A DNA stretch of 64,000 nucleotides from an uncultured Acidobacteriia bacterium. GTDB taxonomy: Bacteria; Acidobacteriota; Terriglobia; Bryobacterales; Bryobacteraceae. A program made the position numbers and the translations under genes. Shown here piece by piece: positions 1-64,000 of this stretch (position 1 is its first letter; every line of letters starts with the position of its first letter). The DNA is taken from assembly GCA_903851195.1 (NCBI GenBank), contig CAINNJ010000004.1, forward strand, positions 434,001 through 498,000, read 5' to 3'. The notes beneath the pieces were generated by a model. It was not told where the DNA came from. It searched no databases and saw only the letters and a list, made by a program, of their open reading frames with translations.

Positions 1-1566
1 CAGCATGACCGGCTGAAGGACGTAAGTCCGATGGATGTGGTGCGGGTGGCGAAGACGTATCTGAAGGCTTCCAACCGGACGGTGGGTTATTACATCCCCG
101 ACGCGGCGCCGGACCGGACGGTGGTGCCGCCGACGCCGGATCTGAATTCGCTGCTGAAGAATTACAAGAGCTCCGTGGTGATTTCGCATGCGGAGGTGTT
201 CGATCCCTCGCCGGCGAATGTGGAGAGCCGGGTGGTGCGGTCGAAGCTGGCGAACGGGATGAAGGTGGTGATGCTGCCGAAGAAGACGGAGGCCGAGATG
301 GTTTCGGCGACGATCGAGCTGCGGTTCGGCGACGCGGCGTCGCTGGCGGGCAAGAGCAGCGTGGCTTCGGTGGCCGGTTCGCTGCTGAGCAGCGGCACGA
401 AGACGAAGAGCCGGGAGCAACTGGCGGATGAGATGCGCCGGCTGAATGCGCGCATCCAGGTGAGCGGCGGAGGCGGCGGTTTCGGCGGGGGACGTGGCGG
501 GGGCGGTCGTGGCGGCGCGGCGGGCAGCGCGGGGGTGTCGGGCGCGAGTGCGAGTATTACGGTTCCGGCCGGGAATTTCGTGGCGGCGATGCGGCTTGCG
601 GTGGAGATGCTGCGGGAACCGGCTTATGCGCCGGCGGAGTTCGACCGGGTGCTGCAGCCGAGGCTGAAGGCGCTGGAGAATGCGCAGACGGAGCCGGTGC
701 AACTGGCGGCGGAGACGCTGGCGCGGAAGCTGAGTCCGTGGAGCAAGGGCGATGTGCTGTATAACGCGCCCCGGGAAGAACAGCTGGCGGAGATGAAGAA
801 GGTCACGCTGGAGGATGTGAAGAAGTTCCACGATCAGTTTTATGGCGCGAATTTCGGGGTGTTCGCGGTGGTGGGGCCGGTGGATCCGAATATGGTAAAG
901 GCGACCGCGGCGGAACTGCTGGGTTCGTGGAATACCAGCATGCCGTATAAGCCGATTATTGCCGCCTATAAGAATGTGGCGGCTTCCAATCTGAAGATCG
1001 AGACGCCGGATAAGGCGAATGCGCAGTTCGAGGCCGGGGTGCGGGTGCAGCTATCGGAGAATGATCCGGATTATCCGGCGATGGTGCTGGCGGGTTACCT
1101 GTTCGGCGGCCCGATTACTTCGCATGTTTCGGACCGGATCCGCAACCGGGAGGGTTTGAGCTACGGGGCGAATGCGCGTCTGGCGGTGCCGCAGGAGGGG
1201 GATTCGTCGCTGCTTTCGGGGACGGTGAGTCTGAATCCGGTGAACGGGCCGAAGGTGGAGTTCAGTTTCACGGATGAACTGGCGCGGACGCTGAAGGACG
1301 GGTTTACGGCGAAGGAAGTGGCGGAGGCGAAGAAGGCGTTTCTGGATTCGCGGCTGGTTTCGCGGTCGCAGGACGGGGCGTTGCTGGCGCTGCTGGCTTC
1401 GCATGAGATGTACGACCGGACGATGAAGTGGGACGAACAGCTGGAGAAGCGGATTGAGGGGCTGACTCCGGAGCAGATCAGCGCGGCGTTCCGGAAACAT
1501 GTGGATGCGGGGTCGCTTTCGATTGTGAAGGCGGGGGATTTTAAGGCGGCCGGGGTTTATCAGTAG
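1..1566 (+). CDS. M16 family peptidase, 3' part (5' end outside window)
   Basis: The reading frame is open from base 1, so the ATG at 31 is internal; the N-terminal part lies off the window. The visible part has the tail of a first M16 domain (V-x-R-V-A-K-T-Y-L then SNRTVGYYIP) and a complete second M16 domain (LANGMKVVMLP onward). The HxxEH zinc motif is absent from the visible domain, so this half is the inactive clam-shell half usual in M16 proteins; the active half would lie upstream. A glycine-rich insert sits around residues 147-160 (counting from the ATG at 31), between strands of the second domain. Probably a secreted or periplasmic zinc protease. The stop is TAG at 1564. Family call is firm; substrate is unknown. 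Confidence 0.9.
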   Translation, partial: QHDRLKDVSPMDVVRVAKTYLKASNRTVGYYIPDAAPDRTVVPPTPDLNSLLKNYKSSVVISHAEVFDPSPANVESRVVRSKLANGMKVVMLPKKTEAEMVSATIELRFGDAASLAGKSSVASVAGSLLSSGTKTKSREQLADEMRRLNARIQVSGGGGGFGGGRGGGGRGGAAGSAGVSGASASITVPAGNFVAAMRLAVEMLREPAYAPAEFDRVLQPRLKALENAQTEPVQLAAETLARKLSPWSKGDVLYNAPREEQLAEMKKVTLEDVKKFHDQFYGANFGVFAVVGPVDPNMVKATAAELLGSWNTSMPYKPIIAAYKNVAASNLKIETPDKANAQFEAGVRVQLSENDPDYPAMVLAGYLFGGPITSHVSDRIRNREGLSYGANARLAVPQEGDSSLLSGTVSLNPVNGPKVEFSFTDELARTLKDGFTAKEVAEAKKAFLDSRLVSRSQDGALLALLASHEMYDRTMKWDEQLEKRIEGLTPEQISAAFRKHVDAGSLSIVKAGDFKAAGVYQ

Positions 1567-1693
1567 GGGCTTTCGGAGGGCGCCGGGGCGCAGGTGTGGC
1601 GCGGCGTTGGATTCGGATTTCAAGGAGCGGGCGGCCGGGGACTTTTTGGGTACGGCCTGATTCCCCGACCGTGGAATCGGGTGCGAGTGTGGT

Positions 1694-1771
1694 GCAGATT
1701 GTTCATCTGCCCGCGGGTTGGTCACAGGAGATGTTGGCGGGTTTCCAACCCGCCGCAGGATTCCATCCTGC
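1694..1771. repeat. Cluster of three short perfect hairpins
   Basis: Three palindromes lie in the gap after the M16 gene: GCAGAT/ATCTGC (1694-1710, 5-nt loop), GGCGGGTT/AACCCGCC (1736-1754, loop TCC) and GCAGGAT/ATCCTGC (1755-1771, loop TCC). The last two abut and share loop and layout. No T-run follows, so this does not look like an intrinsic terminator. It resembles the short dispersed palindromic elements found between genes in many large genomes; that assignment is inference. Confidence 0.55.
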
Positions 1772-1811
1772 CCTACATCGAGAGAATTGATTGATGACGC
1801 TGGGTTGACGA

Positions 1812-2567
1812 TCAGGCCGCGGCGGCGAAGTGGAGTTCGGCCGCCGCGGTTTGGGCGTTTTCGGGTGTTTGGGTTGGTTTTGTTTCGGGCTCGGCGTTTG
1901 CCGGGTCGTAGCGTTTGGTGAGTTTGGCGATGTCGAGGGGCGGGAAGGCGGCCAGGGCGGCGAGGTGGACCGCGTTGTTCTGTTTGATCTGGTCGATTTT
2001 GGCGAGGTCGAGTTGGGCGTTCACGGTGGCGGTGATGCCTTTGGTGATTTCGCGGGTGTCGGAAATGCCGAGGCAGGTGGGTTCGAATTGTTCGGGCAGG
2101 GTTTCGACGCGGAGGCGGCGTTCCGTTTGGAGGCGGCGGAGTTCGGCGGTGGCGCGGTTGAGGATGCCTAACGCCTGGGCGCGGTCGACGGAGGTCTGGA
2201 TTTCGTTCAGGCTGGCGTAGAGGGTGGCGTCGGCGGGGTCTTCCTGTCTTTTTTCGGCGATTGTGAAAGCTTTTTCGACCAAGTCGGCTTCGACGTTGGC
2301 GCAGCGGCGGAGGCGCCAGGTGGCGCGGAGGATTTCGATGGCGTAGGCGCCTTCGAGAGCGTCCTGGGGATTCAGACGATCCCAGAGCGCGGTGGTAAGT
2401 TCGTTGTATTCGGCTTCCTCGTGGGGAAGGACGAAGTTGCGGGTGGAGAAGAGATGGAGTTTGCAGGCGTTTTGGGAGGACGCGGCTTTTCCGGCTTCGG
2501 TGCGGGGGCCGGTGGAGGCCTGGGCGTTGCGGCGATTGGCTTCGGTTTGTTTGGTGGTGGACGGCAT
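1812..2567 (-). CDS. Hypothetical protein of a multi-copy acidobacterial/planctomycete-type family
   Basis: The 251-residue protein opens with TKQTEANRRNAQASTGPRTE followed by AGKAASSQNA, an N-terminal signature I associate with a large family of uncharacterised proteins (N-R-x-N-A-x-x-S-T-G-P-R-T-x-x-G-K). The rest is helical and charged with no signal peptide or membrane segment, and the C-terminus is alanine-rich (AAAELHFAAAA). A purine-rich stretch (AAAGAGA) precedes the ATG. It stands alone between the hairpin cluster and a gene-poor stretch. Function is unknown. Confidence 0.75.
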   Translation of the reverse strand: MPSTTKQTEANRRNAQASTGPRTEAGKAASSQNACKLHLFSTRNFVLPHEEAEYNELTTALWDRLNPQDALEGAYAIEILRATWRLRRCANVEADLVEKAFTIAEKRQEDPADATLYASLNEIQTSVDRAQALGILNRATAELRRLQTERRLRVETLPEQFEPTCLGISDTREITKGITATVNAQLDLAKIDQIKQNNAVHLAALAAFPPLDIAKLTKRYDPANAEPETKPTQTPENAQTAAAELHFAAAA

Positions 2568-2911
2568 GATGGTCTCTTTCGTTTTTTCTCGGCGTTTGGT
2601 TTTGGCTTTTCGGGCCGGGAGGCGTGGGGCGTTCGGGGTTTGGCGTCCCGGTGCCTGGCTTCCTGGGGTGAGGATAGCTTAGGGGCCGGGGGGGTAGAGG
2701 GTGGATGTTGTTGATTTTATTGGGGAAAATTGTTGTGAACCGGTTTTGACCATATCCCGCATTGACACACTTCGCGTTATCAGCCAGGCTGGTTTTGAGG
2801 AAGTTTTCTGATGGACCTGGAACTTCCGATTGACGGACTTACTCCGGTCAAGGGTTGCTGTATGGCCGGAAGAGCGATGGCGGAACTTTAGTACTGCGAA
2901 AGGAACCTGCA
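2568..2911. other. Intergenic stretch without a recognised gene
   Basis: This 344-bp gap separates the minus-strand hypothetical gene from the toxin-antitoxin pair. Short open frames exist but lack ribosome-binding sites or recognisable sequence. The half nearest 2911 is less GC-rich and must hold the promoter of the toxin-antitoxin pair, but I could not pick convincing -35/-10 boxes. Confidence 0.5.
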
Positions 2912-3175
2912 ATGGAAATCGAGACTGACCCTGCGCGTTCGCATGCCCACGAAATGCTGGATCGGTTGCCGGTGGAAAAATTCAACGTGGTTAGCAGCCT
3001 GCTGGAAGTGATGACCGAGCCTGAGCCGTTGTCACTGGCACTTTCACGCGCGCCGGTTGACGATGAAGAGATCACTCCCGAGACTGCGGCGGAGATCGCT
3101 GAGGCACGAGCGGCGCTGGCTCGCGGTGAAGGGATATCGCACGAAGAGATCCTGCGCGAGTTCGGACTGATCTGA
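2912..3175 (+). CDS. Putative antitoxin of a type II toxin-antitoxin pair
   Basis: An 87-residue acidic protein. I chose the ATG at 2912 because AAAGGA lies just upstream; an in-frame start at 2855 would add 19 residues of poor character. It contains ARSHAHEMLDRLPVEKFN, resembling the short antitoxin-like proteins with a helical L-D-x-L-P-x-x-K segment, and ends in a charged helical tail (EARAALARGEGISHEEILRE) typical of the toxin-wrapping end of RelB-like antitoxins. Its stop is one base before the GTG start of the downstream RelE/ParE-like toxin. It probably neutralises that toxin and autorepresses the operon, which is inferred from family behaviour. Confidence 0.75.
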   Translation: MEIETDPARSHAHEMLDRLPVEKFNVVSSLLEVMTEPEPLSLALSRAPVDDEEITPETAAEIAEARAALARGEGISHEEILREFGLI

Positions 3176-3176
3176 A

Positions 3177-3434
3177 GTGGAACAGATCATCATCGAATGG
3201 TCGCCGCAGGGCCGAGGCGATGTCCGTGCAATCGACCGCGACACGGCTATGCAGATTCTTTATTGCATCAACGACTATGCGTCCAGAAGAGTCGGCGACA
3301 TCAAAAAGCTGAAGCACCCGGAGACCGGATTCCGGTTGCGTTGCGGCGCATGGCGGGTATTTTTCGACTTCACGGGCCCGAACGCGATTATGATCAGCAA
3401 GGTGAAGGCCCGCAAGGACGCTTACCGGCGTTGA
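3177..3434 (+). CDS. RelE/ParE family toxin
   Basis: An 85-residue basic protein starting at GTG 3177, one base after the antitoxin stop, so translation is probably coupled. The pattern is that of the RelE/ParE fold: an N-terminal strand and helix (IIIEWSPQGRGDVRAID), a central helix, a K-K-L-x-x-P segment, then R-L-R-C-G-A-W-R-V-F-F-D-F and a basic tail (ISKVKARKDAYRR). Family members act as mRNA interferases or gyrase poisons; which one applies here cannot be told. Length matches the family. The operon sits at the edge of an accessory patch with a broken TIR gene and a MITE-like element. Confidence 0.85.
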   Translation: MEQIIIEWSPQGRGDVRAIDRDTAMQILYCINDYASRRVGDIKKLKHPETGFRLRCGAWRVFFDFTGPNAIMISKVKARKDAYRR

Positions 3435-3529
3435 TGGCCGGAAGGGCAGGCACCGGGGTCGTCACAGCGCATTTGATCTCAGTCTTCGACCGCGCCGGAA
3501 TACAAACAGTTATTAACTCCTGCGGGATT

Positions 3530-4041
3530 TCAATAGTCCCTGAGAATCTTCCTCATATCGGCCGTGAATATGTCGTCACGAAATTTCTTCAGGTCTTCTT
3601 TCACTTTCGCCAAGTCGTTTCTGCCGGACATTGAGAGGTAAATAATCCCACCAAAGTCGGAAGGCATTTTTGCCCCGGATTCGCGGACTATAGCAACCCG
3701 ACGTTTACCTCTGGCGACAGTGAAGTAACCAGCTTCGAGTAAGACATTGTCGCGACGGACGGCGTAAGATGCCTTACCTTTGGCGCTCGCTTCGACTTCG
3801 TCGTCATTTGTGAACAGGAATACAGCGCATCTGCAGCGTCGGGAAGCAGACTCGATTTCCTCCAGGACAGTTGCGCCACCCCGGCGGAAATCCCGTGCCC
3901 AGTCCAGCACAGTAAATCCGCCGTCCTCGAGATAATCGCGAATTCCAGCGCGGGCGTATTCGCCTTACTGCAGTAGCCCAGAAACACATCTACAGTTCGC
4001 GACGGACTATACGGGAAATTCGGTTTCGCGCGAGGCCGAGA
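3530..4041 (-). pseudogene. Frameshifted TIR-domain (CAP12/Pycsar-effector-like) gene
   Basis: The main frame (3964 down to 3530) reads GEYARAGIRDYLEDGGF, then a conserved RRGGATVLEEIESASRRC segment, AVFLFTNDDE, RRDNVLLEAGYF, then MPSDFGGIIYLS. This order matches the TIR-like domain of predicted nucleotide-binding proteins that act as CBASS/Pycsar effectors. A stop (TAA, 3967-3965) interrupts the frame just before this. The missing first strand, DVFLGYCSK, is found in the adjacent frame at 3990-3964, so a single-base frameshift within AAGGCGAA separates the two parts. The frame upstream stops at 4044-4042 and has no ATG. The remaining open frame could start at GTG 3910 but would lack the first strand and helix. 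A sequencing error is possible; otherwise this is a decayed defence gene. GC is lower than in its neighbours. Confidence 0.7.
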
Positions 4042-4174
4042 TTAGGGGAAAAGGCAAACCGTGCGCGAAGATGGAGCAGGCGGCGAGATCACGAACCAGT
4101 CGAATACGCCGCGTGTGATGCAAGGGACGGCGCGAATTTTATTCTGACGGCGGGCGGGACCGTGGCGGAGAGCA

Positions 4175-4576
4175 TTAACGCGGCGGGGCTCCCGGAGTGC
4201 TCTGGAAGCCGCCGAACAGCTTTCTGCCGCCGGGCAGGGTGACGGTCCGGGCGTTGGCGGTGTTGGTTCCGCCTTTGGCGCGGTAACCGTCCACGGTAAT
4301 CCTGTCGCCCGGCTTCAGGTCGGTTCTGTTCCAGCCCCGGTGGACCAGGCCGTTCGGGCTTCCCATTTCGAAGCTCCAGGCGGCAAGGCGCCCGCTGTCG
4401 TCTTTGCCGGTCAGGTACAGCCAGGCGTGCGGATTGCTCCAGGTAAAGCCGGTCACGGCGCCGGTGACGGTCACGAGCTTGTTGCTGTCGTATTCGGCGG
4501 CGAATGCGTGGTGCGCCGGGACCGGCGTGGCCGTTAAAAGCAGGACCGCGGCCAGTACGTAGCAGTGTTTGCGCAT
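4175..4576 (-). CDS. Secreted DUF6152-like protein
   Basis: A 133-residue exported protein. I chose the ATG at 4576 because CTGAGGTCAG precedes it and it puts a clean signal peptide (MRKHCYVLAAVLLLTATPVPA) at the start; the frame is open further upstream. The mature part begins HHAFAAEYD and continues with V-x-V-T-G-A-V-T-G-F-T-W-S-N-P-H-A-W-L-Y, the hallmark of a small periplasmic family (DUF6152 as I recall) with a predicted beta-barrel, OB-like fold. Nothing nearby suggests its role. Function is unknown. Confidence 0.8.
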   Translation of the reverse strand: MRKHCYVLAAVLLLTATPVPAHHAFAAEYDSNKLVTVTGAVTGFTWSNPHAWLYLTGKDDSGRLAAWSFEMGSPNGLVHRGWNRTDLKPGDRITVDGYRAKGGTNTANARTVTLPGGRKLFGGFQSTPGAPPR

Positions 4577-4836
4577 TTCTGACCTCAGTTTCGCACCGGT
4601 CATGTCGCAAAACATTGCCGATCCGATGAGCGATTTCCGGGCGGCTCCGCGTTCACCTGAATAGAGCAAGGCGCGACACAGAGAAAGTCGCTCAGGAAAC
4701 GCCCTGCCCGGTCTGCGTCGCGGGGCTTTGCGCCTGCTGCGGCGGACACCGGATAAAAGTCAGAAACACAAGGGAAAATGATGAGCATAAGTACCTCTGT
4801 TCGATTCGACGGTCCTTCGGTATGGACGGTGCCTAA

Positions 4837-5048
4837 CAGCCCGTGGCAGAAGTGAGGCGAGCCGCGCGCCGGGCTTGCTGGACGAATTCCCGAGAACCTG
4901 AAGAGGCGCCCGGTCGGGTTGCGGCGGCACGCGGCCACCTGCTTCGTTGCGGCGCTTGTGAGATGTCCCGCATCGAATGCAGCGCCGCGCCTCGCATTTG
5001 GCCCCGTGGCGCTCGCAACGCGACTCACCCCACTTCTGCCACGGGCTG
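4837..5048. mobile_element. MITE-like element with terminal inverted repeats and CTAA target duplication
   Basis: The 212-bp segment begins CAGCCCGTGGCAGAAGTG and ends with its exact reverse complement, an 18-bp perfect terminal inverted repeat that extends to about 30 bp with four further mismatches. It is flanked on both sides by CTAA (4833-4836 and 5049-5052), as expected for a target-site duplication. It holds no credible gene, so it would be non-autonomous. The right-hand duplication overlaps the TAG stop of the minus-strand gene at 5049, so insertion occurred exactly at the 3' end of that gene without breaking it. No transposase with matching ends is present in the window. Confidence 0.7.
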
Positions 5049-5729
5049 CTAAGGGGTTTCGGGATTCGTGAGGCTGATCTGGTAGGGCACGGCGGGCGCG
5101 GGACAGCTTTTCACATGTTCCGGATGGATCAGTTTGCTTTGACCTTTCAGGAGCAGAAAGTCCCCTCCCTCTTTGGTCCAGCACTCGTCGAACACGGAGC
5201 AGTAGCAGACCCGGGTTCTGATGTAATCGCGTTCCGCGTCGAATTTCTTCAGCGCCGCGGGGCCTGAGGCCGACAGGCCGGCGGCAAGAAAGTTCACATG
5301 CTCTCCGGCACGCAAAATACGCGGCGAAGCCAGACCGATGCTGATGAGCGGGCCGTTCTGATTCTGCCCGGGGTCGGGTGCGCAGCACGCCTTCAGCAAC
5401 TCCGAGGGCGAAGACATGGGTTTGTCGCGCCACCACAGTTCGAAGGTTTCGATGCGCGCGGGACCGATCCCCTCGTTCGTCAGAACCAGTCTTACCTCGG
5501 GCGTGCCTTTGTCGCTGACATTATGAGTGCTGAAATCGATAAACGGCCACGAGTTCGCCTCGACCATTCGCATGTTCGCGTCCGCCATACGTTCCATCGT
5601 GCGGCCGTGCTCAACGGCGATGAGCAGCGTGATCACCGAAACGAACATTGCGCTCAGGCCGAGCGCAATGTCAAACCATTTGTGGCCCGTGTGACCGGCG
5701 TGGTGATGTGGCGCTTCCGGAGACTCCAT
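5049..5729 (-). CDS. Hypothetical membrane-anchored protein
   Basis: A 226-residue protein. A histidine-rich start (HHHAGHTGH) is followed by one membrane helix at about residues 19-38 (IALGLSAMFVSVITLLIAVE), a short charged linker, and a soluble domain with beta-strand character: SWPFIDFSTHN, RLVLTNEGIGPARIETFELWW, an RAGEHVNFLA strand and a cysteine-containing RVCYCSVFDECW segment. The N-x-G-x-G-P-A pattern resembles small beta-sandwich proteins of unknown function that sit behind a single helix. Its stop codon lies within the target duplication of the adjoining MITE-like element. Function is unknown. Confidence 0.7.
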   Translation of the reverse strand: MESPEAPHHHAGHTGHKWFDIALGLSAMFVSVITLLIAVEHGRTMERMADANMRMVEANSWPFIDFSTHNVSDKGTPEVRLVLTNEGIGPARIETFELWWRDKPMSSPSELLKACCAPDPGQNQNGPLISIGLASPRILRAGEHVNFLAAGLSASGPAALKKFDAERDYIRTRVCYCSVFDECWTKEGGDFLLLKGQSKLIHPEHVKSCPAPAVPYQISLTNPETP

Positions 5730-6418
5730 AGAGTGTCACAGGTTACCACATCGCGATGATCGCCTCTGTCCTCAGTTATGCACCGGCAGGGGCAAAAACG
5801 TTGCGGCCGATCTCTGACAATCGGAGCCCGGACTGTGCAGGTGCGCAGGGCTTGCCGGTCCTTCACACCACACCTGCCGGCGATCGGGGCCCCGTGCGTC
5901 ACAGGGGGCTGCCGCAGTACGCTCCAAGCAGCATACAAAATTCCGGATCGGCCTGATACGGCCCGTTGATCACACCCGATCCGCCCGACCGGGATCCAGG
6001 TGACACGTGGATTCGGAGCGAAGCGAATGGCGACTGGAACCATTCTTTCGGAATCAGCGCGACTTATCCAAATAGGGAAGTGGTTCCGGAGCGCGCACAA
6101 AGCTTTCGCGACATGTACTGTTCCGGGTTTCTGCGGATGGTGTTCGGTGTGCGCGGCGGCATTCCGCCGACCGGGATGACAGCGCTGACGCGCGATCGAT
6201 ACCGCGGCATTCCTGGCGAATCTACCTGAACGGACCGGGCGTGATTAGGCCGACGTTCGGCATGGACGGCGGTTACGATGCTCTGAGAAAGCCCTGCGCG
6301 GCTGGGGTCACAAAGGCGGACGAGGGGGGAAAGTCAACGCTCGATACTGACTGCAATTACTTCTGGTGGAAACACCGGTTGGCGGCGCGGCAGTTCTGAT
6401 CACCACCCGGCGTCGCCC
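5730..6418. other. 690-bp stretch with no confident gene
   Basis: Several short open frames exist on both strands but none combines a start, a ribosome-binding site and recognisable protein sequence. The plus frame from 6220 to about 6400 reads IYLNGPGVIRPTFGMDGGY and stays open to a TGA without a start, and the frame from 5966 is open for 87 codons. These may be debris of an older gene. Nothing here matches an RNA gene that I recognise. Confidence 0.45.
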
Positions 6419-6883
6419 CTACTTCTTCGATTTAACGGTTCCGTCGGGCGCTATGCGGAGCTGAACGACGGTTCCCTGCGCGTCGTCTTTCAGAACTGCG
6501 CCATAGCTGATCTGCGTACCTTCGGTGACTTTTTCCAGGGTGACGAGCTTCGCGGCGGCGGTCTGCTTTTCGATGGCGGCTTTGGCTGCGGCAGGGAGGG
6601 ACGTGAGGTCGGTTTCGTCTTTCACGGCCACAAGCTTGCCGTTTTCGTCGATGACCAGATCGTGGTACTTGCCATCGAGTCGCGTGTTGATTTGATAGTC
6701 CCAGCCTTGCGCACTTTGGGCGGAGGTGATGCTGACCGGGAAGGCGTGCTCCATGTGCGCCGTTGCCGTGTCTTTCACGGCTTTTGGCAGGGCATCGAAT
6801 TTCGCCGAGAACGTGTCGCCGTCAAAAGCCTGGGCCGGGGAGGACAGGATCATGCCTGCGAGAAAGATTCCTGCAATTTTCAT
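6419..6883 (-). CDS. Periplasmic PepSY-like protein
   Basis: A 154-residue protein with a clear signal peptide (MKIAGIFLAGMILSSPAQA). The strong site AAGGAGAAGGAGTTCGT precedes the ATG. The mature part has two similar halves, each with a helix ending in A-A/V-K-x-T/A followed by strands (LPKAVKDTATAHM ... YQINTRLDGKYHDLVIDENG; LPAAAKAAIEKQT ... YGAVLKDDAQG ... QLRIAPDG), the layout of PepSY-like domains. Such domains bind or inhibit proteases or act as periplasmic adaptors; the role here is unknown. It lies downstream of the M19 dipeptidase on the same strand with a 44-bp gap, so the two may be co-transcribed. Confidence 0.75.
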   Translation of the reverse strand: MKIAGIFLAGMILSSPAQAFDGDTFSAKFDALPKAVKDTATAHMEHAFPVSITSAQSAQGWDYQINTRLDGKYHDLVIDENGKLVAVKDETDLTSLPAAAKAAIEKQTAAAKLVTLEKVTEGTQISYGAVLKDDAQGTVVQLRIAPDGTVKSKK

Positions 6884-6927
6884 ACGAACTCCTTCTCCTT
6901 AGAGTATGCGCACGGGCTGCCGGGTGG

Positions 6928-8142
6928 CTACTTTTCGGTGACCTGACGGAAGACGCGGAGGAGATTGCCGCCGAGGAATTTTCGAATCCGCGTTTCCGAA
7001 TAGCCGCGCCGGAGCATGGCTTCGGTGATGAGGGGTAAGTCGCGGACGTCGCGGAAGCCGCGTGGCAGGGTGGGGCCTCCGTCGAAGTCCGAACCGAGCG
7101 CGACGTGGTCTTCGCCGACTAACTGAATGGCGCGGTCGACGACGCCCACCCAGTCATCGACGGTGAAGCGGATGTCGTCGGGGGCGTCGACTCCGGGCAT
7201 GGGGTATTGCGGCGCGATCATTTTGTCGATGTCGAGGATCGACATGCCGGCTTCGCGTTTCGCGATATCGCCGGTGTCCCAGAAGGGCTTGCCGGCGTGG
7301 GCTGTGCGCCAGTCGAAGACTTTGCGGTTGTGAAACTCGTTGCCGATCTGGAAGCCGATGACGCCGCCCTTCGCGGCCAGCTTCCTGAGTAAGTCATCGG
7401 GCATGTTGCGGGGCAGATCGTTGAAGCTGCGAAGGCCGTGGTGGGTGGCGATGACAGGGTCGGAGGAGGCTTCGATGGCCTGGGAAATGGCGTCGTCGGA
7501 AGCGTGCGAGACGTTGATGACCATGCCGAGGCGGTTCATCTCGTGAATGAGTTCGCGACCGTGCGGTGTGAGGCCTTTCGAGGGGTGCGCGCCACAGCAG
7601 GAATCGGCATATGAGTTGTCCCAGTTGTGCGCGGAGAGCTGGTAAGAGCGCAGCCCGAGGCGATAGAACTGACGGAGCAGGGCGAGGTCGCCATCGAGAT
7701 CGAAACTGCCTTCCAGATCGAGCACGGCGGCGATTTTGCCGGTCTTGTTGATGCGCGCTATATCGGAGGCTTTCAGGGCGAGTTCCACGGCGTCGCGATT
7801 TTTTTCGATCTGGCGGAGGGCGAGGTCGATCTCGCGAAGCGCCTGCTTCGTTTCGAGGCGGCCGGGGTAGTAATCCTCCGGCACGTAGGCTGAGAAGAAC
7901 AGGGCTTTCAGACCGCCTTCCTTGGCGCGCGAGAGATCCCACATACCGTCCGCCTTGCGTTCGCCGATGTCGCCGCCGTGGTAGAACTCGCGGTCGATGG
8001 CGTGGACGTGGCCGTCGAAAACGAGCGACGCGGCATGGAGGGCGCGGGCCTTGTCGGCGGTTTGCGCGAGGGCGAGACCGATCGCCGCAACCCCGGCTGT
8101 CCACACTGCGATAAGCTGATTCTTTCTAAAGAGAATGCCCAT
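6928..8142 (-). CDS. Membrane dipeptidase, peptidase family M19
   Basis: A 404-residue zinc dipeptidase (renal-dipeptidase family). It has the metal-binding start LVFDGHVHAIDREF (H-x-H/D type), the E-G segment VLDLEGSFDLDGDL, the H of LSAHNWDN, the NVSHASDDA motif, ATHHGLRSF and ALGSDFDGG near the end, all in family order. I chose the ATG at 8142: it gives a short basic start and a hydrophobic segment (LIAVWTAGVAAIGLALAQ), so the protein is exported or anchored. The start codon overlaps the divergent start of the gene at 8135, so the two genes have no separate promoter region. It likely cleaves dipeptides in the periplasm. Confidence 0.9.
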   Translation of the reverse strand: MGILFRKNQLIAVWTAGVAAIGLALAQTADKARALHAASLVFDGHVHAIDREFYHGGDIGERKADGMWDLSRAKEGGLKALFFSAYVPEDYYPGRLETKQALREIDLALRQIEKNRDAVELALKASDIARINKTGKIAAVLDLEGSFDLDGDLALLRQFYRLGLRSYQLSAHNWDNSYADSCCGAHPSKGLTPHGRELIHEMNRLGMVINVSHASDDAISQAIEASSDPVIATHHGLRSFNDLPRNMPDDLLRKLAAKGGVIGFQIGNEFHNRKVFDWRTAHAGKPFWDTGDIAKREAGMSILDIDKMIAPQYPMPGVDAPDDIRFTVDDWVGVVDRAIQLVGEDHVALGSDFDGGPTLPRGFRDVRDLPLITEAMLRRGYSETRIRKFLGGNLLRVFRQVTEK

Positions 8143-9343
8143 GGCCGATCCCGCTTTCCGTCCGAAACTTGCCGCCGTCTGCACCGTTTACCGGAAGCAT
8201 TCGCACACGCAGCATATCGTGGACCGCTTTCTGGAAGGGTACGGGTGGAACGGCACGCACCACCATCCTCCCATGGACCTGGTGTCTCTTTATGTCGATC
8301 AGCATCCGAAGGACGATCTGACGCCGGACCGCGCGGCGCGCTTCCCCGGGATGAAGGTGTACCAGAACATCGCGGATACGCTGACTCTGGGCGGGAGCAA
8401 GCTGGCGGTGGACGGCGTGGTGCTGGTGGGCGAGCACGGCGATTATCCGCGTAATGAGAAGGGGCAGACGAAGTATCCGCGATACGAGTTTTTTCAGCAG
8501 ATTGTGGAGGTTTACCGGAAAAGCGGGCGATCGGTGCCGATTTTCAACGATAAACATCTGTCGTGGAAGTGGGAATGGGCGAAGGAGATGTACGACACTT
8601 CGCGCGCGATGAAATTTCCGATGATGGCGGGGTCGAGTCTGGCGGTGACGTGGCGGATTCCGTCGGTGGAGATGCCGACCGGGGCGCGCCTTCGCGAGGC
8701 TCTGTGCGTTTGCTACGGCGGCGTGGACAGTTACGATTTCCATGGTCTGGAAACGCTGCAGTGCATGGTGGAGCGGCGCAAGGGCGGCGAGACGGGCGTG
8801 AAGTGGGTGCAGGCGTACCGGGGCGACGCGTTCTGGAAGGCGTTCCAGGAAGGTGTCTGGCCGAGCGATTTGTTCTACGCTGCGCTGTGCCGCAGCCATA
8901 CGCTGACGCCGCCGCGGCCGGGCTTCAACGATGCGATGCCGACGGTGCAGGATCTGCAGCGGATGGCGAAGAATCCGGTGGCTTACCGGTATGAACACAA
9001 CGACGGGCTGCGCTGCACGATGCTGCTGATGAACGGCGTGGTGGAGGATTTCAATTTCGCGGCGCGGATCGACGGGCGCAATGAGCCGTTTTCCACGCAG
9101 ATGTATCTGCCGATGCCGCCGGGGCGGACGACGCTGGCGAGTTTCTTCAGTCCGCTGGTGAATAACTTCGAGAAGATGTATCTCACGGGCAAAGAGACTT
9201 ACCCGCTGGAACGGACGCTGCTGACTACGGGGCTGACCGAGGCCGGGGTGAACAGCCTGCATCAGGGTCAGGTGCGGGTGGAGACGCCGCACCTGGCGAT
9301 TGCTTATCAGGCGCCGAACGAATCGACCTTCTGGAGAAGCTGA
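8135..9343 (+). CDS. Uncharacterised protein, first of a paralogous pair
   Basis: A 402-residue protein without a signal peptide (MPMADPAFRPKLAAVCTVYR; a start at 8141 is equally possible). Conserved blocks shared with the next gene are AAVCTVYRKHSHTQHIVDRF, SLYVDQHPKDDL, the LGGSKLAVDGVVLVGEHGDY block, PRNEKGQTKYPRYEFF, NDKHLSW, and MAGSSLAVTWRIP. The first blocks suggest a Rossmann-like fold, as in sugar dehydrogenase relatives, but I see no GxGxxG nucleotide motif. I know this as a conserved uncharacterised family in Acidobacteria and Planctomycetes. The TGA overlaps the next ATG by one base (TGATG). Confidence 0.8.
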   Translation: MPMADPAFRPKLAAVCTVYRKHSHTQHIVDRFLEGYGWNGTHHHPPMDLVSLYVDQHPKDDLTPDRAARFPGMKVYQNIADTLTLGGSKLAVDGVVLVGEHGDYPRNEKGQTKYPRYEFFQQIVEVYRKSGRSVPIFNDKHLSWKWEWAKEMYDTSRAMKFPMMAGSSLAVTWRIPSVEMPTGARLREALCVCYGGVDSYDFHGLETLQCMVERRKGGETGVKWVQAYRGDAFWKAFQEGVWPSDLFYAALCRSHTLTPPRPGFNDAMPTVQDLQRMAKNPVAYRYEHNDGLRCTMLLMNGVVEDFNFAARIDGRNEPFSTQMYLPMPPGRTTLASFFSPLVNNFEKMYLTGKETYPLERTLLTTGLTEAGVNSLHQGQVRVETPHLAIAYQAPNESTFWRS

Positions 9344-10611
9344 TGTTCACGCGACGAACTTTCCTCGAGACGGCGGCGGCATCGGCCGCAAGTCCATTAT
9401 TGGAACAGCAGGTACTGGCGCAGCAGGGCGGCGCGCCGAAGCGGATTGCGATTGTCACCACGATTTATCGGTATTTATCGCATGCCCAGCATATGGGCGA
9501 CCGGTTTCTGATCGGGTATCCGTTTAACGGGGCGTGGCACAAGCCGAACGTGCAGGTGGTGTCGCTTTACGTGGACCAGAAGCCCGAGGGCGACCTGAGT
9601 CAGGAACGCGCGAAGGAGTTCGGATTTAAAGTGTATCCGACGATCGCGGAGACGCTGCGGGCGGGCGGCAGCAAACTGGCGGTGGATGCCGTGCTGATTA
9701 TCGGCGAGCATGGTGAGTATCCGCGCAATGAGAAAGGGCAGATTCTTTATCCGCGCTTCGAGTTCTTCGAGCAGTGCGCGAAGGTGTTTGCCGAGGACGG
9801 TCGCACGGTGCCGGTTTATAACGACAAGCATCTGTCGTACAGCTTCGAGAAGGCGCGGAAAATGGTGGATACGGCGCATTCCATGAAGTTTCCGATGCTG
9901 GCCGGGTCGTCTTTGCCGGTGACGTGGCGGCTGCCGGAATTGGAACTGCCGATGAACTGCGATATCGCGGATGCGCTGATGGTGGGCTGCGGCGGTTCGG
10001 ATCCCATGGACTACCACGCGCTGGAGGCGATGCAGTGCATGCTGGAGCGGCGGCGGGGTGGCGAGACGGGTGTGAAGTCGGTGCAGTTGATCGAGGGCGA
10101 CGCGGTGTGGAAGGCGGGAGATGAGGGGCGCTGGTCGAAGGAGTTGCTGGTGAGCGCGCTTTCGCGAAGCGACTCGCCGATGGGGCTGACCGTGCAGGAC
10201 GGGCGCACGCAGGACATGGTGGCTTCGGGTGAAATTCGGCGGATTACACCGCATCCGGCGGCGTATTTCATCCGGTATCGCGACGGGCTGAATGCCACGC
10301 TGCTGATGGTGGAAGGCGCGGTGAAGGATTACATGTTCGCGGCGCGGCTGAAGAATGCGAAAGAGCCGGTTTCCACGCAGTTCTTTTTGTCCCCGGTGCC
10401 GAATGTGACTTACTCGGCGTGTTTGGTGAATAAGATCGAGTCGATGTTTATGACGGGGGTGGCGCCGTATCCGGTGGAGCGGACGCTGCTGGTGAGCGGG
10501 ATGCTGGAGAGTTGCCTGACGTCGAAGGCGCAGGGGAATCAGTCGCTGGATACGCCGCATCTGGATGTGCGGTATCAGGCTCCGAAGGCTTCTCAATACT
10601 GCCGGACTTAG
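9343..10611 (+). CDS. Uncharacterised Tat-exported protein, second of a paralogous pair
   Basis: A 422-residue paralogue of the preceding protein, with the same blocks in the same order (IAIVTTIYRYLSHAQHMGDR, SLYVDQKPEGDL, GGSKLAVDAVLIIGEHGEY, PRNEKGQILYPRFEFF, NDKHLSYS, MLAGSSLPVTWRLP). Unlike its neighbour it has a twin-arginine signal (MFTRRTFLETAAASAASPLL), so it should be exported folded, perhaps with a cofactor. Its ATG overlaps the stop of the first gene (TGATG), so translation is coupled. A pair with one cytoplasmic and one exported form is the notable point. Function is unknown. Confidence 0.8.
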   Translation: MFTRRTFLETAAASAASPLLEQQVLAQQGGAPKRIAIVTTIYRYLSHAQHMGDRFLIGYPFNGAWHKPNVQVVSLYVDQKPEGDLSQERAKEFGFKVYPTIAETLRAGGSKLAVDAVLIIGEHGEYPRNEKGQILYPRFEFFEQCAKVFAEDGRTVPVYNDKHLSYSFEKARKMVDTAHSMKFPMLAGSSLPVTWRLPELELPMNCDIADALMVGCGGSDPMDYHALEAMQCMLERRRGGETGVKSVQLIEGDAVWKAGDEGRWSKELLVSALSRSDSPMGLTVQDGRTQDMVASGEIRRITPHPAAYFIRYRDGLNATLLMVEGAVKDYMFAARLKNAKEPVSTQFFLSPVPNVTYSACLVNKIESMFMTGVAPYPVERTLLVSGMLESCLTSKAQGNQSLDTPHLDVRYQAPKASQYCRT

Positions 10612-10631
10612 TTTTAGCGGGACGACTTGGG

Positions 10632-11102
10632 TCAACGGGACGATAAGGCGGTCTTTGCGACGGGGCCGAGTTCCATAAATTCGGTGAGCGAGGACGGTTT
10701 GCGAAAGAAGTGAACCGCCTGGTGCCGCTCGATGCTTTTCTTTTCGGCGGTGGAGTCGGATGCGGTCAGGACCACGACCGGGACCGTCGCGCTGCGGCGG
10801 CTGGAGCGAAGGCGGGTCAGGATCGATTCTCCGTCTTGTCTGGGCAGGTGGAGGTCGAGCAGCAGCAGGTCGAAGGTGGGGAGTGCGGAATCGGCGTCGA
10901 GGGAATCGATGTAGGCGATGGCTTCCTCGCCATCGGCGATGACGTGAATCTCGCAGTCGATGTTCTCGCGCTTGAGGGCTTCGCGGACGAGGAAGACGTC
11001 GGCCGGGTTATCTTCGGCAAGGATGATGCGGGTTGGTCGCGAGGGGGGAGGCACTACAGACAAGAATTGTACGCCATTGAAGCTCCGGCGCGGCCCTTGC
11101 AA
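10632..11102 (-). CDS. Single-domain response regulator
   Basis: A 156-residue CheY-like protein. Receiver landmarks are the acidic pair in RIILAEDNPADVFLV, phosphorylation Asp in LLLLDLHLPRQDGESIL (about residue 83), the Thr in VVVLTASDST and the Lys of FFRKPSSLTEF. There is no output domain. The Rcp1-like layout (D-N-x-A-D with a long insert before beta-3) is common in regulators that work with phytochrome or hybrid kinases. The first 15-20 residues are non-conserved and the true start may be a GTG inside VVPPPSRPTR. No partner kinase is adjacent. Confidence 0.85.
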   Translation of the reverse strand: MQGPRRSFNGVQFLSVVPPPSRPTRIILAEDNPADVFLVREALKRENIDCEIHVIADGEEAIAYIDSLDADSALPTFDLLLLDLHLPRQDGESILTRLRSSRRSATVPVVVLTASDSTAEKKSIERHQAVHFFRKPSSLTEFMELGPVAKTALSSR

Positions 11103-11111
11103 GGGCAGTCC

Positions 11112-11258
11112 TTATTTCGAAGCGGAATGGGCCTGCGCAGGAGCCTGGGGAGTGGCCAGTTTCGCCGGAACAGCTACCCCTTTCGGCATCGGGATATGCA
11201 CGGTGGGCACCGGCATGATCAGGCTTCCGGGGAAATCTGAGGTGATGGTCGGTTGCAT
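11112..11258 (-). CDS. Possible small proline-rich protein
   Basis: A 48-codon frame from ATG 11258 to TAA, rich in Pro, Ala and Val (SLIMPVPTVHIPMPKGVAVP), 12 bp after the stop of the gene at 11271 and just before the response-regulator gene. No clear ribosome-binding site is visible. It fills the gap and has the strand of both neighbours, which is the only support for it. Confidence 0.25.
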   Translation of the reverse strand: MQPTITSDFPGSLIMPVPTVHIPMPKGVAVPAKLATPQAPAQAHSASK

Positions 11259-11270
11259 ACTGGTCGTAGT

Positions 11271-11810
11271 TTAGCGCAGGTTGTAGGTGGATGTGAAGTA
11301 GGCTTCCGCTTCTCTCTGCGCTGCATTGAACAGTCGCTTTTTGAACGGGAGCCCTTCGGGGAAGCTCTTCTTTTCGGCGTCGTGCTGTAATTTCATGAGC
11401 TTATACCGCTGCTTCGCGATTTGTTCGTCCGTGTAGCGCCCGAAGGAGATACTCTCCCATTCCGCCTGAGCGTCAATGAACATACTCCCGAGGACGAGCG
11501 AATGTTCACTTGTGGACTTGTGCAGTTTGGTGACCGGAAAGACGTCTTTCAGCGCGTCCGCCAGTTGGGACGCGCCAATGAGAACTGCCCACAGCGGGGC
11601 GTATTCCTTCCAGACGAGCCAACCCGCAATCCAGACGAGCCAACCCGCAATGCTGCCGTTCGACGCAATTGCTTTCAGTATTCCGAGGCGCTTAACCCAA
11701 ATCCCGATGTCATCCCGATACAACCTGATGTAAGCGGCAGCGATCCGCAACTGCGTCATTTGGTTCCAGTAAAGTTGCTGCTGCCGGTGAGAATCTGACT
11801 CGCCCTTCAT
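11271..11810 (-). CDS. Hypothetical membrane protein with internal heptapeptide duplication
   Basis: A 179-residue protein. A soluble N-terminal helix region (QLRIAAAYIRLYRDDIGIWVK) is followed by two hydrophobic stretches at about residues 52-85 (SIAGWLVWIAGWLVWKEY and LWAVLIGASQLADAL), then a cytoplasmic helical domain rich in charged and aromatic residues (QRYKLMKLQHDAEKKSF; RLFNAAQREAEAYF). The two-helix plus soluble-domain layout recalls SLATT-type effectors, but I cannot confirm the match. The heptapeptide I-A-G-W-L-V-W is duplicated by a 21-bp tandem repeat, lengthening the first membrane segment. Base composition is a little lower in GC than in its neighbours. Confidence 0.6.
   Translation of the reverse strand: MKGESDSHRQQQLYWNQMTQLRIAAAYIRLYRDDIGIWVKRLGILKAIASNGSIAGWLVWIAGWLVWKEYAPLWAVLIGASQLADALKDVFPVTKLHKSTSEHSLVLGSMFIDAQAEWESISFGRYTDEQIAKQRYKLMKLQHDAEKKSFPEGLPFKKRLFNAAQREAEAYFTSTYNLR
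11610..11651. repeat. 21-bp perfect tandem duplication inside a membrane segment
   Basis: Two identical copies of CCAGACGAGCCAACCCGCAAT lie at 11610-11630 and 11631-11651, keeping the minus-strand frame and doubling the heptapeptide I-A-G-W-L-V-W. The copies do not differ, so the duplication is recent or homogenised. Confidence 0.9.
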
Positions 11811-11933
11811 CCATCACTTCTCAACACACCAGGTGTACTGCTGAACACGGCCGGAGCACGAGTGTCGGCCGGCAGATTCGGGATTCCTGACGTCGGGCCT
11901 GGATCGGCTAAATTAAAGAATGTAGACCTACAC

Positions 11934-13451
11934 GTGAAACTCTTCCCTTATCGCATCCCTCTTCTGGTTCTGCTGCTGGCGTGTTCGCTCCCCGCGCAGG
12001 ATCTGCACGAGTTCGAGAAACACGTTACGGAATTTACCCTTGCCAACGGGCTGCACTTCATTGTCCTCGAACGGCACGAAGCTCCGGTGGTGTCCTTCCA
12101 TACGTATGTCAACGCGGGCTCGGTGGACGATCCCAAAGGTCGGACGGGCGTGGCGCATATGTTCGAGCACATGGCGTTCAAGGGTACCGATACGATCGGG
12201 ACCACGAATGCCGTGGCAGAGAAGAAGGCTCTGGACGAAGTGGAGCGCGTTTACGATCAACTGGAGGCGGAACGCAACAAGATCGAAAAAGCGGATCCGG
12301 CGAAGCTGAAGGCATTGCAGGAGACGCTGGACGCGGCGATCGAGAAGGCCGATTCGTATGCGGTCGATAATCTGTATCCGCGGATTATCGAGGAAAACGG
12401 CGGGGTCGGGATGAATGCCGAGACTTCGGAAGACTCGACCAAATACTTTTATAATTTTCCGGCGAATCGGGTGGAATTGTGGTTTTATCTGGAGTCGGCG
12501 CGCTTTCTGCATCCGGTGCCGCGGCAGTTTTACAAAGAGCGCAGCGTGGTGCGGGAAGAGCGGCGGATGCGGACGGAGTCCGACCCGCAGGGCAAGCTGT
12601 TCGAGCAGATGCTGGCATCGGCGATTATCGCGCATCCGTACCGGAATCCGCCGGTGGGCTGGGCGAGCGATATTGAGAATCTTCGGGTGAAGGACGCGCG
12701 GGAGTTTTTCGCTACTTATTATGTTCCGGGCAACATCACGATCTCGATTGTGGGGGACGTGGACGCGAAGCGGATGAAGGCTCTGGCGGAAGAGTATTTC
12801 GGCCGGATCGCGAAGCGCCCGCTGCCGACGCCCGTGACGACGGTGGAACCGGTGCAGGAAGGGCCGCGGCGGATCGAGGTGCAGTCGCCGGCGCAGCCGA
12901 TCGAACTGATCGCGTATCACCGGCCGGACCAGCATCATCAGGACGACCCGATCTTCGATGTGGTGGCGAGCATACTTTCGGGCGGACGCACGAGCATTCT
13001 GTATCGGGATCTGGTGCGCGACAAGCGACTGGCGCTGGCGGCGGGCGCGGATGCGACGGTTCCGGGCGGCAAGTATCCGGGGCTTTTCCTCTTTTATCTG
13101 GTGCCGGCGCAGGGCCATACGCCGGAGGAGAACGAGAAGGAACTGGACACGCTGCTGGCGAATTTTCAGAAAGAGAAAGTGGATGACGCGACGCTGGCGC
13201 GGGTGAAGACGAAGACGCGAGCGGGGCTGATTCATCAACTGGACAGCAACGCCGGGCTGGCGCAACTTCTGGCCGAGTATTACGTCAGTTATGGAGACTG
13301 GCGCAAACTGTTTACCGCGATCGACGATATTGAGAAAGTGACGGCGGACGATGTGCAGCGCGTCGCCAGGCAGTATTTTAATCCCGACAACCGGACCATT
13401 GCTTTGACTTATCAGCCGGCAACCGCGGCGCCCGCGGGCGGTGCGAAATGA
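11934..13451 (+). CDS. M16 family zinc peptidase, catalytic partner
   Basis: A 505-residue protein starting at GTG 11934, chosen because it begins directly with a signal peptide (KLFPYRIPLLVLLLACSLPA); an in-frame GTG at 11862 preceded by GGAG is an alternative. The zinc site HMFEHMAFKGT (HxxEH) is intact and the downstream E is expected in ERVYDQLE or the following helix. A charged insert (about residues 95-140, EVERVYDQLEAERNKIEKAD) lies after the zinc site. The second M16 domain carries YVPGNITISIVGDVDAKRM and the RTSILYRDLVRDKRLAL motif. Its last four bases overlap the ATG of the next gene (ATGA). It likely forms a periplasmic heterodimer with the next gene product. Confidence 0.9.
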   Translation: MKLFPYRIPLLVLLLACSLPAQDLHEFEKHVTEFTLANGLHFIVLERHEAPVVSFHTYVNAGSVDDPKGRTGVAHMFEHMAFKGTDTIGTTNAVAEKKALDEVERVYDQLEAERNKIEKADPAKLKALQETLDAAIEKADSYAVDNLYPRIIEENGGVGMNAETSEDSTKYFYNFPANRVELWFYLESARFLHPVPRQFYKERSVVREERRMRTESDPQGKLFEQMLASAIIAHPYRNPPVGWASDIENLRVKDAREFFATYYVPGNITISIVGDVDAKRMKALAEEYFGRIAKRPLPTPVTTVEPVQEGPRRIEVQSPAQPIELIAYHRPDQHHQDDPIFDVVASILSGGRTSILYRDLVRDKRLALAAGADATVPGGKYPGLFLFYLVPAQGHTPEENEKELDTLLANFQKEKVDDATLARVKTKTRAGLIHQLDSNAGLAQLLAEYYVSYGDWRKLFTAIDDIEKVTADDVQRVARQYFNPDNRTIALTYQPATAAPAGGAK

Positions 13452-15547
13452 GAATGCTTCGGCTCAGTTTGATGGCGGTTGTGGGCCTTGCCGCGGCGGC
13501 GCAGACGGCCGTACCGCCGGCGAGTTATAAGAGCCTGAAGTTCCCTCCCCTGCGTGAAATCGCGATTCCGAAGGTGGACGAGGTCACGCTGCCGAACGGA
13601 CTGAAGGTGTATCTGCTGGAGAGTCATTCCCTGCCGATTGTGCGCGGCACGGCGCTGATCCGGACCGGCAACCTTTTCGATCCGGCCGACAAGGTGGGGC
13701 TGGCCGGCCTTACGGGCGATGCGATCCGGGCAGGTGGCACGACGGCGAAGTCGGGCGATCAGCTGGATGAGGAGCTCGAGAATATCGCGGCGTCGGTCGA
13801 GAGCCAGATTGGGGAAAGTTTCGGCACCGTTTCGTTTTCGACGTTGAAGGAACGGACGGACGAGGTGCTGGGGATCTTCCACGATCTGATTGTCGAGCCG
13901 GCGTTTCGGGAAGACCGGATTGAACTGGCGAAAAGTCAGGTGCGCAGCGGGATCTCACGCCGCAACGACGATGCGCGGGGAATCGCGCAGCGGGAGTTCA
14001 CGGATATTGTTTATGGCCGCAACACGCCTTACGGGTGGGATATCGAGTATTCGACGATCGATAACATCACGCGGGCGGACATTGTTGCGTTTTACAAACG
14101 GTATTACTTCCCGGCGAATATGATCCTGGCGGTGCAGGGCGATTTCGATGCCGCCGCCATGAAGGCGAAGATCAGCAATTTGTTCGGCACGTGGAACTAT
14201 CGGCAGCCGCCCGCGCCGGCGTTCCCGGCGGTCAACAACCAGCCGAAACCGGGGATTTATCTGGCATCCAAGACGGATGTGAGCCAGACGAATTTCGCGA
14301 TCGGCTCGCTGGGCGGGATTCTGCGCGATAAGGATTATCCGGCGCTCGAAGTGATGGCGGATATTCTGGGTGGCGGCTTCAAGAGCCGGCTGTTCCTGCG
14401 GGTTCGCACGCAACTGGGGTATGCGTACGAGGTCGGGGCGGACTGGGGCGCGAATTACGACCATCCGGGGCTTTTTTCGATTTCCGGCAGCACGAAATCG
14501 GCGAGCACGGCGGATACGCTGCAGGCCATCAGTGACGAAGTGAATCGGATTCGCACGGCGCCGGTTACGGCCGAGGAACTGGAGACGGCGAAGCAGACGG
14601 TGGTGAACAGCTTCGTCTTTAATTTCGACACGCCGTCGAAGACTCTGAACCGGCTGCTGACGTATCGGTATTTCGGGTATCCGGACGATTTCATCTTTCA
14701 GTACCAGAAGGCCGTGGAGGCGGTAACGCGCGAGGATATTCTGCGGGTGGCGAAGCAGTATCTGGATCCGGCGAAGTTTGTGACGGTGGCGGTGGGGAAT
14801 CCGAAAGAATTCGGGAAACCGCTGGGGTCGGCGGGACAGCCGGTGACGGAGCTCGACCTGACGATTCCGGAACCGAAGGCAGCGCCGAAGAAAGTGGCTG
14901 GCGGCGGGAATCCGGAAGCCGGTAAAGCGCTGCTTGCGAAGGCGCGGGCCGCGATGGGAGGAGACCGGCTGGCGGGCGTGAGAGACATGAGCCAGACCGC
15001 GACGGTGCAACTGGATCCGGCGGCGGGAGGACTGAAGGTTTCGCAGACGGCGCAGTGGCTGGCGCCCGGGTATTTCCGTCAGGAAAACGTGCTGCCGTTT
15101 GGTAAAGTGACGACTTATTCGGACGGCAAATCGGGCTGGTCGGCGACGCCGCAGGGCGTGACGCCGATTCCCGAGGCGCAGATGCAGCAGGTGACGCTGG
15201 AGACCTTCCGGATGTGGTTCTCTCTGCTGCGGAGCGATGAGAATCCGGAGCGCACGGTACAGGCGGACAGCGAGGGCAAGGTGGAGATTGCGGATCAGAA
15301 CGGGCACCGGGTGACCTTGACTTTCGATCCGAAGACGGGCCTGCCGGCGACGGAGACGTATGCGGCGCCGGGAAATCCGAACGGCGCGGTGGAGGAGGTT
15401 TTTTCCGACTGGCAGGAGACGGCCGGCGTGCAGTTGCCCCGGCGGATTACACTACGTCAGGGCGGCAAGCATTTCGCCGATGCCACGATTACTTCCGTCG
15501 CGCTGAACCAGGGACTGACCGCCGAGCAGATTTCCAAGAAACCGTGA
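13448..15547 (+). CDS. M16 family inactive subunit with C-terminal LolA-like extension
   Basis: A 699-residue exported protein (signal peptide MRMLRLSLMAVVGLAAAAQ). Residues about 35-450 form two M16 domains, but the zinc motif is replaced by LTGDAIRAGGTTAKSGDQLD, so it is non-catalytic. R/Y residues of the second domain (RLFLRVRTQLGYAYEV) are kept, as in the substrate-binding subunit of heterodimeric M16 peptidases. About 220 extra residues follow, from GKALLAKARAAMGGDRLAGV onward, with the beta-strand run of outer-membrane-lipoprotein-sorting (LolA-like) domains (FRQENVLPFGKVTTYSDGKS). This is longer than a normal M16 protein. Start overlaps the previous stop, so the pair is coupled. Confidence 0.88.
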   Translation: MRMLRLSLMAVVGLAAAAQTAVPPASYKSLKFPPLREIAIPKVDEVTLPNGLKVYLLESHSLPIVRGTALIRTGNLFDPADKVGLAGLTGDAIRAGGTTAKSGDQLDEELENIAASVESQIGESFGTVSFSTLKERTDEVLGIFHDLIVEPAFREDRIELAKSQVRSGISRRNDDARGIAQREFTDIVYGRNTPYGWDIEYSTIDNITRADIVAFYKRYYFPANMILAVQGDFDAAAMKAKISNLFGTWNYRQPPAPAFPAVNNQPKPGIYLASKTDVSQTNFAIGSLGGILRDKDYPALEVMADILGGGFKSRLFLRVRTQLGYAYEVGADWGANYDHPGLFSISGSTKSASTADTLQAISDEVNRIRTAPVTAEELETAKQTVVNSFVFNFDTPSKTLNRLLTYRYFGYPDDFIFQYQKAVEAVTREDILRVAKQYLDPAKFVTVAVGNPKEFGKPLGSAGQPVTELDLTIPEPKAAPKKVAGGGNPEAGKALLAKARAAMGGDRLAGVRDMSQTATVQLDPAAGGLKVSQTAQWLAPGYFRQENVLPFGKVTTYSDGKSGWSATPQGVTPIPEAQMQQVTLETFRMWFSLLRSDENPERTVQADSEGKVEIADQNGHRVTLTFDPKTGLPATETYAAPGNPNGAVEEVFSDWQETAGVQLPRRITLRQGGKHFADATITSVALNQGLTAEQISKKP

Positions 15548-15560
15548 TCCAACCAAGAAA

Positions 15561-16346
15561 ATGAACAGAAGAACCTTTGTCAGTCTGGCCGCGGCCGCGG
15601 CGGGTTTGCGGGCGGAGACGTCGCAGGAGCGCGGGAAGAAGATCGTCGAACAGACCATTTACGCCCTGGGCGGGGACGGTTTCCGGAATCTGCAGACACG
15701 CACGGAGAGCGGCCGTGCTTACTCGTTTTATCGCGAACAGCTTTCGGGGCTTTCGATTGCGAAGGTGTACACGAAATACCTGGCGAAAGCGGACGGCAGC
15801 GGATTGCGGCTGGCGCAGCGGCAGGTGTTCTCGAAGAAACAGGACGACGCGGTGATTCTGACGGGCACCAGCGCGTGGGAAATTACGTATCGGGGCGCGA
15901 AGCCGCTGGGGGAGGAGCGCGTTAAGCAGTTCAACATGACGACGCTGCATGATGTGTTTTACGTGCTGCGGATGCGAATCGATGAGCCGGGGATGGCGAT
16001 CGAAGCGCACGGGCGCGACGTGGTGGAGAACCAGCCGGTGGAGAAGCTGCAGTTCACGGATTCGGAGAATCGTGTGCTCAGCGTGTGGATTCATTCGAGC
16101 ACGATGCTGCCGGTGAAACAGAGCTTCAAGCGCTGGGATCCGACGATCAACGACCGGCGGGAAGAGGTCACGCGCTACACGAAGTATCGGGAAGCCGGGA
16201 ACGGCGTGATGTGGCCGTACGACACGCAGCGGGAGCGCGACGGGGAAAAGCTGTTCGAGCTGTATTCAGACAAGGTGGTGATCGGGGAGCAACTGGCGGA
16301 CAGTATGTTCGAGTTGCCGGCCGGTGTCACGGTTTTAAAGAAATAG
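15561..16346 (+). CDS. Exported LolA-like outer membrane lipoprotein-sorting domain protein
   Basis: A 261-residue protein with a Tat-like signal (MNRRTFVSLAAAAAGLRA). The mature part shows repeated beta strands (GRAYSFYREQLSGL, AKVYTKYLAK, WIHSSTMLPVKQSFKRW and RYTKYREAGNGVMWPYDTQR) with the layout of LolA/LolB-like domains, similar to the C-terminal extension of the preceding gene. It follows that gene by 13 bp, so all three (11934-16346) probably form one operon. Proteins of this kind bind lipid or lipoprotein; the ligand is unknown. The stop lies one base from the convergent kinase gene. Confidence 0.7.
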   Translation: MNRRTFVSLAAAAAGLRAETSQERGKKIVEQTIYALGGDGFRNLQTRTESGRAYSFYREQLSGLSIAKVYTKYLAKADGSGLRLAQRQVFSKKQDDAVILTGTSAWEITYRGAKPLGEERVKQFNMTTLHDVFYVLRMRIDEPGMAIEAHGRDVVENQPVEKLQFTDSENRVLSVWIHSSTMLPVKQSFKRWDPTINDRREEVTRYTKYREAGNGVMWPYDTQRERDGEKLFELYSDKVVIGEQLADSMFELPAGVTVLKK

Positions 16347-16347
16347 G

Positions 16348-17730
16348 TCAGGTTGTGAGGGCGTGTTCCGGAGTGTGCGCGGGACTCACCGGAACCGGCA
16401 GATCGATTTCGACCCGCAGACCGGGGTTGACGTTGGTGGCGTGCATGCCGCCGTGGTGCAGTTCGACGGCGCGTTTCGCGATTGCGAGACCCAGACCCAC
16501 GCCGCCGCTGGTGCGCCCGCGGTCTTTTTCGACCCGATAGAACGGATCGAAGATATTCGCCAGGGCTTCCGGGGGCACGCCGGAACCGTAGTCGCGCACG
16601 ATCACGCGGAGGCGTTCGGGACGGCTTTCGAGCGCGACATCCACGCGCCCGCCTTCGGGCGAGTAGCGGATGGCGTTGCGCACGATATTTTCGATGGCCC
16701 GGCGCAGCAACTCGGGATTGCCCTGTAGCGCGGCGGAATCGATTGCGGGTTGCAGCGTGACCTGCTTCCGATCGGCCTCAATGCGGACGTCGTCGAGGAT
16801 GAGGCGCACCAGGTCGTCGAGTTGGACCGGTTCGGTGGCGAGGCCGTCGGGATCGCCCTCCGCGCGGGTCACCTGAATCAGTTCGCCGACCAGGGTATTC
16901 AGGCGGTCGGCTTCGCGTTCCACGCGGTTGAGGGCGATGGTGGCGTCGCCGCCGCCACGGGCCAGTTCCACGGCCACGCCGAGGCGCGCGAGGGGGGAGC
17001 GGAGTTCATGCGAGATGTCCTGAAGAAGGCGCTTCTGCGATTTCAGGAGCAGGTCGATGCGTTCCGCCATCTGGTCGACGGTACGGGCCAGCTGGCCGAG
17101 TTCGTCGCCGCGCCGCGAGTTGACGCGGGCCGAGAAATCGCCTTTGCCGAAGCGCTCGATGGTTTTCTGCATGCGGCGCAGGGGCGCGGTGAGATGGCGG
17201 GCGAGTAAGTAACAGAGCAGGGCGAAGATGGCGAGCATCCACCAGGTTTGGGTGGGCACTTCGACGCTCCAGCCGCTGGCGCGGGCCGGCTCACGGTTCG
17301 GGAAGACGGCGATGAAGTGATATTTCGAGTCCCGGGTGGTGGTGACGCTGACGAAGAAAGGCGCCCTACCGCTTTCGATGCGGAGGATCGGAAAAAGAGG
17401 GCCGCCACGTCCGCGGCCGCGGCCACCGGCGTTGGCGTGGATCTCGCCCGACCAGTCCCGGCCGGTCAGCAGGTCGCGACCGGAGGCATCGGCGAGATAA
17501 GCATCGCCGCCCGTCGCGTCTTTGAAGCCCGCCAGCACACGCTCGAGGCCGGTCCGGCCTTCCTTGTCCCAGGCCAGGCGCGCTTCGCGCATCTCGTACG
17601 CCATGCCGTTGTACTGGCGCTGCGGCGTGTTGCGCGTCATGACGTTCCAGATATAGAAGCTGGCCGTCATGCTCACCATGACGGTGAGAAGGAACCACAG
17701 CAGGATTTTGGTGAACAGCCGGCTCATCAT
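16348..17730 (-). CDS. Sensor histidine kinase (HAMP, HisKA, HATPase)
   Basis: A 460-residue membrane kinase. Order: TM1 at about residues 5-28 (LFTKILLWFLLTVMVSMTAS), a periplasmic domain of about 130 residues with a Gly-Arg-rich loop near 101-110, TM2 at about 164-178, HAMP to about 230, the H box DISHELRSPLARLG with H241, then N box NIVRNAIRYSPEGG, G1 DYGSGVPPEALANIFDPFYR and G2 GGVGLGLAIAKRAVE. The layout is that of CpxA-type envelope-stress kinases. It starts 5 bp after the stop of the response-regulator gene, so the pair is one operon. The signal sensed is unknown. Confidence 0.93.
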   Translation of the reverse strand: MMSRLFTKILLWFLLTVMVSMTASFYIWNVMTRNTPQRQYNGMAYEMREARLAWDKEGRTGLERVLAGFKDATGGDAYLADASGRDLLTGRDWSGEIHANAGGRGRGRGGPLFPILRIESGRAPFFVSVTTTRDSKYHFIAVFPNREPARASGWSVEVPTQTWWMLAIFALLCYLLARHLTAPLRRMQKTIERFGKGDFSARVNSRRGDELGQLARTVDQMAERIDLLLKSQKRLLQDISHELRSPLARLGVAVELARGGGDATIALNRVEREADRLNTLVGELIQVTRAEGDPDGLATEPVQLDDLVRLILDDVRIEADRKQVTLQPAIDSAALQGNPELLRRAIENIVRNAIRYSPEGGRVDVALESRPERLRVIVRDYGSGVPPEALANIFDPFYRVEKDRGRTSGGVGLGLAIAKRAVELHHGGMHATNVNPGLRVEIDLPVPVSPAHTPEHALTT

Positions 17731-17735
17731 GATTT

Positions 17736-18434
17736 TCAGACACCGACTTCGTCGGGCACGCGTTCATCGAACGACCGGACGAACTGATAGCCGACGCCGC
17801 GCACGGTCTTGATCAGGGGCTTGTCGCCTTCCAGTTTCTTGCGCAGGTGACTGATATGCATGTCGACGGAACGATCGAACGGGGTGGCTTTGCGGCCGTA
17901 AAGTTCTTCCATCAGCTCGTCGCGGGAGACCACGCGACCGGCCGAGCGCATGAGGGTTTCGAGGATGTCGAATTCGAAGGTGGTGGCTTCCACGGGCTGG
18001 CCGTTGCGCTGGACTTCGCGCGTGCCGGGGTCGATGGAGATGCCGTTGACTTCGAGCACGCCGCCGGGCTGACGCTGTTCGAGACGCCGCATGACGGCCC
18101 GGATGCGAGCCACCAGTTCGCGCGTGTTGAAGGGCTTGGGAAGATAATCGTCGGCGCCGAGTTCGAGGCCGACAATGCGGTCTTCATCCTCGCCGCGCGC
18201 GGTCAGCATGAGGATCGGAAGCCGGGCTTCGCGACGGACGCGCTTGAGGATTTCAAAGCCGTCCAGACCGGGCAACATAACGTCCAGGACCATCAGGTCA
18301 TAGCCGCCATTCAGGGCTGCTGCGAGGCCGCGGCGGCCGTCGTTTTGGGTATCGACGCGAAAGCCCTCCCGGGTCAGCAGTTCCGTGAGAAGGCTGGAGA
18401 GTTCTTCGTCGTCATCCACAATCAGGATGCGCAC
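17736..18434 (-). CDS. OmpR-family response regulator
   Basis: A 232-residue regulator with a receiver domain (ILIVDDDEEL; phospho-Asp 51 in LMVLDVMLPGLDGFEIL; Thr in MLTARGEDEDR; Lys 100 in YLPKPFNTREL) and a winged-helix DNA-binding domain (VTFEFDILETLM-type helix, RSAGRVVSRDELMEELYG, then DRSVDMHISHLRKKLEGD and KTVRGVGYQFV). Directly upstream of the kinase gene on the same strand, so it is the cognate regulator. The DNA-binding half resembles CpxR/OmpR-type proteins. Targets are unknown. Confidence 0.95.
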   Translation of the reverse strand: MRILIVDDDEELSSLLTELLTREGFRVDTQNDGRRGLAAALNGGYDLMVLDVMLPGLDGFEILKRVRREARLPILMLTARGEDEDRIVGLELGADDYLPKPFNTRELVARIRAVMRRLEQRQPGGVLEVNGISIDPGTREVQRNGQPVEATTFEFDILETLMRSAGRVVSRDELMEELYGRKATPFDRSVDMHISHLRKKLEGDKPLIKTVRGVGYQFVRSFDERVPDEVGV

Positions 18435-18482
18435 AACTGCAATTTATCACCGGAGACCAGGCAGTGCGGTAAACCTTTGTAA

Positions 18483-20510
18483 GTGCAGCCCCCTCCGCAA
18501 GCTACTCAGATTCCCCACTCCCGAACCGTGCATGGCGAAACCGTCGTGGACCCATGGCACTATCTGCGGGACCGGGAGCATCCCGAAACGATCCCGTATC
18601 TGGAGGCGGAGAACCGCTATGCGGAGGCGGTGACGGCGGCCGCCAAACCGCTGGAAGACGCGCTTTACGAGGAGATGGTGGGGCGGCTGCAGCAGACGGA
18701 TACGTCCGCCGCATGGCCGCGGGGCGGGTACGAGTATTACTCGCGCACCGAGCAAGGGCGGCAGTACCGCATTCTTTGCAGAAGGGCGCTGGGGGGAACG
18801 GAGACCGAAGAGATCCTGCTCGATTGCAATGCGCTGGCGGAAGGGCATAGTTATTTTTCGCTCGCTTTCGATCAGGTCAGTCCGGACGGGAAAACCCTGG
18901 CGTGGGCCGTGAATACCGATGGTTCGGAGGTTTATACGCTCCGATTCAAGGATCTGACGACGGGAACGTTGCTACCCGATGCGGTTCCCGGAGTCTATTA
19001 TTCCGCGGCGTGGGGAGACAATGGCACGTTCTTCTACACGGTGCTGAACGAAGCGAAAAGGCCGTGGCAGGTGTGGCGTCATGTGCCGGGTTCGGGCGCT
19101 CCGGACGCGCTGATTTTCGAAGAGGCCGACGGGCGCTTTAATGTGTCGATCGACCGCGCGCGCACCGGGCGATATTTGTTTCTTTCGTGCGTCAGCGATA
19201 CCACCACGGAAGTCCGGTATCTGGAGACCTCGAACCTGGATGGCGCGTTTCAGTTACTGCGGGAACGTCGGCAGGATGTCGAGTATTTCGTGGAACATCA
19301 GGCGGACTGGTTTTATATCCGGACCAATGAGGACGGGCGGAATTTCCGGCTGCTGCGGTTGAGTTGTGAAGATCCAGCGCCCGCGGGATGGACGGAGGTA
19401 ATTCCGCATCGCGAGGAGGTGACGCTGGAGCAGGTGGACGGCTTCGAAAATCACCTTGTGGTGACCGAACGGGCCAATGGTCTGAAGCGTCTGCGGATTT
19501 TCGACAGCCGAACCGGCGACGAACATTTCGTGAGTTTCGACGAGCCGGTCTACACACTGCTGACGGAGCGCAACGAAGAGTATTCGACCACGAAGTTCCG
19601 CTTCGCTTACAGTTCGCTGATCGCTCCGCGCGCGGTTTATGCGTACGACATGGACACGCGGGAGCGGGAACTGAAGAAACAGGTCGAGGTACTGGGTGGT
19701 TATGATCCGGCGAACTATGTTTCCGAACGGGTCTTTGCCACGGCTCCGGACGGGGTGCAGGTGCCGATTTCGCTGGTGTGGCGGAAGGGGCTGGAGCGCG
19801 ATGGCGGGAATCCGCTGTATCTGTATGGCTATGGCTCGTACGGGATCGTCACGGAACCGGCTTTCGTGCCGGAACGGGTGAGCCTGCTCGACCGGGGTTT
19901 TGTGTTCGCCATCGCGCATATTCGCGGATCGGGGGACCTGGGGCGGCGCTGGTATGAGGACGGGAAACTGCTGAAGAAGCGGAACTCGTTCGACGATTTT
20001 ATCGCGTGCGCGGAGCATCTGATTGCGCTCGGCTATACGAGTCCGAACCGGCTTGCGGTATCGGGCCGGAGCGCCGGGGGGCTGCTGATGGGCGCGATTA
20101 CAAATATGCGGCCGGAGTTGTTTCAGGTGGTCGCGACGCATGTTCCGTTCGTGGATGTGGTGAACACGATGCTGGACCCCACGCTGCCGCTGACGGTGAT
20201 CGAGTACGAGGAGTGGGGAAATCCGGAAGAACGCGGCTTTTACGATTACATGCGCAGCTACGCGCCCTATGAAAACGTGGAGGCGAAGGCGTACCCGAAT
20301 ATCGTGGTTACGGCTGGTCTGAACGATCCGCGCGTGCCCTACTGGGAGCCCGCCAAATGGGTGGCGAAGCTACGCAGCCTGCATACCGGGGACAACGTCA
20401 TCGTGCTGAAAACAAATATGGGCGCGGGCCATGGGGGCCCATCGGGACGCTACGAAAAGCTGCGGGAGACGGCGTGGGAATACGCTTTCGTGATCTCCCG
20501 CTGCGCGTGA
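18483..20510 (+). CDS. ptrB: Oligopeptidase B (prolyl oligopeptidase family S9)
   Basis: A 675-residue serine peptidase, the usual length for oligopeptidase B, starting at GTG 18483. The N-terminal segment HGETVVDPWHYLRDREHPET is typical of the family. A beta-propeller follows, then the alpha/beta-hydrolase domain: GYGSYGI, catalytic Ser in SGRSAGGLLMG, Asp in TAGLNDPRVPYWEPAKW, His in NMGAGHGGPSGR. No signal peptide, so it is expected in the cytoplasm, where such enzymes cleave short peptides after Arg/Lys. It is divergent from the two-component genes with a 48-bp gap. Confidence 0.93.
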   Translation: MQPPPQATQIPHSRTVHGETVVDPWHYLRDREHPETIPYLEAENRYAEAVTAAAKPLEDALYEEMVGRLQQTDTSAAWPRGGYEYYSRTEQGRQYRILCRRALGGTETEEILLDCNALAEGHSYFSLAFDQVSPDGKTLAWAVNTDGSEVYTLRFKDLTTGTLLPDAVPGVYYSAAWGDNGTFFYTVLNEAKRPWQVWRHVPGSGAPDALIFEEADGRFNVSIDRARTGRYLFLSCVSDTTTEVRYLETSNLDGAFQLLRERRQDVEYFVEHQADWFYIRTNEDGRNFRLLRLSCEDPAPAGWTEVIPHREEVTLEQVDGFENHLVVTERANGLKRLRIFDSRTGDEHFVSFDEPVYTLLTERNEEYSTTKFRFAYSSLIAPRAVYAYDMDTRERELKKQVEVLGGYDPANYVSERVFATAPDGVQVPISLVWRKGLERDGGNPLYLYGYGSYGIVTEPAFVPERVSLLDRGFVFAIAHIRGSGDLGRRWYEDGKLLKKRNSFDDFIACAEHLIALGYTSPNRLAVSGRSAGGLLMGAITNMRPELFQVVATHVPFVDVVNTMLDPTLPLTVIEYEEWGNPEERGFYDYMRSYAPYENVEAKAYPNIVVTAGLNDPRVPYWEPAKWVAKLRSLHTGDNVIVLKTNMGAGHGGPSGRYEKLRETAWEYAFVISRCA

Positions 20511-20512
20511 AT

Positions 20513-20737
20513 TCAGCGAGCGGGTGCGTCCGAGACGGGGATGCCGGCGCGCTGCAGCGCCATTTCCACGTCGTTCGTGCGAAGGCGGGACGCGTCGAAT
20601 TCGACGATCAGTTCCTCGCGGGAGGGTGCGATGCGAATCCATTCGATGCCGTAGATGGAGTTGGCATCGGCAATCTGCTGCATCAGGGTCTCGTCGAGCT
20701 TGCGCTCCAGGCGAAAGTGCTTCTGAACCTTAGTCAT
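20513..20737 (-). CDS. Small conserved protein, HMA/ferredoxin-like
   Basis: A 74-residue protein from ATG 20737. It begins MTKVQKHFRLERKLDETLMQ and has alternating strands and helices (GIEWIRIAPSREELIVEFDA, DVEMALQRAGIPV), a pattern like small beta-alpha-beta domains of the heavy-metal-associated fold, but without the CxxC metal site. The start overlaps the 3' end of thiD by 8 bp, so translation is probably coupled to thiD. The stop lies 2 bp from the convergent end of the oligopeptidase gene. Function is unknown. Confidence 0.65.
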   Translation of the reverse strand: MTKVQKHFRLERKLDETLMQQIADANSIYGIEWIRIAPSREELIVEFDASRLRTNDVEMALQRAGIPVSDAPAR

Positions 20738-21545
20738 GTCGGGAAAGCTGATTATACCGTGATGCCCAGTGGTTGACGGGACCGTGGCCGTGGCCGAGAC
20801 CAGGGGCGGTCCGGATGGCTTCCGTGATGAATTCTTTGGCGGCGCGGACGGCCTGTTCGAGGCTGGCTCCAAGGGCAAGGCTGGCGGTGATCGCGGCCGA
20901 GCTGGTGCAACCGGTGCCGTGGGTATGCGGCGTGTCGAAGCGCGGCGAGGTGAGTTCGAGAAAATGGCCGTCGGCGTAGAGGAGGTCCAGCGCATCGCCC
21001 TCCAGATGGCCGCCTTTGACCAGCACGGCCCGGGGCCCGAAAGCGCCGATGCGGCGGGCCGCTTCGCGCATTTCGGAGATGTTCCGGACCGGCATGCGGG
21101 CGAGTGCAGCGGCTTCTTCGATATTGGGGGTGACGAGGGCCGCAAGAGGCAGTAAGTGGTCACAAAGGGCGGCGCGCGCGGGTTCGTCGAGCAGGGGCGT
21201 GCCGTGCTTGCTGATCATCACGGGATCGACCACGAGGGGAAACCTGGGCGCCGTTTCACGGAGAATGCCGGCGACCGCCCGGACCACGGCGGCCGAGCCG
21301 AGCGCGCCGGTTTTCGCGGCGGCGGGCGGCAGGTCTTCGATCACGGCCAGGATCTGCTGCGTGACCAGTTCCGGAGGGAGTATTTCCACACGCGAGACGC
21401 GGACGGTGTTCTGCACGGTCACGAGGGTGACGGCAGAGGTCCCGTAGGCGCCGAACTGGTGGAACGTCTTCAGGTCGGCCTGTAGTCCGGCTCCTCCGCT
21501 GCAGTCGGAGCCGGCAATTGTCAGACAAACGGGACGCATTCGCAT
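20730..21545 (-). CDS. thiD: Bifunctional hydroxymethylpyrimidine kinase/phosphomethylpyrimidine kinase
   Basis: A 271-residue ribokinase-fold enzyme that phosphorylates HMP and HMP-phosphate in thiamine biosynthesis. It has the N-terminal signature CLTIAGSDCSGGAGLQADLKTF, AYGTSAVTLVTVQNT, VDPVMISKHGTPLLDEPA, and the catalytic loop DTPHTHGTGCTSSAAITA with the GTGC anion-hole segment. Length matches the family. No other thiamine genes or THI riboswitch are visible here. The 3' end overlaps the small gene at 20513-20737. Two in-frame ATGs (21545 and 21539) are possible starts. Confidence 0.95.
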   Translation of the reverse strand: MRMRPVCLTIAGSDCSGGAGLQADLKTFHQFGAYGTSAVTLVTVQNTVRVSRVEILPPELVTQQILAVIEDLPPAAAKTGALGSAAVVRAVAGILRETAPRFPLVVDPVMISKHGTPLLDEPARAALCDHLLPLAALVTPNIEEAAALARMPVRNISEMREAARRIGAFGPRAVLVKGGHLEGDALDLLYADGHFLELTSPRFDTPHTHGTGCTSSAAITASLALGASLEQAVRAAKEFITEAIRTAPGLGHGHGPVNHWASRYNQLSRHD

Positions 21546-21624
21546 TCAGGTTAGCGCGGGGGTATCCGGTGGTGGTGCTTCACGGGGATATGCAGGAGCC
21601 GGAAGCTTCCGCCGATGAATCTGC

Positions 21625-23418
21625 ATGTACAGGCGAGCCGGTGCTTTCGCGCTTCTGATCGGGGGAGTGGTTTTCGCGCAGGATATTCACCTGAAGACGA
21701 GAACGCTGCAGGGCGGTTCCGCGACCGGGCCGACAGGAGACACAACAGGGGACACGGACACCGCGACAGTGCATAAGATCGTGCAGTTCGATCATGCGGC
21801 CGGGGCGGACGATCTGGATTCCTTTTCGCGGGACGGCATCACGGTGGTGGCGGCGCTGCCGGACAATGCCGTGGTGGTGGCGGCTCCGGGCGGTCAGTTG
21901 CCGCCACGACCCGGGGTCCGCTGGATCGGCGGGCTGCAGCCTTCGGATAAGCTCAGTCCGCTGCTGGGCCTTGCCTTCCAGCAGCCCGAAGACACGGCCG
22001 CGGTGATTGTGGAGTTTCATGCCGATGTGACGGCGGGGCAACAGGAGACGGTGGGCGGAGCGGAACAGGTGGCGCTGCTGCGGCCCGCGGTGCTGCGGTC
22101 CAACCACGCTCTGGTGCAGGCCACCGCGGCGCAACTTGCGGCGCTGGCACTACATGATGAAGTGGCGTACCTGTTCCCGGCGGATCCGGCGCTGCTGACG
22201 GATGCGGAGGCGATCGCCTGCGCGGGGATCGCCAGTAACGCGGGCATCATCGGACAGTACGCCAACATCGTGCATGGCTGGAGTCTCGATGCGGACAACG
22301 CCGCGCACCTCGGCTATTTCTTTAGCTCCGTAACGCCGAAAGTGCCGGCTCTGACGGTTCAGAGCGAGGTGGTGCGGGCGTTTTCCGAATGGGCGAAACA
22401 CACCAATCTGATCTTTCAGCCCGTGGCAATCGCCTCCTCGCCGCGTACCGTGACCGTGAAATTCGTGAGTGGCGCGCACGGGGATCCATGGCCTTTCGAC
22501 GGGCCGGGCGGAACGCTCGCCCATACGTTTTATCCCGTGCCCATCAACACGGAGACGATTGCCGGCGATATGCATCTCGACGCCGATGAGAACTGGCATG
22601 CGGGGGGCGATATCGACATTTACAGCGTGGCGCTGCACGAGGCGGGGCATGCGATCGGCCTGGGACACTCGGACAAACCAGGTGACGTGATGTATCCCTA
22701 TTACCGGAGCCATTCGGCGCTTTCCGCCAACGATATCGGCGCGGCGCAGACTTTGTATGGCTTGCCGGATTCGGGGGCGTCTGCCGCTCCCGTGACCAAG
22801 CCCGCCAACCCGACAGGCTCCGGGGCGACGCCACCGGCTCCGGTGGCCTTGCGGATGGTGCTCGACCCCGGTCCGGCGTCCACGACGTTGAGTGGCATCT
22901 CGGTAACCGGAACCTTGAGCGGCGGGACCGCGCCCTACTCGGTGCAGTGGCAGACGGATCACGGGAGCAGCGGAAAGGCGCTGGTGCAGACTTCGTCCCA
23001 GGCTGCCACGTCATTCACGGCGAGCGGAATCACACTGGTCAACGGCGCGAATGCGATCACCGTGACCGCCTTTGACGCGGCGCAGAAAAGCACGTCCGAA
23101 GTCGCTACGGTCGTGCTGCAGGCTCCGTCGGGCGCGGGTCCTGCGCTGCCCGTCGGCATCAAAGCAACGAACCCCGCCGCTTCGGTGTTTCCTGTTAATG
23201 GGGCCTTCCTGACGGTGAGCGGAACGGCGACGGGAGTGGCGGGAATCAGCCGGGTTACGTGGCAGACGGCGGCTGGTGCGTCGGGAGTGGCGGCGGGGAC
23301 GGATCACTGGCAGGCCTCGCAGATCCCGCTTCTGACCGGCACCAATACCATTGTTCTGAAGGCGTGGGACACGAAAGGGAACAGCGCGTGGACCGCGCTG
23401 GTGGCGACCCGGCGCTGA
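21625..23418 (+). CDS. Secreted matrixin-type (M10) metalloprotease with Ig-like repeats
   Basis: A 597-residue secreted protein with signal peptide (RAGAFALLIGGVVFA). An N-terminal domain of about 200 residues is followed by the zinc-protease domain: F-x-E-W-A strand HTNLIFQPV, then the long zinc motif VALHEAGHAIGLGHSD (HExxHxxGxxH, about residue 340) and the Met-turn DVMYPYY. Then come Pro/Gly linkers and two Ig-like repeats of about 90 residues (SGISVTGTLSGGTAPYSVQW; LTVSGTATGVAGISRVTWQT) each ending in a T-x-x-A-x-D/N motif. The protein should act outside the cell or in the envelope on extracellular protein. It stands alone, facing the next gene convergently. Confidence 0.88.
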   Translation: MYRRAGAFALLIGGVVFAQDIHLKTRTLQGGSATGPTGDTTGDTDTATVHKIVQFDHAAGADDLDSFSRDGITVVAALPDNAVVVAAPGGQLPPRPGVRWIGGLQPSDKLSPLLGLAFQQPEDTAAVIVEFHADVTAGQQETVGGAEQVALLRPAVLRSNHALVQATAAQLAALALHDEVAYLFPADPALLTDAEAIACAGIASNAGIIGQYANIVHGWSLDADNAAHLGYFFSSVTPKVPALTVQSEVVRAFSEWAKHTNLIFQPVAIASSPRTVTVKFVSGAHGDPWPFDGPGGTLAHTFYPVPINTETIAGDMHLDADENWHAGGDIDIYSVALHEAGHAIGLGHSDKPGDVMYPYYRSHSALSANDIGAAQTLYGLPDSGASAAPVTKPANPTGSGATPPAPVALRMVLDPGPASTTLSGISVTGTLSGGTAPYSVQWQTDHGSSGKALVQTSSQAATSFTASGITLVNGANAITVTAFDAAQKSTSEVATVVLQAPSGAGPALPVGIKATNPAASVFPVNGAFLTVSGTATGVAGISRVTWQTAAGASGVAAGTDHWQASQIPLLTGTNTIVLKAWDTKGNSAWTALVATRR

Positions 23419-23425
23419 GGTCCGG

Positions 23426-24307
23426 CTACTGTAAGCCGGCCGTGGTGCGGGAGAAAACCAACTTTGGTGTCGCCAGATAACCGACGACCTTATCTTTGCG
23501 AACTTCATTTACGACCAGTTCATAGGGCTGATGAACTTTGGCGGTGTAGAACTGAACCGGCTCATTGATGGCGCGGTCTTTCTTCTCGACTAATTTGTCG
23601 TCCGCCATCACGGCAAGGGTATAGCGGTTGCGCTTCGCATCCACCTTTTTCAGCGCCACCTGAATATCGCCCACGCGCTGCAGGGCGGCGCCTTTGTTCA
23701 GACTGAACTGGAAGATATTGCGGTCACCCAGATCTTTCAGCACTTGCACTTCTCTTGCATTGGTGGCAATCAGACCGCTCATCATCCCCAGATCGCCGCG
23801 GGAGCGTTGCAGATCGGAGCGAGTCTCCTGGAGATCGGAACGGGCGGAGGCCACGTCGGTGCGGACCGAGCCGAAGTCGCTGGTGATGCCGTCGAGACGC
23901 GTGTACGCCTCCTGCGTGGATTCTTTGACCTTGCCCAGTTCCTCGGTCATTCTTTGCGCCTGTTGCTGCTGGATTTGTGCAATGCGATTCGCCACGATAT
24001 CGGCATGGATCGAGGCGGCGGTGCGCGCCTGAGCCACATCGGCTGTGTTCGCCAAACGGGTTTCGGCCAGTTCGTCCCGCAGCGATTTTAGGGCGCTTTG
24101 CAGTTCCGAATCGGTTTCGCTCAGCTTGGCGCGAAGCGCGTTGTTATCCCGCTGGGAGGCAGCGAACTGCCGGCGGAGATCTTCGGTCTGCGTGCTTTGA
24201 TAGACGGTGGCTCCGCCAATGGCGATGACACCCGCGCCCAAAACCGGCAGCCAGATCGATCGTCTGCGAGGACTGGCTGCCTGAAGTGGGTTACTCTGCT
24301 CTTTCAT
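23426..24307 (-). CDS. Coiled-coil membrane-anchored protein
   Basis: A 293-residue protein; ATG 24307 gives MKEQSNPLQAASPRRRSIWL then a single membrane helix (LPVLGAGVIAIGGATVY). A long coiled coil follows (about residues 40-160, with heptad-like runs LRAKLSETDSELQSALKSLR and a repeated R-S-D-L-Q pattern), then a C-terminal domain with strands (FQFSLNKGAALQRVGDIQVA; YELVVNEVRKDKVVGYLATP). The frame is open upstream to 24346, adding 13 residues. It is the last gene of the minus-strand run, 150 bp after the binding lipoprotein. Function is unknown. Confidence 0.72.
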   Translation of the reverse strand: MKEQSNPLQAASPRRRSIWLPVLGAGVIAIGGATVYQSTQTEDLRRQFAASQRDNNALRAKLSETDSELQSALKSLRDELAETRLANTADVAQARTAASIHADIVANRIAQIQQQQAQRMTEELGKVKESTQEAYTRLDGITSDFGSVRTDVASARSDLQETRSDLQRSRGDLGMMSGLIATNAREVQVLKDLGDRNIFQFSLNKGAALQRVGDIQVALKKVDAKRNRYTLAVMADDKLVEKKDRAINEPVQFYTAKVHQPYELVVNEVRKDKVVGYLATPKLVFSRTTAGLQ

Positions 24308-24457
24308 GAAGGGTTCAGCCTCACGGTGCGTTATGGCACGAGCCATGCCAAACGATCAAAACCCTCAAAATAAAAGAGTTAGTGGCTACAGGAAGACCGA
24401 ATCCGCATTTTCTACCGGTGTTCGCGCCCGGCGGAGGCAAAATCTCTATGAAAACGG

Positions 24458-25312
24458 CTATAAGCCCTGGGACTTCAAAAAATTGCGCGCGATTTCCCGC
24501 GCCGGGCGATGTTTTCCGTCCAGTTCATAATTCATCCGCCTCATGGCGTCGCTGCCGATGCGGCCGGAAAGCTCGCCCAGCGCCGCCGTGATGCCTGGAA
24601 AGCGCTCTTCGGCGTCTTCGCGGACTACCAGAGCGCATTCGTAAGGCGGAAAATAATGCCGGTCGTCCTGCAGAACTTTGACCGGCAACACGGCGAGCAT
24701 GCCGTCCGTGCTGTTGCCGGCGACCATATCGACCTGCCTGCGGGCCAGAGCCTGATAAAGAAGTCCGAGGTCCATCGTCTTCGCCGAGCCGCTCATCTTC
24801 AGCCCATATGTGGAGAGCAGACCGGGCAGGCCGTCCGGCCGGTGCGCGAATTCATACCCCGCGCCCAGACGCCAGGAGCGTGATTTCGCCGCCTCGGTCA
24901 GCGTTGCGGCCGGCGCGTCTTCTTTGCGCACGGCCATGGCGAAGGTGTTCTCGAAGCCCAGGGGATCCAGCCAGCGAAGATGCCATTGCGCGTAGCCGCG
25001 GCGCACCTGTTCGAGCACTTTGGCGGGATCCTTTGAAGGCGCTTGTTTCAGCACGCCGGTGAGCGCCGTGCCGGTGTACTCCGGATAGACGTCGATGCCG
25101 CCGTTCACCAGCGCCTGCTGCGCGAGGAGCGTGCCGCCGAGGTCGAGTTTCCGGCTGACGTGACCGTGGAGCCGCGATTCCAGATGCTGCGCGACGATCT
25201 CGCCGAGGATCAGCTGTTCGCTGAAATTCTTCGAGCCGACGCGGATCCGGGGCTCGCGCGAACAGCCCGCGAAGAGGCAGCAGAACAAGGCAAGCAGCGG
25301 AATGCTTCGCAT
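24458..25312 (-). CDS. OpuC/ProX-like substrate-binding lipoprotein, ergothioneine-transport candidate
   Basis: A 284-residue binding protein starting at ATG 25312 (2 bp after the permease stop). It has a lipobox (ALFCCLFAGC) and the OpuAC/ProX-type domain: IRVGSKNFSEQLILGEIVAQ, LDLGGTLLAQQALVNGGIDV, YPEYTGTALTGV, and YECALVVREDAEERFPG near the end. Homologues bind betaine, carnitine, choline or, in EgtU, ergothioneine. Here it is a separate lipoprotein, not fused to the permease. Because the ATPase and permease follow egtB-egtD in the same overlapped series, ergothioneine or a precursor is a reasonable ligand, but that is inference. The binding-site aromatic residues were not modelled. Confidence 0.88.
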   Translation of the reverse strand: MRSIPLLALFCCLFAGCSREPRIRVGSKNFSEQLILGEIVAQHLESRLHGHVSRKLDLGGTLLAQQALVNGGIDVYPEYTGTALTGVLKQAPSKDPAKVLEQVRRGYAQWHLRWLDPLGFENTFAMAVRKEDAPAATLTEAAKSRSWRLGAGYEFAHRPDGLPGLLSTYGLKMSGSAKTMDLGLLYQALARRQVDMVAGNSTDGMLAVLPVKVLQDDRHYFPPYECALVVREDAEERFPGITAALGELSGRIGSDAMRRMNYELDGKHRPAREIARNFLKSQGL

Positions 25313-25314
25313 GA

Positions 25315-25955
25315 TTAAGCCGCGACCCACCGCTTCTCGATCCAGCTGAGCGCGCCGTCCGCCGCGAGGGCCAGCAAAGCCGAAGGGACCGCGCCGGCGA
25401 GGATCTGGACCTTATCGACGGAGGCGATGCCGCGGAAAATGAAAACGCCCAGGCCGCCCGCGCCGATGGCCGCCGCGATGGTCGCGGTGCCAATGGTGGT
25501 GACCGTGGCGATCCGCAGTCCGGAAATGATGACGGGCGCGGCGAGCGGCAATTCCACCATCCGCAGAATCTGGCCGTCGGTCATGCCCATTGCGACGGCG
25601 GAATCGCGAACCGCGGGGTCCACGCCGAGAATGCCGGTGACGGTGTTGCGCAGGATCGGCAGAAGGGCGTAAACCACCAGGGCGATGATCGCCGTATGCT
25701 GTCCGATGCCACCGATGAAAGGAATCGGAATCAGAAAACCAAAAAGGGCCAGACTCGGGATGGTTTGTCCGATATTGGCGATTCCGATGGCGATGCGCCG
25801 CCAGCGCGGGTTCGCGGCCACGGCGACGCCGAGCGGAATGGCGATCGCCGACGCGATGAGGATGGCGCTCAGCACCAGCACCAGGTGCTCGCCGAGCAGG
25901 GGCAGGCCTTCGTCGAGAAGGTCCTGAAGCACATCACTCAGCATCTTCCAAGACC

Positions 25956-25959
<4 letters not shown>
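25315..25959 (-). CDS. OpuC-like ABC transporter permease
   Basis: A 214-residue membrane protein with about five helices (LLGEHLVLVLSAILIASAIA; IANIGQTIPSLALFGFLIP; TAIIALVVYALLPILRNTV), and the coupling-helix region DSAVAMGMTDGQILRMVELP followed by APVIISGLRIATVTTIGTAT, typical of OpuB/ProW permeases. GTG 25959 overlaps the ATPase stop by 3 bp (GTGA); ATG 25944 preceded by GAGG is an equally possible start. The 3' end lies 2 bp before the binding-protein start. Unlike EgtU of Gram-positives it carries no fused binding domain. Confidence 0.92.
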
Positions 25960-26686
<727 letters not shown>

Positions 26687-26690
<4 letters not shown>

Positions 26691-27652
26691 GCGGAGAACA
26701 GCGTTTCCGAGAAGCCCCAATCCGGGTCGAGCCACTGCCGCTTCATTTCCCAGCCGACGCGCTCGCCAATGGCGGCAATTTCTTTGGGCCGGAATTTGTG
26801 TGAACTCTCGGTCCAGATGGTCTCGCCGTCTTCGAACTCGACGGCGCGGTCGAGCGCGCCGATCCAGACACGCTGCCGCGTGAGCGAGCGGATATGCATC
26901 TCAATCCGCGAATGGCGTTCGTCGAAACGTGCTTCGTGCGCGAACCGGCTCAGCACAAATTCGCCGCCTAATTCGCGGTTAATTCGTCCGAGCAGATTTA
27001 AGTTGAAGGCCGCGGTGACGCCGAGGGCATCGTCATAAGCGCGCAGAAGCTGTTCGCGGGGCTTCACGAGATCGGCCCCGAGCAGGAGGGAGTCGCCGGG
27101 CCGCAGTTTTTCGCGAACAGCGTCGAGAAAGTCTTCGGCCTCGCGGGGAGTGAAGTTGCCGATGGTGCTGCCGAGGAAGAGAATCAGCGCGCGCTCATCA
27201 GCTTCCCTGCCCCGCAGTGAGTACTCGATGCCATCGAGGTAAGTGGCTTCAAGAGGCTGCGCGGAGACGCCCGGCAGCTTGCCGAGCAGTGAGGAACAGG
27301 CGGACAGCGCGGCGCCCGAGATGTCGATGGGCAGGTAGGTGATGTCCTGTTCGGCCGCGGCGGCTTCCAGAATGTAGCGTGTTTTCGTGCCCGAGCCACT
27401 GCCCAGTTCGATCACTCGCTCCGGTTCGCCCGCGAGCCGGACGATCTCCGGAGCGGCGTCGCGCAGGAGCGCCGCATCGGCCCTGGTGAGTCCATATTCC
27501 GGAAGCAGTGTAATTACTTCGAACAGCGCCGAGCCCACTTCGTCGTACAGCCAGGAGGAAGGCAGCGTCTTGCGCGTGCCGTCCATCAGCCCTTCCGACA
27601 CGTCGCGCGCGAATGCGGACGTACCGATCGTTTCGGAAACCGCTGCAAACAT
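26687..27652 (-). CDS. egtD: L-histidine N-alpha-methyltransferase
   Basis: A 321-residue SAM-dependent enzyme that trimethylates histidine to hercynine, the first step of ergothioneine synthesis. It has the family start FARDVSEGLMDGTRKTLPSS, SWLYDEVGSALFEVITLLPE, the SAM loop ERVIELGSGSGTKTRYILEA, PIDISGAALSACS, ILFLGSTIGNFTPREAEDFL and a C-terminal GETIWTESSHKFRP segment. The length fits. It follows egtB by 31 bp, and its stop overlaps the ATPase start. egtA/egtC are not adjacent, so the pathway may use cysteine directly (see egtB). Confidence 0.93.
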
Positions 27653-27683
27653 GCTTTGAACCTCCTCCGTTATCGCTCCGTCG

Positions 27684-28865
27684 TTATCTTTCTACAAGCC
27701 GGAAGCCCGCGTACATGTACGGATATTCCGGACGGAACCAGTTGCGGAAGCCTGGCCGGACCAGCAGATGGCCGGTACGCGGCGAAGCGCCTTTCATAAC
27801 GTAATGCTGACCATCGAAGAAGTCGGCCGAGTAGCCGGGATACGCCGGGTGCGCCTCGAAGCCGGCGAAAGGGGCGAAAAGATCGCGGGTCCATTCCCAG
27901 CCGTTGCCGGTCATTTGGACCGGGGCCGCCGCTGGATTGCCATCGTCTTCCGCGGCCTGCACCGGCACGGGATCCCAGCGCTCAAAGCCGAAATTGTCGC
28001 GCGCGGGATCGGGCTGCTGCATGGCTGCGGCCTTTTGCCACTGGGCTTCCGCGGGAAGCGCCAGTCCCCGCCAGTTTGCATAGGCTTGGGCCTGTTGCCA
28101 CGTGGTCCAGACGGGCCAGTCGAGGGGCAGCGGAACGGCGCCGAACATGCCACGCCAGAGCCACTCGCCCTGTTCACGCGTCCAGAAATTCGGCGCGACG
28201 CCGCCTTCACGAACGAAGTCCAGATATTCGCGGTTGGAGATTTTATATTTCGAAATGGCGAACTCCGGCACGTCGACCGTGTGGGCCAGATGTTCATTGT
28301 CCCAGCCGAAGGTGTCGCGCGGGGTGCCCAGGCGAACCGGGCCCGCGGCGATGCGGACCAGCGGGTTCGGCGCAACGGGCAGTGCCGTGGCGGCGACCGG
28401 CGACTCGCCTTGTTTCTCCGTGTATGGGAGGTTGTGCATCAGGTAGGCGAGGGTCTCGGCATGCATCAGGCGATGCTCGATCGCCATCTGCAGCACCCAG
28501 GGGTCAAGTTCGTCGAGGTGCTCGTCAATCCAATGCCGGGCGCGCGCGTTGTACTGCCCGACCTCGGCCCGGGCCGGCCAGTCGGCTTTGGTGTCGGCGG
28601 GCGCCTGGCCGGGCGCGGGGTCGATGCCGCGCTCGAAGAGGGAATCGAAAGACGGATGAAAGGAACTTTCGCTCATGGACCGGCGCGCCAGCAGATTCCA
28701 GTCGAAGGCATCCAGATGGCCCAGGTAAAAAATGAGACGGTGCCGCTCCTCGATGGGACGCTGGTAAAGCGCATCCGGGGAAATGACATCGAACAGGTGA
28801 TCGGTGGCCGCGCGGGCGGCGGTCAACTCCCGCCGCAGTTCACCCCGCAGCGAACTATTGGGCAC
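27684..28865 (-). CDS. egtB: Ergothioneine biosynthesis protein EgtB (sulfoxide synthase)
   Basis: A 393-residue iron enzyme that joins hercynine to a thiol with oxygen. The N-terminal DinB_2 domain has HRLIFYLGHLDAFDW and the iron ligands HRLMHAETLAYLMHNLP (H-x3-H-x-E pattern). The C-terminal formylglycine-enzyme-like domain carries KISNREYLDFVREGG, LPAEAQWQKAAA, NGWEWTRDLFAPF and ends FRPEYPYMYAGFRLVER. I chose GTG 28865, which overlaps the stop of the M19 gene by 11 bp; longer in-frame starts (for example ATG 28910) would overlap more. Bacterial EgtB types that use cysteine or gamma-glutamylcysteine cannot be told apart without alignment. Confidence 0.92.
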   Translation of the reverse strand: MPNSSLRGELRRELTAARAATDHLFDVISPDALYQRPIEERHRLIFYLGHLDAFDWNLLARRSMSESSFHPSFDSLFERGIDPAPGQAPADTKADWPARAEVGQYNARARHWIDEHLDELDPWVLQMAIEHRLMHAETLAYLMHNLPYTEKQGESPVAATALPVAPNPLVRIAAGPVRLGTPRDTFGWDNEHLAHTVDVPEFAISKYKISNREYLDFVREGGVAPNFWTREQGEWLWRGMFGAVPLPLDWPVWTTWQQAQAYANWRGLALPAEAQWQKAAAMQQPDPARDNFGFERWDPVPVQAAEDDGNPAAAPVQMTGNGWEWTRDLFAPFAGFEAHPAYPGYSADFFDGQHYVMKGASPRTGHLLVRPGFRNWFRPEYPYMYAGFRLVER

Positions 28866-29979
28866 GTGCGTGTTCCACCGCCCGCATGACCCGAAGTGTG
28901 TTGCCGCCATAGATTTTCCGGATATCGTCCGGTGAATAACCGTGTTCCAGCAGTGCGCGAGTGAGATTGGGAAACTTCGACACGTCTTCGAGCCCCCTCG
29001 GTGTACATTTGATGCCGTCGAAATCGCTTCCGATTCCAACAGCGCTCAGGCCGGCGAGTTTGACGACATGGTCGATATGATCCACCACATCCGACAACGT
29101 CGCGGGCAGAACATTCGTGCCGCGGGTCCGTTCCGGCTTATTTCGCTCGGATTCGGCGGTCTTTTCGGATAAAAACTCGCAATTGAAATTGATATGGATC
29201 ACGCCGCCCCTTTTCGCCAGCGCCACGATCATCTCGTCCGTCATGTTACGCGGGACGCCGGAAAGCGCACGGCACGAAGAATGTGATGCAATCAGAGGCG
29301 CTTTCGAAGCTTCCAGGGCATCGTAGAAAGTCTTGCCGGACACATGCGAGATATCGACCATCATGCCGAGGCGGTTCATTTCGGCGACAATCTGCTTTCC
29401 CTGGGATGTCAGGCCGTTGTGCCGCTTCACGGCGCGGTCGCGCAGATCGCCGGAGGAATCGGCCCAGTTGTTGGTGTTGGTGTGCGTCAACGTCATGTAG
29501 CGCACGCCCAGAGCGTAGAAGTCGCGCAGCAGTCGAGGATCGTCTTCGATGGCGTGGCCGCCTTCGATGCCGATGAGCGCCGCGATTTTCCCTTGCCGGT
29601 GAGCGGCTTCGATTTCGGCGGCGCTGGTGGCAAAAGAGAAGGTATCGGGATAACGCGCGGCGATATCGGTGCGAACCGTATCAATCATTTCCAGCGCGCG
29701 GTGGGCGGCGGTTTTGTCCTTCGCGTAATCGGCCGCGACGTAAGCCGCGAAAAAGACGGCGCCCACACCGCCTTCGCGCAGTCTCGGAATATCCGTGTGG
29801 CCGTCGGAAGCGCGCTTGCCGATGTCGAAACCGTCCACGGTGCGGCTGGTGACGTCGTTATGCGTGTCGATGAGGATCGCCGAGTTCTGAACCTCCCGAA
29901 CCATGGCGTCGGTGACGACCCGCCGCTGCTGCGCCAGGCCGCTGAGGGCGACGCACAGCAACACTACGAGGTGGCGCAT
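28855..29979 (-). CDS. Membrane dipeptidase, peptidase family M19 (egtB neighbour)
   Basis: A 374-residue enzyme with signal peptide (MRHLVVLLCVALSGLAQ) from ATG 29979. Zinc-ligand motifs in order are ILIDTHNDVTSRT, ALIGIEGGHAIEDD, MTLTHTNTNNWAD, VDISHVSGKTFYDAL, ASHSSCRALSGVPRN, and GIGSDFDGIKCTPRG. It is a paralogue of the gene at 6928. Its 3' end overlaps the egtB start by 11 bp. Family members hydrolyse dipeptides such as Cys-Gly, so it could release cysteine for EgtB from outside the cell; that is inference from position. Confidence 0.92.
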   Translation of the reverse strand: MRHLVVLLCVALSGLAQQRRVVTDAMVREVQNSAILIDTHNDVTSRTVDGFDIGKRASDGHTDIPRLREGGVGAVFFAAYVAADYAKDKTAAHRALEMIDTVRTDIAARYPDTFSFATSAAEIEAAHRQGKIAALIGIEGGHAIEDDPRLLRDFYALGVRYMTLTHTNTNNWADSSGDLRDRAVKRHNGLTSQGKQIVAEMNRLGMMVDISHVSGKTFYDALEASKAPLIASHSSCRALSGVPRNMTDEMIVALAKRGGVIHINFNCEFLSEKTAESERNKPERTRGTNVLPATLSDVVDHIDHVVKLAGLSAVGIGSDFDGIKCTPRGLEDVSKFPNLTRALLEHGYSPDDIRKIYGGNTLRVMRAVEHARAQ

Positions 29980-30054
29980 GGGGCCATTATCGCAGCCAGG
30001 CGCGTGTGCCACGGGGCGGATTGACGAGCCGCCCGGATGTGACACTTCTTTTTG

Positions 30055-31536
30055 TTACATATCCGGAAAAACCGGCTGCAATGCGGGATAAAGCGACTGG
30101 AAGACGCGGTGGCCGCGCGCGTAGACGGCGGTATTCTCCGCGCCTGGCTCCACCCGGGCGGCCTCGCGGATGACCGCGCCGCAGACTTCCGGCACACTCG
30201 CATACTCGCCGGTGCCCACCATGGCCAGCAGCGCGGCGCCGAGCGCCGAGCCTTCCTGCGAGGCCAGCGTGACCACGGGACGGGCGAACACGTCCGCGAG
30301 TAACTGACGCCAGAACGGGCTTTTCGCGCCGCCGCCCGAGGCACGCACGGAGGCCACCGGGACACCGAGTGATTCCACGATGTCCAGGCAGTCCTTCTGG
30401 CTGTAGCTCACTCCCTCGATCAGGGAACGGATGAGTTCGGCGCGGCGGTGTTTCGCGGTGAGACCGACCCAGCCGCCACGCGCAAGGGCGTCCAGATGCG
30501 GCGTGCGCTCGCCCATGAGATAAGGCAGCCAGTAAAGACCGTGTGAACCGGCCGGAGCGGTGGATGCCTCGTCCATCAGCGCATCATATTCGACGCCCGG
30601 GGCGAGCTGATTGCGGAACCACTGAAGACTGAGGCCCGCGCCCTGGGTAACGCCCATGACGTGCCACTTTCCCTTGACGGCGTGACAGAAGGTGTGGACG
30701 CGGCCTGCCGCGTCATACGCCACCTCTTCCATGTGCGCGAAGACGACGCCCGACGTGCCCAGCGTGCAGGAGACGATGCCGGGGGAGACGATTCCGTTGC
30801 CCACCGCGCTGGCCGCCTGATCGCCGCCGCCGCCCGCGACCGGGGTGCCCGCGCGCAGACCGGTGAGCGACGCCACTTCGGCGGTAACCGTTCCGGTGAT
30901 CTCACTCGATTCGAAACACGCCGGCAACACGGCGCGGTCCACGCCCACGGCGTCGGCCAGGTCATACGACCAGCGCCGGTTCACGACGTCGAAGAGGGCC
31001 GTGCCGGAGGCGTCGGAGACCTCCGTCGCGAACTCGCCCGTGAGCCGGAAGCGCACGTAGTCCTTGGGCAGGAGGACTTTCCGGACCCGTTCATAGAGCG
31101 CGGGCTCGTTGTCGCGGACCCATAGCAGTTTCGGCAGGGTGAAGCCGGTGAGCACCGGGTTGGCGATGCACTCCAGCACGCGCGCCTTGCCGACCGTGCG
31201 ATTGACCCAGTCCACCTGCGCCTGGCTGCGCTGATCGCACCAGATGAGGGCGGGGCGGATCACGCGGTTCTCCGCATCCAGAAGCACGAGGCCGTGCATC
31301 TGGCCGGAAAGTCCGATCCCCTGCACGGCGTCTCCGGTCACGCCGGCCCGCGCGAGCACACCGCGGATGGCTTCGACGGCCGCGTCCCACCAATTGTCCG
31401 GCCGCTGCTCCGCCCAGAGCGGCGCCGCCATCTCCATGTCTTCGTGCGCCACGGTGTGAGCCGCGACCACCTCACCCGCGCGATTCACCAGCAGAGCGCG
31501 GCTGCCGCCCGTTCCGATATCGATCCCCAGCCACAT
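30055..31536 (-). CDS. xylB: Xylulokinase
   Basis: A 493-residue FGGY-family sugar kinase, which phosphorylates D-xylulose. Motifs: LGIDIGTGGSRALLVN (phosphate loop), GLSGQMHGLVLLD, LIWCDQRSQAQVDWVNRTVG, DASGTALFDVVNRRWSYDL, GGGGDQAASAVGNGIVS and the C-terminal VRASGGGAKSPFWRQLLADV. The SGQMHG-LVLLD signature and length support xylulokinase over glycerol kinase. It follows the ROK kinase gene on the same strand by 27 bp. No xylose isomerase gene lies nearby. Confidence 0.9.
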   Translation of the reverse strand: MWLGIDIGTGGSRALLVNRAGEVVAAHTVAHEDMEMAAPLWAEQRPDNWWDAAVEAIRGVLARAGVTGDAVQGIGLSGQMHGLVLLDAENRVIRPALIWCDQRSQAQVDWVNRTVGKARVLECIANPVLTGFTLPKLLWVRDNEPALYERVRKVLLPKDYVRFRLTGEFATEVSDASGTALFDVVNRRWSYDLADAVGVDRAVLPACFESSEITGTVTAEVASLTGLRAGTPVAGGGGDQAASAVGNGIVSPGIVSCTLGTSGVVFAHMEEVAYDAAGRVHTFCHAVKGKWHVMGVTQGAGLSLQWFRNQLAPGVEYDALMDEASTAPAGSHGLYWLPYLMGERTPHLDALARGGWVGLTAKHRRAELIRSLIEGVSYSQKDCLDIVESLGVPVASVRASGGGAKSPFWRQLLADVFARPVVTLASQEGSALGAALLAMVGTGEYASVPEVCGAVIREAARVEPGAENTAVYARGHRVFQSLYPALQPVFPDM

Positions 31537-31563
31537 ATGAGTTTTTTATGCGCCCTTCAGTTT

Positions 31564-32487
31564 TCAGATGCCCTTACGTTCGCTCCAGGGCAGGTAGGCA
31601 GCGCCGTAGAGCCCCGCTTCATTGCCCAGCTGCGCCTGTTCAACGCGGGTGCCAGTTGAGCGAAAAGTGAACGACCTTCGCCGGGTTTCCGCCAGCATCG
31701 CGGGCGCGAACAGATCCCAGCCGCCGATCACGCCGCCGGCAATCAGGTATAGCGGGAAGTTAAAGACGTTGACGAGCGTCGCAAGCACAAGGCCGATCGA
31801 TTCGCCCATCGAGGTAAAGATCATGATCGCCTTCTCATTGCCCGCGACCGCGAGATCGTAGATGTCTTTGGCGGTTACGTTCTCGCCGAGACCCAGCAAC
31901 CTGGCCATGGCGATAATGGCCGTCGCCGAGCCGTGTTTTTCCACGCAACCGGTGTTCCCGCAGCCGCAGGGATTGCCGTTCGGGACGGCGGTGATGTGAC
32001 CGAGTTCTCCGGCCATGCCGTTCACGCCGCGCAACACCTTGCCGTTCGAGATGATGCCGCCGCCGATGCCGGTGCCGAGCGTCAGCATGATGAGATCGTT
32101 CACATCGCGTCCCGCGCCGATCCACTTCTCACCCAATGCCGCGGCATTCGCGTCGTTTTCCAGAATTACCGTGGTGTCGAGACGCCGGCCGATCTCGTCG
32201 CGGATGGGAAAATTTTCCAGCGAAGCAATATTGTTGCAGTTCCGGATGACTCCGTCTTCCAGCGAAATGAAGCCCGGGACACCGATGCCGATGCCCGCCA
32301 GGTTCTCCTTTCCAAAGCGGTCCCGCACCGCGCGGATCGCCTCCACCATGTCGTGCACGATCGCCTCGCGCCCTTCTGAATACTGCGTTTTGCCAGAAAC
32401 TTTATCCAGCATCCTGCCTGTCCGGTCTACTGCCGCGGCACGCAGATTCGTGCCGCCGAGATCGAGACCAATGCTGTATTCCGTCAT
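31564..32487 (-). CDS. ROK family glucokinase
   Basis: A 307-residue sugar kinase. The phosphate loop is SIGLDLGGTNLRAAAVDRTG; the ROK signature is LGHITAVPNGNPCGCGNTGC followed by VEKHGSATAI, with the Cys-rich zinc site C-G-C-G-N-x-G-C; ENDANAAALGEKWIGAG holds the catalytic Asp. No N-terminal HTH, so it is an enzyme and not a ROK repressor. It likely converts glucose to glucose-6-phosphate in the cytoplasm. It leads the minus-strand kinase pair and is divergent from the cytochrome cluster across a 285-bp gap. Confidence 0.9.
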   Translation of the reverse strand: MTEYSIGLDLGGTNLRAAAVDRTGRMLDKVSGKTQYSEGREAIVHDMVEAIRAVRDRFGKENLAGIGIGVPGFISLEDGVIRNCNNIASLENFPIRDEIGRRLDTTVILENDANAAALGEKWIGAGRDVNDLIMLTLGTGIGGGIISNGKVLRGVNGMAGELGHITAVPNGNPCGCGNTGCVEKHGSATAIIAMARLLGLGENVTAKDIYDLAVAGNEKAIMIFTSMGESIGLVLATLVNVFNFPLYLIAGGVIGGWDLFAPAMLAETRRRSFTFRSTGTRVEQAQLGNEAGLYGAAYLPWSERKGI

Positions 32488-32679
32488 TCTTGTTCCCTTC
32501 CGTTTCGGAGTGACAACCTATACTACCGAACGCGCCGTTTGCCGGGCGCGGCGGCTTCTTCAGTCCTGCGGGCGAAGCGCGGAATTCCGGAAATGCGGCC
32601 CTCCGGACGGCAGCCAGCTCCGATGCCGACAGGCGCGCAAACATCCCGCTTTCACGCCGGATTTTTTGTAACTATACCC

Positions 32680-32708
32680 TTGACTCCGCTCACTACGTAA
32701 CATAACAT
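32680..32708 (+). promoter_or_regulatory. Candidate sigma-70-type promoter for the cytochrome/oxidoreductase cluster
   Basis: TTGACT (32680-32685) and TAACAT (32703-32708) are separated by 17 bp, in an AT-richer part of the gap and about 65 bp before the ATG at 32773. The spacing is ideal and the boxes are near consensus. The organism's sigma factor preferences are unknown, so this is a candidate only. Confidence 0.45.
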
Positions 32709-32772
32709 TCATTAAACCCGTGCTTAATATACCCGGTCCACCGGCCGGATCGCTGTCAAATGGAGCAATTAA

Positions 32773-34092
32773 ATGGATAACGACGTCATCTTTCAGCCGC
32801 TGAAGTTCCGCAATCTGACCGTTAAGAACCGGCTGTTCCGGTCGAGCATTTCCGGCAGATTCGATAACTACAACGGTTCGGGAAACCGGGCCCGGATCAA
32901 CTGGGAGTCGAAGTTCGCGAAAGGCGGAATCGGCGCGATCATCACGTCGTTCGTTCCGGTCCACGTGCGCGGCCGGATCCTGCCCAATTACGCCATGATC
33001 GACAACGACGACAAGATCCCGTTCTGGAGGGAAGTCGGCAAGGCGGTGCATGAATACGACTGCAAATTCATCATGCAGCTCAGCCATTCGGGCCGTCAGC
33101 GGGACGTGCCCGGCGTGGAAAACCTGATGAACAAATCGCTCTCTTCGACCGACAATATGGATACTTTTCATGGCCTGCTCTGCCAGGCCATGACGAAGGC
33201 GGAAATCAAGGAGACGGTGCAGCATTTCGCCGACGGGGCGAGGCGCGCGAGGGCGGCCGGTCTGGACGGCGTGGAACTACACTCGTCGCACGGTTATCTG
33301 ATCACGCAGTTTCTGAGTTCCGCTATCAATAACCGGAAAGACGAATACGGCGGGTCGCTCGAAAACCGGGCGCGTTTTCTGCTCGAAATCATCCACGCAA
33401 TCCGGCGGGAAGTAGGCGACGATTTCCATCTTCAGGCGAAAATCAGTGCGGTAGATAACAATAATGCGCTTTATCCGTGGGAAAAGAAGGGAAACACACT
33501 CGAGGAATCGATTCAGGTGTGCAAATGGGTGGAAGCGGCTGGCGTGGACGCGATTCATGTTTCCATCGGCAGCATGTTCCCGCACCCGCAACTCCCTTCG
33601 GGCGGCTTCCCCGCCGATGAACTGAACTGGTGGTACGGCGGCATGGCTTCGAGCGGCAAGCGGGGCTTCCTGAATTACACGATGTTCCACTACAAGGCGC
33701 TGCGGCCGATCTTTCTGGGCCTGTGGAACCGGACCAAGAAAGACCGCCCGGTGGAAGGCGTTTGCGCGGTGGAAGCGCGTGAAATCAAGAAGCATGTCAA
33801 AGTGCCGATCCTCAACACGGGCGGTTATCAAAGCGGCGCGCTGATTCGCAAGGTGATTTCAGAAGGCTATACGGACGCGGTGACGATCGCGCGTCCGCTG
33901 ATCGCCAACAACGATCTGCCGCATATTCTGCAGCGCGGGGAGGATCCGGAGAGGCCATGCTCCTTCTGCAACCGGTGTCTGATCAACGCGGTGGCGAATC
34001 CCCTGGCCTGCTACGATCAGCGCCGCTTCCCTTCGCGCGAGGCGATGCTCGAAGAAGCGATGTCGGTGTTCCATCCCGCCCCTTATGAATAG
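32773..34092 (+). CDS. Old Yellow Enzyme-like NADH:flavin oxidoreductase with Fe-S cysteines
   Basis: A 439-residue FMN TIM-barrel enzyme, start supported by GGAG 8 bp before ATG 32773. Features: FQPLKFRNLTVKNRLFRSSI, KFIMQLSHSGRQRDVPGVEN, GLDGVELHSSHGYLITQFLS, RKDEYGGSLENRARFLLEII, and VPILNTGGYQSGALIRKVIS. The C-terminal CSFCNRCLIN...LAC cysteines match the iron-sulfur site of 2,4-dienoyl-CoA/trimethylamine dehydrogenase-type enzymes, yet the FAD/NAD domain of those enzymes is absent (the protein ends soon after). Such enzymes reduce or dehydrogenate unsaturated rings. It heads a plus-strand cluster with cytochromes and a GMC enzyme. Confidence 0.9.
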   Translation: MDNDVIFQPLKFRNLTVKNRLFRSSISGRFDNYNGSGNRARINWESKFAKGGIGAIITSFVPVHVRGRILPNYAMIDNDDKIPFWREVGKAVHEYDCKFIMQLSHSGRQRDVPGVENLMNKSLSSTDNMDTFHGLLCQAMTKAEIKETVQHFADGARRARAAGLDGVELHSSHGYLITQFLSSAINNRKDEYGGSLENRARFLLEIIHAIRREVGDDFHLQAKISAVDNNNALYPWEKKGNTLEESIQVCKWVEAAGVDAIHVSIGSMFPHPQLPSGGFPADELNWWYGGMASSGKRGFLNYTMFHYKALRPIFLGLWNRTKKDRPVEGVCAVEAREIKKHVKVPILNTGGYQSGALIRKVISEGYTDAVTIARPLIANNDLPHILQRGEDPERPCSFCNRCLINAVANPLACYDQRRFPSREAMLEEAMSVFHPAPYE

Positions 34093-34168
34093 GCCGCGGG
34101 GGTTACATGAGGCGGATTTCGGTGCAGTTGCGGCGAGGTGGTGAAGGAACCGTGGCGGAGCGGAAAAG

Positions 34169-35737
34169 ATGAGCGTAGCGAAGACAAGAAGTGAAGACGG
34201 GATACTGACTGACGAAGTACGCGAAAGTCCGGTCGATCAGGCGATTTTCGGCACGCGCCGGAAACTCCTGCTGCTGATCGCGGCCGTGTTACTCGTTCTC
34301 GCGGCCCTTGCCGCGTGGAAATTCCTGACCGACAAACCGGTGGTCTACGAAAGCGCGCTGGACCACTACAAATATGGATCCATCGGCAGCGAACCGGGCG
34401 GCTCTCTTCTGCAGACCGTCGGCGGTTTGCTGCCGCCTTACCGGATTTTCCGGATTTTGCCGAAAATCGCCCCGGAAAAGCTGCCTGGCGGCTATGCGTC
34501 GCTCGGCCTGCTTTTCGAAAAGGACCACGACATGCCGATCGGCGTTTCAAGGCGCTGGCGGCTGGGTTTCGATCAGGTCGGACTGAACTGCGCCAGCTGT
34601 CATACGGGCACCTACCGCGCCGCGCCGGGGGCTCCGCCCGTGATTGTACCCGGCATGCCGGCACACCAGCTGGAACTGCAGAAGTTCTTCGATTTCGTGA
34701 CGTCGGCGGTGCTCGACAACCGTTTCACGGCGGACAACGTGATCGGCCTGATTCAGGAAGACGGCGGCAACCTCAATGCATTCGACCGGTATCTGTACCG
34801 CACGCAGCTGATTCCGCGCACGCGGGAGACGACGCTGGAACTGCGCTCGAAGATCGCGGAACTACTGGGCGATCCAAGCATTCAGTGGGGCGCGGGCCGG
34901 GTGGATACGTTTAATCCGTATAAGGCGATTCAGTTCAACTGGCAACTGGGTTCCCTGCCGCATTCCGAACTCATCGGCGCCTCCGACTTCCCTTCGTTGT
35001 GGAATCAGAAGCCGAGGGTGGGAATGCACCTGCACTGGGACGGCAATAACGATTCGGTGGATGAGCGGAACCGCAGCGCTTCTCTGGGCACCGGTGTCAC
35101 GCCGGTTACGCTGGACCGCCCCGCGTTGCAGCGCGTGAAGGACTGGATCATGGTGTTGCCTCCCCCGAAATACCCGTTCTCCGTGGACGAGGCCTCGGCC
35201 TCGAAAGGCGCGGCCATCTATCAAAAGCTGTGCGTCGAATGTCACGCGGATGAGCACTTCCGGGAAGGCGTGGTCGCGGCCAATGCGAAGTATGTGGGCA
35301 CCGTGGTTCCCATCGCGCAGATCGGCACCGATCCCTACCGCCTGAATTCTTATACAGAAAAATTCGCGGACCAGCAGTATTCGCTGTATCCCGATTCGGC
35401 CGATCGTTTCACGCATTTCCGAAAGACCTATGGCTACGCCAACCATCCGCTGGACGGCATTTGGGCGCGCGCGCCGTATCTGCACAACGGCTCCGTTCCC
35501 ACACTGCACGATCTGCTGAGCCCCGGCAAAGACCGACCCAAAACGTTTTATCGCGGCTACGACGTTTACGATACGGCGAAGGTTGGATTCCGGACCGATG
35601 TGGCCGAAGAGAACGGCCGTAAGTTTTTCCGCTATGACACATCGCTTCCTGGCAACGGGAACGGCGGTCACGAGTACGGGACCAGCCTTTCCGAGGCGGA
35701 TAAGCAGTCCCTGGTCGAATACATGAAGAAGTTCTGA
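34169..35737 (+). CDS. RoxA-like di-haem cytochrome c, single membrane anchor
   Basis: A 522-residue protein with one membrane helix at about residues 29-50 (LLLLIAAVLLVLAALAAWKF) and the rest outside. Two haem sites are seen: NCASCHTGT (about residue 150) and CVECHAD (about residue 365). The C-terminal block RAPYLHNGSVPTLHDLLSPG, RPKTFYRGYDVYD, GNGNGGHEYGTSLSEADKQ is that of RoxA-like/MauG-like di-haem proteins (rubber oxygenase and di-haem peroxidase relatives). GGAGCGGAAAAG precedes ATG 34169. Substrate unknown: either an oxygenase/peroxidase or an electron carrier for the GMC enzyme downstream. Confidence 0.85.
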   Translation: MSVAKTRSEDGILTDEVRESPVDQAIFGTRRKLLLLIAAVLLVLAALAAWKFLTDKPVVYESALDHYKYGSIGSEPGGSLLQTVGGLLPPYRIFRILPKIAPEKLPGGYASLGLLFEKDHDMPIGVSRRWRLGFDQVGLNCASCHTGTYRAAPGAPPVIVPGMPAHQLELQKFFDFVTSAVLDNRFTADNVIGLIQEDGGNLNAFDRYLYRTQLIPRTRETTLELRSKIAELLGDPSIQWGAGRVDTFNPYKAIQFNWQLGSLPHSELIGASDFPSLWNQKPRVGMHLHWDGNNDSVDERNRSASLGTGVTPVTLDRPALQRVKDWIMVLPPPKYPFSVDEASASKGAAIYQKLCVECHADEHFREGVVAANAKYVGTVVPIAQIGTDPYRLNSYTEKFADQQYSLYPDSADRFTHFRKTYGYANHPLDGIWARAPYLHNGSVPTLHDLLSPGKDRPKTFYRGYDVYDTAKVGFRTDVAEENGRKFFRYDTSLPGNGNGGHEYGTSLSEADKQSLVEYMKKF

Positions 35738-35749
35738 GAAAGCGTCCCG

Positions 35750-37654
35750 ATGACTCCTTACGACAATCTGGCTACGTGGTACAAGCGCGTCACCTGGTTC
35801 GGGATTTTCCTGAACGCAACCTTCATCTTTCCGCTGCTGTTTGTTCCGCAGTTCGCGCTCGATATTCTCGGGATCGATTGCCAGCCGCTGATTTTCGCCC
35901 GCACGGCCGGCTTACTGTTGTGCTGGATCAGCGTGTTCTACATCCCGGCGACGATGGATCTGAAGAAGTATCGCGTGTATGCGTGGCTCGCGATGTTTCC
36001 CTCGCGAATCGGCGGCGCGACGTTCTTTTTCGGCGCGGTCCTGTTCTTCGATAAGCCGCTCGGCTTTCTGCCCATCGCGATTATCGACGCGAGCATCCTG
36101 CTGATGCAGTTGTTCATTATGCTGAAAATCCGCGAGGTGGAGAATCCGCCCAAGGGTATTCTCGTCGCCGGGCCTTCGAAGAGTGCAAAATGGGCGAAAC
36201 GGGCCGCGGTGGCGGTCGTCCTTCTGGCGATCATTGGCGGCACCGCCTGGTACAAGCTCTTCCGCGAAGTGGATCAGACTTTTACTTCCGCCGAGGAACG
36301 TTTTAAGTACGGCTCGATCGGCACGGAAGGGCCTGAGGGCATTCCCTACTGGATCTGGCTTGCCCTGCCCCGCGTGTTTCCGGAATACCTTCCCGGTCCC
36401 GGCGGCTACAATGCACTGGGCTTCTACACGGAGCCGGGCAAAGCGATGCCCGTCGGGTTCTCGGTCAAGACGGTCGGCATCGACCGCGTGGGGATCAACT
36501 GCGCTTTGTGTCACGCGGGGAGCCTGCGGTACTCCGCCGGCGAAGCGCCCGTGCTGCTCACCGGCGCGCCGACGAACAGCGCCGACATACTCGGCTATGA
36601 GCGCTTCCTGTTCCGCTGCGCCTCCGATCCGCGCTTCAACTCCAAAACGATTCTGGCGGCCATCGCGCCGATGTACAAACTGTCTTTGCTGGACAAGGCC
36701 CTCTACAAGTACCTGCTGATTCCCGCGGTAAAGAAAGCTCTGCTGAAACAGAAGGAGGTCTTTGCGTGGACGAACAGCCGTCCGGCGTGGGGCGGCGGCC
36801 GGGTGGATCCGTTTAATCCGGTGAAGCACGGCAAGCTGGGCGTCACCGTGCTGCCGATGGACGATCCGGAATGCGCGAAGACGCCGAGTTTCTGCACCAT
36901 CGGCAACTCGGACATGATGCCCATCTGGAATATGCGGCCCCGCGTGGAGGGCAAAATGGTGCTCCACTGGGACGGACTGAACACGAAGCTGGTGGAAGTG
37001 GTGCGCAGTTCCGCCCTGGGGGACGGCGCCACGCCGAAGACCCTGCCTCTGGACGCCATGCAGAACATTCAGGACTACATCATGGATCTGAAGCCGCCCG
37101 CTTATCCGGCCGCGCGCTTCCCCGTGAATGCGGCCCTGGCGGCGGAAGGCAAGGCCATCTTTGAGCGCGGCGAGGAAAGCTGCGCCGGCTGCCATGCATT
37201 CGGCAAAAAATACACCGGAACCGTGATTGCGTTGTCGAAGGTGGGCACGGATCCGAACCGATCCTCCATCTGGCGGGACGATTCGGCGAAGGCTTACAAC
37301 GCCTATGCGAGCAGCTATCCCTGGGGCTTCTCCGGCTTCCGCGCCACGGACGGGTATCAGGCCGTTCCTCTGGACGCGATCTGGACGCGCGCCCCTTATC
37401 TGCACAACGGCTCCGTGCCAACGCTGCGCGATTTGCTGGAAATTCCGGAGAATCGCCCAAAAACGTTTTACAGAGCCTATAATGTCTTCGATCCGGTGAA
37501 AGTCGGTTTTGTGTCGGACGGAGAAGAAGCGAAAAGCGCGGGATATCGCTACGACACCGCCGTCCGCGGCAACGGGAATCAGGGCCACGTGTGGGGATCG
37601 GCCCTGACCGCCAAAGAAAAAGACGCGCTGGTCGAGTATATGAAGACCCTCTGA
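35750..37654 (+). CDS. RoxA-like di-haem cytochrome c fused to an N-terminal multi-helix membrane domain
   Basis: A 634-residue protein. Residues about 1-165 hold four or five membrane helices (FGIFLNATFIFPLLFVPQFA, ARTAGLLLCWISVFYIPATM, AIIDASILLMQLFIMLKI, AAVAVVLLAIIGGTAWYKLF) with no recognised family. The remainder resembles the preceding protein: NCALCHAGS, then CAGCHAF, APYLHNGSVPTLRDLLEIPE, RPKTFYRAYNVFD, GNGNQGHVWGSALTAKEKDA. It follows the previous gene by 12 bp, so it is co-transcribed. A membrane domain fused to this cytochrome is not usual for RoxA and may serve as a quinone or partner docking site (inference). Confidence 0.85.
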   Translation: MTPYDNLATWYKRVTWFGIFLNATFIFPLLFVPQFALDILGIDCQPLIFARTAGLLLCWISVFYIPATMDLKKYRVYAWLAMFPSRIGGATFFFGAVLFFDKPLGFLPIAIIDASILLMQLFIMLKIREVENPPKGILVAGPSKSAKWAKRAAVAVVLLAIIGGTAWYKLFREVDQTFTSAEERFKYGSIGTEGPEGIPYWIWLALPRVFPEYLPGPGGYNALGFYTEPGKAMPVGFSVKTVGIDRVGINCALCHAGSLRYSAGEAPVLLTGAPTNSADILGYERFLFRCASDPRFNSKTILAAIAPMYKLSLLDKALYKYLLIPAVKKALLKQKEVFAWTNSRPAWGGGRVDPFNPVKHGKLGVTVLPMDDPECAKTPSFCTIGNSDMMPIWNMRPRVEGKMVLHWDGLNTKLVEVVRSSALGDGATPKTLPLDAMQNIQDYIMDLKPPAYPAARFPVNAALAAEGKAIFERGEESCAGCHAFGKKYTGTVIALSKVGTDPNRSSIWRDDSAKAYNAYASSYPWGFSGFRATDGYQAVPLDAIWTRAPYLHNGSVPTLRDLLEIPENRPKTFYRAYNVFDPVKVGFVSDGEEAKSAGYRYDTAVRGNGNQGHVWGSALTAKEKDALVEYMKTL

Positions 37655-37664
37655 GGAGTCACGG

Positions 37665-40064
37665 ATGAGAATGATGGGACGAAAAAGTTTAATCGGAGTA
37701 CTGATCGGGGGCGCGGCTCTGGCGCTGTTGCTGGCGAGTTGCGAGAAGGGCGTGGTTTCGAGCCTCATTCAGGATGAAGCCCTGCGCGCGGGCCGCACCG
37801 CGGAGTCTCTGCAGGCCGCCGACGAGGATTACTTCCATGACATGGATCGCGCCGAACCGCTGACGACGGACGAAATCAAAGGTCGCGATAACTGGATCGT
37901 ATTTTCGGGCGGCAACGACCGGTTCTGGGATTACATGAGCCGGAACAGTTTCGGAGCGCTGGACTTCCTGAAAACGCTGTCTTCCGAACCGAGTCTCGGC
38001 TATGGCCGGCACAACCGCTGGCAGTATCTGGGTCTGGTGAACGAACCGTGCTTCGAAGAGGCGAAGGGGCCCGACCCGAACCGTTTCGGACTCTGGCTCG
38101 ACAAACGAAAGGCCGATTGTCCGGCGGATCCGTTTGAGAACGAACAGAAATATCCGGGCGTGAAGATCGGCGCGCGTGGCAAGACCGTTCCCGTGGGCTC
38201 TTCCTATGGCTACGCCACGGGTATCGTGGGGCTTCGGCTGTTTCCCAATCCGGATTTCGACGAAGCCGCCGCGAAGAAGTGGGACGCGAAAAAATACTAT
38301 ACCGATCACGATTATTACGACGACAAAAATCTGATTCGCCCGTATCGCGTCGGCATGTCGTGCGGCTTTTGTCATGTGGGCCCGAGCCCGGTGCGTCCGC
38401 CGAAAGATCCGGAGAATCCGGAGTGGGCGAATCTCGCGTCCAATCCCGGCGCGCAGTATTACTGGACCGACCGCATTTTCTACTGGCGCAAGGACGAGGG
38501 CAACTTCGTTTACCAGTTATTCCACACTTACCTGCCGGGCACGCTCGATACGTCGTTCGTTTCCAGCGATAACATCAACAATCCCCGCACCATGAACGCC
38601 GTTTACAGCGTGCTGGACCGCGCCAAGAATTCCATGCACTATAAGGAAAAGCTGGTCGGCGGGCAACTGCTGAATAAACAGTTCGGCGACTTCGACAGAA
38701 CGAAGAGTCTGGACTTCCTGTTTCAGAAGCCCGACACGGTAGCGGCCGCCCGAGTGCTGAAAGACGGCTCGGATTCGGTCGGCATTCTGGGGGCGCTCAA
38801 CCGCGTTTATCTCAATATCGGCCTGTTCAGCGAAGAATGGCTGACGCACTTCCTGCCCCTTGTCGGCGGCAAGAAAGTCACGCCGATTCTTATCGCCGAC
38901 CTGCAGAAGAACTCTTCTTACTGGAATGCCAACGTGCAGCAGACGCCGGACGTGGCGCTCTTCTTCCTCAAGACGGCCAAGCCGGATTATCTGAAAGACG
39001 CTCCGGGCGGGGCGGCAATTCTGGCCGCCGGCGCGGGGAAGGTGGGACGCGGCAAGATCGTCTTCGCGGAGAACTGCGCGCGCTGCCATTCAAGCAAACA
39101 ACCGGATCTCTGCGAGCCCGGGCAACTTTGCAAGCCGGGTCAGATGCAGGAGAATTCGGCGGCCTACTTCGACTGGATGCGGACGGAAGTGCAGAAGCCG
39201 GACTTCTTAAAAGACAATTTCCTCTCCACGGAAAAGCGCATCCCGGTTACCGAGACCGGCATTAACGCGTGCAGCCCGTCGGCCAGCAACGGCATCGGCG
39301 GCAATATCTGGGATAACTTCTCCTCGCAGACTTACAAGGAACTGCCGGCGGTTGGCGCCGTAACTGTCTACAATCCGGGCGACGCCACCACGATGACTTT
39401 CAACATGGAAGGCGGCGGACGCGGCTATACGCGGCCGGCGTCGCTCATCAGTCTGTGGTCCACCGCGCCTTTCTTACAGAACAACTCCGTCGGGAAATTT
39501 AATTCAAGCCCGTCGGTCGAGGCTCGTCTTGATTCGTTCAACGACTCCATCGGCCAGATGCTCTGGCCGGAACGCCGCCAGAGGGATGAATATCTGGGCG
39601 ACAACGTTCCCGGCAATCACCCGGTCATTCCGGGCCCGAGTCTGATTCAGCGCACCACGCAGACTTCGTACATCAAAGTCGGCACGGGATACCTTCCCGG
39701 CGCGCTGAAGGATCTTCTGGGACTGTTCGAGAAGGACGTGATCAGTATCGGCCCGATTCCGAAAGGCACGCCGGTCGGGCTGCTTGCCAACCTCAACCTG
39801 ACGCCGTCGGCGGAAGAAACTCCGCTGCAGACGCTGGAGCGGCAGAAACAACTGCTGATTCTGATTAAGAAGATGGTTGTGGAACTGAAGAAGGTCAAAG
39901 GCAAGAGCGACGATGAGATTCGCGCGGCCTTCCGGCCTCTGGTTCCGGAGCTGATGAAGATGAGTAAGTGCCCCGACTACATCGTCAACAAGGGCCATTA
40001 CTTCGGCACGAACCTGGCGGACGCGGACAAACTCGCGCTGATCGAATTCCTGAAGACCTTCTGA
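37665..40064 (+). CDS. Cytochrome c lipoprotein, third cytochrome of the cluster
   Basis: A 799-residue lipoprotein (lipobox LALLLASC at about residue 26). GAGGAGTCACGG precedes ATG 37665. Two haem sites are seen: SCGFCHVGPSPVRPPKDPEN and ENCARCHSSKQPD, about 235 residues apart. Between and after them are long unassigned segments, including NSVGKFNSSPSVEARLDSF, which parallels the APYLHNGSV segment of RoxA-like proteins (SLWSTAPFLQNNSVGKFN). It is larger and more divergent than the other two cytochromes. The stop overlaps the GMC start (TGATG). Likely sits on the outer face of the inner membrane or on the outer membrane. Confidence 0.8.
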   Translation: MRMMGRKSLIGVLIGGAALALLLASCEKGVVSSLIQDEALRAGRTAESLQAADEDYFHDMDRAEPLTTDEIKGRDNWIVFSGGNDRFWDYMSRNSFGALDFLKTLSSEPSLGYGRHNRWQYLGLVNEPCFEEAKGPDPNRFGLWLDKRKADCPADPFENEQKYPGVKIGARGKTVPVGSSYGYATGIVGLRLFPNPDFDEAAAKKWDAKKYYTDHDYYDDKNLIRPYRVGMSCGFCHVGPSPVRPPKDPENPEWANLASNPGAQYYWTDRIFYWRKDEGNFVYQLFHTYLPGTLDTSFVSSDNINNPRTMNAVYSVLDRAKNSMHYKEKLVGGQLLNKQFGDFDRTKSLDFLFQKPDTVAAARVLKDGSDSVGILGALNRVYLNIGLFSEEWLTHFLPLVGGKKVTPILIADLQKNSSYWNANVQQTPDVALFFLKTAKPDYLKDAPGGAAILAAGAGKVGRGKIVFAENCARCHSSKQPDLCEPGQLCKPGQMQENSAAYFDWMRTEVQKPDFLKDNFLSTEKRIPVTETGINACSPSASNGIGGNIWDNFSSQTYKELPAVGAVTVYNPGDATTMTFNMEGGGRGYTRPASLISLWSTAPFLQNNSVGKFNSSPSVEARLDSFNDSIGQMLWPERRQRDEYLGDNVPGNHPVIPGPSLIQRTTQTSYIKVGTGYLPGALKDLLGLFEKDVISIGPIPKGTPVGLLANLNLTPSAEETPLQTLERQKQLLILIKKMVVELKKVKGKSDDEIRAAFRPLVPELMKMSKCPDYIVNKGHYFGTNLADADKLALIEFLKTF

Positions 40065-41935
40065 TGGGCGGGAATTCCGGCGAAGAGTTCGAATACATCG
40101 TAGTGGGTTCGGGCGCGGGGGGCGGCGTTGTCGCCTCCCGCCTCGCGCTTGCGGGGCACACCGTGCTGGTCCTTGAGGCCGGTTCGGACGCGCTCGCGGA
40201 AGACCCGGAGAAGCCCGGCCTTCCGGAGCATTATCAGGTCCCCTGTTTCCACGCGCTCTCCACGGAGAACGAAGAACTGCGGTGGGATTACTTCGTCCGC
40301 CACTATGGCGACGACGAACGGCAGAAGCGGGATCCCAAATATGTCGAAGAGTATGGAGGCGAGCGGGTGGACGGCGTGCTTTATCCGCGCGCCGGAACGC
40401 TGGGGGGCTGCACGGCGCACAACGCCATGATCACCGTGTGCCCCCATGAGGCCGACTGGGACGACCTGGCCGCGCTCACCGGCGATCCGACCTGGCGCGC
40501 GGATAACATGCGCCAGTATTTCGAGCGGCTGGAAGACTGCAACTATCGCACGCCCTACCGGTGGCTTTATAAACTGCTGGGCTGGAATCCTTCGCGACAC
40601 GGCTTTGCCGGCTGGCTCAGCACGGAGAAGGCTCTGCCGCTCGAAGCTTTGGGCGACAAGGCGCTGGTGAAGACCATCAAACTGTCCGCGCTGAATGCGC
40701 TGAGCCGGCTCGGACTGCCCGTCCGGACGTGGGTCGACGCGCTGCGGTCTCAACTCGATCCGAACGACTGGCGCATGGTGCGCGACGTTCCGCTGGGCGT
40801 CTGCTCGGTGCCGCTGGCGACGAGAGGACATGCGCGGAACGGGACGCGCGAGTTCCTGCTGGAAGTGCAGAAGAAGTTCCCGGAGCGGCTGCGGATCGAA
40901 CTGGACGCGCTGGCCACGAAAGTATTGTTCGAAGATGGCCGGGCAGTGGGTGTGGAGTATCTGAAAGGCCGCCGTCTGTTCCGCGCGCATGCCACGCCGA
41001 GTCCCGAGCCCGGCGAGCGGCGCAGCGCCCGAGCCTCGGAAGAGGTGATCCTCTGTGGCGGCGCGTTCAATACGCCGCAGTTGCTGATGCTGTCGGGCAT
41101 CGGTCCGGCGGAAGAACTGGCGCGCCACGGAATCGCCGTGCGGGTGGATCTTCCCGGCGTCGGCAGCAATCTGCAGGACCGGTATGAAGTCGGCATGGTG
41201 AACCGCATGAAGACGGACTGGAGCGTGCTGAAAGGCGCGGCGTTCGACCGGAACGATCCGATTTACGCCGAGTGGAAGCAGTGCAGGACCGGCGTTTACA
41301 CCACCAATGGCGCGGTGATGTCGATTATCAAGAAGTCCACGGACGACAAACCGTTGCCGGATTTGTTCGTGTTCGCCCTGATGGGTAAGTTTCAGGGCTA
41401 TTTTCCGGGTTATTCAAAACTTTTCCCGGAACACCTGAACTATCTGACCTGGGCTGTGCTCAAGGCGCATACGAATAACACGGCGGGCACGGTCCGTCTG
41501 CGCTCGGCGGATCCGCGGGACGTTCCGCTGGTCAACTTTCATTATTTCGACGAAGGCAACGATACGTCGAAACAGGATCTGGAAGCCGTGGTGGACGGCA
41601 TTAATTTCTGCCGCATGCTGAGCCGGGGCCTCGACGGGCTGATCGGCGAGGAGGAGATGCCGGGCAAGGAACTGGAAAGCCGGGAGGATCTCCGCCAGTT
41701 CGTGAAAGACCATGCCTGGGGCCACCACGCTTCCTGCACCTGCCCGATCGGCGATCCGGAAAAGGGCGGCGTGCTGAACGGGAATTTCGAGGTGCACGGC
41801 GTGAAAGGATTGCGGGTGGTGGACGCGTCCATTTTCCCGAAAATACCGGGCTTTTTCATCGCGGCGTCGATTTATATGGCCGCGGAGAAGGCGACCGACG
41901 TGATCGCCGCGGCGAAAGCAAAGCGGCCGCGCTGA
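40064..41935 (+). CDS. GMC family flavin oxidoreductase
   Basis: A 623-residue FAD enzyme from ATG 40064 (TGATG overlap). FAD loop EYIVVGSGAGGGVVASRLAL, GMC signature region PRAGTLGGCTAHNAMITVCP, second signature GGAFNTPQLLMLSGIGP, and C-terminal AWGHHASCTCPIGDP and FPKIPGFFIAASIYMAAEKA. The catalytic His is in the HHASC segment. The GFF-type end is shared with cholesterol-oxidase-like and glucose/fructose-dehydrogenase-like members. It has no signal peptide. Direct overlap with the cytochrome lipoprotein implies electron transfer from an alcohol oxidised by this enzyme to the cytochromes (inference). Confidence 0.92.
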   Translation: MGGNSGEEFEYIVVGSGAGGGVVASRLALAGHTVLVLEAGSDALAEDPEKPGLPEHYQVPCFHALSTENEELRWDYFVRHYGDDERQKRDPKYVEEYGGERVDGVLYPRAGTLGGCTAHNAMITVCPHEADWDDLAALTGDPTWRADNMRQYFERLEDCNYRTPYRWLYKLLGWNPSRHGFAGWLSTEKALPLEALGDKALVKTIKLSALNALSRLGLPVRTWVDALRSQLDPNDWRMVRDVPLGVCSVPLATRGHARNGTREFLLEVQKKFPERLRIELDALATKVLFEDGRAVGVEYLKGRRLFRAHATPSPEPGERRSARASEEVILCGGAFNTPQLLMLSGIGPAEELARHGIAVRVDLPGVGSNLQDRYEVGMVNRMKTDWSVLKGAAFDRNDPIYAEWKQCRTGVYTTNGAVMSIIKKSTDDKPLPDLFVFALMGKFQGYFPGYSKLFPEHLNYLTWAVLKAHTNNTAGTVRLRSADPRDVPLVNFHYFDEGNDTSKQDLEAVVDGINFCRMLSRGLDGLIGEEEMPGKELESREDLRQFVKDHAWGHHASCTCPIGDPEKGGVLNGNFEVHGVKGLRVVDASIFPKIPGFFIAASIYMAAEKATDVIAAAKAKRPR

Positions 41936-41996
41936 TCGCCTTATTTGGCGGCCCGCATTGACAGTCCGAGTAATTCAGTCATAACATGGTCGCACC

Positions 41997-42461
41997 ATGG
42001 ACCTTTCCCCCGACGTTTACCAGATTGCCCGCGAAATACTCTACCGCGACGGAATCCGGAGCCACTTCCAGCTCGAAATGGATTTCCCGATGGAGGACTA
42101 CTGGGCCATCATCACCAACTGGGAAAACATCACGTGGGTGATGGACGCCATTAAACAGGAGCAGCTCGGCGAACAGATCCGGCGCCTGTCCTTCTCCACG
42201 GGCACCACGCTGCGCGAGCGGCTGATGTCCACGGACGCAGCTACCCACGTGCTGGTCTACGCGGTGCTGGAATCGCCCATGCCGGCCAAGATGTACGAAG
42301 GCACCGTCACCATCAAAGAGACCGCGCCGGGCAAGACGTTCCTTACTTATGACGCGGTTTATATTCCGAAGGACGGCGTCGATCCCGCCAAACTGAAGGC
42401 CAGCGTCGACCTGAACTTCACGCACCGCGTTGCCTGGACAGTGGCAACGTTCAAGAAATAG
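41997..42461 (+). CDS. Hypothetical SRPBCC-like protein
   Basis: A 154-residue soluble protein without signal peptide. The sequence [20 protein letters not shown], followed by [10 protein letters not shown] and a run of strands ([46 protein letters not shown]) to a C-terminal helix, has the layout of START/SRPBCC domains that bind hydrophobic ligands. The call rests on fold pattern only. It follows the GMC gene by 61 bp and precedes the SDR gene by 25 bp, so it is likely part of the same unit and could present a hydrophobic substrate. Confidence 0.55.
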
Positions 42462-42486
42462 CCCTCATCCGTTCGACTGGACCACG

Positions 42487-43251
42487 ATGACCAACACGAA
42501 AAAAGTTGCACTCGTCACGGGCGCCGGCAGCGGCATCGGCCGGGCTACCAGCCTGGCACTGCATGCCGCCGGCTATTCCGTTGTCCTTGCGGGACGGCGC
42601 GCGGAAGAACTCGAGAAGACCGCGGCGGCTGCCGGTGAGAGTGACGGCGCCGCTCAGATGCTTCCCTTCCCTGTCGATATCGGCAACCCGGATCAGGTCA
42701 AAGCTCTTTTCGCCAAGACCGAAGAGACGTTCGGACGGCTCGACCTTCTGTTCAACAATGCCGGCATGGGCGCGCCCGCCATTCCGATGGAAGAACTGTC
42801 GTATGAGCAGTGGAGCGCCGTGGTCGCGGTCAACCTGACCGGCGCGTTTCTGTGCGCCCAGCAGGCGATCCGGATGATGAAAGCGCAGTCGCCGAGGGGC
42901 GGCCGGATCATCAACAACGGCTCGATTTCCGCGCATACACCGCGTCCGCACTCCGCGCCCTACACAGCTACGAAGCACGCTATTACGGGACTCACGAAAT
43001 CCATCTCGCTCGACTGCCGGCAGTTCGATATCTGCTGCGGCCAGATCGATATCGGGAACGCGGCCACGGAAATGACCCAGCGCATGACGGCGGGAGTCCT
43101 GCAGGCCAACGGTGTGCTCGCGCCGGAACCGCGCATGGACGTGCAGAACGTGGCGGACGCGGTGCTCTATATGGCCGGGCTGCCGCTCAGTTCGAACGTA
43201 TTGTTTATGACCGTCATGGCGAATACGATGCCGTTTGTGGGCCGCGGTTAA
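42487..43251 (+). CDS. SDR family NAD(P)-dependent oxidoreductase
   Basis: A 254-residue short-chain dehydrogenase. Cofactor loop [20 protein letters not shown], then [14 protein letters not shown], the catalytic [20 protein letters not shown] followed by KHA (Ser and YxxxK) and helix FG. ATG 42487 is used because the family start is a few residues before the first strand. It follows the SRPBCC-like gene in the same direction, so it may oxidise or reduce an intermediate made by the GMC or OYE enzyme. Its 3' end borders a tandem-repeat block. Confidence 0.92.
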
Positions 43252-43253
43252 TA

Positions 43254-43373
43254 CCGCGAGTTCAGGCAGAGAGCGGCTTGCCCGCGAGTTCAGGCAGAGA
43301 GCGGCTAATCCCGCGAGTTCAGACGGAGATCGGCTTGCCCGCGAGTTCAGGCAGAGAGCGGCTTGCCCGCGAG
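43254..43373. repeat. 28-bp tandem repeat array of four units spanning the end of the Kdo-hydroxylase gene
   Basis: Copies of CCGCGAGTTCAGGCAGAGAG plus CGGCTTG begin at 43254, 43282, 43311 and 43339, with a partial fifth at 43367. Period is 28 bp (29 once). One unit differs by several bases (GACGGAGATCGG). Each unit carries the reverse complement of the end of the minus-strand gene (G-K-P-L-S-A then TGA), so the gene's last codons have been multiplied. There are no spacers, so this is not a CRISPR. Confidence 0.9.
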
Positions 43374-44231
43374 GCGCTCCAGAATCGACGAGGGCGCCAG
43401 CTGAGGATTCGCGAGACTCGCGCGCGAGACAATCACGGTCTGTTCCAGCGCCAGCCGGCCGCCGAGCACGGCGTGCGGCACCATGTCGGTAAAGACCAGC
43501 CAGGTGGATCCGGGGGGCAGATCGAAACGGTACTTCGGACAGTCCCGCTGCCATTCCTCCCGGTGCTTCAGCCAGTCGTGAAAGTGCAGCATGAAGGCAT
43601 CGTACGGAGACCGGTCGACAAGCGGCAGCCCGGCGCGGCGAAGAGTGCGCACCGCGGTCCTGCGGAGCTTATGCAAGCCGGATTCCGCCGTTTCCGCAAA
43701 CCTCGCCAACCCGGCATTGGCCGCCTCCTTCGGGCCGAGGAGCGCGAACGGATCGGACACCAGCCACTCGCGCGGCTGCTCCGGATTCACGTTGGTAAAG
43801 CAGCGCAGAATCAGGTCGCCAAAAACGGGTCTGCTGGGGAAGGCATCGACATGAAGCAAGTCGTTGCGTTTGGTCAGCGGCAGGTCGCGCCCGCGCTCTT
43901 CGATGGACCGGAAGCTGGCGTAGTCAATCTTCCAGTTTGCGGCGTAAGCGGGCAAAATATCCGCCATAAAGCGAAGCGCAAGCCGGGAGTATTCCCGCAT
44001 ACCATTCCGGACGGCTTCGGTTTCCGCGCTGTCCACCAGCCCGGTCACGCGATCCACATTTGGTTTGTACGCGATATTTTTGTGAATGCTGCGCGCGTCC
44101 TGGGAAGCGCCCATCAGTGCACCGCGAACGCTCGCGGGGATTTCGAAGCCCCCCTCCGGAAAGAAAAGAATATCTCCTTTTTCCAGAACTGCTCTGAAAT
44201 CGGACGTCGTCGTTGCGTTGATCAGGCCCAA
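43347..44231 (-). CDS. Kdo hydroxylase family protein
   Basis: A 294-residue protein. The central block RNDLLHVDAFPSRPVFGDLI, followed by FTNVNPEQPREWLVSD and the late WLVFTDMVPHAVLGGRLALE, matches the family of iron/2-oxoglutarate-type Kdo hydroxylases (PF11004 as I recall). H-x-D and the distal His (VPHAVL) are the metal ligands expected. It would modify lipid A/Kdo core sugars at the cytoplasmic side. The start is TTG 44231: no ATG exists upstream before the stop at 44282-44280, and the first residues resemble a normal N-terminus. The last codons sit in a tandem repeat. Confidence 0.82.
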   Translation of the reverse strand: MGLINATTTSDFRAVLEKGDILFFPEGGFEIPASVRGALMGASQDARSIHKNIAYKPNVDRVTGLVDSAETEAVRNGMREYSRLALRFMADILPAYAANWKIDYASFRSIEERGRDLPLTKRNDLLHVDAFPSRPVFGDLILRCFTNVNPEQPREWLVSDPFALLGPKEAANAGLARFAETAESGLHKLRRTAVRTLRRAGLPLVDRSPYDAFMLHFHDWLKHREEWQRDCPKYRFDLPPGSTWLVFTDMVPHAVLGGRLALEQTVIVSRASLANPQLAPSSILERLAGKPLSA

Positions 44232-44301
44232 ATTATTATTGTATCGCTCGCGGCAAAAATAAAATGAAACAGTGTTGTTCTATAGTGGAACATTGTCTTA
44301 G

Positions 44302-45021
44302 ATGCTAGAGGCCTACGCTCTCACGGACCCCGGTAAGGTTCGCACATCCAATCAGGACTCATTCCGGATCGTCCCGGAACTGGGTTTGTTTCTGCTGGCC
44401 GACGGTATGGGTGGAGCCCGGGGGGGCGAACGGGCCTCGCAACTCGCCGTGGAATGCGTGGCCGACGTGCTCGCGCGCTCTCCCCACCGCGATGCCGCAG
44501 CCCTGCTGGGCGCTGTGGAAGACGCCAATCTCAAGGTGCTTGGCGAGGCCATGCGGGATCCGCGCCTCGAAGGCATGGGGACCACCCTGGTGGCGGCGCT
44601 CGAAACCGGCGAGAACGACATTGCGATCGCCAGCGTGGGCGACAGCCGGGCCTACATTCACAACGGCGCGATGCTGCGCGCCATCACGGAAGACCAGACG
44701 TGGGTGCAGGAAGTCGGGAAGCCGCTGGGACTCGATCCGGAAAGCCTGAAAACGCATCCCATGCGACACGTGTTGACGATGGCGGTCGGCGTGGGGCCTA
44801 CGGTTCGGATCCGGTATTACGCCATGGAACTGGGGCCGGGCGATCTGATGATGCTGTCGAGCGACGGTTTGCATGGCGTCGTTTCGCCGGAGGAAATCAT
44901 CCGGATTCTGAGCGCCGGGAGTACGTCGCTTTGCGACAAGTGCGGCGAACTGATCGAGGCGGCTCACAAAGAAGGCAGCCCCGACAATGTCACGGTGATT
45001 CTGATCCGGACCGTCGTCTGA
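44302..45021 (+). CDS. PP2C family serine/threonine phosphatase
   Basis: A 239-residue phosphatase with all metal motifs: TDPGKVRTSNQDSF, FLLADGMGGARGGERAS, GMGTTLVAALETG, ASVGDSRAYIHNG, HVLTMAVGVGP, LSSDGLHGVVSPEE, SPDNVTVILI. No sensor domain is attached. Acts on phospho-Ser/Thr in the cytoplasm. No cognate kinase lies nearby. Divergent from the Kdo hydroxylase across a 70-bp AT-rich gap that contains the inverted repeat TGTTC/GAACA (44276-44292), a possible operator. Its last codons are tandemly duplicated. Confidence 0.93.
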   Translation: MLEAYALTDPGKVRTSNQDSFRIVPELGLFLLADGMGGARGGERASQLAVECVADVLARSPHRDAAALLGAVEDANLKVLGEAMRDPRLEGMGTTLVAALETGENDIAIASVGDSRAYIHNGAMLRAITEDQTWVQEVGKPLGLDPESLKTHPMRHVLTMAVGVGPTVRIRYYAMELGPGDLMMLSSDGLHGVVSPEEIIRILSAGSTSLCDKCGELIEAAHKEGSPDNVTVILIRTVV

Positions 45022-45035
45022 TCCGGACCGTCGTC
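45002..45035. repeat. 17-bp perfect tandem duplication over the PP2C stop
   Basis: TGATCCGGACCGTCGTC occurs at 45002-45018 and again at 45019-45035. The first copy encodes the end of PP2C (L-I-R-T-V-V) and the TGA stop is the first codon of the second copy, so the second is untranslated. A further TGA follows at 45036. Confidence 0.92.
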
Positions 45036-45048
45036 TGAAGTTTTCGGT

Positions 45049-45738
45049 TTACGCCGCCGCTTCGGAACTGTCCTGGCGCAGCCAGTCTTTCAGCGCGTCC
45101 CGGTGCAGCAGGATGCCCTTCCGTGAATACCGGAGATAGCCCTGTCTGCGGAACTGGTTCATGTAGTGGGTGACGATTTCCCGGGATGTTCCCACGTACT
45201 GGGAGAGGAGTTCGTGCGTAAAGGGGATCATCTGCACGGAGCCGTCCGCGTCCTGGTGCCCGAGGCGTTCCGAAAAACGAATGAGCGCGCGGGCGAGGCG
45301 CCGCGCAATGTTATCGACGGAAAAACTCTCGATCCGGCTGCCAAAATCCATGGAACGCTGGACCAGCAACTGCAGCAGCGCAATGGCGAGTTTGGGGCGC
45401 CGGGTGGCGATCTCCTCAATCTCCGTGACCGTCCAGGCCTTGACCTTGGTTGGCTCGATGGCAACGGCAAGTTCCGCGCGGTTCGCAAGTCCGAGAAACG
45501 CGGACTCCCCGAAGAATTCATCCGGCTGATAGATATCGACGACGACCTGACGATTGTCATCGGTCAGACGGCAAACCTTGACCTTGCCGTCGATCACCAG
45601 GAACAGACTGCTGGAGGGGATCTCCTGGTCGTAAACAACCTGCCCCCGCTTGTACTCCACGATTGTCGAACACGGCAGATGCGCGAGTGGATCTTCAAGC
45701 GGTTTCGGTGTTGGCACCGGCGTTGGACTCGTTCCCAT
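45049..45738 (-). CDS. Crp/Fnr family transcriptional regulator
   Basis: A 229-residue regulator from ATG 45738, preceded by the strong site GGGGGGAG. It has an N-terminal cyclic-nucleotide-type beta barrel (GQVVYDQEIPSSSLFLVIDG, FFGESAFLGLANRAELAVAI), a dimer helix (FGSRIESFSVDNIARRLARA) and a C-terminal HTH (LSQYVGTSREIVTHYMNQFR followed by RQGYLRYSRKGILL). No cysteine cluster of Fnr type is visible, so a cyclic nucleotide or other ligand is more likely. The 243-bp upstream gap is shared with the divergent gene at 45981, which may be a target. Confidence 0.92.
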   Translation of the reverse strand: MGTSPTPVPTPKPLEDPLAHLPCSTIVEYKRGQVVYDQEIPSSSLFLVIDGKVKVCRLTDDNRQVVVDIYQPDEFFGESAFLGLANRAELAVAIEPTKVKAWTVTEIEEIATRRPKLAIALLQLLVQRSMDFGSRIESFSVDNIARRLARALIRFSERLGHQDADGSVQMIPFTHELLSQYVGTSREIVTHYMNQFRRQGYLRYSRKGILLHRDALKDWLRQDSSEAAA

Positions 45739-45980
45739 GGCTCCCCCCTTCTCTACTAAGTAAAAACAGCTACATTGCGGAGTTTCTGCTTCCGGTACCT
45801 GCAGTACTCTCATATCTTAACAAAAGATTGACAGATGACCCCAGCAACACGGCCGATGCGGGAAGGTTTATGTCGGTTCCGACACACGCGAGATCGTCTG
45901 CTTCGAACGCAGTACCGATCAGGCCCACTACCTGGATCATAATCGAAAATACGAGTTCCCGGCGATAACGGATTTTATTT

Positions 45981-48107
45981 TTGCCAAATCTTTGTAAAAC
46001 AGCCGTTCTGCTGGCAGCTTCGGCGGCCTTCTCGCAGGAGTTTCATCCTCCGGCGGAGACTCGTTATGCGCAGATCGCGGCGGCTGGTTCGATTTTGCCG
46101 GGCGGGCGCGTGGTGCAGCCGTTCGGCGTCCAGATTGAAACGGGGCCGGGCGCCTTCGGGATTGTCCTGAGTCCGAAGGGCGCGCTGGCCACCACGGACA
46201 CGGGCCCGGAGCGGTACGGGGTCACGCGGATTGAGCGGGTGAAAAACGAGTGGTCGGTCGGGCACTGGTGGGCGCGCACGCCGGGGAGCCGGGCGGCCGA
46301 ACTCGCGGATCCGGACTGGAAGGGCGTTTCAACCGGCGCGGCTTTCGAGTCCGAACACTCCGTCTGGATTTCCGAGGGCGATTCGGGAAAGCTCCGGCTG
46401 CTGGACACGCGATCGGGCAACCACGAGAAGATCATCGACCTGAATCAGGGTGAATGGAAGCACAGTTTCACGGGAGATCTGGCTTTCGATCCAATAAAAC
46501 GCCTGCTTTTCGTGCTGGATCGGGCGAATTTTCGGATGGTGGTGGTGGATTCGAAAAAGGGTGCCGTTCTGGCGTCGGTGGGGACGGACGGCGCGCCGCT
46601 CGCAATCGCGCTCTCACCGGACAGCGGCACGGTGTTTCTGACCGACCGTTCTGTTTGTGTGATCGACGTGCGTAATCCCGTGAAACCTCAGGTGATCAAA
46701 CGGGTGACGACACACGGCGCGCCGGGCGATATTCTCGCCGCGGGGGATCGCGTTTCTGTGTCTCACCCTCAGGATGATTTTGTCGCGACGCTCGCGGGGC
46801 CGGACTGGAACGTGGAGGCGGAGATCCCGCTGCGGATTCCGGGGCTTGAGGATCTGCGGGGTATCGAGCCGGGCGGCATGGCGTTCGATCCGCTCACGAA
46901 GTGGCTGCTGGTGGCCGAAGCCGGTATCAATGCCGTCGGGGTGATCGATACAGACAAACACCGGCTGATCGGGCATATTCCGGTGGGCTGGCAACCGGCG
47001 CGGGTGGCGATCGCGGGCGACCGCGCCTATGTTACGAACCGGCTGGGGCGCGGCACGGGGCCGAATCTGCACAGGCCCCTGCTGGAGTTCGGTGAGGCGC
47101 CCCTGCTGCATCGGGGCTCGGTGTCCACGTTCGTCCTGCCGGCGGCCGGTGAACTGCCGAAGCTGACCGGCACGGTCTTCGCGGCTAACGGATTACTGAC
47201 GGATAGCCGGCCGAACCGCGTGGTCCCGGCTGTACCGGAGGCGATCCGGCATGTGGTGCTGATCGTGAAGGAAGGCCGCTCGTTCGATGAGGTGCTGGGC
47301 GATTTCGGGGGGCAGAGTCGCCGCGTGCAGGGCGTGCCGCAACTGGCGCGGTTCGGGATGCACGGACTGGCCGATGGCAGGCGCCGACAGTTCAGCATCA
47401 AAGATGCCGCCATTACGCCGAATCACCACGGGATCGCGGCGCAGTGGACTTTCAGCGACAACTTCTATGCGGATTCCCGGGTGACGGAAACGCTCCTGAA
47501 AGACCTGGAGAGCCGCGGTGTCAGCACGTTCGGGCAGGATGCAGGGCCCGAAACCGCATCCGACCCCGAACGCGGGGACCAGGAACGCGCGGACCGGTTC
47601 ATCGCCACGTTGGAGAGCCGCTATGGCAAATCCAAAACGCCGCTGCCCCAGTTCCTTTCGATCCGCCTGCCGAATGACCGGCTGGGCGAAGAGCGGGAGG
47701 AGTCCGGGTACCCCTATCAGGCCTCTTACATGGCCGATAACGATCTGGCTCTGGGGCGCCTGGTGCAGTATCTGTCGCACCGGCCCGAGTGGCGTGAGAC
47801 GGCGATTTTTGTGACCGAAGCCAGGGTCGAGGGTCTGGATCATGTCGACGCGCACCGGACCGTGTTGCTGGCGGCCGGGCCGTGGATCCGGCGGAAGAGC
47901 GTGTCGCATACGAACTCCGATTTCGCCGGACTGCGCAGGACGATTTTCGAACTGCTGCGTGTGCCCCCGATGAATCTTGCCGATGCCACGGCGGCGAGCC
48001 TGCGCGAGTTATTCGCGAGCGAGCCGGACGATGCCGCGTGGGACGCACTGACTCCGGACCGACGAATCTTCGACGTGGCCGTTTTACCATCCAGGCGCGC
48101 ACCCTGA
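45981..48107 (+). CDS. Secreted beta-propeller protein with alkaline-phosphatase/phosphoesterase-like C-terminus
   Basis: A 708-residue exported protein starting at TTG 45981 (no ATG in frame nearby), with signal peptide NLCKTAVLLAASAAFS. Residues about 25-400 form YncE-type propeller blades (LLFVLDRANFRMVVVDSKKG, PLAIALSPDSGTVFLTDRSV, LLVAEAGINAVGVIDTDKH). The rest, from RHVVLIVKEGRSFDEVLGDF to DFAGLRRTIFELLRVPP, resembles acid phosphatase/phospholipase C-like domains (I-V-K-E-x-R-S-F-D-x-x-L; ITPNHHGIA; ADNDLALGRLVQYL; TEARVEGLDHVDAHR). Metal ligands look only partly conserved, so activity is uncertain. Confidence 0.78.
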   Translation: MPNLCKTAVLLAASAAFSQEFHPPAETRYAQIAAAGSILPGGRVVQPFGVQIETGPGAFGIVLSPKGALATTDTGPERYGVTRIERVKNEWSVGHWWARTPGSRAAELADPDWKGVSTGAAFESEHSVWISEGDSGKLRLLDTRSGNHEKIIDLNQGEWKHSFTGDLAFDPIKRLLFVLDRANFRMVVVDSKKGAVLASVGTDGAPLAIALSPDSGTVFLTDRSVCVIDVRNPVKPQVIKRVTTHGAPGDILAAGDRVSVSHPQDDFVATLAGPDWNVEAEIPLRIPGLEDLRGIEPGGMAFDPLTKWLLVAEAGINAVGVIDTDKHRLIGHIPVGWQPARVAIAGDRAYVTNRLGRGTGPNLHRPLLEFGEAPLLHRGSVSTFVLPAAGELPKLTGTVFAANGLLTDSRPNRVVPAVPEAIRHVVLIVKEGRSFDEVLGDFGGQSRRVQGVPQLARFGMHGLADGRRRQFSIKDAAITPNHHGIAAQWTFSDNFYADSRVTETLLKDLESRGVSTFGQDAGPETASDPERGDQERADRFIATLESRYGKSKTPLPQFLSIRLPNDRLGEEREESGYPYQASYMADNDLALGRLVQYLSHRPEWRETAIFVTEARVEGLDHVDAHRTVLLAAGPWIRRKSVSHTNSDFAGLRRTIFELLRVPPMNLADATAASLRELFASEPDDAAWDALTPDRRIFDVAVLPSRRAP

Positions 48108-48134
48108 GTGGTAGCATGACGTAGCCGATTCGTC

Positions 48135-48578
48135 ATGCTTGCTTACGATCCCGCGACCAATCCACTGAACAATAACGAGTGGGCGTTTCCTCTTACGGAA
48201 TGCTTTCATCTGGCTGCGATGGCGCTTTCCATCGGCACCATCGCGGTGGTGGATCTGCGGCTGTTGGGGCTGGGCATGCGAAGGCAGTCGAGCGCGCAAC
48301 TGGTGCGGAACACGGAACTGTGGACGCTCGCCGGGCTGGCCATCGTCATCACGTCCGGGCTGCTGATTTTTTCCTCCGACCCGGTTCACTATCTCAACAA
48401 CGGGCCGTTCCAGTTCAAGATGGCGGTGCTGCTGCTCGGCATCGTTTACAACTACACCGTGCATCGCAAGGTGGCCTGCTCGGAGGCGCCGGCGGCGCGG
48501 GGTGTGCTGGCGGGCGGCTTCTCGATTCTGCTCTGGCTTTCGCTGGTGTTCTCCGGCATTTTTATCGCGTTCGTCTAA
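48135..48578 (+). CDS. DUF6644-like membrane protein, first of pair
   Basis: A 147-residue protein with four membrane helices (ECFHLAAMALSIGTIAVVDL, TLAGLAIVITSGLLIFS, FKMAVLLLGIVYNYTVH, GGFSILLWLSLVFSGIFIAF). Short R-L-L-G-L-G-M/A-M and W-T/K-L-A-G-L-A motifs are shared with the next gene. It follows the propeller gene by 27 bp. The conserved His (FHLAAM) and W-x-L-A-G-L motif may bind haem or a partner; unknown. Confidence 0.72.
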   Translation: MLAYDPATNPLNNNEWAFPLTECFHLAAMALSIGTIAVVDLRLLGLGMRRQSSAQLVRNTELWTLAGLAIVITSGLLIFSSDPVHYLNNGPFQFKMAVLLLGIVYNYTVHRKVACSEAPAARGVLAGGFSILLWLSLVFSGIFIAFV

Positions 48579-48590
48579 GGATCTTGAACC

Positions 48591-49127
48591 ATGTCTCTCG
48601 CCGACATTTTTCATGCGATTCAATCGACCGGCTGGGCGACGGATATACGCGAATCCGCGCTGGTGTATCCGGTGATCATGTCGCTGCACCTGAGTGCGAT
48701 CGCGTTCTTCGGCGGCATGATTCTGCTGACGAATCTGCGGCTGCTGGGACTGGCGATGACGGAGACTCCGGTGTCCGATGTGGTGAAGCAGTTGCGGCCG
48801 TGGAAGCTCGCGGGCCTGGCGCTGATTCTGACATGCGGGATCTTGCTCGCGTCGTCGAAGGCCGATACTTACTACCCGAATCCGTATTTCCGGATCAAGA
48901 TGCTGCTGCTGACGCTGACGGGCGTGCATGCGCTGGTGTTCCGCCGGAGCGTTTACAGGAACACGGCCGCGATGGATAGCGGAAGGGCGGTTCCCGGGAA
49001 GGCGAAGCTGGCGGCCTGCCTGTCGCTTTGCCTGTGGCTGGGGATTCTTTCGATGGGCCGCTGGATCGCGTATTACGAGGCGCCGAAACCCGCGGCGGCT
49101 TCGGCGCAGTCGGCCGGCTCTCAGTAG
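48591..49127 (+). CDS. DUF6644-like membrane protein, second of pair
   Basis: A 178-residue paralogue of the preceding protein. Shared features are the LHLSAIAFFGGMILLTNLRL helix with LLGLAM after it, WKLAGLALILTCGILLASS, the FRIKMLLLTLTGVHALVFRR segment and the final helix ACLSLCLWLGILSMGRWIAY. Begins 12 bp after the previous stop, and its 3' end overlaps the convergent CtaA-like gene by 7 bp. Function is unknown; two paralogous subunits suggest a complex. Confidence 0.72.
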   Translation: MSLADIFHAIQSTGWATDIRESALVYPVIMSLHLSAIAFFGGMILLTNLRLLGLAMTETPVSDVVKQLRPWKLAGLALILTCGILLASSKADTYYPNPYFRIKMLLLTLTGVHALVFRRSVYRNTAAMDSGRAVPGKAKLAACLSLCLWLGILSMGRWIAYYEAPKPAAASAQSAGSQ

Positions 49128-49849
49128 ACGCTTCGCACGTAGCGAAGCGACAACGCCGTACAGGTCGCCAGAATCAGCGCGCCGCCTGTGACGTGGGCCG
49201 CGGCGCCGACAATCAAGGCGAGCGAAGAGTCCATCTCGAGAAGGCGAAGAAGGAAGACCGCGATCCCCAGCGAGATCTGCAGCAGCACGAGCGCGATCAG
49301 AGTCACGGCCGGGGAGCGGAGGGGCTGGCAGGCGGGAAACGTGCGCAGGAGCATCACGCAGACCACCAGAATCAGCCCGGCCACAAGCAGTGCGTTGCCC
49401 ATGTGAAGCATCACGCTGGCCTCTTCGTGCCGGTGCGCGGCGCCGAGCGCGATCTGCAGCAGCACCAGCGGAGGCAGGGCCAGCACCAGCCAGCGCAATG
49501 ACGGCGTCGCCGTGCCGGCGTGCTTCCGGTCATCCGGGTCGAACCACGCGATGCAGGCGATGGCCGTGAAGAGTATGGGCGCGAAGCAGGCGTGCACGAG
49601 GACGGCGCGCGGCATCGCTTCGAGCCCCGTCGCGACCGCCGTCAGCAGGCCCAGCGAGCGCAGGACGGGGTGTCGATCGAGCAGTGCCCAAACGCCAACG
49701 GCGAAACTCAGGATGCCGAACGCGATCCCGATGCGGGTATGCACGAAGGCGGACTGCACCGCAGTGTGGCGAAGGGTGGTCAGCACGGCGCCCGAGACGA
49801 TCACGAGGAGCGCGCAGACCGCCACGAAAGCCGCGAAGTATCGCCTCAT
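49121..49849 (-). CDS. Shortened COX15/CtaA-like membrane protein
   Basis: A 242-residue protein with about seven helices: VAVCALLVIVSGAVLTTLRH near the start, HTRIGIAFGILSFAVGVWAL, HACFAPILFTAIACIAWF, RWLVLALPPLVLLQIALGAA, HMGNALLVAGLILVVCVMLL, ALVLLQISLGIAVFLLRLLE, AAAHVTGGALILATCTALSL. Repeated pairs of His resemble the haem-binding sites of haem A synthase. It is about 60 residues shorter than typical CtaA and lacks the E-x-x-H-R loop I would expect after helix 1, so it may not be a true haem A synthase. It ends the minus-strand operon 51656-49121; its ATG overlaps the multicopper oxidase stop. Confidence 0.75.
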   Translation of the reverse strand: MRRYFAAFVAVCALLVIVSGAVLTTLRHTAVQSAFVHTRIGIAFGILSFAVGVWALLDRHPVLRSLGLLTAVATGLEAMPRAVLVHACFAPILFTAIACIAWFDPDDRKHAGTATPSLRWLVLALPPLVLLQIALGAAHRHEEASVMLHMGNALLVAGLILVVCVMLLRTFPACQPLRSPAVTLIALVLLQISLGIAVFLLRLLEMDSSLALIVGAAAHVTGGALILATCTALSLRYVRSVY

Positions 49850-51315
49850 ATCACCTCGAAGTTCGCCATCATCGCCATGTCCTCATGCTCCAGATTGTGG
49901 CAGTGAACGACGTAGCGGCCCCGGTAGCCCTCGAACTTCACCAGAATGTTGGCGGTTTCGCCGGCGCGCAGGGCGACGGTATCTTTCCAGCCTGCATCGA
50001 ACGGTCCCGGTCTGCCGCTGTGCGAGAGCACCTGGAAATGCACCAGGTGAAGGTGGAGGGGGTGGCTGAAGTCGCTCTTGAGCCGCCAGATTTCCGTGTC
50101 GCCGAGTTTGGGCCGCGCGTCCATACGGGCCGCGTCGAAAGGCTTTCCGTTGATGGTCCAGGACATCAGGCCGCGGTTGTACGCGAAGCTGAACTCGCGG
50201 GTCAAGGTGGCCGCGGAGGCATCGGCGGGGGGAAGCGTGGAAAGCACGGCGGGGATGGCGCTCTCGTCCTTCTCCTGATGCGTGACGTGGAACTGCAGGA
50301 TCTGTCCGGCGGCTCCATCGGCGTCGCGATTTTTCATCGTGATCACGGAGCCGACGGGCCAGCGCGAGAAATCCACCACGACGTCGAAGCGCTCGGCGGG
50401 GGAGATGAGCAGAGTGCCGTGGGGCAGAGGCGCGGCCAGCAGACCGCCATCACTGCCGATCTGGATGAACGGGTGGCCGCCCGGCGGGGCGGGGTCCAGA
50501 GCGAGTTCATAACGGCGCGCGTTCGAGGCGTTGAGGATGCGGAAGCGGTACCTGGTAGCCGCCACGTCGAGTTTCGGCCAGGGCGCTCCGTTCACCAGGA
50601 TCACGTCGCCCAGCACGCCGCCCATGTACGCGTGTTCCACGCCCGCGGGCTGCAGCAGAGCCGGGTCGAGCGACGGGTAGTGCAGGGCGCCGTTTTTGGT
50701 GAACGAACGGTCGCAGATGGCGAGCGCGATTTCCTTTTCGCCGCGCGGCAGGGGCAGGCGCAATTCCTCGTCGTCACGGAGAAGGTAGAATCCGGCGAGG
50801 CCGCGCCAGACCTGGGCGCCGGTGAAATCCATGCGGTGGTCGTGGTACCAGAGAGTGGCGGCGCGCTGCTCGTTCGGATAGACGTATTCGCGGGTGTGGC
50901 CGGGCTGCAGCAGATCGGTCGGGTAGCCATCGCTTTCGGGCGGGGTGCGGCCGCCGTGCAGATGCGGCACGATGGGCAGCGGCAGCGAGTTGCGCAACCG
51001 TACGGACACGCGGCGGCCGCGTCTCGCTTCGATGGTGGGACCGGGGAAGGCGCCGTTGTAGCCCCAGATCGGCGTGGTCAGGCCGGGGAGCAGGGTTGCG
51101 GCGGCCGGACGCGCGTCGAGTTCGTAACAGTCGATGTCCGGTTCGGTGGCGGCGGGTTTCAGAACGGCGGGGCGCGGCAGAGGAACCTGGAACGGCTTCG
51201 GTAACGGGATTTCGCTGGGCAGCAGGCGAGGCTCCGGCCGTGCGCCCAAGGTGCATCCAAGCTCCGTCAGGGCGGCACCGGCCATCCCCAGCAACTCGCG
51301 GCGGCTGAGCGTCAT
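49846..51315 (-). CDS. Multicopper oxidase (Tat-exported)
   Basis: A 489-residue protein with a Tat signal (SRRELLGMAGAALTELG). All copper motifs are present: PHLHGGRTPPES, WYHDHRMDFTGAQVWRGLAG, HPLHLHLVHFQVL and HCHNLEHEDMAMM with the type-1 copper Cys-His ligands. The E-L-G-C site after the Tat signal could make it a lipoprotein. The type is that of CotA/bilirubin-oxidase-like laccases. It should oxidise phenols, metals or bilirubin-like compounds in the periplasm. Start overlaps the preceding gene (ATGA) and its stop overlaps the CtaA-like start, so the three form one unit. Confidence 0.93.
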   Translation of the reverse strand: MTLSRRELLGMAGAALTELGCTLGARPEPRLLPSEIPLPKPFQVPLPRPAVLKPAATEPDIDCYELDARPAAATLLPGLTTPIWGYNGAFPGPTIEARRGRRVSVRLRNSLPLPIVPHLHGGRTPPESDGYPTDLLQPGHTREYVYPNEQRAATLWYHDHRMDFTGAQVWRGLAGFYLLRDDEELRLPLPRGEKEIALAICDRSFTKNGALHYPSLDPALLQPAGVEHAYMGGVLGDVILVNGAPWPKLDVAATRYRFRILNASNARRYELALDPAPPGGHPFIQIGSDGGLLAAPLPHGTLLISPAERFDVVVDFSRWPVGSVITMKNRDADGAAGQILQFHVTHQEKDESAIPAVLSTLPPADASAATLTREFSFAYNRGLMSWTINGKPFDAARMDARPKLGDTEIWRLKSDFSHPLHLHLVHFQVLSHSGRPGPFDAGWKDTVALRAGETANILVKFEGYRGRYVVHCHNLEHEDMAMMANFEVI

Positions 51316-51656
51316 TCGCGGAACACCCGCGACGCCTGTTCCGCCAGGCCGCCGACAATCAGAATCGCAAGAGGGATGTGGACGCCGAGGAAACGCAGAT
51401 AGCCGGTGCCGACCTGCAGGACTTCGCCGAGGAAGATCAGGGCGCTCGAAAGAATCAGAGGCAGCGCGAGTCCGGCGGGCAGTTCCACGGCGAGACAGCA
51501 GAGGATCTGGCCGAGCCCCAGGGCGGCGACCGTCCAGCCCGTGTATTCATGAAACAGCACGGCACCGTCCGTGCCCGAAAGAAACTGACCCGCCAGCACG
51601 GCCTGCAGAAACACGGCGAGCAGATGCAAAGGGATGACGATCCGAAGTACTTTCAT
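51312..51656 (-). CDS. Small four-helix membrane protein
   Basis: A 114-residue protein with ATG 51656; helices at IVIPLHLLAVFLQAVLAGQF, TVAALGLGQILCCLAV, ALPLILSSALIFLGEV and IPLAILIVGGLAEQ. The beginning (VIPLHLLAVFLQAVLAGQFL followed by the L-F-H-E-Y-T-G motif) resembles a small DUF6220-like group. The His in HEYTGW may bind haem. Its stop overlaps the multicopper oxidase ATG by 4 bp, so it is the first gene of that operon and could pass electrons to or hold the oxidase at the membrane (inference). Confidence 0.65.
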   Translation of the reverse strand: MKVLRIVIPLHLLAVFLQAVLAGQFLSGTDGAVLFHEYTGWTVAALGLGQILCCLAVELPAGLALPLILSSALIFLGEVLQVGTGYLRFLGVHIPLAILIVGGLAEQASRVFRE

Positions 51657-51713
51657 CCCTGGTATGTGTCGATTAATCCTGGCACCGAAGCTCTCCAGAA
51701 TCAATGTACACGG

Positions 51714-51965
51714 TCACTTTTTGCCGCCGTGCGCCAGTTCACGCCAGTCGCTTTCGTGCAGTTCCACGTTGAATTTTCGGGCGGCGGCACGGATCTTCTT
51801 CCAGGCTTCGTCCCGTTCGGCGTCCGTCACGCCCTGGACCTGGTTGAAGCGCGCGATGGCATTGCGAACGTGCGCGGCGTCGTGAATCGGCTCTTTTTCC
51901 TCTTTGGGAAAAGCGAACTCCTTTTCGGAGAGGGCATCGCGGCGTTTTTCGTCGAGTTTGCTCAT
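51714..51965 (-). CDS. Small DUF6582-like protein
   Basis: An 83-residue protein from ATG 51965 with basic and acidic residues throughout: MSKLDEKRRDALSEKEFAFP, HDAAHVRNAIARFNQVQGVT, ARKFNVELHESDWRELAHGG. The motif E-F-A-F-P followed by I-x-D-A-A-H-V-R-N-A-I-A-R-F matches a small family of unknown function (DUF6582 as I recall) often annotated in phages and chromosomes. It follows the VTT-protein gene by 28 bp on the same strand. Confidence 0.7.
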   Translation of the reverse strand: MSKLDEKRRDALSEKEFAFPKEEKEPIHDAAHVRNAIARFNQVQGVTDAERDEAWKKIRAAARKFNVELHESDWRELAHGGKK

Positions 51966-51993
51966 GCCCGAAGCGGAGCAGGAACGGTGCCAC

Positions 51994-52629
51994 TCAGCGC
52001 GCTCCGGAACGCGCCTGCCGGATCCAGCCCCAGATGGAAAAAGCGCTGCCCACCAGCGAAACAATCACCAGAGCCAGCACAAAATGTTGCAGGGTGGGCG
52101 ATTTCGCCATTTCGATGATGCGCCGGCCGTATCGTATGGCCAGCCAGCCCGCGACCAGAAACCGAACCACCCGGCAGGCGGCGACGATGAGCAGCATCCG
52201 GGTTCGCGGATACTGCAGCGCGGCCGAGACCACGATGAACGGCGTGAACGGGAAGCCCGGAGGCGCGAGTGTCGCGACCGCGATGGCCCAGCCTCCGTAC
52301 TGTTCCACCTTGCGCTTCACGAAGGCGAGTTGCCGGCTTTTGCGCGAGGGCTTGCCGCCGCCGGAATCCGCCCCGGTGGCCTCAATCGCCTTCTGGCCGG
52401 TGCGGAGGGAAACCCAGTGCGCGAGGGCCACGCCGATCGTGGACCCAAGCGCGGCCATCAGGACGTAATAGATCAGGTGTGCCGGACGGTTGGCGGTCAG
52501 CGCCACAACCAGCAAGTCGTTGCCGAGCGGCAACATCAGGAACGAGGAATCGAGTATCCCCAGGAGCAATAAACCGACCCCGCCCTGTACGAAGAAGAAA
52601 TGGGCGAGGGACTGAAAAAAACCATTCAC
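51994..52629 (-). CDS. VTT/DedA-like membrane protein (YqaA type)
   Basis: A 211-residue protein starting at GTG 52629. Features: FFVQGGVGLLLLGILDSSFL, LIYYVLMAALGSTIGVALAH, APPGFPFTPFIVVSAAL, CRVVRFLVAGWLAIRYGRRI, VLALVIVSLVGSAFSIWGWI. The P-x-G-F-P-F-x-P-F segment and the R-V-V-R-F helix are those of the VTT family (YqaA branch), implicated in lipid scrambling or membrane homeostasis. Function in this organism is inferred only from family. Confidence 0.85.
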   Translation of the reverse strand: MNGFFQSLAHFFFVQGGVGLLLLGILDSSFLMLPLGNDLLVVALTANRPAHLIYYVLMAALGSTIGVALAHWVSLRTGQKAIEATGADSGGGKPSRKSRQLAFVKRKVEQYGGWAIAVATLAPPGFPFTPFIVVSAALQYPRTRMLLIVAACRVVRFLVAGWLAIRYGRRIIEMAKSPTLQHFVLALVIVSLVGSAFSIWGWIRQARSGAR

Positions 52630-52686
52630 CGTCTGGCGCGGGCAATCTCCGGTCCAAAGCGCGGAATGGCTGTCCGGCGAGTACGA

Positions 52687-53058
52687 TTATTCCGGAACGG
52701 GCCGGCCCATCGAGCGATAGATGCCTTCGATTGTCGAAATATTGCTCTGGGCTTTCTTGTTGTCTTTGTCGACGGTCAGAACCTTCCGGTAAGTGCGAAG
52801 GGCATCGGGATACTTGGTGCGCGGCGGCAGCGAGTCGTCGAACATGATGGAATCCGCCTTGGCAAGCAGGGCGTCGGCGAGTGTCGCTTTGATTTCGGCC
52901 GACTTCGGACTGGTTTTGGCGGCGGCTTCCAAGGCGGTGATGGCCGCATCGTATTTCTTTTCCGCGATCTGCTTTTTCGCCTGCGTCACCACGGCGGGAT
53001 CGGCCGCGAAAGCCGAAACGGCGAGGGCCACGAGCAGAGCTGTTCGGGTGAAATTCAT
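52687..53058 (-). CDS. Exported TPR-like protein
   Basis: A 123-residue protein with a signal peptide (MNFTRTALLVALAVSAFAAD). The mature part reads as about three TPR-like helices (AKKQIAEKKYDAAITALEAA, SAEIKATLADALLAKADSIM, KYPDALRTYRKVLTVDKDNK). Periplasmic TPR proteins usually form protein-protein contacts; no partner is visible. It is separated from the histidine phosphatase gene by 19 bp on the same strand. Confidence 0.72.
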   Translation of the reverse strand: MNFTRTALLVALAVSAFAADPAVVTQAKKQIAEKKYDAAITALEAAAKTSPKSAEIKATLADALLAKADSIMFDDSLPPRTKYPDALRTYRKVLTVDKDNKKAQSNISTIEGIYRSMGRPVPE

Positions 53059-53077
53059 ACCCGAATTGTAGCGTCCT

Positions 53078-53632
53078 TCAGCAATTCCAGCGATCAATGA
53101 CCCGCGTGCCGTGTTCAAAGCCCAGTGCCGCGATACCGGCCGTGCCGAGCACGAGCCGCTTGCCCTCTTCCGGGGCGAGGCCCAGCCAGCAGGCCGCAAG
53201 CACGCGAAGAATGTGGCCATGGCCGAAGAGCGCCACGTCCCCGTTGGCGGCCACGGCGCGGTCGATAACGGCCTGCGCTCTGGCGCCCACCTGGGCGGCC
53301 GTTTCTCCGCCCGGCACGCCGTCTCGGAACAGATACCAGCCTGGACGCTCTTTTCGAATATCGAGGGTCGTACGGCCCTCGTACTCGCCGTAGTTCCACT
53401 CGACGAGATTCGGTTCCAGTTCGGCCCGGTCGCCCAAGCCGGCGAGTTCACAGGTCCGGCGCGCCCGCTGCAAAGGGCTGGTGAGCACCAGCGCAAAGTG
53501 CAGGCCCGCGAGCCGGTCCCGCAGTCCTAATGCCTTCTCTTCGCCCGCCTTCGTAAGCGGGATGTCGGTCATCCCGGTGTGCGCGCCCGAAAGGCTCCAT
53601 TCCGTTTCACCATGACGAATCAGCCAAAGCAT
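53078..53632 (-). CDS. Histidine phosphatase family protein
   Basis: A 184-residue phosphoglycerate mutase-like phosphatase. Catalytic RHG in MLWLIRHGETEWSLSGAHTG, then LTSPLQRARRTCELAGL, acidic EWNYGEYEGRTTLDIRKER, and the second His in VALFGHGHILRVLAACWLG. ATG 53632 puts RHG at residue 6; the frame upstream is open but unconserved. The family acts on phosphosugars or phosphate esters; substrate is unknown. It is divergent from the gene at 53673 across 40 bp. Confidence 0.9.
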   Translation of the reverse strand: MLWLIRHGETEWSLSGAHTGMTDIPLTKAGEEKALGLRDRLAGLHFALVLTSPLQRARRTCELAGLGDRAELEPNLVEWNYGEYEGRTTLDIRKERPGWYLFRDGVPGGETAAQVGARAQAVIDRAVAANGDVALFGHGHILRVLAACWLGLAPEEGKRLVLGTAGIAALGFEHGTRVIDRWNC

Positions 53633-53672
53633 TTTTCTATATTGAGCTATCCTGAGCGTCAGGTCAGCTTCC

Positions 53673-56165
53673 ATGTTCAAAACGATACGCATTCTGCTGC
53701 TGTTGCCGGTTGCGGTGTGCGCGCAGCCGGGAATCACCCTGAACATGTCGCGGGATCTTGTGGCGAAGGGAATCGCCGGCGCGAATCTGACGCCGAATAC
53801 CGCGACCTTGGACGCGCGGCCCCTGGTGGAAGCGGCACTCGCGTACGCGGCGAAGAACTCCGTGTCCACATTGACGGCGGATCCGGGCAGCTATTCCTTT
53901 CTCTCCACGCACAGCGGCAATCAGCACGTGCTGCTGAACGGCACGGCCAACCTGATTATCGACTGGCAGAATTCCGATCTTTCCTTCGCGACTTCCCATG
54001 CCGCGGCTTTCGAGTGCGCGAACTGCAGTTCCGTGACCCTGCAGAATTTTGCCGCCGATTATGCGCAACTGCCCTTTACCCAGGCCACCGTCACGGCCGT
54101 GGATTCGACGAATCGGGCGCTGAGCTTCCAAGCCATCGCGGGCTGGCAGTCCCCGGCGGATTTCAATGCGAACCGCGCCGCCGACGGGAGTGACACGCTG
54201 TGGATGTTTGTTTTCCGCAACGGCGTTCCGCTGTCGCAGACCGGCAGGCTGTCGGCGATGCGGCCGGTGCAGGGGAATTCGATCCAGATCGGCAACGTGA
54301 CCGACCCGTGGGCGCAGCCGGCGAATCTGGCGGCGATTCAGGCCGGCGACACGCTGGTGCTGACGGACCGGGGTGGCCCGGCGGTGATCAACATCGTGGG
54401 CGGGCAGAAGGTCACGGTTCGGAATGTCTCCCTCTTTTCGGGCGGGCAAGTGGGCTTGTCTTTCGGAAGGACGGCGGGCGTGACGGTGGACCGGGTGCAG
54501 GTGATCCCCCGCCCCGGCACGACACGGCTGATCAGCACGAACGCGGAGGGGATCCGCGTCAGTTCCGCTCTGGCCAACAATACTCTGACGAACAACATCG
54601 TGCGGCGGACCTGTGACGATGCGCTGTCGCTGGGCGCGGGCTGGATCGCCACGGTGAGCGCCGCGCCGGTGGGCGCGACGGTGCAGGTGACACGCGTCGG
54701 TTCCGCGCCTTTTCCGGTGGGCGTGCCGGTTTCGTTCCTCAGCACAGTCGATGCGTCGGTGGTGGGCAGCGCGAATATCGTGGCGGAAGCGCCTGCGGTG
54801 GGCGTCCAGAGCCTGACCGATGGGGAAGTGGTCACGCTGACGCTCGACAAGGCCGTGACGGGGCTGGCGGCGGGCTTCGGCATGATCGACAACGACCCGC
54901 TGAAGCGCGGCAACGGTTCCGTGATCGCGAACAACACGGTGCAGGAAGTCGTGTACTCGCGCGGCATCTGGCTGGGCGGCGTGCAAAGCGTGCAGGTCCA
55001 CGACAATCTGGTGCAGCGGACGAGTAACGCGGGCATTCTGGTGCAGGAAGCGGCAGGCGTGGGGCCGTCCTCGGCCATCACCATCAAAAGCAATCTTGTC
55101 GACAGCGCGATCGGCTATGGCGGCGCGTCGGCGGGGCCGATTACCGCGGCCGCGTCGATCCACACGGTGGCGCAGAGCGCGGCGAGCGGACAGGTGACCA
55201 CGCGGCCGTTTTCCAGTGTTTTCGTGACCGGCAACCGCGTGACGAATTCGCCGCGGACCGGCATCCGGCTGGAGAATGTCGCGGGCGGCGATGTGACCGG
55301 CAATCTGATCCAGGGCTACGGGCTGAATCCTTCGGCGAACGTGTATGCGATCCCGCCGTGCTGCGAGACGATGGCGCAATACCTCAGCGATTTCCAGCAG
55401 CCGGTGCTCAGCACCAACAGCCTGCTCACGGTTTCCGGTAACACGTCAGTCGCGGATACCAGCGGGCTGATCGCGAACGTGTCGAGCGCGAGCGGCTTTC
55501 CGCGCGTCGCGGTGAATTCCTGGGTAGTGGCCTACGGGAGCAAGCTGCCGGCGTTCGCGATCGCCACCACGCTTCCGTTTCCCACCCTGCTGAGCGGGTC
55601 CAGCGTGCAGGTGCAGGACAGCGCGGGTGCCACGCGCCTGGCGCCCATTTACTACACGTCGCCGACGCAGGTCGCGTATCTGATGCCGGACGGGACCGCG
55701 CCGGGGATGGCCACCGTGACCATCGGAAGTTCTTCGGGCTCCGCGCAGGTGGATACGGTGGCGCCGAGCATCTATTCCGCGAATTCGAGCGGCGCCGGAG
55801 TGGCGGCGGCTCTGGCGGCGGTTTATACGGCGAGCGGAGCGGTGAACGTGGAACCTGTGTTTCAGTGCTCGGGCGGAGCGGGAACCTGCGTGTCCGCGCC
55901 GCTGGCGATGGGCGGGCCGGGGGACGTGCTGATCGTTTCCCTGTATGGCACCGGAATGCGCAATTTCAGCGCCTTGAAGAATGTGACGGCGACGGTGGGG
56001 GGTATGCCCGTGCCGGTGCAGTATCTGGGCGCCGTGGCGGGGAATCCGGGTCTGGATCAGGTGAATCTGATCATTCCGGCGAGTCTGGCGGGCGCGGGCG
56101 AGTCGCCCGTGGTGCTGACCGTGGACGGGCAGACCGCCAACGTGGTCACACTCAACATCCGGTAA
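53673..56165 (+). CDS. Secreted parallel beta-helix protein with Solibacter-type C-terminal domain
   Basis: An 830-residue secreted protein (signal peptide KTIRILLLLPVAVCAQPG). Residues about 90-570 form a right-handed beta-helix with repeated short strands (ANLIIDWQNSDLSFATSHAA; NNTLTNNIVRRTCDDALSL; GSVIANNTVQEVVYSRGIWL; SITI-type KSNLV). The last about 220 residues are the Solibacter C-terminal-domain type (PIYYTSPTQVAYLMPDGTAP, then VLIVSLYGTGMRNFS, YLGAVAGNPGLDQVNLIIPA). Beta-helix proteins of this sort bind or cleave polysaccharides; no catalytic residues are claimed. It is a strong taxonomic marker for the Solibacter group. Confidence 0.85.
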   Translation: MFKTIRILLLLPVAVCAQPGITLNMSRDLVAKGIAGANLTPNTATLDARPLVEAALAYAAKNSVSTLTADPGSYSFLSTHSGNQHVLLNGTANLIIDWQNSDLSFATSHAAAFECANCSSVTLQNFAADYAQLPFTQATVTAVDSTNRALSFQAIAGWQSPADFNANRAADGSDTLWMFVFRNGVPLSQTGRLSAMRPVQGNSIQIGNVTDPWAQPANLAAIQAGDTLVLTDRGGPAVINIVGGQKVTVRNVSLFSGGQVGLSFGRTAGVTVDRVQVIPRPGTTRLISTNAEGIRVSSALANNTLTNNIVRRTCDDALSLGAGWIATVSAAPVGATVQVTRVGSAPFPVGVPVSFLSTVDASVVGSANIVAEAPAVGVQSLTDGEVVTLTLDKAVTGLAAGFGMIDNDPLKRGNGSVIANNTVQEVVYSRGIWLGGVQSVQVHDNLVQRTSNAGILVQEAAGVGPSSAITIKSNLVDSAIGYGGASAGPITAAASIHTVAQSAASGQVTTRPFSSVFVTGNRVTNSPRTGIRLENVAGGDVTGNLIQGYGLNPSANVYAIPPCCETMAQYLSDFQQPVLSTNSLLTVSGNTSVADTSGLIANVSSASGFPRVAVNSWVVAYGSKLPAFAIATTLPFPTLLSGSSVQVQDSAGATRLAPIYYTSPTQVAYLMPDGTAPGMATVTIGSSSGSAQVDTVAPSIYSANSSGAGVAAALAAVYTASGAVNVEPVFQCSGGAGTCVSAPLAMGGPGDVLIVSLYGTGMRNFSALKNVTATVGGMPVPVQYLGAVAGNPGLDQVNLIIPASLAGAGESPVVLTVDGQTANVVTLNIR

Positions 56166-56168
56166 GTT

Positions 56169-56741
56169 TCAGCGGCTGACGAAGGGGTTCCCTCGAATCA
56201 GAAAACGCAGGGGCCAGTCTTCACATTTCGAGATGCCGATGCGCGGCGTGACCTCGATCTCGATTTCGCGGACATGCGCCGGCGAGTGGACGGTGAGATC
56301 GCCGGTGGTGAGGTCGGCGCCATAGTGGGCCCGGGTGATGGCCATCGCTTTGGTGAGCTTGCCCGGTCCCGAGGTGAGTTCGCGATCCGTTTTCGCGGCG
56401 GGACGGCGGGCGCGCATGAGGTCGAGTCCGGCGACCGGCTCCAGTGCGCGAATCAGAACGCAGCCTCCCGTGCCCTCGGGACCCGCGACGATATTCATGC
56501 ACTCGTGCATGCCGTAGGACAGGTAGACATAGGCGTGGCCGGGAGGACCGAAGATGACGCGGGTTCGGTTGGTGATACCGGCGGCGGAGTGCGCGGCGAG
56601 ATCGTCGCCCCCGAGGTAGGCTTCCGTCTCGACGATGATCCCTTCGGCGGGGCCGTGGACGAGGATGTTCCCCAGCAGTTCGCGGGACACGGTCACGGTG
56701 TCACGAGCGTAGAACCCGCGCGGCAGGACCGGACCTGTCAT
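56169..56741 (-). CDS. DNA-3-methyladenine glycosylase
   Basis: A 190-residue base-excision enzyme of the AAG/MPG type. Conserved parts are RGFYARDTVTVSRELLGNIL, IVETEAYLGGDDLAAHSAAG, RVIFGPPGHAYVYLSYGMHE, NIVAGPEGTGGCVLIRALEP, LTSGPGKLTKAMAI and RIGISKCEDWPLRFLIRGNP. It removes alkylated bases from DNA. ATG 56741 overlaps the stop of the preceding gene (56738) by 4 bp, so the two genes are co-transcribed. Confidence 0.93.
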   Translation of the reverse strand: MTGPVLPRGFYARDTVTVSRELLGNILVHGPAEGIIVETEAYLGGDDLAAHSAAGITNRTRVIFGPPGHAYVYLSYGMHECMNIVAGPEGTGGCVLIRALEPVAGLDLMRARRPAAKTDRELTSGPGKLTKAMAITRAHYGADLTTGDLTVHSPAHVREIEIEVTPRIGISKCEDWPLRFLIRGNPFVSR

Positions 56742-57550
56742 GACTTTTTGCGCGCGAAGGCGATGGCGCTCCAGCGGCCGTCCACGGCGCAGATCTTGTA
56801 ATCGACCAGGCCGGCGTCGATTGCCGCTTCCCGGACGAAGTTCTGCGTGATGCCGTTTTGCGAGCCTTTCCGCCAGAGGAGCCACAGTTTCGTTTTGCCG
56901 GCCAGAGTCCGCAGGGTGGGAAGCGCGGCGAGAAAAGGTTCGGGTTCGTGGACGAACCAAAGGGTGACAGCGCACGGCTGTTCGGTGTCTTCCAGAAGTT
57001 CGGCCCCTTCGGGGATCTCGCCCAGCACGGTGGTGTAATCGCGCGGCGGGTCGATGACGGCCACCTTGTCGCCCGGACGAACCCCGAGTTTCTGCGCGGC
57101 GGTCCGGCCCTGGTAGCGGTCCATGATGGAGGGGGGCTGGGCGGGGTTTGCCACCTCGCGGATGGACTGAAGCGCCTGGGGGAGCGCCACGAGATCGGTA
57201 AACTCCGCGTCGGGCAGCACTTCACGGATACGCGCCACCTTGTCCGGCTCGCCGCCCACGAAGATCAACGGAACGTGGCGGGTGGCCTTGCGGCCGCGCA
57301 GCCAGACGGCGATCTCACGGCCGTGGCTGGGCAGGCAGCTCAAATCGATGACGGCGACATCCGGAATGCTCTGCTGAATCGCGCGCGTGATTGCCGGTCC
57401 GTGGATGTCTTCGGAATATTCCGCCGCGCAGCCAGACCGCTCCACGACCTCAAGAAGCGGTGTGGCTTCTTCCGGCCTCCAGTGGATGATGCGCGCGCGC
57501 TTCAAGGGAGGTGGTGTGGTCAGACCACCGCGAACTGGTGGTCGGGGCAC
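56738..57550 (-). CDS. Receiver-like domain fused to DUF3052-like domain
   Basis: A 270-residue protein from GTG 57550 (TTG 57505 is an alternative). The N-terminal about 125 residues resemble a receiver: RARIIHWRPEEATPLLEVVE, VAVIDLSCLPSHGREIAVWL with an Asp where phosphorylation would be, HVPLIFVGGEPDKVARIREV and a final beta-alpha. The first acidic pair is not evident, so phosphorylation is uncertain. The C-terminal part, KLGVRPGDKVAVIDPPRDYT to VDYKICAVDGRWSAIAFARK, resembles DUF3052. Start lies within the bshC 3' end (31-bp overlap) and its stop overlaps the glycosylase start. Confidence 0.72.
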   Translation of the reverse strand: MPRPPVRGGLTTPPPLKRARIIHWRPEEATPLLEVVERSGCAAEYSEDIHGPAITRAIQQSIPDVAVIDLSCLPSHGREIAVWLRGRKATRHVPLIFVGGEPDKVARIREVLPDAEFTDLVALPQALQSIREVANPAQPPSIMDRYQGRTAAQKLGVRPGDKVAVIDPPRDYTTVLGEIPEGAELLEDTEQPCAVTLWFVHEPEPFLAALPTLRTLAGKTKLWLLWRKGSQNGITQNFVREAAIDAGLVDYKICAVDGRWSAIAFARKKS

Positions 57551-59097
57551 TCCACCCGAACATGTTCGTACAGTTCCTCCACCAGCAAAGGGCCGAATTT
57601 GGCGATGAAGGGCACGATGGAATAGAGGCGTTCCTGCAGATGGCCGTCGGGGAAGACCAGGCCGCTGAGAGCATCGGCATCGCGCCGGGCCTGCTCATCT
57701 TTGGCCAGCATCTGGGCGGCGGTCTTGCGGGTCATCTTGTCAACCTGGTACTCGATCTTGCGGCGGCTGGTGGCCAGAGCGGAGACCAGAGAGGCATCGA
57801 AGCGGCTGAGGTCGTCACCGAAGGCGTCCAGCGCCGCGGCAACGGCGGATTTCGTCTGTTCCAGACGTTGTTTCAGACCTGGGGGGACCAAACGCGCGGC
57901 CACCTGTTCGCGAAACACCTGTTCCCGAACCAGCAGTTCCTGCGGGATGAAGTGATATTTGGCCATGCGGCGGGCACTGCGCTCGTCGAGCAGGGTAAAG
58001 CCCGTGCGGGGAAACGCCACAGGCTGCCGGCCGAGCAGTTTCGCGTAGAGCACCTGCGACTGCGCCAGGTAGGCAAGTTCCGCCGGACCACCGACATAGG
58101 CCGCGGTCGGAAACAGATAATCCTGCATCACGGGACGCAGCAGAGCGTTCGGGGAGAGTTCGGCGGCGCACGCCGCGAGTTCCGCTACGGTCCATTTTCT
58201 GGTTCCCGCGACAAAGCCTTCGGCGCCGCGGCGCAGCGCGATGCGCTCTCCGCCTTCCAGCAGAAACGCGAGGGAAGTTTTGTTATCAACCAGAACCTGC
58301 GCGTGGTAGCCGCGATTCACCAGTTCCCTGCTCCGCGCGATCAGATCGTCGGCCAGTTCCGGCATCCGCTCGACCGCTTCCTTCATGAGCGGCGAGGCGA
58401 TACGGCGCAGGTCCGGGGACATCGGGTCGATCAGCAGCAGACCGTAGGGCGCGAACAACTCCTTCACCATGCAAGCGAAGGCGGATCCCATGGTGGCGCC
58501 GGGGTGATAGGCACGCTCCACCATGGCGACGGCTTCGTCGGCGAAAGGCAGGCCTTCCAGCGCGGCGCGCAGTTCCTTTAGAGGTACGTCGCCGACGGGG
58601 GTCTCACCCACGGGCCGGGGTCCGTGCAGTTCCGGAGCGCTGGTGCGAAGACGGACGGGCCGGGAGTCCGGGCCGAAGACGTCCGCATGATCCACTTCGG
58701 CAAAGTCGTGGTCTTCCGTCGCGAGCCAGAAAAGGGGGACGGCGGGCGTGCCGCGGTCCGTCAGTTCGCGCGCGATGCGAATGGCGGTCAGAGCTTTATA
58801 GACGGAATAGGCCGGGCCGGAGAACAGGCCAACCTGCTGGCCGGTAATGATCGCCGCGGTCCCGGGCTTCGCCAGGATCTCCAGCGATGGGTTGCCTGTA
58901 TTCAGCGGAGTGAGTGCCTGGACGACCGCCGCCCGCCTCTCATCCGGAAAGGAGAACCGCGCTGCCTGCTCTATCGCCTCAATATTATTGGGCTGCCACG
59001 GATACAGATCGTGGACCCGATCGAAGTGATAGATCAGGTCGGCGAAAAGCTTCGAGGTGTTCGGTAAGTCCGTCTGGCGGACACACGTACACTGCAT
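57520..59097 (-). CDS. bshC: Bacillithiol biosynthesis cysteine-adding enzyme
   Basis: A 525-residue protein. Landmarks are AAIITGQQVGLFSGPAYSVY, FWLATEDHDFAEVDHADVF, LLLIDPMSPDLRRIASPL, VLVDNKTSLAFLLEGGERIA, LLRPVMQDYLFPTAAYVGGP and AELAYLAQSQVLYAKLLGR, which are the BshC hallmarks. It joins cysteine to GlcN-malate, the last step of bacillithiol synthesis. bshA and bshB are not in this window. It has no signal peptide. The 3' end overlaps the downstream receiver-like gene. Confidence 0.93.
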   Translation of the reverse strand: MQCTCVRQTDLPNTSKLFADLIYHFDRVHDLYPWQPNNIEAIEQAARFSFPDERRAAVVQALTPLNTGNPSLEILAKPGTAAIITGQQVGLFSGPAYSVYKALTAIRIARELTDRGTPAVPLFWLATEDHDFAEVDHADVFGPDSRPVRLRTSAPELHGPRPVGETPVGDVPLKELRAALEGLPFADEAVAMVERAYHPGATMGSAFACMVKELFAPYGLLLIDPMSPDLRRIASPLMKEAVERMPELADDLIARSRELVNRGYHAQVLVDNKTSLAFLLEGGERIALRRGAEGFVAGTRKWTVAELAACAAELSPNALLRPVMQDYLFPTAAYVGGPAELAYLAQSQVLYAKLLGRQPVAFPRTGFTLLDERSARRMAKYHFIPQELLVREQVFREQVAARLVPPGLKQRLEQTKSAVAAALDAFGDDLSRFDASLVSALATSRRKIEYQVDKMTRKTAAQMLAKDEQARRDADALSGLVFPDGHLQERLYSIVPFIAKFGPLLVEELYEHVRVECPDHQFAVV

Positions 59098-59162
59098 GAA
59101 CTTGTGTCAGGTTAGCAGATGTTCCGGAACGGGTTGTGGCTTCAGCCGGAATGAATTGCGAA

Positions 59163-60527
59163 TTATTTTTGTTGCGCGATTCCGGGCGGCAACAGGAATC
59201 CGGGCGTAATTCTGCGGGCGATGTCGTTATAAAGAACAAACACCATCAGCATCATCAAAAATACGAAGCCGACCTTGAGCATCGCTTCCTTCACATTGAG
59301 GCTGATATCGCGGCCCATCACCATTTCGATGAGCAGAGTCAGGATCATCGCGCCGTCCAGAATCGGGATGGGCAGCAGGTTCAGAATCGCGAGGTTGAGA
59401 CTCACCAGGCTCATCAGAGTCAGGAAGGCCGCCGGGCCATCCTGCGCGGCCTGGGTTGCCTGCTGCGCGATGCCGACCGGACCCTGCAGATTTTTGGCGG
59501 GCATGCGGCGCTCGATAATCCCGCCCAGGAGATCGACAATCAGCGTGCCGTACTTCCGGTTCTGCCGGATCGACTCCGCCAGCGCGGCCGGGAAGGAAAG
59601 CTGCGTCTTCTGGATGTGCCACTTGACGTCCGACGCCACGCCGATCATCCAGCGCGCCGAACCGTCGAGATTCTTGAAAACGGGCACCATGGCGACGGTA
59701 TGCGTCTCGCCGTTGCGTTTGTATTCGAGAGTGACGGGCTTGCCGTCGCTCTTGCGAATGACCTCCGGCAGGGTGAACCGCGAGTGGATCGGGATGCCGT
59801 TCACTTCGAGGAGCAGGTCGCCGACTTTGAGCCCGGCGGAAGCGGCGGGCATGCCCGCCGTGACGCCGCCCACCTGAATTTCGTTCTGGCCCGCCCAGCC
59901 GGCGTCACCGAGGCCCGAACGCTCTTCGAGAACCGGAGTCACCGAGGTGGAGAAGATGCGGCCCTGCCGTTCGTAGCCCACCGTGATGGGGCGGGCGACA
60001 CTGCCGATTTCCGCCGTGATGATGTCTTCCCAATCCGGCTTGTCTTTGCCGTTCAGCCGCACGATTTTGTCGCCGGGCTGCAGACCGGCTTTCGCCGCCG
60101 GGGAATCCGGCATGATGTGGCCGATCACGGCGCCGTTATCGTCGATGATCTTCTCGTAGCGGACCATGAACAGGCCGGTGAGAACGCCGACCGAGAGCAC
60201 GATGTTCATGAACGGTCCGGCGAAGGCGATAATCAGGCGCTGCCAGCGGGGTTTCGCCATGAAACCACGAGGATCGGAGGCGCTCTCCTCGCCGGGCTGA
60301 TCGCCCGCCATCTTGACGTAGCCGCCGAAGAGGAACAAAGAGAACCGGTAGTCCGTTTCGCCGCGCTGAAAACCGAAGAGGCGCGGGCCGAAGCCGAAGC
60401 TGAAGATGTCCACCTTGACGTCGAAGGCGCGAGCCGCCCAGAAATGACCCAGTTCGTGAACCAGGATCATGACTCCGATCAAAACCAGCAACCACCAAAT
60501 TTGCGACAGGACCGCGACAATATTCAT
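59163..60527 (-). CDS. rseP: Site-2 protease RseP (M50)
   Basis: A 454-residue membrane protease. Helix 1 carries HELGHFWAARAFDVKVDIFS with HExxH, next come helices and two PDZ domains (GHIMPDSPAAKAGLQPGDKI; VTAGMPAASAGLKVGDLLLE), then NLAILNLLPIPILDGAMILT with the LDG motif. This is the regulated-intramembrane-proteolysis protease of envelope stress. It follows dxr by 11 bp on the same strand, the gene order seen in many bacteria. Confidence 0.95.
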   Translation of the reverse strand: MNIVAVLSQIWWLLVLIGVMILVHELGHFWAARAFDVKVDIFSFGFGPRLFGFQRGETDYRFSLFLFGGYVKMAGDQPGEESASDPRGFMAKPRWQRLIIAFAGPFMNIVLSVGVLTGLFMVRYEKIIDDNGAVIGHIMPDSPAAKAGLQPGDKIVRLNGKDKPDWEDIITAEIGSVARPITVGYERQGRIFSTSVTPVLEERSGLGDAGWAGQNEIQVGGVTAGMPAASAGLKVGDLLLEVNGIPIHSRFTLPEVIRKSDGKPVTLEYKRNGETHTVAMVPVFKNLDGSARWMIGVASDVKWHIQKTQLSFPAALAESIRQNRKYGTLIVDLLGGIIERRMPAKNLQGPVGIAQQATQAAQDGPAAFLTLMSLVSLNLAILNLLPIPILDGAMILTLLIEMVMGRDISLNVKEAMLKVGFVFLMMLMVFVLYNDIARRITPGFLLPPGIAQQK

Positions 60528-60538
60528 CTGGAGAATCC

Positions 60539-61771
60539 TTATGCCTGAGCGGGCGCGCGTTCAGGCGCCCCGGCGGGGGCGAAGACCACTGCATTGGACT
60601 CGATGACCTGACGAGCCGTACGGCGCGCCGTCTCATCGATTTCCAGAACTTCCGCGACGCTGGCCGGCTCGCGATGCGGCATCTTTTCCAGCGTTCTCGC
60701 AACCACCCGGGCGATGGACGGAAACCCGATCTGCCCGGCGAGGAACGATCCCACCGCCACCTCATCGGCGGCGTTCAGAATACAGGAGGCGGCCCCCCCC
60801 TGCCTTAATGATTCGTAGGCAAGCCCGAGGAGTGGAAATTTATCAAAATCGGGAGCCGCGAAATCCCACTTCCTGGTCTGGGACCAGTCGATCTTTGGAA
60901 CGGGCGCGTGCCAGCGATCCGGCCAGGTCAGCGCGTACTGAATCGGCATTCGCATGTCGGTCGCTGACACCTGGGCAATCACGGTGCCATCTTCGTACTC
61001 GACCATGGCATGCACGGTGGATTGCGGGTGAACTACCACCTCGATGTCGTCCGGAGCAAAATCGAAGAGCCAGTGGGCTTCAATGACTTCGAAACCCTTG
61101 TTCATCAGGGTCGCGGAGTCGATTGTGATGCGGTTTCCCATCTTCCATGTAGGATGATTCAAGGCATCGGTCGGCGTCACCCAGTCCAGGGCCTCTTTCG
61201 GAGTCGTCCGAAACGGACCACCTGAAGCGGTCAGGATGAGTTTGGTGGCTTCCTGGCGGCGTCCCGCGCGAAGACACTGGTGGGCACCGTTGTGCTCGGA
61301 ATCGACGGGGATCATCTCGGTGCCGTGACGCTTCACCGCGTCCATGACCAGTTGACCGGCCGAGACCAGCACTTCCTTATTGGCAAGGCCGATTCGTTTG
61401 CCGCGGACCACCGCCTCGTAAGTCGCTTCCAGACCGGCGACCCCGACGATGGAGGACATTACTGTATCGGCTTCCGGCGCTATGGATACCTGGACACGGG
61501 CCAAGGGTCCGCTCAATAATTCGGGATTTCCCGTTTTGCCGCCGTTTCCTGTTTTTGGTAGAAGAGCGCGGAGCCGGTCGACGTCCGCCCGATCCTCCAC
61601 GACTGCCACCTGGGGGTGGAACTCCTCGATTTGACGGGCTAAGAGCTCGATGTTCCGGCCGGCGACCAGCGCAAACACCTGAAAGTGCTGCGGATTCTGC
61701 CGGACTACATCCAGAGTGTTGGTCCCGATGGAACCGGTGGAACCCAATATAGTCAGTGTGCGGGATGCCAT
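60539..61771 (-). CDS. dxr: 1-deoxy-D-xylulose-5-phosphate reductoisomerase
   Basis: A 410-residue enzyme of the MEP isoprenoid pathway. NADPH loop LTILGSTGSIGTNTLDVVRQ, VVRGKRIGLANKEVLVSAGQ, catalytic SEHNGAHQCL, SGGPFRTTP, NHPTWKMGNRITIDSATLMN, and PQSTVHAMVEYEDGTVIAQ are in family order. Size and motifs are complete. It is upstream of rseP in the same operon; the 245-bp gap before it (61772-62016) holds no gene. Confidence 0.96.
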   Translation of the reverse strand: MASRTLTILGSTGSIGTNTLDVVRQNPQHFQVFALVAGRNIELLARQIEEFHPQVAVVEDRADVDRLRALLPKTGNGGKTGNPELLSGPLARVQVSIAPEADTVMSSIVGVAGLEATYEAVVRGKRIGLANKEVLVSAGQLVMDAVKRHGTEMIPVDSEHNGAHQCLRAGRRQEATKLILTASGGPFRTTPKEALDWVTPTDALNHPTWKMGNRITIDSATLMNKGFEVIEAHWLFDFAPDDIEVVVHPQSTVHAMVEYEDGTVIAQVSATDMRMPIQYALTWPDRWHAPVPKIDWSQTRKWDFAAPDFDKFPLLGLAYESLRQGGAASCILNAADEVAVGSFLAGQIGFPSIARVVARTLEKMPHREPASVAEVLEIDETARRTARQVIESNAVVFAPAGAPERAPAQA

Positions 61772-62016
61772 GACGAGGAACTAATTGATCATAACATGAA
61801 GGGAGGACAGGACTTGTGGTTGCGAGGCTGACTGAAAACCCAAACCCTTGCGGGCGCCGGGGAGGTTGCTTCAGGGGTCTTTCAGTTTAGAGGTTAGTCT
61901 CGCTTTGGTGGGAGTTAATTTGTACCTCCCCGGCTTGATTCCAATAATAGAAAAGATCGAAATCGAAATCAACTAAAAACTGGATATTATTTTTGGAACT
62001 CGTGAGGCCGCGTACA

Positions 62017-62907
62017 CTAGCCCTTGACCTCGACCCCTGTCATTCCCTCTAACACCTTGATCGTAGAGCAGATATCCTCGTCGCCATGGCCCATCGAGAT
62101 GGCAGCCTGGAACATTTGCCGGGTCAGAGCGGTCAGCGGAAGCGGCACGGAAAGCTCTTCTCCGGATTCCAGCATGAGCCCGATGTCCTTGTGCATCCAC
62201 TTTACGGAGAAGTTGGTGGCGAAGTCGCGGCGGAAGATGAACGGCGCCTTGTACTCGATCAGGCCGGACTTCGCCGCGCTGTTGGAGAGGATGTCCAGCA
62301 TCATCTTCGGCTCGATGCCCGCCTTGGTGCTCAGGACGACTCCTTCATTGAAGGCCTGCAGGATGTTGGCGAGAACCAGGTTTTGCGTCAGCTTCGCGTG
62401 CAGTCCCGTTCCCGGACCACCACAAAAGTAGAGCTTCTTGCCCATCGCTTCGAGATAGGGGCGCATGGCCTCGAAGACCTTCTCCTCGCCGCCGATCATA
62501 AAGGTCAGGGTTCCGTTGATCGCGCCAGGCGTGGAACCGGTGCAAGGCGCGCCGAGAAAGTCGATTCCGGCCGCCGCCAGTTCCGCGTGAATCCGCTGGC
62601 TGGCGGAGGGGCTGATGGTGCTCGCATCCACCACGACCAGTCCGGCCTTGCCACCCTGCCTGATTCCGTTTTCGCCGAGAATCACGGTTTCGGCCATCTT
62701 CGTGTTGCCGACGCAGAGGAAGACCGCTTCGGCGTCGCGCGCGACATCGGCCGGGGTGGCGCAGACCTTCGCGCCGGCTTCCGCCGCCAGCTGCTCCGCC
62801 TTGCTGCCGGTGTTCGACCAGACGGAAACTTCATGTCCGGCCTTCAAGAGGTTGCGGGCCATCGGGTAGCCCATCAGTCCAAGTCCGAGGAATCCTAGTT
62901 TTGCCAT
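62017..62907 (-). CDS. NAD(P)-dependent beta-hydroxyacid dehydrogenase
   Basis: A 296-residue protein of the 3-hydroxyisobutyrate dehydrogenase family. Cofactor loop LGFLGLGLMGYPMARNLLKA, VVDASTISPSASQRIHAELA, FLGAPCTGSTPGAINGTLTF, and the catalytic Lys in GTGLHAKLTQNLVLANILQA. It reduces or oxidises small beta-hydroxyacids (for example tartronate semialdehyde) in the cytoplasm. Substrate cannot be assigned. It is divergent from the DinB-like gene. Confidence 0.92.
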   Translation of the reverse strand: MAKLGFLGLGLMGYPMARNLLKAGHEVSVWSNTGSKAEQLAAEAGAKVCATPADVARDAEAVFLCVGNTKMAETVILGENGIRQGGKAGLVVVDASTISPSASQRIHAELAAAGIDFLGAPCTGSTPGAINGTLTFMIGGEEKVFEAMRPYLEAMGKKLYFCGGPGTGLHAKLTQNLVLANILQAFNEGVVLSTKAGIEPKMMLDILSNSAAKSGLIEYKAPFIFRRDFATNFSVKWMHKDIGLMLESGEELSVPLPLTALTRQMFQAAISMGHGDEDICSTIKVLEGMTGVEVKG

Positions 62908-62954
62908 AAAGGGAATTGTATAAGGATCGCTATACTGGTGCGCATAAAACTGTT

Positions 62955-63455
62955 ATGACCATCGAGAGTTTACTTCTGAACGCCGCCACGACGAAACTGC
63001 GGCAATCGACCGAGCGGATCGCGATCTGTCTCGGCAAGCTGACGGACGACCAGATCTGGTCCCGCGGGAATGAAAACGAGAATGCCGTGGGGAACCTCGT
63101 GCTGCACCTCGAAGGCAATGTGAGGCAGTGGATGATCAGCGGTCTGGGCGGCCAGCCGGATGTCCGGCAGAGAGATCTGGAGTTTTCCACCGACGGCGGT
63201 ATGAGCCGCGAGGCGCTGGCGGAGAAGATTCGCGAGACCGTTGAAGAGGCGGTGGCGATTCTGCCCGGTCTGACGGCGGAAGATCTCACCAGAACGTATC
63301 ACGCGCAGAACCGGACTGCCTCCGGAGTGGACGTGATCATGAACGTGGTGGAGCATTTCGGCCAGCACACAGGCCAGATTATCTTCGCGACGAAAAACCT
63401 GACGGGCGAGGATCTGGGACTGGTGATGCCCAGGAAGAAGACACCCCAGGCCTGA
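62955..63455 (+). CDS. DinB superfamily protein (DUF1572-like)
   Basis: A 166-residue four-helix protein from ATG 62955. Likely metal ligands are H in NLVLHLEGNVRQWMISGL and H-x3-H in VVEHFGQHTGQIIFATK. The fold and the spacing of the His residues match DinB/YfiT-like proteins (DUF1572 branch). Such proteins are metal-dependent transferases or thiol-linked enzymes, so a bacillithiol role is conceivable but not shown. Confidence 0.85.
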   Translation: MTIESLLLNAATTKLRQSTERIAICLGKLTDDQIWSRGNENENAVGNLVLHLEGNVRQWMISGLGGQPDVRQRDLEFSTDGGMSREALAEKIRETVEEAVAILPGLTAEDLTRTYHAQNRTASGVDVIMNVVEHFGQHTGQIIFATKNLTGEDLGLVMPRKKTPQA

Positions 63456-63470
63456 AGGGAATTTCCGGCC

Positions 63471-64000
63471 TCAGGCGGAATGCGCGTTTGCGGATTGCGC
63501 CTTGTCGGTCCGCTGGTCCGCGGATTTTTCGGGGTGGCCTTCGGTTTGTGCGGCCTCTTCCAGTTTCTCGGCGGCCACTTTACGATCTTTCGCGTTAAAC
63601 AGGTCGTCCCACTCCCCGCTGAGGACGAGCGCTTCCACGCTCAGATCGAGGCGCTGATTTTCCACCAGGTGGGCCAACACGTTGGTCTTGCTCCGATAGA
63701 GGATGTGGCGAACCGCCTCGGGACCTCTTTTGTAGAGCTTACAGCCAGGCACGATCATCTGGCGAAACTTCTCGGCAAAGAAGGGGCGCAGCCGGTTCGG
63801 TGGCACCGGGAGCCGGGCCCAGGCCTTGTACAGGCCGAAAAGCGCGGCTTCGAGCTCTCGTTCCCGGTCCCGATTCGCCGCCGGGGCGGACGTTTCCGGG
63901 ATAATGCCATACAGCAGAAAGTCGTTGAGCTGGTCGAGTGCCTTTGCGAGAGCCGCACGGGCACTGCGTTGCGTGGCGGCCGCCTCCTGCAAACGAGCCA
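63471..64000 (-). CDS. Hypothetical helical protein, 5' end cut by window edge
   Basis: The frame runs from the stop at 63471 to the right edge; 176 residues are visible, and the apparent TTG start at 63992 is probably internal because the frame stays open upstream (A-R before LQEAAATQRS). The sequence is helical and charged: ALAKALDQLNDFLLYG, EAALFGLYKAWARLPVPPNR, RPFFAEKFRQMIVPGCKLYK, AVRHILYRSKTNVLAHLVEN. The low-complexity tail ends SANAHSA. No domain is recognised. Function is unknown. Confidence 0.6.
   Translation of the reverse strand, partial: ARLQEAAATQRSARAALAKALDQLNDFLLYGIIPETSAPAANRDRERELEAALFGLYKAWARLPVPPNRLRPFFAEKFRQMIVPGCKLYKRGPEAVRHILYRSKTNVLAHLVENQRLDLSVEALVLSGEWDDLFNAKDRKVAAEKLEEAAQTEGHPEKSADQRTDKAQSANAHSA

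Follow-up and report, generated by a model that had tools for sequence, protein, structure and literature searches.

The window, a stretch of 64,000 nucleotides from an uncultured Acidobacteriia bacterium, contains seven close-set, intact open reading frames on the plus strand between positions 32773 and 43251. They encode, in order, an OYE-family flavoenzyme (OYE), two RoxA-like cytochromes (cytA and cytB), a third cytochrome (cytC), a GMC flavoenzyme, an SRPBCC-like protein, and an SDR. Both Pfam and NCBIfam agree with these family assignments, which the original prediction had made from the sequence alone. The cluster is flanked by minus-strand frames at 31564-32487 and 43347-44231. The intergenic gaps are 76, 12, 10, -1, 61, and 25 bp; the TGATG overlap described earlier is found between cytC and GMC, while the gaps given as 11-12 bp measure 12 and 10 bp, the others being 76, 61, and 25 bp. 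A weak promoter-like sequence lies 5' of the SRPBCC-like gene, and terminator-like sites are uninformative (14 against 10.7 expected). The genes are presumably co-transcribed.

The products of cytA (34169..35737, 522 aa) and cytB (35750..37654, 634 aa) each contain exactly two CxxCH motifs, CASCH at 141 and CVECH at 355 in cytA, and at 251 and 478 in cytB. They match the RoxA-like_Cyt-c model (PF21419) with 65.9 and 59.6 bits, respectively, and both combine the CxxCH pair with the MauG motif PY(F/L)HNGSVP. Among the three cytochromes of the operon, only these two carry the APYLHNGSVPTL block, and the earlier description of them as RoxA-like di-haem cytochromes holds. The two proteins are 43% identical and encoded by adjacent genes, and thus form a tandem paralogous di-haem pair. 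Simple hydropathy gives one N-terminal hydrophobic segment for cytA, which is probably membrane-anchored, and several for cytB, where residues 1 to about 135 form a hydrophobic multi-segment domain fused to the di-haem cytochrome. Residues 1-131 of cytB are 48% identical to a separate 143-aa protein that R. johnstonii encodes between the two cytochrome genes. An AF2 model of cytA was set aside (mean pLDDT 53.3, 7 sequences).

Both cytA and cytB keep the Trp that bridges the haems, as well as the MauG motif and the C-terminal axial His. Two CxxCH motifs, the MauG motif (PYLHNGSVP), and the axial His are shared with both RoxA and RoxB (LatA), while the Trp between the haems is shared with RoxA and replaced by Val in RoxB. 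Unlike these enzymes, cytA and cytB have predicted membrane anchors instead of secretion, and other gene neighbours. The close kinship to rubber oxygenases suggested at first is not borne out by the profile search. Against the RoxA, RoxB, and RoxC models (cut-offs 1000, 900, and 900 bits) cytA scores 69, 71, and 79 bits and cytB 57, 58, and 72 bits, missing the cut-offs more than 10-fold, and none of these models is among the matches listed for cytC at E<=0.001. According to excerpts of PMC6311187, a Phe at the F317 position is a criterion for rubber oxygenases. This position is not Phe in cytA or cytB; it is Leu by profile alignment (Thr in cytA by phmmer alignment), and Phe occurs there in cytA of loci L012 and L033. 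On model scores and the F317 position, we rejected membership of cytA and cytB among the rubber oxygenases. A search for RoxA reference sequences in five of the genomes that the examined loci come from gave one weak match (46 bits) and none above the cut-off.

A wider possibility is that RoxA-like oxygenases cleave isoprenoids oxidatively (rubber, terpenoids, carotenoids, or quinone side chains), with the flavoenzymes handling the keto-aldehydes. In the PDB, cytA matches nothing but RoxA (4b2n) at E<=0.01, and a cytA/cytB profile ranks RoxA first (E 2.6e-25); the conserved Trp, MauG motif, and axial His point the same way. However, the low model scores, the lacking Phe, the predicted anchors, and the acyl-lipid enzymes encoded beside relatives elsewhere argue against it, and we find isoprenoid cleavage quite unlikely.

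By profile score cytA and cytB belong to the broad di-haem peroxidase subfamily NF040606 (di-heme-cytochrome C peroxidase), whose cut-off of 150 is exceeded by both (204.1 and 175.2 bits). In R. johnstonii, cytA is over this cut-off (203) and cytB under it (111.7). Grouping with ordinary cytochrome c peroxidases had been named beforehand as an outcome that would speak against the prediction, and it has occurred in part, as the subfamily is one of di-haem cytochrome c peroxidases. In a tree, cytA of the window forms a clade with cytA of L054 and L065 (support 100/99), while cytB falls within a clade of nine second-gene proteins (100/99); four other di-haem proteins (L083, L084, L090, and L092) form a branch of their own, with long branches. 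The window's own genome has seven PF21419 matches including cytA and cytB. Two of the remaining five are over the cut-off, and these five frames contain two or three CxxCH.

The third cytochrome, cytC (37665..40064, 799 aa), has exactly two CxxCH motifs, at 233 and 471, and a lipobox-like LLASC, in agreement with the predicted cytochrome c lipoprotein. It has no Pfam match at E<=0.001 and belongs to a wide family for which there is no Pfam model; 50 cytC loci were found in a search of genome contigs. The site of the MauG motif reads APFLQNNSV, with Gln in place of His as read from an alignment of 48 rows. With a score of 34.1 against the cut-off of 150 cytC lies outside NF040606, and it is a divergent member of the di-haem superfamily in which the His of the MauG motif, retained in RoxA and RoxB, is lost. 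The AF2 model (pLDDT 82.4, pTM 0.87) superposes on MauG with Z 8.6 over 267 residues at 4.3 A, a Z close to what the tool rates as common. Ten MauG entries in the VIA list have Z 8.3-8.6 over 260-273 residues, and RoxA is absent among the VIA matches listed. The length of cytC is over twice that of MauG, to which it has no sequence match. Foldseek gave no match to the model at E<=0.001, a cytC profile gave only short PDB matches around one CxxCH, and comparison of the cytA/cytB profile with that of cytC covers the C-terminal haem region only.

The OYE (32773..34092, 439 aa) has Oxidored_FMN (PF00724, 219 bits) as its sole Pfam match, and is thus a single TIM-barrel with no second FAD/NAD domain matched. 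The Fe-S-type cysteines noted earlier are found near the C-terminus as C-x2-C-x2-C-x10-C, an Fe-S-like cluster kept in all eight aligned OYEs. What we take to be the active-site motif is HxxH in the window and in L065, and HxxN in the other six of the eight rows. In the GMC protein (40064..41935, 623 aa) both the N- and the C-domain are matched (PF00732 and PF05199), and there is no hydrophobic N-terminal segment. The catalytic His is kept in 43 of 44 aligned rows, the 44th having been misread, and the same rows have Phe at what is presumably the site of the second catalytic Asn/His usual in the GMC family. Because this second residue is missing, plain alcohol oxidation by the GMC protein is doubtful. 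GMC is found in 41 of the 50 cytC loci.

The SRPBCC-like protein (41997..42461, 154 aa) scores barely above the cut-off of PF10604 (Polyketide_cyc2; 28.1 against 27.4 bits), and may possibly bind lipid. Searches of 70 loci, 69 of them distinct, and of three plasmid loci gave no match to its gene, and it is outside the conserved core. The SDR (42487..43251, 254 aa; PF00106, adh_short, 173 bits) is missing from the rhizobial operons, where the last gene is a patatin. In L067 an SDR gene directly follows cytB on the same strand and its product is 33% identical to that of the window; this is the only relative with such an SDR. The SRPBCC-like protein, the SDR, and the OYE would suit oxidation of sterols, steroids, or hopanoids at the envelope, and in L079 a di-haem gene lies near a GMC-hydrolase fusion with similarity to cholesterol oxidase (148.5 bits against a cut-off of 850). 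The GMC of the operon is, however, far from the cholesterol oxidase model (27.6 bits), and phospholipids are the substrates of patatin and Tle1 hydrolases, so sterol oxidation appears very improbable.

The gene neighbourhood is conserved between this soil Acidobacteriota genome and plasmids of nodule bacteria. The order OYE, cytA, membrane protein, cytB, cytC, GMC, patatin-like gene is the same on the three rhizobial plasmids read in detail (R. johnstonii 3841, S. fredii CCBAU 45436, and R. leguminosarum Ta6k), where OYE is the first gene of the operon. The proteins are 43-58% identical to those of the window, as measured for two of the three plasmids. Of 19 plasmid records that match at least 80% of the length of cytA, 18 also carry cytC on the same strand, 2.0-2.2 kb further downstream. 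In other genomes the cluster splits into the modules OYE-cytA-cytB and cytC-GMC. Absence of conservation, another outcome named in advance as adverse, did not occur, since the gene order is kept on the three rhizobial plasmids. The seven genes had been proposed to form one unit; they are not one conserved unit, as the SRPBCC-like gene has no match in the loci searched and a weak promoter-like sequence lies before it.

At some of the loci lipid enzymes are encoded next to the core. In BLAST searches patatin-like genes were found at seven of the 50 cytC loci, six of them no more than 260 bp from a core gene. As a rough background, 54 matches in 21 related genomes, about 128 Mb in sum, give about 0.35 expected in the 837 kb examined. 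Tle1-like genes were found at three of the 50 loci, two of them at 1.9 and 2.5 kb from the core, and in L065 and L086 genes of this type adjoin core genes. At 40 of the 50 loci there is no patatin or Tle1 match in the DNA examined. Some of the lipase queries were drawn from loci among the 50 (L029, L034, and L010), and the matches there are therefore given by construction. The patatin-like frame of S. fredii has no Pfam match. On a plasmid in S. fredii, a patatin gene adjoins that of a protein named di-heme-cytochrome C peroxidase. A GMC-patatin fusion is present in Mesorhizobium. An animal haem peroxidase (PF03098), which we take to represent the superfamily of fatty-acid dioxygenases, adjoins GMC in L008 and is found near a cytA relative in Qingshengfaniella.

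A DyP-type protein is encoded in 23 and a catalase-like protein in 20 of the 50 cytC loci. The DyP group profile matches 27 PDB sequences, the best being a putative peroxidase (E 2.7e-64) followed by dye-decolorizing peroxidases, while a single DyP-like member scores below the model cut-offs. The sole PDB match of the catalase-like profile is coral allene oxide synthase (1u5u; E 9.4e-5 over 61 residues), which was not found when a single member was searched alone, and the distal His is kept in 11 of 17 rows (Tyr in three, Gln in three). Neither the catalase-like family nor the family termed c4 has a significant Pfam match, and the c2 profile reached at best E 0.52 against PDB. A search of the window's own genome for catalase-like and DyP proteins, run without a positive control, gave none, and the window operon itself has no lipase, An_peroxidase, or catalase-like gene.

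The DyP-type and catalase-like proteins, together with the NF040606 scores of cytA and cytB, are consistent with detoxification of peroxides or lipid hydroperoxides. Here the cytochromes would be true di-haem peroxidases supplied with electrons by the respiratory chain, while reactive aldehydes and enones would be cleared by OYE, GMC, and SDR. Three different di-haem proteins would be more than a simple peroxidase function needs, though, and the best PDB match of cytA is RoxA rather than CcP. The recurrent lipases and phospholipases and the DyP-like member below the cut-offs also weigh against detoxification, which we regard as unlikely, if a serious alternative. Since some relatives adjoin patatin, Tle1-like, animal haem peroxidase, and catalase-like genes, unsaturated acyl lipids are favoured over rubber as substrate.

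With moderate confidence we read the operon as an oxylipin-type pathway, anchored in the membrane, that oxygenates unsaturated acyl lipids. The envelope pathway predicted at first is supported in part, in that the cluster is conserved, appears anchored in the envelope, and probably has a hydrophobic substrate. The neighbours in other genomes favour acyl lipids over rubber or a polymer. We infer the following chemistry and order of steps. The tandem cytA and cytB would be periplasmic di-haem oxygenases or peroxidases, whose attack on a C=C bond would yield a hydroperoxide, a hydroxy, or a keto compound, and cytC would be a derived di-haem partner, either converting the hydroperoxide or transferring electrons. 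The hydroxy or keto compound would be the substrate of the GMC and the SDR, both predicted to be intracellular; the Fe-S OYE would reduce the enone that results, and the SRPBCC-like protein may carry lipid. A patatin or Tle1-like hydrolase encoded in the same cluster would release the starting lipid in relatives.

The best reading by analogy is that this envelope pathway would work like the fatty-acid di-haem enzymes of P. aeruginosa. Excerpts of PMC4496055 describe PA2077 and PA2078 (FadCcp) as the oleate dioxygenase and the diol synthase. These are di-haem proteins of the same superfamily that are encoded in tandem, share 43.4% identity, are periplasmic, have the MauG motif, and were modelled on RoxA; PA2077 has a predicted membrane helix. 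Compared by this published description, the two systems share a tandem pair of about 43% identity and the MauG motif. In PA2078 the Trp that bridges the haems is replaced by Ser, as it is in cytB of L066 and L067, while cytA and cytB of the window keep Trp. FadCcp is a two-gene operon, whereas the present operon has three di-haem proteins, an extra membrane domain, OYE, and GMC.

Plant and coral octadecanoid pathways consist of a lipase, a dioxygenase, an allene oxide synthase (AOS), and an OPR/OYE. Analogous parts are found across the neighbourhoods (patatin, haem dioxygenase, AOS-like catalase-type protein, and OYE), but the bacterial parts are scattered over genomes, are known here from genes alone, and include no lipoxygenase that we have seen. 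A bolder proposal, which we consider rather improbable, is a mobile bacterial oxylipin pathway common to Acidobacteriota and legume symbionts. Here di-haem c-type cytochromes would replace lipoxygenases, catalase-related and DyP-like proteins would process hydroperoxides, the single-domain Fe-S OYE would serve as oxophytodienoate reductase, and the GMC lacking the second catalytic residue would perform a non-standard reaction. If so, the rhizobial version could synthesise or degrade oxylipin signals of the plant type.

To our knowledge few bacterial oxylipin pathways have assigned genes, and few functions have been tested in the di-haem RoxA superfamily. In agreement with the status originally proposed, we found no description of the operon or its parts in the open-licence literature searched, in part by locus tags guessed from position, and excerpts of an octadecanoid review (PMC11719350) held nothing relevant on di-haem proteins. 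A rhizobial gmcA is required for nitrogen fixation according to excerpts of PMC7105596; this is not a mutant of the present operon, as gmcA is pRL100444 (550 aa), on pRL10 by its number. The operon joins three uncharacterised families (cytC, c2, and c4) and an odd GMC subgroup in one testable system, and the defined, conserved gene set in the well-studied R. johnstonii 3841 gives a handle on proteins named only di-heme-cytochrome C peroxidase.

Seven intact open reading frames occupy the plus strand between 32773 and 43251, with gaps of 76, 12, 10, −1, 61 and 25 bp. According to family scans they encode an old-yellow-enzyme-type flavoenzyme (OYE), two RoxA-like cytochromes (cytA and cytB), a third cytochrome without a Pfam match (cytC), a GMC flavoenzyme, a marginal Polyketide_cyc2/SRPBCC protein and a short-chain dehydrogenase/reductase (SDR, start 42487). 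The GMC gene starts at 40064, in a TGATG overlap with cytC. Each cytochrome carries two CxxCH motifs. Simple hydropathy indicates one N-terminal hydrophobic segment in cytA, several in cytB, one with a lipobox-like LLASC in cytC, and none in OYE, GMC, SRPBCC and SDR. Both flanking genes are on the minus strand, one at 31564-32487 and the other, on the opposite side, at 43347-44231; the latter encodes a member of the Kdo hydroxylase family (PF11004, 269 bits) that stays under the NCBIfam KdoO cut-off (204 vs 300). Promoter-like sequences are found before OYE (32680-32708) and between GMC and SRPBCC (41958-41987, TTGACA-18-TAACAT, 10 of 12 positions), but such sites are a weak signal, six being found against 3.0 expected. 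The second could be the start of a separate SRPBCC-SDR transcript.

The original prediction regarded all seven genes as one unit and proposed that conservation of the neighbourhood be examined. Sequence comparison narrows the conserved unit to the first five genes, OYE, cytA, cytB, cytC and GMC. The SRPBCC protein had no match in 70 loci (69 distinct), and SDR matches across the loci were few and weak. An SDR (33%) does directly follow cytB on the same strand in one of them (L067), which speaks for some link of the SDR to OYE-cytA-cytB.

The same core order is found on rhizobial plasmids. In a plasmid collection 65 records match cytA, 19 of them over 80% or more of the query; for cytC the number is 21. 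Long cytA and long cytC matches occur together in the same 18 records, all from Rhizobium or Sinorhizobium, and the listed coordinates place cytC 2.0-2.2 kb downstream of cytA on the same strand in every one. Gene order was inspected in detail in three of the 18: Rhizobium johnstonii 3841 pRL11 (L085), Sinorhizobium fredii CCBAU 45436 (L086) and Rhizobium leguminosarum Ta6k (L091). All three have OYE, cytA, a 432-bp gene (143 aa), cytB, cytC, GMC and a patatin-like gene. In the first two, identity to the window proteins is 57-58% for OYE, 45% for cytA, 43-44% for cytB, 45-46% for cytC and 48-49% for GMC. The annotation splits the S. fredii patatin-like gene into two hypothetical ORFs, both covered by BLAST with patatin queries; the first gave no match in a Pfam scan. 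Residues 1-131 of the window cytB match the 143-aa protein (48%), so the window cytB is a fusion of two adjacent genes of the rhizobial operon.

The two parts of the unit also occur separately. A search with cytA (E<=1e-20) of a 150-genome sample from the same family, its own genome included, gave a match in 35, some over the C-terminal part only; none of the four other same-genus genomes listed had one. OYE directly precedes cytA in five of the 20 regions taken (L065, L066, L067, L074 and L082), and cytB follows in the first three; L054, a public-genome locus, also carries this trio. In the phylum, 19 of 396 genomes hold a relative of cytC (E<=1e-30). Public genomes gave 50 loci with such a relative, mostly from Acidobacteriota and also from Alpha-, Beta- and Gammaproteobacteria, Sorangium and others. 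Of these 50, 41 contain GMC, directly downstream on the same strand in 26 and elsewhere in the locus in 15; nine lack it, and in six of these cytC is no more than 2 kb from an end. The two modules co-occur, cytC being either full or distant, in L012, L033 (which is the same contig as L069), L054, L065 and L068.

When it comes to cytA and cytB, a close kinship to rubber oxygenases did not hold up: they score 57-79 bits with the RoxA, RoxB and RoxC models, whose cut-offs are 900-1000. Both exceed the cut-off of 150 for the NCBIfam di-heme-cytochrome C peroxidase model NF040606 (204 and 175 bits), as does R. johnstonii cytA (203), and R. johnstonii cytB stays under it (111.7). In the PDB, RoxA is the only match to cytA at E<=0.01 and the best to a cytA/cytB profile (E 2.6e-25). 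The profile alignment retains the inter-haem tryptophan (W302), the MauG motif and the C-terminal histidine (H641). The position of RoxA F317 is Leu in both window proteins, or Thr for cytA in a phmmer alignment; Phe is present in L012 and L033. The roles of these residues are taken from PMC6311187. In the cytB-type proteins of L066 and L067 the haem-bridging Trp (WDG) is Ser (HSDG), also reported for Pseudomonas aeruginosa PA2078 in PMC4496055. In a tree of 37 cytA/cytB-type proteins, window cytA groups with cytA of L054 and L065 (support 100/99), and window cytB falls in a clade of nine proteins, rhizobial ones included, all encoded by the second gene of a tandem di-haem pair (100/99). The cytA-type proteins do not form one resolved clade. 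A branch of its own unites L090 and L092, plasmid proteins annotated as di-heme-cytochrome C peroxidase, with two proteins from genomes of the same bacterial family (L083, L084); its placement is unsure, as long branches meet there.

The structure of cytC, predicted with good confidence (pLDDT 82.4, pTM 0.87), has MauG entries as its best VIA matches (Z 8.3-8.6, 260-273 residues, 12-15% identity), just above the tool's 'common' level. Both CxxCH motifs are present in 48 of 48 aligned rows and the C-terminal GH in all 47 with letters there. The MauG-motif His is replaced by Leu (37/48), Gln (9/48) or Ile (1/48) and kept in one row, the second copy in L025. cytC is thus a derived di-haem member, which may or may not be catalytically competent. 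The second cytC copies (L025:7523-9655, L043:7622-9609) are 42-43% identical to window cytC and lie back to back with the main cytC in opposite orientation, each with its own GMC.

The OYE is a single TIM-barrel domain with C-x2-C-x2-C-x10-C in 8 of 8 aligned rows. This four-Cys motif resembles that of Fe-S members of the OYE family, but these have a second domain, which the window OYE lacks. In GMC the catalytic His is retained. Presumably the second catalytic site, going by the known family pattern, is a position usually Asn or His; it is Phe in 43 of 44 rows (L033 and L069, the same contig, among them), the 44th (L028) being misread after a frame break.

Among the 50 cytC loci, proteins of about 143 aa (c4) occur in 26, of about 430 aa (c2) in 24, DyP-type proteins in 23 and catalase-like proteins in 20; none is found beside cytC in the window. 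The catalase-like family matched no Pfam family. At E<=0.1 the PDB matches to its profile were confined to coral allene oxide synthase (1u5u, E 9.4e-5; 3dy5, E 8.3e-4; 61 residues), which a single member did not find. At the distal His position of the family's NTKTHG motif, 11 of 17 rows have His, three Tyr and three Gln.

BLAST with nine lipid-enzyme queries, drawn from nine of the loci themselves, found patatin-like genes in seven of the 50 cytC loci, six within 260 bp of a core gene, and Tle1-like phospholipase genes in three, at 149, 1894 and 2506 bp. One locus (L008) encodes an animal haem peroxidase (PF03098, 222.7 bits). In loci other than these 50, a core-type gene has patatin no more than 82 bp away in L068, L085, L086, L087, L090 and L091, and Tle1 no more than 374 bp away in L065, L086 and L084, the core-type gene of L084 being a distant cytA relative. 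A rough background, 54 patatin matches in 21 related genomes (~128 Mb), corresponds to ~0.35 expected in 837 kb, an order of magnitude only, as detection method and taxa differ. In Mesorhizobium onobrychidis pOM4 (L087:12822-17507) GMC and a patatin-like domain form one 1562-aa protein directly after a cytC relative; this domain scores 26.6 bits in Pfam, just under the cut-off of 27.7, and 124 bits in BLAST. A Qingshengfaniella cytA relative is clustered with an animal haem peroxidase (350 bits) and an alpha/beta hydrolase.

Our best guess is that the substrate is an unsaturated acyl lipid, given the phospholipases and lipid-type peroxidases near some relatives, the membrane anchors and the tandem pair of di-haem proteins. 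Lipid oxygenation, broadly understood, has about an even chance of being correct, and any single pathway step deserves clearly less confidence. The pathway may serve signal making, plant-lipid degradation or peroxide detoxification. The closest working model would be the tandem di-haem pair PA2077/PA2078 of P. aeruginosa. According to PMC4496055, PA2077 converts oleic acid to the 10-hydroperoxide, both haems being required, and PA2078 converts this to a diol; the resulting oxylipins regulate motility and biofilm, according to PMC5155153. The open-licence literature searched showed no description of this operon as a conserved system of several cytochromes.

A named enzyme family exists for all parts except cytC, c2 and c4. 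The last two matched no Pfam family, and c2 found nothing in the PDB; both are highly conserved beside cytC-GMC (L008:3747-5665, L041:11917-13641). In a transposase-rich region of S. fredii pSF45436a (L090:7437-11384) a di-heme-cytochrome C peroxidase gene is paired with a patatin gene. L080 has a clustered 1143-aa ORF and metallophosphoesterase. At L079:10992-14414 a cholesterol-oxidase-like GMC domain and an alpha/beta hydrolase are fused in one protein of 1141 aa, in the vicinity of a di-haem protein that has a long extension at its N-terminus.
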